From assembly GCF_002723975.1 (NCBI RefSeq), contig NZ_BEWO01000021.1, positions 1 through 38,999 on the forward strand: DNA of 38,999 nt. The letters run 5' to 3'. This DNA comes from Gluconobacter japonicus. Its GTDB lineage: Bacteria > Pseudomonadota > Alphaproteobacteria > Acetobacterales > Acetobacteraceae. Below are positions 1 to 38,999 of this stretch, piece after piece (positions within the stretch are counted from its first letter, which is position 1; every line of letters starts with the position of its first letter). The translations under genes and the position numbers were made by a program. Under the pieces are notes generated by a model, which did no database searches, was not told where the DNA came from, and was given only the letters and a program-made list of their open reading frames with translations.

Positions 1-44
1 AAAAATCTGGCTTTTCTTCTGAAAGTCCCGGTTTTCCGCAGAAC

Positions 45-2645
45 TCAGTCTTGCGAGACGGAATGACCGTTAATCGTCAGCCCCTTCTCACCGGCAGAGA
101 CGTGGATAGTGTCCCCGTCGCGGATGGTCCCATCCAGCAACAGGCCTGCCAGCGGGTTCTGAAGACTACGCTGGATCACGCGCTTCAGAGGCCGTGCACC
201 GTAGACGGGATCGTATCCGGCTTCAGCAAGCCATTCCCGCCCCTTCTCATCCAGCTCCAGAGTGATCTTACGATCTTCCAGAAGCTGCCGCAGGCGGCTG
301 AGTTGAATATCGACAATCCGCCCCATGTCTGCACGCTGCAGACGGGAGAACAGGATGATCTCATCCAGACGGTTCAGGAACTCCGGCCGGAAGTGATTAC
401 GCACGACCTGCATGACCTGAGCCTGAACCAGATCCGGCGATTCACCATCTTCCTGATTGGCCAGAACATCCGAGCCAAGGTTGCTCGTCAGAACAATGAT
501 CGTATTGCGGAAATCCACCACACGACCCTGACCATCTGTTAGGCGACCATCGTCAAGAACCTGAAGCAGGATGTTGAAGATGTCCTCATGGGCCTTCTCC
601 ACCTCATCAAACAGGATGACCTGATACGGACGACGACGAACCGCTTCCGTCAGCACGCCACCTTCGTCGTAACCAACGTAACCCGGAGGCGCACCGATCA
701 GACGGGACACCGCATGCTTCTCCATGAATTCACTCATGTCGATCCGCAGCAGGGCCTTTTCGTCATCAAACAGGAACTGGGCCAGCGCCTTCGTCAGTTC
801 GGTCTTGCCAACACCCGTTGGGCCAAGGAACAGGAACGAACCAATCGGGCGGTTCGGGTCCTGAAGACCTGCACGGGCACGACGAACAGCATTCGAAACA
901 GCAACAAGCGCCTGCTCCTGACCAACGACACGATCACGCAGGGTGTCTTCCATCCGCATGAGCTTGGCGCGTTCGCCTTCCAGCATGCGATCTACCGGAA
1001 TACCCGTCCAGCGGGATACAACCGAAGCAATGCCCTGCTCTGTCACACTGTCAGCGAACAGACCTGACTTGGAGGCTGCATCTTCTTCTTCCTGAGCCTT
1101 GGCAATCTGGGCTTCAAGGTTCGGGATCAGGCCGTACATCAGCTCGGATGCCTTGGCGAGATTGCCCTGCCGCTGCGCCACATCGACATCGGAACGCGCT
1201 GTATCCAGCTGTTCCTTCAGCTTCTGGATGGCGTTGACGCGATCCTTTTCAGCGTGCCACTCGGCGCCCATCGCATCGGACTGCTCTTCCAGATCAGCCA
1301 GTTCGGCTTCCAAAGCCTGCAGCCGATCCTTCGACGCCGTATCGTCTTCCTTGCGGATGGCCTCACGCTCGATTTTCAGTTGAATGATGCGCCGATCAAG
1401 CTCATCCAAAGCTTCCGGCTTGCTGTCGATCTGCATCCGCAGACGACTGGCAGCCTCGTCGATCAGATCAATGGCCTTATCCGGCAGGAAGCGATCCGTG
1501 ATATAACGGTTGGAAAGCGTCGCGGCGGAAACGATGGCATTATCCGTGATGCGAACACCATGATGAAGCTCGTACTTTTCCTTGATGCCACGCAGGATCG
1601 AAATCGTATCCGCGACGGATGGTTCGCCTACGAAAACCGGCTGGAAGCGACGGGCAAGAGCTGCGTCCTTTTCAATGTACTTCCGATATTCATCAAGTGT
1701 GGTCGCACCAATACAGTGAAGCGTACCGCGGGCCAGTTCCGGCTTGATGAGGTTGGATGCATCCATCGCACCATCGGAGCGGCCAGCGCCGACCAGCGTG
1801 TGCATCTCATCAATGAAGAGAATGATCTCGCCTTCTGCAGTCTCAACTTCCTTGAGAACAGCCTTCAGACGTTCCTCGAACTCACCACGAAATTTCGCAC
1901 CGGCAATCAAAGCGCCCATGTCGAGCGACATCAGCTTCTTGTTCCGGAGAGCCTCAGGCACGTCGCCGTTGACGATACGCAGGGCCAGACCTTCAACGAT
2001 CGCGGTTTTACCCACACCTGGCTCACCGATCAGAACCGGATTGTTCTTGCTGCGGCGCGCCAGAACCTGAATAGCCCGACGAATTTCTTCATCACGACCA
2101 ATAACCGGATCAAGCTTGCCAGCCTGCGCCACCGCCGTCACATCGCGAGCATATTTTTTCAAGGCGTCAAACGTGTTTTCAGCAGAAGCACTGGTCACAG
2201 TGCGACCTTTGCGGATCTGGGCAACAGCACGCTCCAGCGCACTGGCATCAGCCTTACCGTCAACGAGCGCCTTACCTGCCGGAGAATTGCTGGCGGCAAT
2301 CGCCACTAGCAGTCGATCCTGCGCAACATGGCTGTCGCCTGCATTCTTTGCTGCGGCTTCGGCGGAGTCCAGCAGACGCACGAAATCAGGTGTGGCCTGT
2401 GGCTGGCCAGCGCCACCGCCCTGAACTTTCGGCAGTTTGGCAAGCGCCGCATCATTGGCGGCCTGAACAACTTTCGGATCGCCACCTGCTGCCCGGATCA
2501 GGCCAGAAGCGGCGCCCTGTTCGTCATCCAGCAGGGCCTTGAGCAAATGCTCCGGCGTCAACTGCTGATGATAATCCCGAAGGGCAATGGTTTGTGCAGC
2601 CTGAAGGAAACCCTGGCTGCGTTCCGTAAACTTCTGAATGTCCAT
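45..2645 (-). CDS. clpB: ATP-dependent disaggregase ClpB
   Basis: ClpB is a cytosolic AAA+ chaperone that works with DnaK/DnaJ to pull polypeptides out of aggregates after heat or solvent stress. The 866-residue product has the full family layout: an N-terminal Clp repeat domain, AAA-1 with Walker A GEPGVGKT at about residues 207-214, a middle coiled-coil region, and AAA-2 with Walker A GPTGVGKT near residue 605, followed by the C-terminal small domain. I chose the ATG at 2645, which gives [11 protein letters not shown], because it matches the family N-terminus and follows a GAGAGGAC ribosome site. An in-frame ATG-less extension upstream reaches 2681 but adds nothing conserved. The aldo/keto reductase gene lies just upstream on the same strand. 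A sigma-32-like promoter at 2725-2752 would give clpB its own heat-shock start. No clear terminator is visible in the 44 bases after the stop. Confidence 0.98.
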
Positions 2646-2724
2646 TCTGATATGTCCTCTCATGCCCCGTATCGGCGGCATATGATGTCTCGGTCGCCCC
2701 CGAAGGCGACGACCGGTGATGAAT

Positions 2725-2752
2725 ATTTAGGCACTCATTTTTTCGTTTCAAG
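2725..2752 (-). promoter_or_regulatory. Candidate RpoH (sigma-32) heat-shock promoter of clpB
   Basis: On the minus strand CTTGAA (2752-2747) is followed after 16 nt by CTAAAT (2730-2725). This fits the alphaproteobacterial RpoH pattern of CTTGAA, a 16-17 nt spacer and CYTATNT in both elements apart from one or two bases of the -10. Transcription would start near 2718, giving a leader of about 73 nt before clpB. The -35 element lies inside the last codons of the upstream reductase gene. The assignment is inferred from motif and position only. Confidence 0.55.
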
Positions 2753-3820
2753 AGCCTCCCGATGACGTTTCGCAGGCCCATGCAACACCATGTCAGCCTC
2801 TGACAGCCGATCAAAGGCGTTTCGTTGCTGGTGCCAGTATGGATAAATCAGATCAGGCGCACTGACATCGTCCAGCCGCGCAACCTGCGCCTTGGTCAGA
2901 CGGAGCGAAGCCGCTGCCAGATTATCCAAAAGCTGGCTTTCCTTACGCGCACCAATGACCAGAGACGTCACGCCCGGTTTATGCAGCAGCCATGCCAGCG
3001 CCACCCGAGCAGCTGAAACATCATGCTCCTCCGCGATCTCGACCAGAACCTCGACGGTATCATAGAGCTTTTCGATATTCCGGACTTCCGGCTCCGGCCA
3101 TCCCGAGATACGGCGGCTATCGGCTGGGGCGGTCTTTCCGCGACGATACTTACCCGTCAGCAACCCACAGGCCAGCGGGCTCCAGATCTGAACACCCAAG
3201 CCCTGATCCACTGCTAGCGGCAGCAGTTCATACTCGGCGTCTCGCGCTTCCAGAGAATAATAGATCTGCTCGGACACAGGTGTAATCAACCGATCCCGCT
3301 CTGCCGCAGACAGAAGCTTCATGGCCTGCCAGCCTGCAAAGTTGGAAATGCCCGCATAACGGATCTTGCCCTGATCCCGGAGGGTCTGAAGCGCTTCCAG
3401 CGTTTCCTCAACCGGCGTCAGGCCGTCCCATTCATGCAGATAATAGAGGTCGATATGATCGCGACCCAGCCGACGCAGGCTGTCTTCGCAGGCATTGAGA
3501 ATGTGATGTCGGGATAACCCTTGTTCATTAGGCCCCTTCCCCGTCGGGAACCGAACCTTGCTGGTCACAAGCAGCTCCCTGCTGCGCCCTTTCAGAACAC
3601 GCCCTAGAATTTCTTCAGCTTCACCGCCCGAATAAGCATCAGCGGTATCGAACATGTTCACCCCATGCTCGACGCAGAGGTCCACCATACGGGTGGCTTC
3701 TGAAACATCTACATTCCCTGTCGAGGCGAAATCTCCCTGCCCCCCAAATGTGACAGAGCCAAAATTGAGTGCGGAAATCTTGAGGCCAGAACGGCCTAGC
3801 TGACGATACTGCATATCCAT
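2735..3820 (-). CDS. Aldo/keto reductase
   Basis: This is an NAD(P)H-dependent oxidoreductase of the aldo/keto reductase superfamily, a soluble TIM-barrel enzyme that reduces aldehydes or ketones. The 361-residue product shows the family landmarks: YRQLGRSGLKIS at the start, NMFDTADAYSGG carrying the catalytic Asp and Tyr, SKVRF carrying the Lys, and DLYYLHEWD carrying the His. The sequence resembles the Tas/YajO-like branch more than the xylose reductases. The start at 3820 is preferred because AGAGGA lies 5-6 nt upstream. The ATG six bases further on is also possible, and a longer frame reaches 3841. It diverges from the DPP IV gene and precedes clpB. The substrate cannot be told from sequence. 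Confidence 0.9.
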   Translation of the reverse strand: MDMQYRQLGRSGLKISALNFGSVTFGGQGDFASTGNVDVSEATRMVDLCVEHGVNMFDTADAYSGGEAEEILGRVLKGRSRELLVTSKVRFPTGKGPNEQGLSRHHILNACEDSLRRLGRDHIDLYYLHEWDGLTPVEETLEALQTLRDQGKIRYAGISNFAGWQAMKLLSAAERDRLITPVSEQIYYSLEARDAEYELLPLAVDQGLGVQIWSPLACGLLTGKYRRGKTAPADSRRISGWPEPEVRNIEKLYDTVEVLVEIAEEHDVSAARVALAWLLHKPGVTSLVIGARKESQLLDNLAAASLRLTKAQVARLDDVSAPDLIYPYWHQQRNAFDRLSEADMVLHGPAKRHREALETKK

Positions 3821-3998
3821 CAGGTTCCTCTTCTGAGACACACCATGACAGACAACACCTCACTGGCGCATCAGTCCCGGTAAATTCCGTCCTGCTCCCG
3901 TAATCGTGAGCAACCCGGCATCTCGCTGGAAGACACTCTGTTCAGGATCGGCAGGCCGGTCCATGATTGATGTCAAAATCCTTCCATCCGGAGCCGCC

Positions 3999-6200
3999 AT
4001 GCCGTCATTCCGTCTCCGCAGAGCCTTGCTGTCCTGCGTGTTTCTTCCGTCCCTGCTGGCTGCCCTGCCGGCCCAAGCCGCCGAACCGGCCGCCTGCATG
4101 GTCGATCTTGCCAAAACACGAAACGGCACGCTTGGACTGCCGAACCACGCCGAAGTCACCCCGGATGGACATTCCGTTCTGTTCCTGCGCTCCGGCCCGT
4201 TCGATACACGCCTGCACCTGTTCCGCTATGATCTCCCGGATCACACTCTCCACGAATTGGCCGCTCCCGAAGCCGGCCCGGAACACCTGTCGGTAGAAGA
4301 AAAAGCCCGGCGCGAGCGTGCCCGACAATCCATGTCCGGCATTACGGACTATCAGATGAGCGAAGACGGCGGCACAATTCTGGCCTCTCAGGGAGGTCGC
4401 CTCATCCGGATCGCCACCGATGACGGGCGCGTCTCTTCCATTGATGGAAACTGGATTGCCCCGCGCCTGTCCCCAAACGGGCAGACCATCGCTGTCGTTC
4501 GCGATAATGATCTCTACGCCGTCGATCTCGTCAGCGGTGCCCAAACGCGCCTGACCACAACAGGCACGCCAACCCTGACAAATGGCCTTGCCGAATTTGC
4601 AGCCGCAGAGGAACTGGAACGGCCAGACGGTGCCTGGTGGTCCCCGGACAGCCAGACGATCCTGTTCGAAGAAGCGGATTCCAGCCCGGTTGAAAAACAC
4701 TACATCACCAACCCGGAAACGCCGCAGGCTGCTCCTGTCGAGTTTCGCTATCCCCGTGCCGGGACCCCCAATGCCCGGACACGGTTCGGCCTCATCAGTG
4801 CCAAGGGCGGCAAGACACGCTGGATCAGTTGGGACCATGATGCATGGCCTTACATGGCCCGTACTGTCTGGCGGAAGAACGGTGGCCTGTTTCTTGTTGT
4901 CTTGAACCGACAGCAAACGCAGGAACAGGTTCTTTCCGTCGATCTTGCAACCGGAAAAACCTCAGTCCTGCTTGCAGAGGCAGACAAGACATGGCTGAAC
5001 CTGAACCCACGGGAAGCAGCCGGTGCGCGGGCTCTCCCGGTTGTTCTGAATGGCGGACAGGGCTTCCTGTGGGCTTCCGAGCGCGGAAAAACCTGGCAGC
5101 TTGAACATCATGCTGCCGATGGCTCCCTGAAGCGGGTTCTTACTCCAGACACGACACCTTACGTCGCGTTCAATGATTATGACGCTGACAGCAACAGTAT
5201 CGTCGTTACGGTACGACCGAACCGGATCGACACTCAGGTTGTCCGTATCTCGCTGACCGACGGCAAAACAACGCCCATTGCGACAGAACCAGGCACCCAC
5301 ACCATCCATTTCACATCGGGCGCTCACCGCCTGATGATCGACAGCTTCGCGTCTGCTGATGGCACCCGCCGCACAATGCTCCGCGATGCAAAAGGCAAGA
5401 TCCTCGCCACCCTGCCCGGCGTTGCACAGCCCCCTCACCTTCCCGTCCATGTTCAGTTCACAACCGCTGGCGAGCGCCAGCTGGATGCAGCCGTCATCCG
5501 GCCAGAGCATTTCCAGAAAGGACATCGCTACCCCGTCGTGCTGTCCGTCTATGGCGGTCCGGGCGTCAAACTTGTGCACGACACGCCATCAAGCTTCATG
5601 GAAGAGCAGTGCCTCGCCAATCAGGGCTATGTTGTCGTCACGCTTGACGGGCGCGGCACACCCGGCCGGGATCATGATTTCGAGCGCGCCATCAAAGGCA
5701 ACCTGATTGATGCGCCTCTTCAGGATCAGATCGACGGCCTTCAGGCGCTCGGCAAAACCTACCCTGAACTCGATCTGACACGCGTTGGTGTCTACGGATG
5801 GTCTTTCGGTGGCTATTTCACCGCCATGGCGACAATCCGCCGACCGGATGTTTTCAAGGTCGGCGTTGCAGGCGCCCCGCCGGTCGATTTTGCGGATTAT
5901 GACACCGCCTATACCGAACGCTATCTCGACACGCCTCAGAACGACGCGGACGGATATCGTAAAAGCAACGTCCTGACGTATGCCGATCAATTAAAGCGCC
6001 CACTCCTGCTTATGCATGGCCTGACGGACGACAACGTCTATTTCGAAAACACGATGAAGCTGACGCAGGCCCTCCTGAAAGCGGGAAAGCCCTACAATCT
6101 TCTGCTTCTGCCCGGCACGCATATGCTGCCAGACCCTATCCTCCGGGCCCGCGTCACGCAGAGACGGGCAGACTTTCTGGGTGACGTTCTGAACCCCTGA
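3999..6200 (+). CDS. Exported DPP IV-like serine peptidase (family S9)
   Basis: This is a prolyl oligopeptidase-family serine peptidase, most like bacterial dipeptidyl peptidase IV, which removes X-Pro or X-Ala dipeptides from peptide N-termini. A signal peptide (residues 1 to about 27, ending LPAQA) predicts export to the periplasm. A beta-propeller follows, containing EFAAAEELERPDG, the segment with the paired Glu that anchors the substrate amino terminus in DPP IV enzymes. The C-terminal alpha/beta-hydrolase domain has GWSFGG (Ser602), the Asp of GLTDDN (Asp677) and the His of PGTHML (His708). The product has 733 residues, a usual family size. I chose the ATG at 3999 because GGAG lies 7 nt upstream and the signal peptide begins there; the frame opens earlier, at 3906. 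It converges on the M20 peptidase gene, and the two share a terminator. Confidence 0.93.
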   Translation: MPSFRLRRALLSCVFLPSLLAALPAQAAEPAACMVDLAKTRNGTLGLPNHAEVTPDGHSVLFLRSGPFDTRLHLFRYDLPDHTLHELAAPEAGPEHLSVEEKARRERARQSMSGITDYQMSEDGGTILASQGGRLIRIATDDGRVSSIDGNWIAPRLSPNGQTIAVVRDNDLYAVDLVSGAQTRLTTTGTPTLTNGLAEFAAAEELERPDGAWWSPDSQTILFEEADSSPVEKHYITNPETPQAAPVEFRYPRAGTPNARTRFGLISAKGGKTRWISWDHDAWPYMARTVWRKNGGLFLVVLNRQQTQEQVLSVDLATGKTSVLLAEADKTWLNLNPREAAGARALPVVLNGGQGFLWASERGKTWQLEHHAADGSLKRVLTPDTTPYVAFNDYDADSNSIVVTVRPNRIDTQVVRISLTDGKTTPIATEPGTHTIHFTSGAHRLMIDSFASADGTRRTMLRDAKGKILATLPGVAQPPHLPVHVQFTTAGERQLDAAVIRPEHFQKGHRYPVVLSVYGGPGVKLVHDTPSSFMEEQCLANQGYVVVTLDGRGTPGRDHDFERAIKGNLIDAPLQDQIDGLQALGKTYPELDLTRVGVYGWSFGGYFTAMATIRRPDVFKVGVAGAPPVDFADYDTAYTERYLDTPQNDADGYRKSNVLTYADQLKRPLLLMHGLTDDNVYFENTMKLTQALLKAGKPYNLLLLPGTHMLPDPILRARVTQRRADFLGDVLNP

Positions 6201-6213
6201 GCCTTCTGAAAAA

Positions 6214-6246
6214 AACAGCGTCTTTGACCTTTTCGAAGACGCTGTT
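6214..6246. terminator. Bidirectional terminator between the two peptidase genes
   Basis: A perfect 11-bp stem (AACAGCGTCTT at 6214-6224, AAGACGCTGTT at 6236-6246) encloses an 11-nt loop. A-rich sequence lies on the left and T/C-rich sequence on the right. It sits between the convergent stops at 6200 and 6253, so it can serve both strands. Confidence 0.8.
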
Positions 6247-6252
6247 CTCTTG

Positions 6253-7644
6253 TCAGTGAGACAGGTCCGGAATCAACACCAAAAGATCTTCCATCGCCGG
6301 AGCAATGGCCGATACAGGCGTGCGTTCATTCAAACCATGCATGAACGAGTCAGAGTTTTTGATAAAAATCGGGCTGATCCCGTAGCTCGGCACGCCATGA
6401 GAGCGAAACCACATACTGTCACTCGCCCCTGAAGACATGGCCGCAAAAACCGGAACCCCTGGATAAGCAACGTGCATGCCATGTTCAATGGCTTGCACGA
6501 CATCCGGTCGCATCGGGGATGCTGCGGTTTCCACAGAGCCTTCCGTTACATCTTCAATCGTCATACCCGGATCATGAGCGGCCTGACGCAGCTCCTCCAT
6601 GATGGCTGCCCGAGAGTGACCGGGAAAAATACGGCAGTTGATATTCGCCGTCGCCCGCTGGGGAAGCGCATTCAAAGCGTGCCCGCCATCAATCATGGTC
6701 ACGACGCAGGTCGTTCCAATCCGTCCGATGAAGGACGGGTCCGCAGAAAGCGTGCGGATGGCTTTTTCATCAGACGGATTGGCCGCAAACGCTTTCATGG
6801 CCGACGCAATATCCGGCTTCTGCCACCGGGCTGCATTAACGAAATAGCTCCGGCTCAGATCATTCAGTTCCGGCTTGAAGCGGTGCTGCTGAATGTGAAG
6901 CAGGTCAGCCGCAAGCTCATCAATCGCATTAGCCGCCCGTGGTTCAGAAGAATGGCCACCCGGATTGGTCACAATCAGGCGGAAATCAGCGTAGGTCTTC
7001 TCCGCACCTTCCCATGTAAAGTAATCGGGCTTGCCGGTCTTTTCATCCAGCGTGCCATTCGCGCCATCCATATTCAGGACAAGTTCCGCATTGGCCAGCT
7101 TGCTTGCAATGATAGCGCCAGTCGCCATCGTCGTTTCCTCATCGCCCGAGAACTCGAGAATGATGTCACGACGCGGTTTGTAGCCTTCCTTTTTCAGCTC
7201 CAGAAGCGCGGCAATCGCCAGTGTATCATCGAGCTTCATGTCGGTTGAACCGCGCCCGAGCAGATATCCGTTTTCGATCTGAGGCTTGAACGGGTCATGC
7301 GTCCAGTCAGATGCCTTGGCTTCCACCACATCCATATGACCGGAAATGACCAGAGGCTTCAGAGCGGGATCACTGCCTGGCCAACGCGCAATGAGATACG
7401 CCGTGTCTTTATAAGGGGTGATAACGACGTCTGCGGGAGCAAAACCTCCCTTAACCAAGGCGTCTCGGAAAAGAGAGGCCACCTTGGGCGTCTGGTTAGC
7501 ATCTCCCGCGACAGAACGAAGAGCGATGGACTTTTCCGCAAGATCAAGAGCCTGATGCGCTGCATCCTGATGGTCTGGTGCTGCCGCCATTGCGCTCCCC
7601 GCCATCAGGGCCAGTGACAGCACCATTCCGATATTTTTCCGCAT
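6253..7644 (-). CDS. Exported M20-family metallopeptidase
   Basis: This is a zinc-dependent M20/M25/M40 peptidase, a group that cleaves small peptides or N-acyl amino acids. The 463-residue protein starts with a signal peptide (residues 1 to about 21, ending SAMAA), so it probably acts in the periplasm. Metal ligands are visible as SGHMDVVEA (His103, with Asp105), GRGSTDMK (Asp135, bridging) and FSGDEET (Glu169/Glu170, base and ligand). The dimerisation lid follows the second half of the zinc domain, as usual for the family. AGGAGA lies 8 nt before the ATG at 7644. It faces the DPP IV gene across a shared terminator, which suggests joint use of external peptides. The substrate is not predictable, and annotation as a carboxypeptidase or as succinyl-diaminopimelate desuccinylase would both be guesses. 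Confidence 0.9.
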   Translation of the reverse strand: MRKNIGMVLSLALMAGSAMAAAPDHQDAAHQALDLAEKSIALRSVAGDANQTPKVASLFRDALVKGGFAPADVVITPYKDTAYLIARWPGSDPALKPLVISGHMDVVEAKASDWTHDPFKPQIENGYLLGRGSTDMKLDDTLAIAALLELKKEGYKPRRDIILEFSGDEETTMATGAIIASKLANAELVLNMDGANGTLDEKTGKPDYFTWEGAEKTYADFRLIVTNPGGHSSEPRAANAIDELAADLLHIQQHRFKPELNDLSRSYFVNAARWQKPDIASAMKAFAANPSDEKAIRTLSADPSFIGRIGTTCVVTMIDGGHALNALPQRATANINCRIFPGHSRAAIMEELRQAAHDPGMTIEDVTEGSVETAASPMRPDVVQAIEHGMHVAYPGVPVFAAMSSGASDSMWFRSHGVPSYGISPIFIKNSDSFMHGLNERTPVSAIAPAMEDLLVLIPDLSH

Positions 7645-7747
7645 CCGCCGTATCTCCTGAATCAGATACGGAAGCGTAACCGTGCTTGCCCTTTATGCCT
7701 AGTCAGGCCGCAGTTTCCACTCTTTACGGAGAACCGTTCAATGCCCA

Positions 7748-7764
7748 TGCGTCAAGCAGACGCA
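7748..7764 (-). terminator. Weak hairpin downstream of grxB
   Basis: TGCGTC and GACGCA form a 6-bp stem around a 5-nt loop shortly after the grxB stop. No T-run follows on the minus strand, so it may only protect the 3' end or be chance. Confidence 0.25.
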
Positions 7765-7776
7765 CACTTAACGAAC

Positions 7777-8433
7777 CTAAACAGAAAACAAATCCAGAAG
7801 ATCAACACCCGACTTTTCAGACATGACCTGACGGTAGGCTTCCACTTCCAGCGGGTAACGCAGCCCCTTGATCAAAGACATGCTGTGCAACTGGGCAAAC
7901 AGATGAATATCATCTGTGGAAAGAGTGCCGTTCACGGCCTCCGGCGACTGGATCAACGATGCCAGTTTTTCTAGCAGGGCATTCAGTTCAGCAATTTCCT
8001 TGGACCCATCTGCAAGAATTTCCCAGAACGCCCCAGTTGACTCTTCTTTGCGTCGAATGAAACCGGCGCGGGCGGACGTCGTCGCAAATTCAGGTAACGG
8101 TGTGCAGACAGCACGCGGCAGGAAAAGACGATATGTCGCACGGCTTCCCGCCTTCAGCCAGTCCGCGATCTCTGGTCGCACCGGCCCTGTCAGAAGCGGT
8201 GCGCCAAGCCCGTCGATATGAGACACAATATCCATGCTCTCGGACATATAACGCCCGTTTTCTTCCAGAATTGGTACGACTTTCCGGCCAACCATGCTGA
8301 TCGGACCGGCTTCATCATCATTCAGGAAGACGCGCCGCTCGAAAGGAATATCCTTTAATCCGAAAATCATGAGAGCTTTCACGCAGAACGGGCAGTGCTC
8401 GTAGATATGCAGGATGCGTGTTGTCTGGTTCAC
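7777..8433 (-). CDS. grxB: Glutaredoxin 2
   Basis: Grx2-type glutaredoxin, a cytosolic thiol-disulfide oxidoreductase with a glutathione-transferase-like fold. The N-terminal thioredoxin-like domain carries the active site CPFC (Cys14 and Cys17), followed by VVPILEENGRYMSESMDIV, the glutathione-binding segment with its cis-Pro. The rest is the helical C-terminal domain typical of GrxB, and the 218-residue length fits that family rather than short glutaredoxins. I chose the GTG at 8433 because AGAAGGA lies about 11 nt upstream and translation then begins close to the first beta strand. A TTG at 8454, only 3 bases after the yqgE stop, is an alternative start. The gene is probably co-transcribed with yqgE. 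Confidence 0.92.
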   Translation of the reverse strand: MNQTTRILHIYEHCPFCVKALMIFGLKDIPFERRVFLNDDEAGPISMVGRKVVPILEENGRYMSESMDIVSHIDGLGAPLLTGPVRPEIADWLKAGSRATYRLFLPRAVCTPLPEFATTSARAGFIRRKEESTGAFWEILADGSKEIAELNALLEKLASLIQSPEAVNGTLSTDDIHLFAQLHSMSLIKGLRYPLEVEAYRQVMSEKSGVDLLDLFSV

Positions 8434-8457
8434 GGTTTTCAGTGTCCTTCTCAAAAA

Positions 8458-9042
8458 TCAGGCTTCCCCGACCGCTCCAGAGAGCAGCAGAGGATCAATA
8501 TCGATGGCGGCCAGAGCCTTGCGCCATTTCTTCGCATGATCCAGTCCGAAAACAATCTCGTCACTGGCAGGCGCCACAAACCAGGAACTATCGCGCAGGA
8601 TCTCTTCCTCCAACTGTCCCGGCCCCCAGGCGGCATGCCCCAAAGCCATGAGAGCCTGCTTCGGGCCACGCCCTGCCGCCAGATCCCGCAACACATCCAG
8701 ACTGGCTGTCAGCGTTGCATGATCGTTGACGCCCAGACTGCCCTCACCGGTCCAGTCCGTCGAGTGCAGAACGAAACCATGGGAGTGATCGACCGGCCCC
8801 CCCATACACACGGCAATACGGCGTTCCGGCGGACTGGGTTCAATCCCCAACTGTGCGAAAAGATCATCAAGGCCCGGTTGAGCCAGACGACGGTTGATGA
8901 TGAGTCCCATTGCCCCGTCTTCAGGGGAGTGTGCACACAGATAGATCACGCTCTGGGCAAAAACCGTTTCCGCCAGTTGCGGAGCAGCGACCAGAAGCAT
9001 GCCTGTCAGGTTGTCATTCTGTCCGGTGAGTGTTTTCTTCAT
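8458..9042 (-). CDS. YqgE/AlgH family protein (UPF0301)
   Basis: Conserved single-domain protein of the YqgE/AlgH family, whose biochemical role is not established. AlgH was named from regulation of alginate genes in Pseudomonas. The 194-residue sequence shows the family blocks LTGMLLVAAPQL, SVIYLCAHSPEDGAMGLIINR, CMGGPVD, and HAAWGPGQLEEEI near the C-terminal third, so membership is secure. There is no signal peptide or membrane segment. The Shine-Dalgarno-like AAGGA directly abuts the ATG at 9042, which is unusually close. The next in-frame ATG would remove part of a conserved block, so I kept 9042. grxB begins shortly after its stop, and ydfG diverges upstream. Confidence 0.9.
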   Translation of the reverse strand: MKKTLTGQNDNLTGMLLVAAPQLAETVFAQSVIYLCAHSPEDGAMGLIINRRLAQPGLDDLFAQLGIEPSPPERRIAVCMGGPVDHSHGFVLHSTDWTGEGSLGVNDHATLTASLDVLRDLAAGRGPKQALMALGHAAWGPGQLEEEILRDSSWFVAPASDEIVFGLDHAKKWRKALAAIDIDPLLLSGAVGEA

Positions 9043-9112
9043 TCCTTAAAGATGGGTGCATCTCTTGTCTCTTTGCAAGCGTTCCCCTCTTGAGAGTTTT
9101 ATGGAGGTCCCC

Positions 9113-9868
9113 ATGTCCCTGACTGTTCTCGTCACCGGCGCCACCGCAGGCTTCGGACACGCCATCGCCACCCGCCTGGTACGAGATGGCCACCGTGTCA
9201 TTGCCACAGGACGACGCGCCGAGCGGCTTGAAACGCTTCACAAGGAACTGGGAGACGCTCTGCTGCCATTTCCGCTCGACATGACCGACAAGGAAGCGCT
9301 GCGCGCATTGCCAGAAAGTCTGCCTGAAGGTTGGCAGATCGTAGATGTTCTCGTGAACAATGCTGGCCTCGCCCTCGGCATGGAACCTGCTCAGGAAGCC
9401 AAGGTGGAAAACTGGGAAACCATGATCGCCACCAATATTTCCGGGCTTATCGAAATTACCCACGCGCTTCTTCCCGGCATGGTGGAACGTAATTCAGGCT
9501 ATGTCCTGACACTGGGCAGCACTGCGGGAACCTATCCTTACACGGGCGGTAACGTCTATGGCGCCACGAAAGCCTTCGTCCGCCAGTTCAGCCAGAATCT
9601 CCGCACGGATCTTCTCGGCAAACGCATTCGCGTCACGGATATTGAACCCGGCCTGTGCGGCGGCAGCGAATTTAGCAATGTCCGCCTGAAGGACGACGGA
9701 AAAGCCGCCGCCGTCTATAAAGACACGACGCCTTTGACACCCGAAGATATTGCCGAAACCGTCTCCTGGCTGATCGGTTTGCCTTGGCACATGAACGTCA
9801 ACACAATGGAAATTATGCCTGTCTGTCAGGCTTCGGGTGGACTGGCGGTGAACCGACATGTCGGCTGA
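9113..9868 (+). CDS. ydfG: NADP-dependent SDR, YdfG-like 3-hydroxy acid dehydrogenase
   Basis: Short-chain dehydrogenase closely resembling E. coli YdfG, which oxidises L-allo-threonine, L-serine and other 3-hydroxy acids and reduces malonic semialdehyde with NADP(H). The 251-residue protein has the TGATAGFG cofactor loop, followed by a GRR segment expected to select NADP. It also has NNAGLALGMEPA, a catalytic Ser in LGSTAG, and YGATK with the Tyr and Lys. The block DIEPGLCGGSEFSNVR is characteristic of the YdfG branch. The ATG at 9113 follows ATGGAGGT by a few bases, giving a strong start. The 3' end overlaps the polyphosphate kinase gene by 11 nt, so the two are co-transcribed. Physiological substrate in this organism is inferred from similarity only. 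Confidence 0.9.
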   Translation: MSLTVLVTGATAGFGHAIATRLVRDGHRVIATGRRAERLETLHKELGDALLPFPLDMTDKEALRALPESLPEGWQIVDVLVNNAGLALGMEPAQEAKVENWETMIATNISGLIEITHALLPGMVERNSGYVLTLGSTAGTYPYTGGNVYGATKAFVRQFSQNLRTDLLGKRIRVTDIEPGLCGGSEFSNVRLKDDGKAAAVYKDTTPLTPEDIAETVSWLIGLPWHMNVNTMEIMPVCQASGGLAVNRHVG

Positions 9869-10736
9869 AAGTGGTATTCCATCCCGTCTGAAAATCACGG
9901 ACGGTAGCAAATTTCATCTCTCTGACTTCAAAACCGACGACCGGGTCGGGCATGACAAGAAGAGCGCGCATACCCGCATCCGGGACTGTGTGGATCGGAT
10001 GACCATTTTGCAGGGGCGGCTTGCCGCCCATGGCTCTCACGGCATTCTGGTTGTACTGCAAGGCATGGATACGGCTGGCAAAGACGGCGCAATTCGCCAT
10101 GCCTTTTCGGGCCTGAACCCTCAGGGCTTTCATCTCACGTCCTTCAAGACGCCAGCCGGTCCTGCGGAAAAACGGGACGATCTGTGGCGTGTCCACCTGA
10201 TGGCCCCCGCACGCGGTGAAATTGCTGTCTTCAATCGCAGCCACTACGAAGACGTTCTGATTGCCCGCGTTCATCCCGATTTCGTCAGAGCCCGTGGGCT
10301 TGACCCGGATACTCCCGGCTTCTGGGATAAAAGGCTGTCCGATATCCGACATTTCGAGAGTTACCTGACGCACCAGAATATCGTTGTTCTGAAGCTGTTT
10401 CTCCACATCTCGGCAGACGAACAAAAGAAACGTATTCTCAAACGCCTGACACATCCCGAAAAGCGTTGGAAATTCTCGCCTTCCGATCTTGCTGAACGTG
10501 AGAAATGGCCGGACTACACACAAGCCTACGAAGCCGCCATTCAAGCCACGGCAACACCCGAAGCCCCATGGCATATCATTCCTGCAGATCATAAATGGGC
10601 TGCCAGACTCATGGTCGCGGAGGCTTTGCTAGAGGTCCTTGAAGGGCTGCATCTCAAAGTCCCGGAAGAAAAACTCTCCGATGCGTTACGAACTGCACGC
10701 GACACGCTCCTTGCAGAAGACTCCAAGAAGCCCTGA
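9858..10736 (+). CDS. PPK2-family polyphosphate kinase
   Basis: Polyphosphate:nucleotide phosphotransferase of the PPK2 family, which moves phosphate between inorganic polyphosphate and nucleotides in the cytosol. The 292-residue protein has one PPK2 domain with a Walker A-like GMDTAGKDG at residues 69-77, a Walker B-like FNRSHYEDV at 125-133, and a lid region with PEKRWKF and the EREKWPDY segment. This layout resembles the class III group, whose members can phosphorylate AMP or ADP, but class assignment by eye is uncertain. The ATG lies inside the end of ydfG in another frame, so translation is probably coupled. A strong terminator follows directly. Confidence 0.92.
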   Translation: MSAESGIPSRLKITDGSKFHLSDFKTDDRVGHDKKSAHTRIRDCVDRMTILQGRLAAHGSHGILVVLQGMDTAGKDGAIRHAFSGLNPQGFHLTSFKTPAGPAEKRDDLWRVHLMAPARGEIAVFNRSHYEDVLIARVHPDFVRARGLDPDTPGFWDKRLSDIRHFESYLTHQNIVVLKLFLHISADEQKKRILKRLTHPEKRWKFSPSDLAEREKWPDYTQAYEAAIQATATPEAPWHIIPADHKWAARLMVAEALLEVLEGLHLKVPEEKLSDALRTARDTLLAEDSKKP

Positions 10737-10740
10737 AAAG

Positions 10741-10776
10741 AAAAAGCCCCGCCGAAATCATCCGGCGGGGCTTTTT
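10741..10776. terminator. Bidirectional intrinsic terminator after the PPK2 gene
   Basis: A 14-bp perfect stem (10741-10754 with 10763-10776) has the core GCCCCGCCG/CGGCGGGGC flanked by A5 and T5, around an 8-nt loop. It lies between convergent stops at 10736 and 10799 and should terminate both genes. Confidence 0.9.
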
Positions 10777-10798
10777 CAGTTTGGTCTGGTCGTCAGAA

Positions 10799-12613
10799 TC
10801 AGGAACGACGCTTGCGGCTCGTGCCTTCACCGGTTGGACCGCCAGCCTTCGAGCGGCTGAAACCAGAGCCGCCACGGCCCTTGTATCCACCGCCGCCGCC
10901 GGAGCGCGGACCACCCTTGAAGCCACCGCCGCCACCGGGACGACCAAAGCGCTTGCCTTCACCTGGATTACGGCCACGCGCACCGTAACCGCCGCCAGCA
11001 GGCTCAGCAGATGGCTCGATCGTCACTTCATCAGGCTCGGCACCAGCAACACAGGACTTGAAGCGCTCGACGCTCTCATCCGTAATCTGGAAGTAGGTCT
11101 GATCCTGCTCAATGCGGATGCTGCCAATGTCGCGCTTCTGGACATTGCCAAGACGGCAGATCAGCGGGATCAGCCACTTCGGATCGGCACGCTCGGTACG
11201 GCCAACGCCCATCTTGAACCACTGACCGGACACAACGCGCTCTTCACGTGGAGCACGTTCCCCACGCTCGCCGCGTTCACCACGGCTGCTCGGAGCGTCA
11301 ACAGACATCGGACGGATCTGCTCGACCTGCGGAAGGCGGGCACGATACATTTCCACCAGAGCCGCTGCGAGTTTCTTGGCGTCATAGGTTTCGGCCAGCT
11401 TCAGAACCAGCTCATCCGTCGTCTCTTCCGAGGCGTTGGCAAGAATTGGATCTTCGAGCAGACGCTGTGTGTCCTGGGCGGCAATCGCCGCAGCCGTCGG
11501 AACGGCTTCCCACTCAGCATTCACGCGAGCCATGGCCAGCAGACGCTCAGCGCGACGGCGCTGGTTCATCGGCACCATAAGAACGCTGGTGCCCTTACGA
11601 CCTGCACGCCCCGTACGGCCGGAACGGTGCAGCAGCGTTTCAGACGCCGTCGGGATGCTGGCATGAATGACAAGATTCAGCGCCGGAACGTCAATGCCAC
11701 GGGCTGCAACGTCAGTCGCAACACAGACACGAGCCTGACCGGACCGCAGGCTCTCGATCGCGCGACTACGCTCGTTCTGCCCCATCTCACCGGAAATTGC
11801 GACGGAGGCGAACCCACGCTCCAGAAGAGCGGCCTGCACCTGACCAACCATCATACGGGTGTTGCAGAACACCATGGCCGTCGGGCTCTCGTAGAAACGC
11901 AGAACGTTCACGAGGGAACGCTCGATTTCCTGCGGGGCCGTTACGACGCAACGATAGGTAATGTCAGAATGCTGCTTGGCGCCGGAAACCGTATCGATGC
12001 GCTTGGCATCTTTCTGGAAGCGCTTGGCCAGAGAGGCAATTTCACGGGCAATCGTAGCGGAGAACAACAGCGTGCGGCGTTCGGCCGGAGACGCATCCAG
12101 AAGCTGTTCCAGCTCGTCACGGAAGCCCATATCCAGCATTTCGTCAGCTTCATCGAGCACGACGCAACGCAGACCGGACAGGTCAAGAGAACCACGGGAC
12201 TGATGATCACACAGGCGGCCCGGCGTCCCAACGACGATATGGGCGCCACGGTTGAGATCGCGGGCTTCACGGCGGGCATCCGTGCCACCAATGCAGCTCG
12301 CAATGCGGGCACCGGTCTCGGCATAGAGCCATTCAAGTTCGGACTGGACCTGAAGGGCCAGTTCACGCGTCGGGGCAATAACCAGAGCCATTGGCTGCGG
12401 CGACGGCGGGAGGCGATCAGCCTCACCCAGCAGCGTCGGCGCGATGGCCAGACCAAAGGCTACGGTCTTGCCTGAGCCCGTTTGGGCGGAAACCAGAAGA
12501 TCACGATCCTCCAGCCCTGGCTGCAGAACGGCTTCCTGAACGGGAGTTGGCTGTTCGTAGCCGCGCGCCGCCAGGGCGCGCCCAAGGGCAGGATGAGTAT
12601 CGGGGAAAGGCAT
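10799..12613 (-). CDS. DEAD-box RNA helicase (DeaD/CsdA-like)
   Basis: ATP-dependent RNA helicase of the DEAD-box family, expected to act on structured RNA in ribosome assembly or RNA decay, particularly in the cold. The core motifs are the Q-motif region YEQPTPVQEAV, motif I AQTGSGKT (residues 43-50), motif II DEAD (155-158), SAT (FSATIARE), and HRSGRTGRAGRKG in domain 2. A DbpA/CsdA-type RNA-binding domain follows (WFKMGVGRTERADPKWLIPLICRLG). The C-terminal tail is rich in Gly, Arg and Lys, and an earlier linker contains RGERGERGER. The ATG at 12613 gives MPFPDTHPALGRAL, but no good ribosome site precedes it. The frame remains open to 12694, so an upstream start is possible. It lies downstream of the methyltransferase-like gene on the same strand. 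Confidence 0.93.
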   Translation of the reverse strand: MPFPDTHPALGRALAARGYEQPTPVQEAVLQPGLEDRDLLVSAQTGSGKTVAFGLAIAPTLLGEADRLPPSPQPMALVIAPTRELALQVQSELEWLYAETGARIASCIGGTDARREARDLNRGAHIVVGTPGRLCDHQSRGSLDLSGLRCVVLDEADEMLDMGFRDELEQLLDASPAERRTLLFSATIAREIASLAKRFQKDAKRIDTVSGAKQHSDITYRCVVTAPQEIERSLVNVLRFYESPTAMVFCNTRMMVGQVQAALLERGFASVAISGEMGQNERSRAIESLRSGQARVCVATDVAARGIDVPALNLVIHASIPTASETLLHRSGRTGRAGRKGTSVLMVPMNQRRRAERLLAMARVNAEWEAVPTAAAIAAQDTQRLLEDPILANASEETTDELVLKLAETYDAKKLAAALVEMYRARLPQVEQIRPMSVDAPSSRGERGERGERAPREERVVSGQWFKMGVGRTERADPKWLIPLICRLGNVQKRDIGSIRIEQDQTYFQITDESVERFKSCVAGAEPDEVTIEPSAEPAGGGYGARGRNPGEGKRFGRPGGGGGFKGGPRSGGGGGYKGRGGSGFSRSKAGGPTGEGTSRKRRS

Positions 12614-12737
12614 ATTTGATGAACACTCGGCAAACGTCACGCCGACGGCAAAAAGCGGCGGCTGGGATGCCGCTGCATAAAGACTTCTGTCCACAAATGC
12701 CAGAAGTAACGCATGTCAACCTGCGAATCAGTCAGAT

Positions 12738-13388
12738 TCAGGCTCTCGGCTTGCGTCCAACAACGGCCCGGACCGTATCCCGCCACGCAGTCAGATCCTC
12801 CGGCGGAACCACTTCGCCCGTGTCCAGCTCGGCAAAACCGGCGCGGGAAAGCAGGATGCTGACAAGACGTGCGCGATCTTCCGGCTCCAGCGCCTGCCAC
12901 ATGGCGACAGCCTTCTGCTGATGAAACTGGTCCGAGAACGTGACGATCAGAGGGGCCCCTTCCTTCAGAACGCGCAGTGCTTCCGCCAGAACAGTCAAAG
13001 GCTGGGTCAGGTAGGCGATACCATCACACAGCGTAATGACATCCAGACTGTCATCCTCAAAAGGTAGAATGGGATCCGCATTCAGATCCTGCACGATACG
13101 CGTTTTCAAAACAGGATTCGTATCCAGAGCCGCTTTTGAGGCGCCAAGCCCGATCACATCCTGAAAATGGGCCTCCTCAGGGTAATGGCTGAGAGAGCCC
13201 GCCATCAGATCCAGAACTGCCCCACCAACAGGAAGAGACGTCTGATAAAGGGCCGTCACAGCCGTGCGTGCCCCCATATCCATCAGCGAATCCGGGAGAC
13301 GCTGCGCATAGAAGATCGTATCGGGCTCATTATTGACGCGCGTGAACGCCGCTTCATGAAACCCATCAACTTTTTCTGTGCTGCTCAT
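12738..13388 (-). CDS. Methyltransferase-like protein with unusual SAM loop
   Basis: Predicted class I SAM-dependent methyltransferase fold, 216 residues, substrate unknown. The normal motif I (DLGCGTG-like) is replaced by VLDLMAGSLSHYPEE. The later strands are recognisable: VIGLGAS, VQDLNADPILPFEDDSLDVITLCDGIAYLTQP (motifs II-IV region), EALRVLKEGAPLIVTFSDQF (motif V/VI region), and HQQKAVAMWQALEPEDRARL. I recall this combination from a conserved family in plants, cyanobacteria and proteobacteria, but without an assigned function. The ATG at 13388 follows AGGAGGAGAT at good spacing. It diverges from dapF and precedes the RNA helicase gene by 124 bases, so co-transcription is plausible. It has no signal peptide or membrane segment. 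Confidence 0.75.
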   Translation of the reverse strand: MSSTEKVDGFHEAAFTRVNNEPDTIFYAQRLPDSLMDMGARTAVTALYQTSLPVGGAVLDLMAGSLSHYPEEAHFQDVIGLGASKAALDTNPVLKTRIVQDLNADPILPFEDDSLDVITLCDGIAYLTQPLTVLAEALRVLKEGAPLIVTFSDQFHQQKAVAMWQALEPEDRARLVSILLSRAGFAELDTGEVVPPEDLTAWRDTVRAVVGRKPRA

Positions 13389-13474
13389 GATCCATCTCCT
13401 CCTGACTGGCCTGTGGAGATGAGGGTATGTTCCTCGTGCGTCAACCCGCAGGATGCTCTATGAGAGGCCCCACC

Positions 13475-14248
13475 ATGACCCTTTCCTTCACCAAGATGCA
13501 CGGCCTGGGCAATGATTTCATCATCATTGACGGCCGCGAAACTGCCCCGGCCCTCAATACTGAGATCATCCAGAAGCTCTGCGATCGGCGGTTCGGCGTT
13601 GGCTGCGACCAGCTTGTCGTCCTCTCCCCTCCGACGGCAGAGGGCGCAGACGTTCTGGTGCGCTTCTTCAACGCTGACGGCTCGGAATCCGGTGCGTGCG
13701 GCAATGCATCACGGTGTGTGTCTGTCTTCGTAGGCGGAAATCCAACGCTTCAGACGAGTGCTGGTCTTCTGCCAACGTCCCAGGACGGCGATCTGATTAC
13801 GGTGAACATGGGCCAGCCGCGCTTTGACTGGCAGGATATTCCTCTCGCCCGCGAGTGCGACACCCTGCATCTCCCGCTTCACGATGCCGCCGCCTGTTCC
13901 ATGGGGAACCCGCATGCGACCGTCTTTGGAGACGTCTCCCGTGCGGAAGACCTCGGACCTTCGCTTGAAAACTCCCCCCTCTTCCCACAGCGCGCCAATA
14001 TCGGCTTTGCAGACATCATCACACCAACCCATATGCGTCTGCGCGTCTGGGAGCGCGGCGCGGGCCTGACGCTGGCCTGCGGCTCGGGAGCCTGCGCGGC
14101 GGTCGTCAATGCCGTGCGTCGTGGTCTGGCGGAGCGCACCTGTGTCGTCACCATGGATGGTGGGGACCTATGCATCACATGGCACGACAACGGCGACGTT
14201 CTCATGACCGGCCCCGCCACAACAGTCTTTCACGGCGAACTGCCGTGA
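13475..14248 (+). CDS. dapF: Diaminopimelate epimerase
   Basis: Converts LL- to meso-diaminopimelate in the lysine and peptidoglycan pathway, in the cytosol, without a cofactor. The 257-residue protein begins LSFTKMHGLGNDF, the family signature. It carries the two catalytic cysteines in SGACGNASRCV (Cys75) and LACGSGACAA (Cys202), plus the GNPHATVF segment. The ATG at 13475 follows GAGAGG. The frame extends upstream to 13427, but that stretch is not conserved. It is the first gene of dapF-mtaB-ftsY, an order I know from other Alphaproteobacteria. Its stop overlaps a possible GTG start of mtaB, so the two are translationally close. Confidence 0.97.
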   Translation: MTLSFTKMHGLGNDFIIIDGRETAPALNTEIIQKLCDRRFGVGCDQLVVLSPPTAEGADVLVRFFNADGSESGACGNASRCVSVFVGGNPTLQTSAGLLPTSQDGDLITVNMGQPRFDWQDIPLARECDTLHLPLHDAAACSMGNPHATVFGDVSRAEDLGPSLENSPLFPQRANIGFADIITPTHMRLRVWERGAGLTLACGSGACAAVVNAVRRGLAERTCVVTMDGGDLCITWHDNGDVLMTGPATTVFHGELP

Positions 14249-14250
14249 GC

Positions 14251-15462
14251 ATGCCGTCTGTCCTGACGTTCGGCTGCCGTCTCAACGCGCATGAAAGCGA
14301 CGGCATGGCCCACCATGCCCGTGGGCAGGAAGACACGATCATCGTGAATACCTGCGCCGTGACGACAACGGCCGAGCGTCAGGCCAGACAGGCCATCCGC
14401 CGGGCACACCGCGAACGCCCCGAGGCAAAAATCGTGGTCACGGGGTGTGCCTCTGAAATTGATGCAAAACGATGGATGGACTTACCCGGCGTCATCCGCG
14501 TAGTGCCCAATGCCGACAAACTCAAACCCGCGACATGGGGGGATAAGCGGTCTGATCTACCGCCCTCCCGTCATGCCCGGGCACTTCTTCAGGTGCAGCA
14601 GGGCTGCGATCATCGCTGTACGTTCTGCATCATCCCCTATGGGCGCGGGGACTCTCGCTCCACGCCAACCGCGGAAGCCATCGCCCGTGCACGCGCCCTG
14701 ACAGAGAATGGACACCGTGAAATTGTCCTGACAGGCGTGGACATCGCTTCATGGCAAGGCGATAGCGGCGAAGGTCTGGGACAAATGTGCCGGACACTCC
14801 TGAAAGCCGTACCCGAAATCGAGCGCCTGCGCTTGTCCTCGATCGATCCAGTGATTCTTGACCCTGAAACGGGTGACCAAGATCTCTGGTGGCTGCTGGA
14901 AAACGAACCGCGTCTTATGCCACATCTGCATCTGTCCTTGCAGGCTGGTTCCGACCTGATTCTCAAGCGAATGAAGCGTCGCCATGATACGACGCGCGTC
15001 GCCGCTATGCTTCGCCATGCACGCGTCCTCCGTCCGGATATTGGCATCGGAGCAGATCTGATCGCCGGGTTCCCGACAGAGACAGATATTCTCTTTGAGG
15101 AAACGCTCTCTTTCATCGAAGAGCAGGCCATCCCTTTCCTGCATGTCTTCCCCTACAGCGAACGTCCCGGCACCCCTGCCGCACGCATGCCCGCCGTCCC
15201 GAATGGAGAACGTCAGGCCCGTGCGGCCCGTCTTCGGGAAGCCGGAGACACCAACCGGGATGCCTTCCTCGCCCGGTTTATCGGTCGGACCCTGGATGTT
15301 CTGATCGAAACCCCGAACCGTGGACATTCGGCTGAATTTGCGCCTGTCCGTCTGGCAGATGATCTCCCGACTTTCCTTCGTGGAAGCATCCTTCCAATCG
15401 AAATCCATACCCTGTCAGACGGGCAACTTCTTGGACATTGGAAGATTTCTGAAGATCGGTGA
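14251..15462 (+). CDS. mtaB: tRNA t6A37 methylthiotransferase MtaB
   Basis: Radical-SAM enzyme that adds a methylthio group to N6-threonylcarbamoyladenosine at position 37 of ANN-decoding tRNAs. The 403-residue protein has the N-terminal methylthiotransferase domain with three cluster cysteines (FGCRLN Cys9, NTCAV Cys35, TGCASE Cys66). The radical-SAM motif is CDHRCTFC (Cys119, 123, 126), and HLHLSLQAGSD and GFPTET follow. The short N-terminus and the GCRLNAHESD block fit the MtaB branch better than MiaB or RimO. The C-terminal part is shortened and should correspond to the TRAM region. I used the ATG at 14251; a GTG at 14245 that overlaps the dapF stop is equally possible, and neither has a good ribosome site. 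Confidence 0.9.
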   Translation: MPSVLTFGCRLNAHESDGMAHHARGQEDTIIVNTCAVTTTAERQARQAIRRAHRERPEAKIVVTGCASEIDAKRWMDLPGVIRVVPNADKLKPATWGDKRSDLPPSRHARALLQVQQGCDHRCTFCIIPYGRGDSRSTPTAEAIARARALTENGHREIVLTGVDIASWQGDSGEGLGQMCRTLLKAVPEIERLRLSSIDPVILDPETGDQDLWWLLENEPRLMPHLHLSLQAGSDLILKRMKRRHDTTRVAAMLRHARVLRPDIGIGADLIAGFPTETDILFEETLSFIEEQAIPFLHVFPYSERPGTPAARMPAVPNGERQARAARLREAGDTNRDAFLARFIGRTLDVLIETPNRGHSAEFAPVRLADDLPTFLRGSILPIEIHTLSDGQLLGHWKISEDR

Positions 15463-15611
15463 TGAGCAACGGCCTTGCCGGGATGGGCAACACGCAAATC
15501 CTGCAAACAACCTTGGCAGCACATCGCTAAAAAGCCGAACACCCCTCAATAACCGCACGAAAACGCGGTTCAACACTTGACGTCCGGCCTGAGCTGTCCG
15601 AACTCCCGTTC

Positions 15612-16574
15612 ATGGCTGGATTTTTCTCACGACTCAAACAGGGTCTTTCGCGCTCGAGTTCACGTCTCGGTGCCGTGTTCACGCATCGCAAGCTGGATGA
15701 TGCTGCTCTTGAAGAACTCGAAGACGAACTGATCGCAGCGGATCTCGGCCCGGTTGTGGCAGAACGCGTCATCGAAAGCTTCCGCAGCTCACGTTTTGGC
15801 AAAGACGTCACGAGCGATGAAATCCGCGATGCGCTGGCGGAAGAGATCGCTCGTGTTCTGGAGCCTGTAGCTGTTCCGTTTGAGCCCGATCCGAAGAAAA
15901 AGCCACACGTCGTCCTCGTCGTTGGCGTCAACGGCGTGGGGAAAACCACAACCATCGGGAAAATGGCGCGCCATTACAGCGACGAAGGCAAATCCGTTAT
16001 GCTGGTGGCGGGAGACACCTTCCGTGCGGCAGCCGTCGAGCAGCTTCAGGTCTGGGGACAGCGTTCCAGCGTGCCCGTCATCGCAGGCAAGCATGGCGCC
16101 GACGCCGCTGGTCTGGCCTATGACGGCATCAAACGTGCAACCGAAGACGGCAAAGACCTTCTCCTGATCGACACGGCTGGCCGCCTCCATAACAAGGGTG
16201 CCCTGATGGAGGAACTGGCCAAGATTATCCGTGTCATGCGGAAGTTTGACGAAACGGCGCCACACTCCGTTTTGCTGGTTCTGGATGCAACGACAGGCCA
16301 GAATGCCATCGAACAGGTTCGCGTGTTCCGGGAACTGGTGAATGTCACCGGACTGATCGTAACGAAGCTGGACGGCTCAGCGCGCGGCGGCATTGTCGTA
16401 GCTCTCGCAGAACAGTTCAAACTGCCCGTCCACATGGTCGGGGTCGGTGAGCAGGTTGAAGATCTGCGCCCCTTCTCGGCGCAGGATTATGCCCGTGGCC
16501 TGGTTGGCGGGGCTGCAGGCGATCTGGCGTCGCGACTTGTCGAGAGTCAGCCGGAGAGTGGCGAACACACCTAA
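15612..16574 (+). CDS. ftsY: Signal recognition particle receptor FtsY
   Basis: SRP receptor GTPase that receives ribosome-nascent chain complexes from Ffh/4.5S RNA at the inner membrane. The 320-residue product is a compact FtsY: a short basic, amphipathic N-terminus (MAGFFSRLKQGLSRSSSRLG) takes the place of the long acidic A domain of E. coli. The N domain starts near residue 28 and the G domain follows. G motifs are GVNGVGKTTT (105-114), DTFRAAAVEQL, DTAGRLHNK and TKLDGSARGG, and the C-terminal GVGEQVEDLRPF is also present. About 150 bases separate it from mtaB, leaving room for its own promoter, although I could not identify a convincing one. No strong Shine-Dalgarno precedes the ATG. Confidence 0.97.
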   Translation: MAGFFSRLKQGLSRSSSRLGAVFTHRKLDDAALEELEDELIAADLGPVVAERVIESFRSSRFGKDVTSDEIRDALAEEIARVLEPVAVPFEPDPKKKPHVVLVVGVNGVGKTTTIGKMARHYSDEGKSVMLVAGDTFRAAAVEQLQVWGQRSSVPVIAGKHGADAAGLAYDGIKRATEDGKDLLLIDTAGRLHNKGALMEELAKIIRVMRKFDETAPHSVLLVLDATTGQNAIEQVRVFRELVNVTGLIVTKLDGSARGGIVVALAEQFKLPVHMVGVGEQVEDLRPFSAQDYARGLVGGAAGDLASRLVESQPESGEHT

Positions 16575-16590
16575 GGCCCCGAAAGGCGTT

Positions 16591-17052
16591 TCAGGTTTTG
16601 TCCTTAGCCCCTGTATCAAGCCATTCGTCACGCAGGGCGGCGATCCTTTTTTCGATCGCCCTGCGCTCCCTGCGTGCGAAATCAGCATACCACAGCCTTG
16701 CCCCGATCGCCGAAGCTTCAGCAACCAGCCATGCAACCCCGACGGCCATCCAGTCCAAAATCAAGGTGATCGGCTGGGTAATCTGCTGAACACAGGTTTG
16801 CCAGTCGCCATGGGCCAACCACGCAGTCCTCAGCGGATGAACCATTACAGCCCCCAGATAGAACAGAACAATCATCATGCGCTGACGGTCAGCATCGGGA
16901 TCAACGAAATGCAGCACCACCAGCGGAAGCAGCAAAACACCACCGACCAGAAGACTACCGGGCACATAGGCCAGCAACAGGCCAAGAATCAGACCGTGCC
17001 ACCACTTGAAGGCCATCCTGCCTTCCCGCTCGCGCACTGCCGCCTCTTTCAT
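16591..17052 (-). CDS. Small membrane protein partnered with the pseudokinase
   Basis: I do not recognise this 153-residue protein as a characterised family. It has a hydrophobic hairpin at about residues 17-50, one more hydrophobic segment at about 58-76 and another at about 98-118, so three or four membrane spans. A charged C-terminal tail (ARRERRAIEKRIAALRDEW) is probably helical and cytosolic. Its ATG overlaps the stop of the pseudokinase gene by 4 nt (17049-17052), so the two proteins are translated from one message and may form a membrane complex. It converges on ftsY with only 16 bases between the stops, and no convincing terminator is visible there. Function is unknown. Confidence 0.8.
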   Translation of the reverse strand: MKEAAVREREGRMAFKWWHGLILGLLLAYVPGSLLVGGVLLLPLVVLHFVDPDADRQRMMIVLFYLGAVMVHPLRTAWLAHGDWQTCVQQITQPITLILDWMAVGVAWLVAEASAIGARLWYADFARRERRAIEKRIAALRDEWLDTGAKDKT

Positions 17053-19019
17053 TGACAGAACTCCAGCCAGATACTGGCCATGGACACAACAATCCCGACC
17101 AGCAGAGAAAAGAATTCCCCTGCGTTTCTCGCCTGCTTTTCGTGAACGGCCTTACGGTTGGGCTCATCTTCAAGAATTTGCTCAAGATGGGCGATTTCGA
17201 CCTCAGCCTGCCGTGCCATTTTGCGATCTTTTTGCAGCCCGGCAGGATCGTTGACGTTATCAAGAAATCTCGTAAGGTTTCCCGCCTCAGCCAACTGGGA
17301 CAGTTTGGCCCTTCGCTTTGCACGGGCCGTTCTACTCCGCCATTGTTTAAGCTCTGTTTCGAGCAGTGGAAGCGCACGTCTGGCAATAGAGCTCAGCGCC
17401 TCCTTGTCAAAACGGCGCTGCGCTGCGGCCAGAAGAGTCAGGTCTGCCAGCCATGATGGCAATCCAGCTTTCTGGGACTGAGCCAGAGGGACAATCCCCT
17501 GTCTGGCACAATGGCTCTCCAGAAATGTCCGCATCTGATCGTCCATAAAACCGGAGCGACCGATATCTTCGGCAGAAACTTCTTCTTCTGAAAGATGACC
17601 GTTAAGCCATTGGAGCAGACCCGCTGAAAGAGAAATACGCTCTTTCAAACACCGCGAAGAAAGACACGGCTGATAAACGTTCATATCATAGGGCAGACGC
17701 CGGAGTTGCTCCATGCCTTTCGCACCCGTTCGGCGAGCTGCAACAGCAAGACCTCCAATCTGCGTAGCCTGTAATGCCGGCAGCGTCGGCGCGTCAAAAA
17801 CCTCCGGACTGGTCATCAGAAAGCTGGCAATTCCACGGATATTCCGCTGCTCATCAGGCGGAAACGCTCCTGCCTCCGCATGAGCCAGCATCTGGGGAAT
17901 AGCTTCAGGCCAAAACCAGCGCCCCGCCCAGAACATCGGTGCAGCAGGATCCAGAATGGCGATAGCACGCGTGACGACCATCGTTGTCGGATCAACAGCT
18001 TTGTTTGCTCCTGACGGAAGAAAGGCCACCCCCGCCTGCTCAATCAGGCTGGACATGACAGAGAGTTCAAGCTCGCGGTGGAGCCACTGGCTGATGATTT
18101 TCCGCTGAAGCAGAGACAGAAACTCGTTTTGGTATTTCCCACCATACCACGCCAGAGCACGCGGCGTTCTGACTTCCACCCCGCCAATCATCAAAGGCGT
18201 ACGCGCAGGAATCTCGGCTCGGAGAGAGAAGAGTTTACTAGGCGCAATCGTGATCAGATCGCCGGGGCCAGGCCTGTTTTCCGGTGCGTCGGACAGCATT
18301 GCTTCCAGCAGAGACACCAGACCTGCAGGCACGTTATGACCCTGCATATAAGCCGTTGCAGATCCGAGTTCAAAGCGACGCCTGAGGATTTCTGCATCTG
18401 ATAACCCTTTGAGCGGCAGTTCACCGATACAGAGCGACAGAACCAGAACCCCTAGGGAAAACACATCACAGGCGATGGTTCCCACACCGCGCGCCGTCGG
18501 GTGGCAGGCCGCGGAGCATAAGGGCTCAAACAGGACAGGTTGAAGCGTGGCACCAGCGGCCACACCAAGAGGACCAAGAACAACCTTGTGCAGTCCCTGC
18601 CCGACAAACAGATTTTCCGGACGAATACCACGACAGGTCAATCCCGCCGTATCCAGCTTTTCGAGAGCATCCGCCATAGGGCGGATAACACCGTCGATGA
18701 TCTGACTTTCCGACCACAGACCCAATCCCTCGGCAAGAGAGGGTCCTGGCGGGTGAGCACACAGCACCCAAAGGGCACCGTTATGATATTCATGAGCATG
18801 GAGGCCAATAACGCTCTCATGCCGGAAGAACATCAGCTCTGAAAATCTGGGGGACGGCATGGACGGTGCCAGCGCCAGCCAGGTTGAACCTGTGGCCGTA
18901 ATGTCCTGTGCAACCCAGGTGGGACAGCCCCCGATCATGGATTGCTTCTGCGTCGTATTGACCAGATAGCGGTCTGCGATCAGCAGTTCCGGGCTGTCGT
19001 CTCCCTGAATGTAATCCAT
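17049..19019 (-). CDS. Tail-anchored protein pseudokinase
   Basis: A 656-residue protein whose first roughly 260 residues resemble a Ser/Thr protein kinase but lack the catalytic residues. The catalytic loop reads CRGIRPENL (129-137) where active kinases have HRDLKPEN. The DFG position reads LGPLG (149-153), and no clear VAIK lysine is seen. The structural Asp of subdomain IX (CDVFSLG, 184-190) and the late Arg (ENRP) are kept. The middle region, about 270-540, is not recognised. A basic, coiled-coil-like stretch (about 560-630) leads to a single hydrophobic segment at about 636-653 at the very C-terminus, which predicts tail anchoring with the kinase-like domain in the cytosol. The ATG at 19019 follows GGAACGGAC. 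It lies downstream of purA and overlaps the small membrane protein gene. Confidence 0.85.
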   Translation of the reverse strand: MDYIQGDDSPELLIADRYLVNTTQKQSMIGGCPTWVAQDITATGSTWLALAPSMPSPRFSELMFFRHESVIGLHAHEYHNGALWVLCAHPPGPSLAEGLGLWSESQIIDGVIRPMADALEKLDTAGLTCRGIRPENLFVGQGLHKVVLGPLGVAAGATLQPVLFEPLCSAACHPTARGVGTIACDVFSLGVLVLSLCIGELPLKGLSDAEILRRRFELGSATAYMQGHNVPAGLVSLLEAMLSDAPENRPGPGDLITIAPSKLFSLRAEIPARTPLMIGGVEVRTPRALAWYGGKYQNEFLSLLQRKIISQWLHRELELSVMSSLIEQAGVAFLPSGANKAVDPTTMVVTRAIAILDPAAPMFWAGRWFWPEAIPQMLAHAEAGAFPPDEQRNIRGIASFLMTSPEVFDAPTLPALQATQIGGLAVAARRTGAKGMEQLRRLPYDMNVYQPCLSSRCLKERISLSAGLLQWLNGHLSEEEVSAEDIGRSGFMDDQMRTFLESHCARQGIVPLAQSQKAGLPSWLADLTLLAAAQRRFDKEALSSIARRALPLLETELKQWRSRTARAKRRAKLSQLAEAGNLTRFLDNVNDPAGLQKDRKMARQAEVEIAHLEQILEDEPNRKAVHEKQARNAGEFFSLLVGIVVSMASIWLEFCQ

Positions 19020-19031
19020 GTCCGTTCCGTC

Positions 19032-19064
19032 AAAATCCTGTCTGACACTCTATGCCGGACAGGA
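19032..19064 (-). terminator. Possible weak terminator between purA and the pseudokinase gene
   Basis: On the minus strand TCCTGTC and GACAGGA form a 7-bp stem around a 15-nt loop, followed by TTTTGA. It sits between the purA stop and the pseudokinase start. The large loop and short T-run suggest partial termination at most. Confidence 0.4.
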
Positions 19065-19104
19065 ATTGAGGCTTCGTTAACGGATTGGAGATTCTCGAAA
19101 GAGA

Positions 19105-20394
19105 TCAGTCTTCGAACGGATCGCGCATCAGGATTGTATCGTCACGTTCCGGGCTTGTGGATAGCAGCGTCACCGGTGCTTCGATCAATTCCTCGATCCG
19201 GCGCACATACTTGATAGCCTGGGCCGGAAGCTCTGCCCAAGAACGCGCACCAGCAGTGGTTTCCTGCCAGCCCGGCATCGTCTCATAGATCGGCTTCACG
19301 CGGGCCTGTGCACCGGGTGCAGATGGGAAGGTATCGATCTTCTTACCGTCCAGTTCATAGCCAACGCAGATCGAAATTTCTTCCAGACCGTCGAGCACGT
19401 CCAGCTTCGTGAGCGCAATGCCCGTCACGCCGCCAACGCGGGCGGCACGACGCAGCATGACAGCATCGAACCAGCCACACCGACGCGGACGACCAGTGAC
19501 CGTGCCGAATTCATGACCACGCTCACCGATCGTGCGACCAACATCATCGAACAGTTCGCTCGGGAACGGACCTTCGCCCACGCGGGTTGTGTATGCCTTG
19601 GCAATACCCAGAACGAACCCGATGGAAGACGGGCTGACACCACTGCCCGAGGCTGCAACAGCCGCAACCGTGTTGGAGCTGGTCACGAACGGATAGGTGC
19701 CGTGATCGACGTCCAGCATGACGGCCTGTGCGCCTTCAAACAGGATACGACGACCAGCACGACGGGCTTCGTCCAGACGATCCCAGACCGGGCAGGCAAA
19801 GGACATCAGACGCGGCGTGATTTCCGTCAGGAAGTCCTTGAGTTCTTCCTTCGTGAAGGTCTCAGCACCCAGACCCGCCAGCAGCGTGTTGTGGTGCAGC
19901 AGAACTTCGTCCAGCTTCCAGTCCAGCGTCTCCGGCTCAGCCAGATCACAGACGCGAATGGCGCGACGGGCAACCTTGTCTTCATAAGCCGGGCCAATGC
20001 CGCGACCCGTGGTGCCAATCTTCCGATCACCACGAGCAGCTTCACGCGCGCGATCCAGCGCACCATGTACCGGCAGGATCAGCGGAGTATTCTCGGCAAT
20101 CCACAGCGTTTCCGGCGTGACCTTCAGGCCCTGTGCCGTCACGCGGTCAATCTCGGACATCAGGGCCTTCGGGTCGATAACGACGCCGTTGCCGATAACG
20201 CCGATCTGACCGCGCACGAGACCCGATGGCAACAGCGACAGCTTGTAGACCTGATCGCCGACAACCAGCGTATGACCAGCGTTGTGACCACCCTGGAAAC
20301 GGACAACGATATCAGCGCGACTGGCAAGCCAGTCTACAATCTTGCCTTTACCCTCGTCCCCCCACTGGGTTCCGATCACGGTGACGTTGGACAT
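19105..20394 (-). CDS. purA: Adenylosuccinate synthetase
   Basis: Makes adenylosuccinate from IMP, aspartate and GTP, the first committed step to AMP. The 429-residue protein is full length and shows [11 protein letters not shown] at residues 8-18 (catalytic Asp13), GGHNAGHT with His41, [13 protein letters not shown] (IMP binding), [11 protein letters not shown], and [10 protein letters not shown]. The ATG at 20394 follows GAGGAA by 9 nt. It is the third gene of serC-hisZ-purA, 55 bases after the hisZ stop. The order links AMP synthesis with histidine synthesis, whose pathway releases AICAR back into purine formation. The pseudokinase gene follows on the same strand behind a weak hairpin. Confidence 0.98.
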
Positions 20395-20449
20395 GAGCTG
20401 GCTTCCTCGACTTGGGATACAGGAATGAAAAATTCAGGAAAACTGGAGG

Positions 20450-21589
20450 TCAGAGCGCGTGAACCACGCCATCCCGCCAGAAATGGGTGCAGCGCAGATG
20501 GCGCGCTTCGGCGGCAGGATCTGCATCGGCTTCAAGAGCGGATACGGTCGCGAAACCCTGCGCATGCAGAGCCGCCATGTCTTCGGCGCCCAAACGAACG
20601 GGGACATAGCAGCGCGGACGGGCTGGAGGCACCGGTGCGGCACGCAGAAGAGCCTGCGGACGGAGCGTCAGGCCACAGGCGGGCTCCTGCCCGGCAACGT
20701 AGCGACCACCCCGGCCGAGTTCCTCACGAGAGGTCGTGGAGAACACCGTGATGCAGAGGCCAGTATGATACTGCCAGCCACGGAAATCGACAGGATCAAC
20801 CGTCAGACGGAGGGACGGAGCACGCTCGCGGATGGCGGCGACGGACGCTACCAGACGGTCGAAATGCGGACGCACGATCTCGGGGAAATCCAGGGACGCC
20901 AGCATATCCAGCGCACGATCAGCAGGACCAGCGGCCTGAAGCATCACGGCCAGCATCTCTGCAATCGGACCGCCCAGTTCAGCAACGGAAGCAGCGTCCT
21001 TGCGATTCAATGCCTGAATCAGCTCATCCTGATCGGCTGCTGGAATGGCACTCTCGATAAGACCAAGGGCCAGAGCCGGCATGGACAGATCAAAGGACAC
21101 ACCCTTGATGCCAAGTTCTTCGAGAGCCGTCGCACCAAGCGCTACTACCTCGGCATCTGCCTGAGCGGAATCCGGGCCAATCAGTTCGATCCCGGCCTGC
21201 GACACCTGACGATCAGCCTCGCGGCCCGGCGTCCCGATAACGATGCAGCTTCCGGAATAGGACAGACGCAGCGGGCGTGGCGCATCCTGTAAACGCACGC
21301 TCGCAATACGCGCAATCTGCGTCGTCATGTCCGGACGCAGCGCCATCATGCGATGGGAACTCGGGTCCATCAGGCGGAAGGTCTGCGTGGACAGTGCTGA
21401 GCCGGAACCATTCAGAAGAGACGTTTCGAATTCCAGCATGGGCGGGCGGACACGCTCGTACCCATGGCGGGAGAACGCTTCCATGACGCAGGCAATGCCG
21501 CGGGCTTCCGCTTCGGCTTCACCCGGCAGAAGATCAGAAAAGCCGGACGGTAAAAGGGCAGCGCTCGGGGTCTCGGAATACAGACTCAT
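20450..21589 (-). CDS. hisZ: ATP phosphoribosyltransferase regulatory subunit HisZ
   Basis: HisZ is a catalytically inactive paralogue of histidyl-tRNA synthetase that forms the active, histidine-regulated complex with short-form HisG at the first step of histidine synthesis. The 379-residue protein starts with the class II synthetase-like [14 protein letters not shown]. It contains [38 protein letters not shown] (motif 2 region) and GRGGRYV, but it lacks the anticodon-binding domain of HisS. Its presence implies a short HisG elsewhere in the genome. The ATG at 21589 overlaps the serC stop (ATGA) and follows GAGGAG, so I preferred it over an upstream in-frame start at 21613. Confidence 0.92.
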
Positions 21590-22746
21590 GCAGAAAACTC
21601 CTCGCGCGTACACTCATAAGCCCAGTCCAGCCATGGCAGGAGAGCCTGAATGTCTTCCGCATTCACTGTCGCCCCTCCCCAGATCCGCAGCCCGGCCGGG
21701 GCATCTCGATAGGACGCGAGGTCATAGCCTGCCCCTTCCTGCGCGACCAGCCCGGTCAGGCGCTTCACGGCTTTGCCCTGTGCTTCTGGAGAAAGCGCTT
21801 CGAACCATGGCGCAGAAATTTTCAGACAGATGGATGTGCAGGACCGTGTCTCAGGCAGTTCAGCAAGGAAGGATACCCAGTCGGTTTTCTCAACCCACTC
21901 GTCCACAACCGCCAGACTGGCCTGCGAACGAGCCTTCAGGGCCTCAAGCCCACCGACGTTTTCTGCCCAGCGCAATCCGTCCAGAGCATCCTCGACACAG
22001 AGCATGGAGGGCGTGTTGATGGTATCGCCTTCAAAAACGGCTTCCATCAGCCCCTTCTTGTTCGCCAGACGGAAAATTTTTGGCAGTGGACGCGGAGACG
22101 CCTCAGCCAGACGGGCAGCAGCGCGCGGACTGATGGCGAGCATGCCATGAGCCGCCTCGCCGCCCAGCGCCTTCTGCCAGGACCACGTCACGACATCGAG
22201 ACGATCCCACGGCAGATCCATCGCGAAAGCCGCAGACGTGGCATCGCAGATCACAAGACCTTCATGCTCTGCCGGAATAGCATCTGCATTCGGGATACGG
22301 ACACCGGATGTCGTGCCATTCCATGTCAGGACGACATCGCGGGACCAGTCCACAGCCGAAAGATCCGGAAGCTGCCCATAAGGCGCTTCGTGAACACGGA
22401 GGTCTTCGATTTTCAGAACGTCCCGCAGATCCTGCGCCCATGTTCCGGAAAAACTCTCGAAAGACAGAACGTCCATGCCACGTTCGCCACCAGCCAGCGC
22501 CCACAGAACCATTTCCACAGCGCCGGTATCAGATGCCGGGACAACTGCGACTCGCCAGTCAGCCGGGATGCCGAGCACATTCTTGGAGCGTGTAATGACC
22601 TCTTTAAGACGCGCACGGCCTTCAGGGGCGCGATGCGAACGGCCCAGAAGCGCCTGATCAAGTGCTGAAAGGGACCATCCGGGGCGTTTTGCGCAGGGAC
22701 CGGAGGAAAAGAACGGGCGGGAGGGTTTGACACTCGGCTTGGACAT
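21586..22746 (-). CDS. serC: Phosphoserine aminotransferase
   Basis: PLP-dependent transaminase of the serine pathway that interconverts 3-phosphohydroxypyruvate and O-phosphoserine, and it may also serve pyridoxine synthesis. The 386-residue protein starts [17 protein letters not shown], has [11 protein letters not shown], and places the PLP lysine in [10 protein letters not shown] (Lys192) after [10 protein letters not shown]. This is the alphaproteobacterial/archaeal type of SerC rather than the E. coli type. The ATG at 22746 is preceded by a weak GGAACGAG. It lies 54 bases downstream of the tRNA-Leu gene on the same strand, and its stop overlaps the hisZ start by 4 nt. Confidence 0.93.
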
Positions 22747-22800
22747 GCTCGTTCCGGGCTAAACGGTCCTCGGGTGCAGCCAGACTGGTGCGCCCGGTTT

Positions 22801-22884
22801 TGGTGCGAGAGGGGGGATTCGAACCCCCATGCCTTTCGGCGGTCGATTTTGAGCCGACTGCGTCTACCGTTCCGCCACTCTCGC
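22801..22884 (-). tRNA. tRNA-Leu (anticodon CAA)
   Basis: The minus strand folds as a class II tRNA. The acceptor arms are GCGAGAG and CTCTCGC, followed by A and an encoded CCA. The D arm contains GCGGAACGGTAGACGC. The anticodon loop is CTCAAAA, with CAA at 22851-22849, and reads UUG codons. A variable arm CGCCGAAAGGC follows, and the T arm is GGGGGTTCGAATCCCCC. The long variable arm and the CAA anticodon identify leucine. It lies between argC and serC on the same strand. Confidence 0.96.
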
Positions 22885-22942
22885 GCGAACGATCCGGACC
22901 CTAGTGCATTCCTGACAAAAGGGCCAGACCGTAAAGAAAAAA

Positions 22943-23848
22943 TCAGAGACCCAGCATCAAAAGAAGGTTCTGGATGGCGGCACCTGAGGCGCCCTTGCCC
23001 AGATTATCAAGCCGCGCCGTCAACAAAACCTTCTCACCAGAGGGGCTGCTGTGGACCCGAAGCTCCATATTGTCCGTGTTTGCGAGCGTGTCGGCAAGCA
23101 GTTTGGGCTCGGATGGCAGGACACGCACATGCTCACAGCCGCGGTAAGCTTTTTCCAGCGTGGCTTCCAGATCACGCGGCGTCGGATGCCCCGGCAGATC
23201 GGCAAGATGCAGCGGGATGGACACGATCATGCCCTGTGGAAAATGACCGACGGACGGGACAAAGACCGGCTGACGGGTCAGACCTGAGTAATGCTGGATT
23301 TCCGGCAGGTGCTTGTGTTCCAGCGTAAGGCCGTACAGGAAAAACGCCGGGCCACCATCGCGTTCATGGGCTTCAATCGCAGAGCGCCCTGCCCCGCTGT
23401 AACCCGAAACCGCGTTAATGGAGATGGAATGATCCGCCGGGATCAGCCCTGCCCGAACGAGTGGCCGCAGAAGCGCGATCGCCCCGGTTGGATAACATCC
23501 CGGATTCGCAACATGTGTCGCCCCACGGATGAGCGCGCCCTGTTCCTCGTCCAACTCTGGCAGACCATAAACCCACCCATCAGCAATCCGATGAGCCGTA
23601 CTGGCATCCAGAATACGGACATTCAGCCCCTCTGCCAGCGCGACCGTTTCGCGCGCGGCATCATCGGGAAGGCAGAGAATGGCAACATCCGCCTGGGACA
23701 GCATCTCGCGGCGCGCATCCGCATCTTTTCGGAGGCTCGGCTCAATTGACAGCAGTTCGATCCCATAAGTCTCGGGAAGCGCCTCAATGCGCTGACGAAT
23801 TCCCAGCCCCGTGGTTCCAGCTTCGCCGTCAATAAAAATCCTGGCCAT
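22943..23848 (-). CDS. argC: N-acetyl-gamma-glutamyl-phosphate reductase (type 2)
   Basis: NADPH-dependent reductase at the third step of arginine synthesis, cytosolic. The roughly 301-residue length and the opening MARIFIDGEAGTTGL mark the short type 2 ArgC of Alphaproteobacteria. The catalytic cysteine is in VANPGCYPTG (about Cys118) and the active-site His in VPSVGHFPQG. The block GYSGAGRSAIEAHE is also characteristic. I used the ATG at 23848; another ATG two codons earlier (23854) has a GGA slightly closer and could be the real start. It diverges from mazG. A T-rich stretch follows the stop before the tRNA gene, but there is no clear hairpin. Confidence 0.93.
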   Translation of the reverse strand: MARIFIDGEAGTTGLGIRQRIEALPETYGIELLSIEPSLRKDADARREMLSQADVAILCLPDDAARETVALAEGLNVRILDASTAHRIADGWVYGLPELDEEQGALIRGATHVANPGCYPTGAIALLRPLVRAGLIPADHSISINAVSGYSGAGRSAIEAHERDGGPAFFLYGLTLEHKHLPEIQHYSGLTRQPVFVPSVGHFPQGMIVSIPLHLADLPGHPTPRDLEATLEKAYRGCEHVRVLPSEPKLLADTLANTDNMELRVHSSPSGEKVLLTARLDNLGKGASGAAIQNLLLMLGL

Positions 23849-24043
23849 GTCCATCGTATCCGGTCTGCAAAAAATGTCCGGCACAGCGAAATTCCGCCAG
23901 CCGGGCCGCCCTTCTTACTCTTTTATTCTATGGCATGTCATCCCGGCACTGGAGCAACAGACGCTCCATCCTTTCTGTGACTCCGCCACATAGGATATAC
24001 TGCTTGGCCGGATATTCCCCCGGATCACGCGTCAGGAGCCGTT

Positions 24044-24823
24044 ATGACCCAGCCCGTCCGTCAGATTGACCGCCTTCTGGACATTATGAAGCGCCTGCGG
24101 GATCCGGAAAACGGCTGCCCTTGGGACGTGGCGCAAACGCCAGAGACGATCGCGCCTTTCGCTATCGAAGAAGCCTATGAGGTGATGGACGCCATTGCCC
24201 GCGATGACAGTGACTCGCTGCCGGATGAACTGGGAGATCTGCTGCTTCAGGTCGTGTTTCAGGCGCAGATGGCGCAGGAAAAAGGACTGTTCGACTTTGA
24301 CGCCGTAGCCGGGAAAATCGCAGACAAGATGGTGCGTCGTCATCCCAATATTTTCAGCGATGTCGAGCATGACGAAGACCTCTGGGAGCGAACCAAGGAA
24401 TCCGAACGGCATGACAAAGCCGAATATGGCGCTTTGGCGGGGATTGCCCCGAATCTTCCCGCACTGGTCCGGGCTGCAAAGCTCTGTCGTCGTGCAGCAC
24501 GCGTGGGGTTTGACTGGGATGATCCGTCAGGTGTGCTGGAGAAAGTGCAGGAAGAGATCGGTGAGTTGAAAGCCGAACTGGATGGAGACCGGGACCGGAT
24601 CGAGGATGAACTTGGGGATGTCCTGTTCACGATGGCCAGTCTTGCCCGCAAGCTCGGGATAGACCCGGAAGCCGCTTTGCGTCGCAGTAACCGGAAGTTC
24701 ACGCGTCGCTTCGAAGCCATGGAAGCCAGTCTTGCGACAGAAGGCAAGACGATGGGTGAGCAGGATCTGGAAACGCTGGAAGCGCTCTGGCAGACCGTCA
24801 AGAAACAGCCGGGCATGCGCTGA
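24044..24823 (+). CDS. mazG: Nucleoside triphosphate pyrophosphohydrolase MazG
   Basis: House-cleaning enzyme that hydrolyses NTPs or non-canonical dNTPs to monophosphates and pyrophosphate. The 259-residue protein contains two tandem MazG domains. The first begins RLRDPENGCPWDVAQT and has the metal-binding EEAYEVMDAI and DELGDLLLQVVFQAQ. The second has EEIGELKAEL and EDELGDVLFTMASLARKLG. AGGAG lies 6 nt before the ATG at 24044. It diverges from argC across a 195-base region with no confident promoter. A TATACT near 23995 could be a -10, but it lacks a good -35. A strong terminator follows at 24881, separating it from queA-tgt. Confidence 0.95.
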   Translation: MTQPVRQIDRLLDIMKRLRDPENGCPWDVAQTPETIAPFAIEEAYEVMDAIARDDSDSLPDELGDLLLQVVFQAQMAQEKGLFDFDAVAGKIADKMVRRHPNIFSDVEHDEDLWERTKESERHDKAEYGALAGIAPNLPALVRAAKLCRRAARVGFDWDDPSGVLEKVQEEIGELKAELDGDRDRIEDELGDVLFTMASLARKLGIDPEAALRRSNRKFTRRFEAMEASLATEGKTMGEQDLETLEALWQTVKKQPGMR

Positions 24824-24880
24824 AAAATATCTTCCGCCACAGATTTCACGCCAAAAAACAGACGTTTTGACCAAAAAGAT

Positions 24881-24907
24881 ACGCCGGACCGACTGGTCCG
24901 GCGTTTT
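24881..24907 (+). terminator. Intrinsic terminator after mazG
   Basis: A 10-bp perfect stem (ACGCCGGACC at 24881-24890, GGTCCGGCGT at 24895-24904) with a 4-nt loop is followed by TTT. It ends the mazG transcript just before queA. Confidence 0.85.
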
Positions 24908-24938
24908 CATGTGGGCTGAACCTGCTACAGAGCATCCC

Positions 24939-25982
24939 ATGACGGATGAACTCGCCCCGTTCGATTTCGAACTCCCCCGCGACCATATTGCGACCGAACC
25001 CGCCAGACCGCGTGACAGCGCAACGCTGCTGCATGTCCGCCCCGGCCATGCCCCCGACCAGCGGATCATTCGCGATCTTCCCGGCCTGCTGCAGGAAGGC
25101 GATCTGCTGATTGCCAATAATACGGCCGTCATCCGCGCCCAGCTTTCCGCCACACGCGGCGAAGCAAAAATCGGCATCACGCTGGACCGGATTCTGGTGG
25201 ATGGAAGCTGGCATGCCCTCGCCCGCAACTCCCGCAAGCTGAAGCCGAACGATACGCTAAACTTTGGCGATGATCCGGTCACAGCCTCCGTTGTCGAAAA
25301 TGAAGGCGATGGCGCCGTCAGCATCCGCTTTTCCGTCGAAGGGGATGCATTCGACGCATTCCTCGAGCGCGTGGGAGCATTGGCCCTGCCGCCTTATATC
25401 GACCGCCCTTTTGGCCCGACCGTGCAGGATGACAGCGATTACCGGACGATCTTTTCCGAACATCGCGGGGCTGTGGCGGCTCCCACTGCGGGCCTGCATT
25501 TCACGCCAGACCTTCTGGCCGCGCTCGATGCGAAAGGTATCCAGCGCCGGACACTGACCCTGCATGTCGGCGCTGGCACGTTCCTGCCCGTCCGATCCTC
25601 CATTGCCGAACATCGTATGCATGCAGAATGGGGCGAGATCGACGCAGAGACGGCGCAGGCCATCAATGAAACACGCGCCCGTGGTGGCCGTGTTGTTGCT
25701 ATCGGCACCACGTCTCTCCGCCTGCTGGAAAGTGCGGCGCAGGAAGACGGTACGGTTCAGCCCTGGCGGGGCGAGACGTCCATTTTCATCAAGCCGGGCT
25801 ATCGCTTCAAAGCGGTGGACCTGCTCATGACCAATTTCCATTTGCCGCGCTCGACGCTCTTCATGCTGGTCTGCGCGTTCAGCGGCACCGACACCATGCG
25901 TGAGGCCTATGCCTACGCCATCGCCAACGGGCTGAGGTTCTATTCCTACGGCGATGCCTGCCTTCTGGAGCGAGCACCATGA
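24939..25982 (+). CDS. queA: S-adenosylmethionine:tRNA ribosyltransferase-isomerase QueA
   Basis: Transfers and isomerises the ribosyl group of SAM onto preQ1 at position 34 of GUN-decoding tRNAs, forming epoxyqueuosine. The 347-residue protein starts [21 protein letters not shown]. It contains [45 protein letters not shown], the [12 protein letters not shown] block, and [25 protein letters not shown], all family hallmarks. The ATG at 24939 fits the family N-terminus, though its ribosome site is weak. The frame is open from well upstream, through the mazG terminator, and that part is not coding. Its stop overlaps the tgt start by 4 nt, so the two queuosine enzymes are made together. Confidence 0.96.
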
Positions 25983-27145
25983 CCGAACAGGCCACAAAAA
26001 TGACGTGGGTTCCGGAAGCAACCTGCGGGCAGGCCCGTGCCGGCCATCTGCACACCCGTCACGGCACCGTCCCGACCCCGACCTTCATGCCGGTTGGCAC
26101 GGTCGGCACCGTGAAGGGCATGACCATGGATGCCGTTCGGTCCACGGGCGCAGGCATTGTTCTGGGCAACACCTATCATCTGATGTTGCGCCCGACGGCG
26201 GACCGCGTGCAGAAACTGGGCGGCCTTCACAAGATGATGGACTGGTCCGGCCCGATCCTGACGGATTCCGGCGGGTTTCAGGTCATGTCCCTCGGTGCGC
26301 TCCGCAAGCTCGATCAAGACGGCGTGACGTTCCAGTCCCATATTGATGGCAGCAAGCATCGCCTGTCTCCGGAGATCTCGACGGACATCCAGTATAAGCT
26401 CGATGCCACGATCACCATGGCGTTCGATGAGTGCCCGGCACTCCCCGCTACGCCAGAAGCGCTCCGCAAATCCATGGAACTTTCCATGCGCTGGGCGGCC
26501 CGCTCCCGTGAGGCTTTCACCGCGCGTGAAGGCTACGGGCAGTTCGGTATCGTACAGGGCGGCACGGAACGCGACCTGCGCGAGTATTCGGTCAAGGCGC
26601 TGACGGAGATCGGCTTTGAAGGCTATGCGATCGGCGGTCTGGCGGTGGGGGAAGGTCAGGAACTCATGTTCTCGACCCTTGATTTCACAACGCCCCTGCT
26701 TCCGCAGCACAAGGCTCGCTACCTCATGGGCGTTGGCACACCGGACGATCTTCTGGGGTCAGTCATGCGTGGCGTGGACATGTTCGACTGCGTGATGCCC
26801 TCTCGTGCCGGTCGCACGGCGCGCGCCTATACGGAGCGCGGCTACATCAACCTGCGCAACGCCCGCTTTGCCGAAGACACACGTCCGATTACGCCGCATG
26901 ACGACAGCCCGATGGCCGGCCGTTACACCCGCGCCTATCTGCATCACCTGTTCCGGGCTGGAGAGATGCTCGGCCCGATGCTGCTGACATGGCACAATCT
27001 GGCGTATTACCAACGCCTGATGCGGCAGATCCGCGCCGCTATCGTGGATGGCACGCTGAACGAACTGGCGATCAAACTGCGCGAGGACTGGTCCAAGGGG
27101 GACTGGACCGAAGATGAATGGCCCATGCCCTCTCTTGCTTTGTAA
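25979..27145 (+). CDS. tgt: tRNA-guanine transglycosylase lacking the zinc-site cysteines
   Basis: Exchanges guanine-34 for preQ1 in GUN-decoding tRNAs. The 388-residue protein is otherwise a normal bacterial Tgt: [35 protein letters not shown] (Asp96, general acid/base), [15 protein letters not shown], and MFDCVMPSR with the nucleophile Asp270. The structural zinc site is altered. Where E. coli has CDCYTC before the NYSRAYLHHL segment, this protein has HDDSPMAG (307-314) followed by [10 protein letters not shown], so all three cysteine ligands are gone and only the histidines remain. The reading frame is intact and the flanking residues are conserved, so sequencing error is unlikely. Possible compensation by His307, Asp308 and Asp309 is speculation. 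The ATG overlaps the queA stop. Confidence 0.94.
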
Positions 27146-27212
27146 GTTTTCATTCTGATCCTGTTCCAATAATGTGTTTCCCAAACGACGTTCAGCTTTG
27201 GGGAATACGGAT

Positions 27213-28271
27213 TTGAAACGCTTCAATGCAGGCCTGGCTCTTGTCGGGCTTCTCTGTGCGGGCAGCGCCCTTGCTGCACCACACAAGGAAGAAATCAAGG
27301 TTCTTGTGGTCGCCAACTGGGAAGTCGGCGCGGACAAGGGCGATGAGCCAGGCGAATATCAGGACTGGGTGGAGCGTCTCCATCTTGATGAAGAACGCCC
27401 CATTCGCGGCGTACAGGAAAAACTCCGCCGCAATGCGGATGGCGTGTACGGCATCGCCTTGAAAAGCGGCAGCATTGACCTGCACGCGCTTGCGCTTGAT
27501 CCGCATTATGATCTGACACACACTTACTGGATTTTCACCGGCATTTCCGGCGTAAACCCGAATGTCGCGTCCGTTGGCAGTGTAGCCTGGGCGCGCTGGG
27601 TTGTGGACGGCGATGCGTTGCGTGAAATCGATGACCGCACGGTTCCGAAAGGCTGGCCGTATGGTCTGTACGCCATCGGGGCGGACAAACCCGATACGCT
27701 GCCAGCCAACGCAAACCATTATGGTTCTGTCACGGATGTTGCGGAACTCAGCAAGGCCTATCCTCTCAATCAGGGTCTGGCGAACTGGGCCTTCAACCTG
27801 AGCAAGAACACCCCGATGGCAGACGATCCCGCCATCGCCGAGCGCCGGAAGGCCTGGAAAGGCTTCCCCAATGCCCAGAAGCCGCCGATGCTCATCATGG
27901 GTGAGACGCTTGGGGCGCTTCGTTATTGGCATGGCCCTTCCCGCAACGAGTGGGCGGAAAAATGGGTCAAGCTCTGGACGAAGGATCAGGGCCAATTCGT
28001 CATGACCAATGAGGAAAGCCAGACCTATCAGCTTGATATGCGCACACTGGCCCGTCTGGGGTATGTCGATCTGAACCGCGTCATGGTTCTGCGCTCAGGA
28101 AGCAATTTTGACATGCCTCCTCCAGGCGTCCCGATCACCGAGAGTATCGGCGACGAAGCACCCGGCCAGAAACTCGCGTTCGATAACAACGAGCGCGCCG
28201 GTGAGCCGGTTGTCCATGAGTTGATCGCACACTGGACAACGTACCGGACGCATATTCCCGGCCAGAACTAA
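27213..28271 (+). CDS. Exported NUP-family purine nucleoside protein (copy 1)
   Basis: Member of the family annotated purine nucleoside permease (NUP). The 352-residue protein begins with a clean signal peptide (MKRFNAGLALVGLLCAGSALAA) and then shows no membrane span, so it is most likely periplasmic and not itself a channel. Segments such as WIFTGISGVNPNVASVGSVAWARWVVDGD resemble the nucleoside phosphorylase fold, so binding or cleaving purine nucleosides is plausible. That role is my inference. I chose the TTG at 27213, preceded by GGGGAA, because the signal peptide starts there; a GTG at 27174 would add 13 residues. It is on the plus strand after tgt and is a paralogue of the NUP gene ending at 29056. 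Confidence 0.85.
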   Translation: MKRFNAGLALVGLLCAGSALAAPHKEEIKVLVVANWEVGADKGDEPGEYQDWVERLHLDEERPIRGVQEKLRRNADGVYGIALKSGSIDLHALALDPHYDLTHTYWIFTGISGVNPNVASVGSVAWARWVVDGDALREIDDRTVPKGWPYGLYAIGADKPDTLPANANHYGSVTDVAELSKAYPLNQGLANWAFNLSKNTPMADDPAIAERRKAWKGFPNAQKPPMLIMGETLGALRYWHGPSRNEWAEKWVKLWTKDQGQFVMTNEESQTYQLDMRTLARLGYVDLNRVMVLRSGSNFDMPPPGVPITESIGDEAPGQKLAFDNNERAGEPVVHELIAHWTTYRTHIPGQN

Positions 28272-28277
28272 GACCGT

Positions 28278-28318
28278 CTGGCTCTGGACGGTGCGAAAGC
28301 AGCCTCCAGAGCCAGTTT
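28278..28318. terminator. Terminator between NUP copy 1 and the nitroreductase gene
   Basis: An 11-bp perfect stem (CTGGCTCTGGA at 28278-28288, TCCAGAGCCAG at 28305-28315) with a 16-nt loop is followed by TTT. It lies between convergent stops. The T-run supports the plus strand best. Confidence 0.7.
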
Positions 28319-28319
28319 A

Positions 28320-28928
28320 TCAGAACCGGTTTTCGATCATGATTTCGGAAACCGGCAGCGCACCGCCCGATGGCTTCGGAGCGGAGGCCGCCTTTCCGAT
28401 CGCTACGAACATGACGATCTCATGGTCTTCCGGCAGGTTGATAAGCTTGCCAACGGCGTCGAAGTCAAAGCCATCCATCGGGCAGGTGCCGTAACCCAGA
28501 CTCTCAGCCACCAGCATGATGGCAGCAGCAGCCATGCCACAGGACCGCATCCCCTCATCCCGCTGCACCTGCTCGCGACCCCGGTAATACTGATCGATGG
28601 CACCAACCATATACTCCCGCACCGCAGCCGGGGCATTTTCCCAGTACCGCTCGGGCGACTTTTCCCATGCCTTGATGTCGGCACACAGAACGATCAGCGC
28701 AGACGCATCCGTCACCTGAGCCTGATCCCATGAAACGGCACGCACCTGCTTGCGCAGTTCCAGGTCTTTAAGGACCACGAAGCGCCAGTTCTGGATGTTG
28801 AACGCCGTTGGCATCCGGCGCGCCAGACCGAGGATGGTTTCGAGATCCTTCTCTGGCATGACGTGCTCGGCATCGAAATGTTTGGTCGCACGGCGCTGAA
28901 GAATGGCGGAAGAAACATCGAGGGTCAT
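28320..28928 (-). CDS. Nitroreductase-family flavoprotein
   Basis: FMN-dependent NAD(P)H oxidoreductase of the nitroreductase superfamily, 202 residues. The N-terminal AILQRRATKHFD matches the RRSxRxF phosphate-binding pattern for FMN. RRMPTAFNIQNWRFVVLKD corresponds to the usual APSSxNxQPWxFvv block, and AESLGYGTCPMDGFD is the late FMN-binding region. It resembles the NAD(P)H:quinone or YfkO/DrgA-like group, but the acceptor cannot be predicted. The ATG at 28928 has GGA six bases upstream; a longer frame runs to 28997, across the neighbouring terminator, and is not favoured. It lies between the two NUP genes and seems unrelated to them in function. Confidence 0.88.
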   Translation of the reverse strand: MTLDVSSAILQRRATKHFDAEHVMPEKDLETILGLARRMPTAFNIQNWRFVVLKDLELRKQVRAVSWDQAQVTDASALIVLCADIKAWEKSPERYWENAPAAVREYMVGAIDQYYRGREQVQRDEGMRSCGMAAAAIMLVAESLGYGTCPMDGFDFDAVGKLINLPEDHEIVMFVAIGKAASAPKPSGGALPVSEIMIENRF

Positions 28929-28997
28929 GGGAATCCAATCAAATGAGACGAGGGTGTTCTGTTCGAGACGAACTATGTCTTGTGACGATACACGCAA

Positions 28998-29031
28998 AAA
29001 ATGCCCGCCGGTTCAACCCGGCGGGCATTTT
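28998..29031 (-). terminator. Intrinsic terminator after NUP copy 2
   Basis: A 14-bp perfect stem (28998-29011 with 29018-29031, core GCCCGCCGG/CCGGCGGGC) has a 6-nt loop and a T-run on the minus strand. It lies just after the NUP copy 2 stop at 29056. Confidence 0.88.
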
Positions 29032-29055
29032 CATTACAACGTCACAGCAGAGCTG

Positions 29056-30147
29056 TTATTCCGCGCCAGGAATGCTTTTCTCGTACTTGTCCCAATGCGT
29101 GGCGAGTTCCCGAACAACGACACTGCCAACTGTATAAGCCGCTTCAACGGACGGAATAAACGCAGAGTAACTGCCCTCATGCGCCTCTTCCGCCAGAAGT
29201 TCCGCCGCTGTCTGGCCGGGATACTGCATGTCAAAATTGCTGGTCGTCCGCAGGATCAGCGCGCGCTGCGGATCAACCCGTCCTGCCTTCGCCTGAGCCG
29301 CCAACGCCTGACAGAACGCGACATCCTCTTCCGCCGTCGTGGCCAATGTCCCCTGATTATCCGTCCAGTAGCGCACCCAGCGCTCGGCCCAGGCATTCAT
29401 CTTCTCGCCAACCCAGAAGGTCTCGCCGGAAATGGTATCGCCGACCATGACAGATGGAGCCTTCAGAGCTTCCGGATACCCTTTGTATCGGGCACGGGAT
29501 GCCTGAAGACCGGGCGTGTCCGGCAGGGTCATGTTTTTCGTCAGGCCATAGGCCCACTGCACGAGCTGCGGATTGAAGGTGTAAACCATGTCTCCACTGA
29601 CAGAGTGCAGCGGCGGCCGTGGCTGCTCATCCGGTACGCTACCCTGAACTGGCGTAAAGCCATCAGGCCAGGATTTCGGAATTTCACGCGGATCAATCAG
29701 ATGCGACAGGCCACCATTGATCACGCGCGGTGCCCAGATGGCAGACCCGACCGTGCCGAACTTCGGATCAACGCCACCAATTCCGGCCAACACGAAATAG
29801 GCGTGCTTCAGATCAAAGCGCGGATCAAGAACAAGCGCCGTGATGGCCGATGCCATATGCTCCGGCCCTTCCCCGGACGCGATACCCAGCACATGCAATT
29901 CCGGGTTGTAATGCATGACGTCATGGTCTGTACCCGGGGCAGGAATTTCTTGCGTGAGCGGGAGCTTTTCAACCCAGTTCTGATACTCGCCCGGCGTGTC
30001 GCCCGTATCCTTGCCAAGCTCAAATGTCGTAACCACTACCACACGCACGGGAATGGGATGGCTCTTGGCAGAGGCGCTGGAGAAGCCACCTGAAATAGCG
30101 AGGACAGACAGGGCAGTTGCCCCAAGAAGGGTTTTCAGGCGTGTCAT
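29056..30147 (-). CDS. Exported NUP-family purine nucleoside protein (copy 2)
   Basis: Second member of the NUP family in the window, 363 residues, with a signal peptide (residues 1 to about 27, ending SSASA) and no other membrane span. It shares with copy 1 the blocks GEYQNWVEKL, FVLAGIGGVDPKFGTVGSAIWA, a WAERWVRYWTDNQG segment and TSNFDMQYPG, but the two are clearly diverged rather than a recent duplication. Its ATG overlaps the adenosine deaminase stop by 4 nt, so it is translated with that enzyme. A strong terminator follows. Given the fold resemblance to nucleoside phosphorylases, the pair deaminase plus NUP probably processes external adenosine to inosine and onward; this step is inferred. 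Confidence 0.87.
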   Translation of the reverse strand: MTRLKTLLGATALSVLAISGGFSSASAKSHPIPVRVVVVTTFELGKDTGDTPGEYQNWVEKLPLTQEIPAPGTDHDVMHYNPELHVLGIASGEGPEHMASAITALVLDPRFDLKHAYFVLAGIGGVDPKFGTVGSAIWAPRVINGGLSHLIDPREIPKSWPDGFTPVQGSVPDEQPRPPLHSVSGDMVYTFNPQLVQWAYGLTKNMTLPDTPGLQASRARYKGYPEALKAPSVMVGDTISGETFWVGEKMNAWAERWVRYWTDNQGTLATTAEEDVAFCQALAAQAKAGRVDPQRALILRTTSNFDMQYPGQTAAELLAEEAHEGSYSAFIPSVEAAYTVGSVVVRELATHWDKYEKSIPGAE

Positions 30148-31688
30148 TGATAAAGGCTTTCGTGAGGAGCGGAATTTTCAAAAGCGGCAAACCGCGTTTC
30201 AAGCTGCCACTGGAGGCGGGCTTTCTCGCTGGCTTTCAACAGATCGGCACAAGGGCCGCTTTCAGGCTGTGCGGAGGAAATGGTCTGACAGGCTGCAACA
30301 GGTTTACTCACCTGATGGGCGTCCCACAGGCTCTCCCCCGGAATAAACGCATATTCCAGACCGGTCCGGGACATCTGTTTCAGGTCTGCATAGCTCAGAT
30401 TGTAAGTTTGAGCAGCGCGAAGATATTCCTGCGTCAGATCACCGCGGGAGACGCCTTCGTCATCCGTGGAGAGCGCAACGGGCACCCCGGCCCGGCGATA
30501 GAGCGGTAGCGGATGCTCAGCCCCCTTCACGTTCAGGATCTCGTCATTGCTCGTCAGGTTGATTTCCACCATGACGTGCTTTTTGGCCATCTCGGCCAGC
30601 AGCCCGGCGACATCGTCTTCCGAAGCAATATCGACACCATGGCCAATGCGCTTGGCGCCAGCAATTTCGATAGCTTCCCGAATGTGATGCTTCAGACCTT
30701 CGGGCGGAACCAGCTTGCCTGTCAGTTCACCCGCATGAAGGCTAAGGTTCACACTTGGATAGACCTGCGAGAGGAACTGAAACATCCGCATATGCAGGCT
30801 GTAATCCCGCATCGCGACTGTATCATCCTCAGGGGCAACAATATTGACACCGACGAACCGTGGGTCGGCCTTCACAACGGCATACCCGGCATCAAGCTGC
30901 GCATAAACAGCCTGAGGCGGCAGGATACGAAGCGTCTGGAACAAATAATGGACGCTTACGCCACAGCCGGGATGCGCCTTGGCCGTGCCGCACTGAAGAA
31001 TAGCCTGCGCCTTATGCTCCATCGCATCGGTTTCGCGACGGGCCTGCGCAACGAGCGCTGGAATTTCTGCCTTGAGAACCTGATGGGCAGCCGCGAAATC
31101 CTCGTCCTTGAGAGGATGATGGAAGCCAACACCAATCATGCTGCCAAGGGCGGGCGAAACCATGGGCTCGATATAAGTGATATGATCGGCAGCCGCACGG
31201 TCCATCGCTTCAGCCAGCATGTCGCCCTGATGGTCTTTTTCGATCGCATCGAAATGCCGGAAGGACGTAAAGAAGTGGTCATGCCCTGAACGATCGGATG
31301 CTGCTGGAACGAAATCCCGCATCGACATCGCATCGATCATCTGGTTCGTGGCTTTTTCATTTCCCACCAGCGCCGAAGCGGGCATTTCATCGCCCTTCCC
31401 GTGCGGGCAGGCGTGATCCAGAATATCGAGCGTCTTCAAAGAAACGCACAGACCATCCTTCGCCGCCCAGTCCAGCATATTTTCCGCATAAATCGCACCC
31501 GAAAGGTGGATATGCAGATCCGCTCCTTTCGGAAAAGCCCGCAGGAACAGGCCGAGCCGGACCGGATCAGCCCGGACGGCGTTATAAGTCTGTTCAACTG
31601 GGGAGGGCGTTGCGGCTCTTGCCGAGGGAGATAGAGCCGTCAGGGACAGGGCAGCCGCTACAAGAACGGACGGAAGGGTGCATCGCAT
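30144..31688 (-). CDS. Exported adenosine deaminase (ADGF-like)
   Basis: Zinc-dependent deaminase of adenosine to inosine, of the secreted ADGF-like kind. The 514-residue protein has a signal peptide (MRCTLPSVLVAAALSL to about ARA), so it is expected in the periplasm. Active-site motifs are ADLHIHLSG (HxH, residues 59-61), SLHAGE (His and catalytic Glu), KRIGHGVD and STDDEGVS (Asp pair). It is longer than cytosolic Add (about 330-350), with the extra sequence mainly in the N-terminal half, as in ADGF proteins. I used the ATG at 31688; a GTG one codon upstream (31691) is better spaced from AGGCGG. It is followed, with a 4-nt overlap, by NUP copy 2, and the phzF-like gene lies upstream. Confidence 0.92.
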   Translation of the reverse strand: MRCTLPSVLVAAALSLTALSPSARAATPSPVEQTYNAVRADPVRLGLFLRAFPKGADLHIHLSGAIYAENMLDWAAKDGLCVSLKTLDILDHACPHGKGDEMPASALVGNEKATNQMIDAMSMRDFVPAASDRSGHDHFFTSFRHFDAIEKDHQGDMLAEAMDRAAADHITYIEPMVSPALGSMIGVGFHHPLKDEDFAAAHQVLKAEIPALVAQARRETDAMEHKAQAILQCGTAKAHPGCGVSVHYLFQTLRILPPQAVYAQLDAGYAVVKADPRFVGVNIVAPEDDTVAMRDYSLHMRMFQFLSQVYPSVNLSLHAGELTGKLVPPEGLKHHIREAIEIAGAKRIGHGVDIASEDDVAGLLAEMAKKHVMVEINLTSNDEILNVKGAEHPLPLYRRAGVPVALSTDDEGVSRGDLTQEYLRAAQTYNLSYADLKQMSRTGLEYAFIPGESLWDAHQVSKPVAACQTISSAQPESGPCADLLKASEKARLQWQLETRFAAFENSAPHESLYQ

Positions 31689-31763
31689 CACAGCACGATG
31701 CCGCCTGACCACGTCTCTGACAAGACATTTTCAGAGCGTTATAAACTCTGCAACAACCTGTTC

Positions 31764-32672
31764 TTAAACTGCGCTTTCCAAAGTGAAAGTCCCTTCCATG
31801 ACCGGGACGCAGGACCCGGCCACATAAGCCCGACCCGCTTCTGTTCTGGCTTCCAGAAGGCTCGGCCGCCCCATATCCACCCCCTGCGTGAAGATCAGGG
31901 ACAGATCGGCGCCATTCTCCAGTGCAGACAAGAACGCGACGGCCGCGACTGTGGCACTCCCCGTCGCGGGATCTTCGGCAATCCCATCCAGTGGCGAGAA
32001 CATGCGCCCCTGAATGTCGCTGCCTTTTTCAAACGCGCTTTCTCCCGCATTGCGCGTATAGGCATAGACAGAACTGATCCCGTTGGAGGCGAGGAACCTC
32101 CGATGCGCAGCAAGCTCTCCATGAGCACGACGCAAAGCATCACGGGACGCAAGCTCGACAATCAGGAACGGCAGCCCGACCGACACAACCTGGGGTGCAT
32201 GGTGTTCTGTGCGAATATCTTCCGGCTCAAGCCCCAGACACGCCGCCGCATTTTCAGGGATCATCCGGCTCCGGCGTGTCATGGCTTCAGGCGCCATGAG
32301 CTCCGCCCGAACGACACGTCCGTTCTCACGCTCCAGCCGCACAGGAACCAGACCGGCTTTTTCTTCAAACAAAAGCGTTTCCGGTAGCTCTCGTCCCTGC
32401 GCTTCGGCCTGTCGAGCCAAGGCGAAAGCCGTGCCGATATTCGGATGACCGGCGAAGGGCAGCTCTCCGGCTGGCGTGAAGATACGCACATGCGCCGTAT
32501 GATCCGCCTCTACAGCAGGAAGCACGAAAGTTGTCTCGGAATAACCGAACTCAATGGCAAGTTTCTGCATCTGTTCGGTGGACAGCCCCGCCGCATCCAG
32601 CACGACAGCCAAAGGATTACCCCCGAAAAGCTGGTCCGTGAAAACATCCAGGGTGACATAGGAACGACGCAT
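31764..32672 (-). CDS. PhzF-family isomerase-like protein
   Basis: Member of the phenazine biosynthesis PhzF/YddE family, 302 residues, cytosolic. The N-terminal half has YVTLDVFTDQLFGGNPLAVVLDA and GYSETTFVLPA with the conserved catalytic Glu, and the FAGHPNIGTAFAL block follows. The second half has RMFSPLDGIAEDPATGSA, the other family signature. No other phenazine genes are nearby, so the protein is probably a stand-alone isomerase or epimerase of unknown substrate. The ATG at 32672 is preferred because it matches the family start (MRRSYVTLDVFTD) and AGAGAA lies upstream; an ATG at 32687 is also possible. It diverges from queG and sits 75 bases upstream of the adenosine deaminase gene. Confidence 0.88.
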   Translation of the reverse strand: MRRSYVTLDVFTDQLFGGNPLAVVLDAAGLSTEQMQKLAIEFGYSETTFVLPAVEADHTAHVRIFTPAGELPFAGHPNIGTAFALARQAEAQGRELPETLLFEEKAGLVPVRLERENGRVVRAELMAPEAMTRRSRMIPENAAACLGLEPEDIRTEHHAPQVVSVGLPFLIVELASRDALRRAHGELAAHRRFLASNGISSVYAYTRNAGESAFEKGSDIQGRMFSPLDGIAEDPATGSATVAAVAFLSALENGADLSLIFTQGVDMGRPSLLEARTEAGRAYVAGSCVPVMEGTFTLESAV

Positions 32673-32781
32673 AACCGTTTCTCTCATCGGAGAATGAAGA
32701 CACTCCATCATGTCTGATTGGCCCCTTGGGGGAAAGATGGCGTAAACTACTGATTCTGCTTTTCCTCCATCTGCTGAGCGC

Positions 32782-33846
32782 ATGACATCACGCCCCTCCC
32801 CTTCCCGCCCCGGACGCTCCCTTGAGGAACGGATCGAGGACCATGCCCAGCATCTTGGATTCGATGCCGTGGGTTTCTGCGTGGCGGAGCTTGGCCCGGA
32901 TGTGGAGGCTGGCCTGCGTGCTTTTGTTGCACAGGCCCATCACGGGACGATGGAATGGATGGAGACGCGCATCGAACAGCGCAGCCACCCGCAGGCCCTC
33001 TGGCCCGAAGCCCGCAGCGTCATTTCCCTCGCTGTCTGTTACGCCCCCGCCGAAGACCCGGATGCAACGCTGCGTCAGCCGGATCGGGGCAATATCTCCG
33101 TCTATGCCCGCAATCGCGACTATCATGACGTCATCAAGGGGATGCTGAAACATCTGGCGCAGTTCGTCGTCAAACTGGGCGATGAGACGACACAGGTGAA
33201 GGTTTTCGTCGATACAGCTCCCGTTTCAGAACGCGCTCTGGCTGAAAAAGCGCATCTGGGCTGGCAGGGCAAACATACCTGTCTGGTGTCCCGCACCCAT
33301 GGTTCATGGCTTCTTCTGGGGGAAATCTACACGACGCTGGATCTGCGCCCGTCCGAGCCCAAAGGCGGAAGCTGCGGCACCTGCACGAGTTGCCTGACAG
33401 CCTGCCCCACAGATGCCTTCCTTGGCCCCTATCGCATGGATGCGCGGCGGTGCATCTCCTATCTGACCATCGAGCACAAGGGACCGATCCCGCATGACCT
33501 GCGGGAAAAGATGGGCAACCACATCTATGGCTGTGACGACTGCATTGCCGCCTGCCCCTGGAACCGCTTTGCCGAAGCCTCCCGCCACATCAAGCTTCAG
33601 GCCCGACCCGAACTGATCGAGCCAAAACTGGCAGAGTTGGCAGCGCTGGATGATGCAGCTTTCCGCACGCTTTTTTCGGGCTCTCCCGTCAAGCGCATCG
33701 GCCGCAATCGCTTTGTCCGCAATGTTCTGATCGCAATAGGCAATTCAAACGACCCGGAACTCGTACCTTCCGCCCAAGCCCTGCAATCCGACCCTGACCC
33801 CGACATTGCCGAAACGGCCCGCTGGGCTCTGGAGCGCCTGACATGA
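32782..33846 (+). CDS. queG: Epoxyqueuosine reductase
   Basis: Cobalamin-dependent iron-sulfur enzyme that reduces epoxyqueuosine to queuosine in tRNA, the last step of the pathway. The 354-residue protein contains VFVDTAPVSER (catalytic Asp at about 144), the first cluster CGTCTSCLTACP (Cys198, 201, 204, 208), RRCISYLTIEHKG (Cys224), and CDDCIAACPWN (Cys251, 254, 258). A short C-terminal HEAT-like region follows. All eight cluster cysteines are present, so a functional enzyme is expected. It is not in the queA-tgt operon, but the three together show an active queuosine pathway. The ATG has no obvious ribosome site. It overlaps the next gene by 4 nt. Confidence 0.95.
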   Translation: MTSRPSPSRPGRSLEERIEDHAQHLGFDAVGFCVAELGPDVEAGLRAFVAQAHHGTMEWMETRIEQRSHPQALWPEARSVISLAVCYAPAEDPDATLRQPDRGNISVYARNRDYHDVIKGMLKHLAQFVVKLGDETTQVKVFVDTAPVSERALAEKAHLGWQGKHTCLVSRTHGSWLLLGEIYTTLDLRPSEPKGGSCGTCTSCLTACPTDAFLGPYRMDARRCISYLTIEHKGPIPHDLREKMGNHIYGCDDCIAACPWNRFAEASRHIKLQARPELIEPKLAELAALDDAAFRTLFSGSPVKRIGRNRFVRNVLIAIGNSNDPELVPSAQALQSDPDPDIAETARWALERLT

Positions 33847-34067
33847 GCGACCTTGTCAAACGCAGCCTGTCACTTTCAGGACACCGGACATCCGTGGCCC
33901 TTGAACCGGAGTTCTGGGCCGTACTGGATCAGATGGCTGAACAGCGGTCTCTTAGTTTTGCTGCCCTTGTGGCGTCCATCGATGCAAAGCGAACGCCAGA
34001 ACGCCCATTAGCGTCTGCATTGCGTGTTGCCGCTCTGATGGAACGCAGACGCCCGGACACGCCTTAA
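33843..34067 (+). CDS. Small ribbon-helix-helix protein
   Basis: A 74-residue protein of the ribbon-helix-helix type, with KRSLSLSGHRTSVALEPEFWAVLDQMAEQRSLSFAALVASID. This matches the small RHH_4-like domain seen downstream of many alphaproteobacterial genes. RHH proteins usually bind DNA as dimers through the beta strand (here near SVALEP), but a target is unknown. Its ATG overlaps the queG stop (ATGA), so it is co-translated with queG. It converges on the small membrane protein gene with 4 bases between stops. Confidence 0.85.
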   Translation: MSDLVKRSLSLSGHRTSVALEPEFWAVLDQMAEQRSLSFAALVASIDAKRTPERPLASALRVAALMERRRPDTP

Positions 34068-34071
34068 GGAA

Positions 34072-34443
34072 CTATTTTGCGTCGGAAGACGCCTCCATCC
34101 ATTCAGGATGCTTGCGTTGAATCCAGTTCAGCGCCTTTTCCATAAGCCGCCGAAAGAAAGGGATGTCCTCAGACAGCAACAGAATACCGACCGGAATCAT
34201 CCAGACACCCAGAACCGGCAAAAACGCCATGCATCCACCCAGCATGAACAGAATACCCGCCGGGATACGCACCCATTTCCGTTCTGGCTTTCGAAGCCAT
34301 GTCAGAGTCTTCTGCATCCATTCCGGCAGTTTTCTAATCAGCGCCTGCATCTGCTCTTCGTAATCATTAGAGCCCTGTGACCGGGTCACAGGCAAATGCG
34401 GACTCGTGTTGCTGGTCATGAGAGAATCGGCTTCTTTTGTCAT
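34072..34443 (-). CDS. Small two-span membrane protein
   Basis: A 123-residue protein with two close hydrophobic helices at about residues 56-90 (RIPAGILFMLGGCMAF, then PVLGVWMIPVGILLL), separated by a short turn and followed by SEDIPFFRRLMEKALNW. This arrangement resembles the PGPGW-type transmembrane family, but the match is by pattern only. Similar proteins in related bacteria are sometimes labelled tryptophan synthase beta-like, which nothing here supports. The start at 34443 has AGAGG almost touching it; the ATG at 34419 is an alternative. Function is unknown. Confidence 0.75.
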   Translation of the reverse strand: MTKEADSLMTSNTSPHLPVTRSQGSNDYEEQMQALIRKLPEWMQKTLTWLRKPERKWVRIPAGILFMLGGCMAFLPVLGVWMIPVGILLLSEDIPFFRRLMEKALNWIQRKHPEWMEASSDAK

Positions 34444-34513
34444 GCCTCTACAACACCCGGCAGGCAGCGGAGATCCAGTTTTTTCTCTGATCCATATCTG
34501 TCCGATCTGTCAT

Positions 34514-34541
34514 TTGCCGGTTTCCGGGACCATGCTAGATT
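34514..34541 (+). promoter_or_regulatory. Candidate sigma-70 promoter giving a leaderless djlA-like mRNA
   Basis: TTGCCG (34514-34519), a 16-nt spacer and TAGATT (34536-34541) with an extended TG (34533-34534) form a good sigma-70 promoter. The expected start site, about 7 bases after the -10, falls on the A of the ATG at 34548. No Shine-Dalgarno sequence is present. Confidence 0.45.
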
Positions 34542-34547
34542 ACTGAT

Positions 34548-35378
34548 ATGGCTATCTGGGGCAAAATGTTCGGTGGTGTTGCTGGCTTCGCGGTCGGCGG
34601 CCCGTTTGGGGCACTGATGGGGGCAGCTCTCGGGCACGCCGCTGACAGCGGCTCCCTGCTCAACCCGTCCACCGGCGGCTGGAGCGAACGCTTTCCAGCG
34701 CGGGGGCGACCTGATCCCAATAATGCGGCCTTCTTTGGAGCCGCCAAAGTCGCAGCGGCTCTTGGCAAGAAAGATCAGCTTTACGCGATCGGCCTTGTGG
34801 CGCTCTGTGCAAAGCTTGCCAAGATCGACGGGCCGGTCAATCGCTCCGAGATCAACGCTTTCAAGACCTGCTTTCAGTTTCCGCCGGATAACGTCAAGGA
34901 AGTCGGGATGCTGTTCGATCGCGCCCGCGAGCGGACGGACGATTTCGAGATGTATGCCCGCGAAATGGGCAACGCCTACGGAGACGACAAGGCGCCGCTC
35001 GAAAACCTGATGACGGCCCTGTTCCGCATTGCCCGTGCGGATGCAGGTGCATCACGTGAGTTGCATCCAAAGGAAGTGGATTTTCTTCAACGCGTCCATC
35101 GCGCGTTCGGCCTCCCTCCCGGTGCGTGGGACCGTGCAGAAAGTGGCGGCTCACGTGCAGCAAGCACCGGCGAGCCGGATGCCTATCGCGTTCTCGGCAT
35201 CTCCCGCACAGCATCGGACAAGGAAGTCCGTGTCCGCTGGCGCATGCTGATCCGTGAATATCATCCAGATGTCATCGCTCAGAAGCCCATGACGGATTTG
35301 GAACGCAAACGCGCTCAGGAACGCGTGGCCCGGATTAATGCGGCCTGGGATCGGATCAAACGCGATAGACAACTCTGA
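34548..35378 (+). CDS. DjlA-like J-domain co-chaperone
   Basis: A 276-residue protein with three parts: a Gly/Ala-rich N-terminal segment (about 8-31, FGGVAGFAVGGPFGALMGAALG) that could insert in the membrane, a TerB-like helical domain (about 60-180, with LCAKLAKIDGPVNRSEI and the repeat-like ARADAGASRELHPKEVDFL), and a C-terminal J domain. The J domain has YHPDV (His239-Asp241), the HPD motif that stimulates DnaK ATPase. The order matches DjlA, a membrane-anchored DnaK partner. Unlike E. coli DjlA, the N-terminal span contains glycine repeats rather than a plain transmembrane helix. The start is fixed by the family N-terminus; a promoter just upstream suggests a leaderless message. Confidence 0.88.
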   Translation: MAIWGKMFGGVAGFAVGGPFGALMGAALGHAADSGSLLNPSTGGWSERFPARGRPDPNNAAFFGAAKVAAALGKKDQLYAIGLVALCAKLAKIDGPVNRSEINAFKTCFQFPPDNVKEVGMLFDRARERTDDFEMYAREMGNAYGDDKAPLENLMTALFRIARADAGASRELHPKEVDFLQRVHRAFGLPPGAWDRAESGGSRAASTGEPDAYRVLGISRTASDKEVRVRWRMLIREYHPDVIAQKPMTDLERKRAQERVARINAAWDRIKRDRQL

Positions 35379-35387
35379 TCCGGTTCA

Positions 35388-36461
35388 TCAACCAAAACTT
35401 AGAAATACCAGTAAACCGTAGCTCGCACTTCCCAGCATCAGCAGGGAAAGCACGACCGTACACGTTACGCGCGGGCCAGCGTTGACCACACTCCGCATAT
35501 CTACTCCCAGCCCCAATGCACCCATCGAAACCACTGTCAGAAATGTCGCGACCTGACTGGCTGGGACAATAAGGCTAGCCGGAAACAAGCCGATAGAGCG
35601 GCAACAGACCATTCCTAGAAACCCAACAATAAACCACGGCACGAACCGAAAAACACCTGAGGCTCCATTTCCGGTTTCTGGAACAGTCGTCTCCTGCTGA
35701 GGAAGTAGGGGCGCAAGCAGAGACAATCCGAAACAGACGGGTCCCAACATCAGAACACGCACCAGCTTCACAACAGTTCCAGTCTGCACAGCCAGCAAAC
35801 CCAGAGGGGCCGTTGCCGCCACGACCTGAGGCACGGCATAGACCGTAAGCCCTGCAAAAGCACCGAACGTGCCGCCACTCATGCCTGTGGCGACACCAAA
35901 GAATGGTAACCCCAGCACAACGAACACGCCGAGAACAGCGGTAAAGGCAATGGAAGACGCCACCTCTTCCCCATCCGCCCGTATAATGGGCGCGACGGCC
36001 GCGATAGCGGAGTTGCCACAGATTGAGTTTCCGCAAGCCACCAAAAGCGCCATGCGACAGGGAAGCCCAAGCAACCTCCCGATCCCGAAACTTGAGATGA
36101 GGCTCACCCCAACCAGAACCATAATTCCCGCCACCAGTGCTGGCCCGACCGACAGCAGACTTGCAGCACTCACCGTAGCGCCTAGCAAAACAACAGACAT
36201 TTCCAGAAGATATCGGGCGCTGAAAACAATACCGGGTTGAAACGCGTTGCTCGGAACACGAAAAGTCCGGATCACCATCCCGCTGAGGATGGCGAGCACG
36301 AGCGCTTCAAGCCAAATTTTCCCGAAAATCAGCCATTCCGCGGCTTCCAGAAAGTAAGCCAGCGTCGTGACGAACAGACACAGCGACAGACCTTTCCAGA
36401 TGCGTCGTGCACGCACAATGAGGATGTGACCGGCACCCCGGGGCATATTCAAATGTCTCAT
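35388..36461 (-). CDS. YeiH-family putative sulfate exporter
   Basis: Integral membrane protein of the YeiH/Cons_hypoth698 family, 357 residues with about ten hydrophobic segments. Family signatures are VVLLGATVSAASLLSVGP, GIGRLLGLPCRMALLVACGNSICGNSAIAAVAPII, TVYAVPQVVAA, and MGALGLGVDMRSV near the end. The family is annotated as sulfate exporter by similarity; the substrate is not shown here. The ATG at 36461 follows AAGGGC; an upstream TTG at 36482 is in frame but less likely. It diverges from the LysR-type regulator, with a palindrome between them, so it is probably that regulator's target. Confidence 0.9.
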   Translation of the reverse strand: MRHLNMPRGAGHILIVRARRIWKGLSLCLFVTTLAYFLEAAEWLIFGKIWLEALVLAILSGMVIRTFRVPSNAFQPGIVFSARYLLEMSVVLLGATVSAASLLSVGPALVAGIMVLVGVSLISSFGIGRLLGLPCRMALLVACGNSICGNSAIAAVAPIIRADGEEVASSIAFTAVLGVFVVLGLPFFGVATGMSGGTFGAFAGLTVYAVPQVVAATAPLGLLAVQTGTVVKLVRVLMLGPVCFGLSLLAPLLPQQETTVPETGNGASGVFRFVPWFIVGFLGMVCCRSIGLFPASLIVPASQVATFLTVVSMGALGLGVDMRSVVNAGPRVTCTVVLSLLMLGSASYGLLVFLSFG

Positions 36462-36484
36462 GCCCTTAAAATACCCGTTCAAAA

Positions 36485-36509
36485 ATAATCAATAAAACAA
36501 ATTGATTAT
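36485..36509. promoter_or_regulatory. Palindromic operator between yeiH-like and lysR-like genes
   Basis: ATAATCAAT (36485-36493) and ATTGATTAT (36501-36509) are perfect 9-bp inverted arms with a 7-nt A-rich spacer. The site lies 24 bases before the exporter ATG and about 46 bases before the regulator GTG. A related TTGATTG recurs at 36534-36540. The position and symmetry fit a LysR-type binding site. Confidence 0.6.
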
Positions 36510-36554
36510 GTTATACCGTTCGTAAATTTCGATTGATTGAAACTGGAAGACGTT

Positions 36555-37451
36555 GTGACCCTCGAACAACTGCGGATCTTCATCGAAGTAGCGATGCGGG
36601 AGCATGTCACCGCTGCTGCCAAAGCCCTGAACATCACACAATCCACAGCCTCCGCCGCCATTGCGGCCCTCGAAGACCGTCACGGCATCAAGCTGTTCCA
36701 TCGTGTCGGACGTGGGATTTCTCTAACCGAAGCAGGGAGAGTTTTTCTCGTTGAGGCTCGTAATGTTTTGGCCAGCGCAGCCGTGGCAGAAGCCACGCTG
36801 AATGATCTGAGCGGGCTCAGCCGCGGCAGTCTGCGCGTTGTTGCGAGCCAGACGATTGCGGCTTACTGGTTGCCTTCCGCACTTGTCGCTTTTCGGCAGA
36901 CTTTTCCCGATATCAGTATTGTTCTGGAAGTCGGGAACACCCGGCAGGCAGCAGAGCACGTCCGGGAGGGGCGTTCCGATCTGGGCATCGTCGAGGGTAT
37001 CGTGGATGATCCCGCGATTGCTCACTGGCCAGTCGGGGAAGACCGCCTGCAAATTGTGCACTCCATGCCCTTCCAGAACACGACGGTCGATGCTGTATGG
37101 CTTCAGAATGCGCCGTGGATCATGCGCGAAAAAGGGTCGGGCACGCGATCCTCACTGAATCAGGCTCTTCAGGCGCGAAGCATTAACCCAGACATGCTAA
37201 AAGAGGTTCTTGCGCTTCCATCAAATGAAAGCGTCCGAACGGCAGTGGAAGCTGGTGCTGGCGTGGCAGCCCTGTCTTCCCTGGTGGTCGCACCTTCTCT
37301 GGCCTCTCAAACGCTATATGCAGCACCAGTCGATTTAGGTCCGCGCATATTCTTCGGATTACGGCATAAGGAACGATACCGCAGCAAGGCCGCAGACGCC
37401 TTCCTGCACATCCTTGAGACGCACAAGAAAAACCCAGCCCCGAAGACGTAA
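36555..37451 (+). CDS. LysR-type transcriptional regulator
   Basis: LysR-family regulator of 298 residues. The N-terminal winged helix-turn-helix reads LEQLRIFIEVAMREHVTAAAKALNITQSTASAAIAALEDRHGIKLFHRVGRGISLTEAG. The C-terminal periplasmic-binding-like domain starts near SLRVVASQTIAAYWLP. I preferred the GTG at 36555, with GGAAG five bases upstream, because it gives the typical MTLEQLRIF start. A TTG at 36537 is in frame but weaker. It diverges from the YeiH-like exporter, a common arrangement for this exporter family, and the palindrome between them is the likely control site. The effector is unknown; a sulfur compound would fit the exporter annotation. Confidence 0.92.
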   Translation: MTLEQLRIFIEVAMREHVTAAAKALNITQSTASAAIAALEDRHGIKLFHRVGRGISLTEAGRVFLVEARNVLASAAVAEATLNDLSGLSRGSLRVVASQTIAAYWLPSALVAFRQTFPDISIVLEVGNTRQAAEHVREGRSDLGIVEGIVDDPAIAHWPVGEDRLQIVHSMPFQNTTVDAVWLQNAPWIMREKGSGTRSSLNQALQARSINPDMLKEVLALPSNESVRTAVEAGAGVAALSSLVVAPSLASQTLYAAPVDLGPRIFFGLRHKERYRSKAADAFLHILETHKKNPAPKT

Positions 37452-37476
37452 CTGCGCATTATCGCCGCCAAAAAAA

Positions 37477-37506
37477 GCCGCCTCTCTGATGAGACGGCGG
37501 CCTTTT
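37477..37506. terminator. Bidirectional terminator between lysR-like gene and mannitol dehydrogenase
   Basis: A stem of GCCGCCTCTC (37477-37486) and GAGACGGCGGC (37491-37501), with one bulged base and a 4-nt loop, is preceded by A6 and followed by T4. It lies between the convergent stops at 37451 and 37527. Confidence 0.8.
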
Positions 37507-37526
37507 CCATGGCAGAGCGGATTTAT

Positions 37527-38984
37527 TCAGGCTGGAAGAGCAGCCTTGACGCCCTTCTCACGAATAATTTTTCGCAACGCCACGACCTTGCCATTCAGTT
37601 CGGACGTATCCAGATCGCTCCAGGCATCGAAAGCGGGGAGTTTAAGCGCGCTCTCAAAATCGTCGGCCTTGGCCAGAATCTTCTGGCTCTCATCAAAAGT
37701 CGGCTCGAACGGCTCGTAGGTGTCACCCTTTTCGTCCTTGCCGCGCAGCATTTCCAGATAGGACGCCATGCCAAAAGCAATCCGGGACAGATCGCGTTTA
37801 CCTTCAAGAGCCTGACGCACCGTTTCCGTCCAGAAGACCTGAATCTTCGAACTGCCATCCCCGGAAATACGCAACGTCTGATCTGCCATGGCCGGGTTGG
37901 AGAAACGGCTGATGACACTGTCACGGTAGCCTTCCAGTGTCATGCCTGGCGGAACCTCTAGGGTCGGGATGACGTCCTTGTTCAGGAAGTTCTCAAGGTT
38001 ACGGCGCAGATCCGCATCTGCCAAAGCCTGATCGACATTTTCGTAGCCTGCGAGAACGCCCGGGAAGCAGAGCATGATATGTCCGGCGTTGAGCATCCGG
38101 ATTTTTACATGCTCATAATCCGTCACATCCTCAACGAACTGCACACCAGCCTTTTCCAGCGCAGGGCGGCCATCAGCGAAGTTGTCTTCCAGCACCCACT
38201 GATGAAAGTCTTCTGCCACAAGCGGCAGATCATCGGTCAGGCCGCTGGCCTCGTTCAGCTTCTTTGCAATAGCAGCCGAGACGGTCGGCGTGATGCGATC
38301 AACCATGCCATTCGGGAATGTCGCGTTCTCTTCAATCCACTTGGCCAGCTCCGGATCGCGGGCCTTCGCATATCCCAGGAAGGCCTTGCGAGCGACATTG
38401 CCATTATGGCGCAGGTTATCGCAGGACATGATCGTGAAGGCTTTGCCACCTGCATCACGCCGACGGCGCAGTCCTTCCACAACATATCCGAAAATCGTGG
38501 ACGGCGTTTCCGGCGTCTTCAGATCCTGCTGAACGGCTTTGTTCTGAAGATCGAACTCACCAGTCGTCTCATTGATATTGTAGCCGCCTTCCGTGATGGT
38601 CATGGACACAATACGGATCGCCGGGTCGGCAAGATGCTTCAGTACAGCTTCCGGGTCGGCTGGTGCCAGAAGATAGTCCCGCAATGCCCCCATGACGCGG
38701 ACTGTACTTTTGCCAGATGGAGCGGTTTCGGTCAGGGAAAAGAGACAATCCTGCTTTTTGAATTCCTCGGCCTTTTCCTTGGAGCGATCGCTACCGGTCA
38801 GACCAACACCGATGATACCCCAGTTCGGATCATCCTTGAGGATCTGCTCAACATAAAACGCTTCATGGGCTCGAAAAAAGTTCCCAACGCCAAAATGCGC
38901 GATCCCCGGTTTGATCCCGTTGATGTCATAGGGCGGAGCCTGCACACCGACGGGAAGAGACTTGAGGATTTCGTGCGTAATCAT
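37527..38984 (-). CDS. Mannitol 2-dehydrogenase
   Basis: Cytosolic long-chain polyol dehydrogenase that interconverts D-mannitol and D-fructose with NAD(P)H. The 485-residue protein has the cofactor loop HFGVGNFFRAHEAFYVEQIL (30-49) and the catalytic pattern KIRMLNAGH with Lys294, Asn299 and His302. It also contains TEGGYNINETTG and SCDNLRHNGNVARKAFLGYA, which are characteristic of the family. I recall close enzymes from Gluconobacter, where the reductive direction makes mannitol from fructose and NADPH is often preferred; cofactor choice here cannot be read with certainty. GGAG lies 7 nt before the ATG at 38984, close to the window edge, so the promoter is outside. It converges on the LysR-type gene. 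Confidence 0.95.
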   Translation of the reverse strand: MITHEILKSLPVGVQAPPYDINGIKPGIAHFGVGNFFRAHEAFYVEQILKDDPNWGIIGVGLTGSDRSKEKAEEFKKQDCLFSLTETAPSGKSTVRVMGALRDYLLAPADPEAVLKHLADPAIRIVSMTITEGGYNINETTGEFDLQNKAVQQDLKTPETPSTIFGYVVEGLRRRRDAGGKAFTIMSCDNLRHNGNVARKAFLGYAKARDPELAKWIEENATFPNGMVDRITPTVSAAIAKKLNEASGLTDDLPLVAEDFHQWVLEDNFADGRPALEKAGVQFVEDVTDYEHVKIRMLNAGHIMLCFPGVLAGYENVDQALADADLRRNLENFLNKDVIPTLEVPPGMTLEGYRDSVISRFSNPAMADQTLRISGDGSSKIQVFWTETVRQALEGKRDLSRIAFGMASYLEMLRGKDEKGDTYEPFEPTFDESQKILAKADDFESALKLPAFDAWSDLDTSELNGKVVALRKIIREKGVKAALPA

Positions 38985-38999
38985 GGATTTCTCCGTTCC

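What the first reader, a model, noticed from the sequence alone, without database searches (positions are those of the whole stretch)
16591..19019. Tail-anchored pseudokinase co-translated with a small membrane protein
The 656-residue protein has a kinase-like fold region but lacks the catalytic Asp (CRGIRPENL instead of HRDLKPEN), the DFG motif and a clear VAIK lysine. It keeps the structural Asp of subdomain IX (CDVFSLG). It ends in a basic coiled-coil-like stretch and a single C-terminal membrane span. Its stop overlaps (ATGA) the start of a 3-4 span membrane protein with a charged helical tail. This suggests a dedicated membrane complex in which a dead kinase acts as a scaffold or nucleotide or ligand sensor. 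I know of no assigned function for the pair. It is the window's best candidate for an undescribed system.
Basis: partly seen in the sequence, partly recalled or inferred. Interest (0 to 1): 0.75.

Follow-up and report, generated by a model that had tools for sequence, protein, structure and literature searches.

The report
Membrane pseudokinase with a fixed partner
A kinase-shaped protein that has lost its catalytic residues is anchored in the inner membrane of many alphaproteobacteria and nearly always comes with the same small membrane protein, which points to an unstudied two-part membrane system that is annotated as a kinase.

Summary
K (656 aa, 17049-19019, minus) has a kinase fold at residues 8-263, a helical region, a long helix and a C-terminal membrane anchor. 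P (153 aa, 16591-17052) is a small membrane protein whose start overlaps K's stop (ATGA). Of 289 alphaproteobacterial genomes, 99 hold K (a few as fragments) and all 99 hold P; K is followed directly by P in 102 of 114 rows. Among 87 non-redundant K proteins the VAIK lysine is present in 0, the HRD aspartate in 3, and none has all three catalytic residues; the DFG position is still acidic in 73. Both genes are under purifying selection and co-vary beyond purA. In 14 of 15 K-bearing congeners searched, K is the only detectable Pkinase-family protein. Three relatives found outside the class keep HRD and DFG. No family model specific to either protein was found, nor any paper on the pair in my searches. 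Most likely K-P is an inner-membrane docking complex that works like EssB/YukC; physical contact and the client are inferred, not shown.

The parts
17049..19019 (-). K: 656-residue tail-anchored pseudokinase
   Evidence: frame; fold; dN/dS 0.04-0.05 against the four closest relatives
18231..18998 (-). kinase-like domain of K, residues 8-263
18612..18635 (-). degenerate catalytic loop CRGIRPEN (residues 129-136); HRD Asp replaced by Gly131, loop Asn136 kept
18564..18572 (-). PLG (residues 150-152) in place of DFG
18465..18467 (-). Asp185 of CDVFSLG (subdomain IX), Asp in 87 of 87
17250..18212 (-). helical region of K (about residues 270-590); no confident Pfam or NCBIfam match
17055..17246 (-). 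long C-terminal helix (residues 592-655) running into the membrane anchor
17058..17114 (-). C-terminal membrane span of K (residues 636-654)
16591..17052 (-). P: 153-residue partner membrane protein, about four spans, cytosolic N terminus and helical C-terminal tail with the conserved Trp144
17049..17052 (-). ATGA overlap of K stop and P start
   Evidence: offset -4 in 5 and +9 in 15 of 20 genus loci
19105..20394 (-). purA, upstream neighbour, conserved context
15612..16574 (+). ftsY, convergent downstream neighbour here and in the two congeners read (L085, L086); rpoH in that place in many distant relatives

Best explanation
K and P are two halves of one inner-membrane complex that is inherited as a unit. 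K is fixed in the membrane by its C-terminal span; its kinase-shaped domain and helical region face the cytosol and act as a docking platform, not as a phosphotransferase. P's membrane hairpins hold or position K's anchor, and P's cytosolic tail lies beside K's long membrane-proximal helix. A cytosolic or membrane client, not identified here, binds this platform. SHOWN by sequence and prediction: loss of the catalytic set across the family, retention of structural residues, tail anchor, near-obligate linkage, co-variation of the two proteins, purifying selection. INFERRED: the physical K-P contact, the docking role and the existence of a client.
For: Whole-family loss of catalytic residues with the fold kept: in 87 non-redundant members no Lys at the VAIK position, Asp at HRD in 3; but Glu165 82, Asp185 87, Arg249 87, Asn136 86 of 87. 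P in 99 of 99 K genomes, K-P adjacent in 102 of 114 rows (lists); 75 of these 99 genomes gave no row to the P profile (counted). Stop-to-start distance at most 60 nt in 38 of 40 pairs in L058-L097, overlapping in 15 (starts chosen mechanically). K-P distance correlation 0.85, and 0.75 after removing purA, 48 loci, 0 of 2000 permutations as high. The pair lies together, away from purA in the one region read, on large Azospirillum replicons (5 of 5 records), and it is cleanly absent in G004 and G291, where purA and ftsY are 70 and 76 nt apart. K is the only PF00069 match in 14 of 15 K-bearing genomes of the genus that were searched, so a partner of that family was not detectable there. Tail span in 31 of 33 rows.
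Against: No physical interaction was tested. Four full-length K rows without a neighbouring P are second copies in genomes that also hold a K-P pair, and in G066, G186, G206 and G254 the only strong P lies on another contig. Of 13 further K loci checked, none shows P nearby; two of them end just after K, and one, in Magnetospirillum fulvum, has the usual purA upstream. Extra P copies without a K neighbour exist in G049 and G182, three in each. The DFG position is acidic in 73 of 87 and the loop Asn is kept in 86 of 87, which could mean metal or nucleotide binding. K-P is absent from one of 26 genomes of the genus, so it is dispensable in some settings.
Confidence: 0.5

Rival explanations
1. 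Ligand or nucleotide sensor: the pocket still binds a metal, nucleotide or other small ligand, and binding changes the helical region and signals through P.
For: Loop Asn kept in 86 of 87 and Glu or Asp at the DFG position in 73 of 87; Arg133 in 81 of 87 and Gln160 in 85 of 87 are conserved.
Against: The VAIK Lys is absent in all 87; the window has Pro at the DFG position, as do 12 of 87, so a metal site would not be general. No binding was tested.
Confidence: 0.25
2. K has acquired another catalytic activity, as SelO (AMPylation) and SidJ (glutamylation) did on a kinase fold.
For: Conserved polar residues: Gln160, Arg133, Asn136, and Tyr444, Cys452, Ser454, Asp493 in the helical region. SelO and SidJ as precedents in PMC12599244, section 4 part 1.
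Against: The VAIK Lys is absent in all 87; no fixed His near Cys452 in sequence was found: position 495 is His in 75 of 87 but Gln in 11, the window among these.
Confidence: 0.1
3. Toxin-antitoxin or anti-phage defence pair, with P as a membrane toxin and K as its controller or sensor.
For: K matches 12 PADLOC models at E 0.01 or better, all over the kinase-like region (one reaching 329), best a PD-T4-6 model at E 8.6e-13; NCBIfam MAD6 at 33 bits.
Against: P matches no PADLOC or PHROG model at E 0.01; the MAD6 score is far below its 460-bit cutoff; the pair often sits in a conserved housekeeping context (purA upstream in 65 of 130 K hits) and is under purifying selection.
Confidence: 0.05
4. 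K is the allosteric partner of an active Ser/Thr kinase, like many eukaryotic pseudokinases.
For: Common pseudokinase mechanism (recalled).
Against: In 14 of 15 K-bearing genomes of the genus searched, K is the only PF00069 match at E 0.001 or better. Other kinase superfamilies were not searched, and the window's own genome does have a second, atypical kinase-like protein.
Confidence: 0.05

Closest known systems
EssB/YukC of type VII secretion (PMC12599244, section 4 part 1)
   Same: Transmembrane protein with a cytosolic pseudokinase domain degraded in all three catalytic motifs, described there as a scaffold that recruits other proteins
   Different: K has a long helical region between the kinase domain and a C-terminal tail anchor; its conserved neighbours are purA, hisZ, rpoH or ftsY, not a secretion cluster; found in Alphaproteobacteria, EssB in Firmicutes
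MviN pseudokinase domain, ActPs3 family (passages of PMC12599244)
   Same: Pseudokinase domain on a membrane protein
   Different: ActPs3 is described as mainly actinobacterial with a deletion in the activation loop; K lacks the multi-span MviN part (recalled)
GLW pseudokinases (passages of PMC12599244, section 9)
   Different: GLW replaces HRD there; K's loop reads mostly HRAIRPxN, CRGIRPEN in the window
Canonical Ser/Thr kinases of other Proteobacteria (loci L178-L180)
   Same: Kinase domain followed by a region that aligns with K's helical region; the first HMM domain spans 354 to 436 profile positions
   Different: They carry HRDIKPGN and DFG; no P match in the 4.0 to 9.5 kb read around them

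Membership tests
protein kinase fold | two-lobed kinase fold | tested here: met
active Ser/Thr protein kinase | VAIK Lys, HRD Asp, DFG Asp | tested here: not met
   window has none of them; none of 87 has all three
pseudokinase | kinase sequence lacking one or more of the three catalytic residues | tested here: met
   definition from a passage of PMC12599244 section 3
pseudokinase | no phosphotransfer activity | not testable with these tools
   needs a biochemical assay
EssB/YukC | transmembrane pseudokinase | tested here: met
EssB/YukC | encoded with type VII secretion genes | tested here: not met
   recurrent neighbours are purA, hisZ, serC, rpoH, a RluA-family gene or ftsY; no genome-wide search for type VII genes was made
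GLW pseudokinases | GLW in place of HRD | tested here: not met
   positions 129-131 are mostly H or C, R or G, A, S or G; the family's sequence logo could not be seen
GLW pseudokinases | transmembrane region after the kinase domain | tested here: met
CP1 pseudokinases | no transmembrane region, linked COG3899 domain | tested here: not met
   K has a C-terminal span; no confident second Pfam domain
MADS MAD6 kinase | NCBIfam NF047741 over its 460-bit cutoff | tested here: not met
   33 bits
WNK kinases | chloride-binding active site | not tested
   WNK3 is only the top structural match; other kinases tie within 1 Z unit

The most novel reading that the evidence does not exclude
K-P is an undescribed, ancient two-protein membrane machine of Alphaproteobacteria, derived from an active bacterial kinase whose helical region was kept while phosphotransfer was lost, and it performs a general envelope or membrane-protein function (for instance positioning or quality control of a membrane complex) that no known system explains.
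Probability: 0.3. Interest if true: 0.8.

Novelty: new variant of a known kind. Interest (0 to 1): 0.6.

Why it matters
About a third of the alphaproteobacterial genomes drawn carry this pair (99 of 289). Named records with K directly followed by P include Azospirillum, Skermanella, Niveispirillum and Caenispirillum. In the one annotated record read, K is called 'serine/threonine protein kinase' and P 'hypothetical protein', so work on bacterial phosphorylation may chase a kinase that probably cannot phosphorylate. In 14 of 15 congeners searched, K is the only detectable Pkinase-family protein, a clean setting for asking what a pseudokinase does without an active partner of that family. Three relatives found outside the class have intact motifs, so the step from kinase to pseudokinase can be studied directly.

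Tried and rejected
The first extraction of relatives read half the loci on the wrong strand and was discarded; one search replaced it. A profile of all 33 K rows was too diverged for the named-genome scan (error); a tighter set of 8 was used. That scan kept the best 80 of 187 confirmed stretches, so the named list leans to the Azospirillum-like half of the family. An early reading that put the DFG Asp at residue 149 was dropped after the profile alignment with solved kinases and the model's strand at 146-148 put it at 150; this changes the reading from 'Gly in 84' to 'Glu 46, Asp 27, Pro 12, Gln 2' of 87.

Considered and set aside: a functional link to purine synthesis or heat shock from the neighbours purA and rpoH. 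I looked at 36 genomes without a K row at E 1e-20 in the searches that drew them (four, G004, G039, G077 and G101, had weaker matches to other kinases). purA was found in 33 and rpoH-type genes in 36. The two are convergent and 37-227 nt apart in five (G043, G053, G060, G062, G064), 0.9-2.1 kb apart in eight more (G038, G098, G193, G224, G318, G361, G390, G656), and farther apart, on other contigs or without purA in the rest. Fourteen regions around purA in such genomes gave no match to K (best E 1.2) or P (best E 0.13).

Literature: searches, in a library of openly licensed PMC papers only, found no paper on this family; one search was an input error. Only PMC12599244 was opened.

Full report
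WHAT IS THERE. The two open frames are as described: K 17049-19019 and P 16591-17052, both on the minus strand, overlapping as ATGA. Flanking genes by NCBIfam: purA and serC over cutoff and a HisZ-like protein (200 bits, below its cutoff of 272) on one side; ftsY, a MiaB/RimO-family gene and dapF over cutoff on the other.

THE CATALYTIC SET IS LOST ACROSS THE FAMILY. I aligned 129 K sequences from loci L001-L049 and L098-L177 and cut them to 87 at 90% identity. The VAIK-Lys position is never Lys (0 of 87). Asp at the HRD position is present in 3 of 87 (two Skermanella and one Arenibaculum locus); the rest are mainly Ala 46, Ser 18, Gly 14. The DFG-Asp position (150) is Glu 46, Asp 27, Pro 12, Gln 2. 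None has all three. So 'no DFG' is true of the window (PLG) but the acid is kept in most of the family. Structural residues are kept: Asp185 and Arg249 in 87 of 87, Asn136 in 86, Glu165 in 82. Selection is purifying: K against its four closest relatives has dN/dS 0.040-0.052, with dN in the kinase part about equal to, slightly above, the rest (0.043 against 0.041 to 0.119 against 0.110); dS is above 2 in two of the four. P against four relatives has dN 0.056-0.155 and dS 0.70-1.40.

OUTSIDE THE CLASS. A phylum draw of 398 genomes gave 19 with a match at E 1e-20: 16 in the class and 3 outside it at E 4e-25 to 2e-28. Those three (L178-L180) carry HRDIKPGN and DFG and align past the kinase domain into the helical region. 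So K looks like a kinase that lost catalysis and kept its accessory region; no tree was built to test the direction.

P COMES WITH K. In the same 289 class genomes, profiles of K and P were searched separately (114 and 111 genomes with any match at E 0.001 and 0.01). I then left out K rows weaker than 1e-30 (the strongest of these 1.5e-09, over the kinase region only) and P rows weaker than 1e-8 (strongest 5.2e-05). K is in 99 genomes (114 rows, some of them fragments), P in 101 (116 rows), both in 99 of 99. K is followed directly by P on the same strand in 102 of 114 rows. The 12 exceptions: three fragments (G311, G157, G132), one K at a contig start (G147), four second copies in genomes that also hold a pair (G170, G271, G131, G163), and four K genes whose genome has P on another contig (G066, G186, G206, G254). 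The P profile was built from K's neighbours, 24 of the 99 genomes among them, so adjacency there is by construction; the other 75 were not used. In the window's genus K and P are both in 25 of 26 genomes and both missing in G004, whose weak K match is another kinase. In other genera of the family the pair is in 6 of 6 K-bearing genomes. Stop-to-start distances: -4 in 5 and +9 in 15 of 20 genus loci; at most 60 nt in 38 of 40 pairs from L058-L097, overlapping in 15.

SAME PLACE, CLEAN ABSENCE. In 129 fetched loci with 130 K hits (L178 and L179, the canonical kinases, are among them; some genomes appear twice and many loci are cut short), purA is directly upstream in 65, P downstream in 111, an rpoH-type gene convergent after P in 56, and purA and rpoH both in 41. 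In the window and two congeners read, ftsY takes rpoH's place. In genomes without K, purA and rpoH are 37-227 nt apart in 5 of 36, and purA and ftsY are 70 and 76 nt apart in G004 and G291. On large replicons of five Azospirillum records K and P lie together; in the one region read there the neighbours are different genes.

CO-VARIATION. For 48 loci with one K, one P and one purA, distance correlations are K-P 0.85, K-purA 0.63, P-purA 0.59; K-P with purA removed 0.75; 0 of 2000 permutations reached it. K and P distances are large (mean 0.69 and 0.72), so saturation may inflate this.

TOPOLOGY. K ends in a hydrophobic span, 31 of 33 rows over the threshold, with 1-11 residues after it. P: basic N terminus (mean +4.1), loop 52-58 (+1.1), loop 80-95 (-0.8), tail (+2.2) fit N-in, C-in with about four spans; model pLDDT 91.5. 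No known fold was recognised for P. P has no match in Pfam, NCBIfam, PADLOC or PHROGs in the scans made, apart from four Pfam matches at E 0.1-0.8 for distant members.

A PARTNER KINASE IS UNLIKELY. In 15 K-bearing genomes of the genus searched with PF00069, K is the only match in 14; G000 has one more (C28), itself atypical by sequence (LTDLRLRN and EFG). Other kinase superfamilies were not searched.

HOW IT MOST LIKELY WORKS. A membrane-held docking platform: K's pseudokinase and helical region in the cytosol, P in the membrane beside K's anchor. Shown: linkage, loss of catalytic residues, predicted anchor, co-variation, selection. Inferred: contact, docking, client. The main alternative is a ligand sensor, because the acidic DFG position and the loop Asn survive in most members.

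AGAINST WHAT IS KNOWN. From PMC12599244 I saw the abstract, part 1 of section 4, sections 6, 10 and 12 whole, and passages of 3, 7, 8, 9 and 13. K fits none of the families described in what I read; figures and the full classification behind it could not be seen, so a place in that classification is not excluded. No paper on the pair turned up. I rate it a new variant of a known kind: membrane pseudokinase scaffolds are known, but this family, its partner and its distribution are not described in anything I found.

Noticed in passing
L094 (G168) and L060 (G312): K-P pairs duplicated in tandem (K-P-K-P).
   Followed up: no
G049 and G182 (rows): Three extra P copies in each genome, away from any K; what they serve is unknown.
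   Followed up: no
L133, L134, L139: K without P nearby, followed by a gene that looks like an acyl-CoA synthetase (named by eye only).
   Followed up: partly
L178, L179: Canonical kinases whose C-terminal part seems to repeat the same helical module two or three times (weak extra HMM domains).
   Followed up: partly
L202 1240-2409 (G000:C28): Second kinase-like protein of the window's genome, 389 aa, with LTDLRLRN and EFG; possibly another degenerate kinase.
   Followed up: no
L194 1749-2939, L196 1762-3825: In two genomes without K the place after purA holds another protein, starting MADYYPLL and MADYRSIL.
   Followed up: no
L165 and L129: Contigs titled Asaia bogorensis (MAG) and Anaerolineae (MAG) carry purA-K-P in the usual alphaproteobacterial context; both labels may be wrong.
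   Followed up: no
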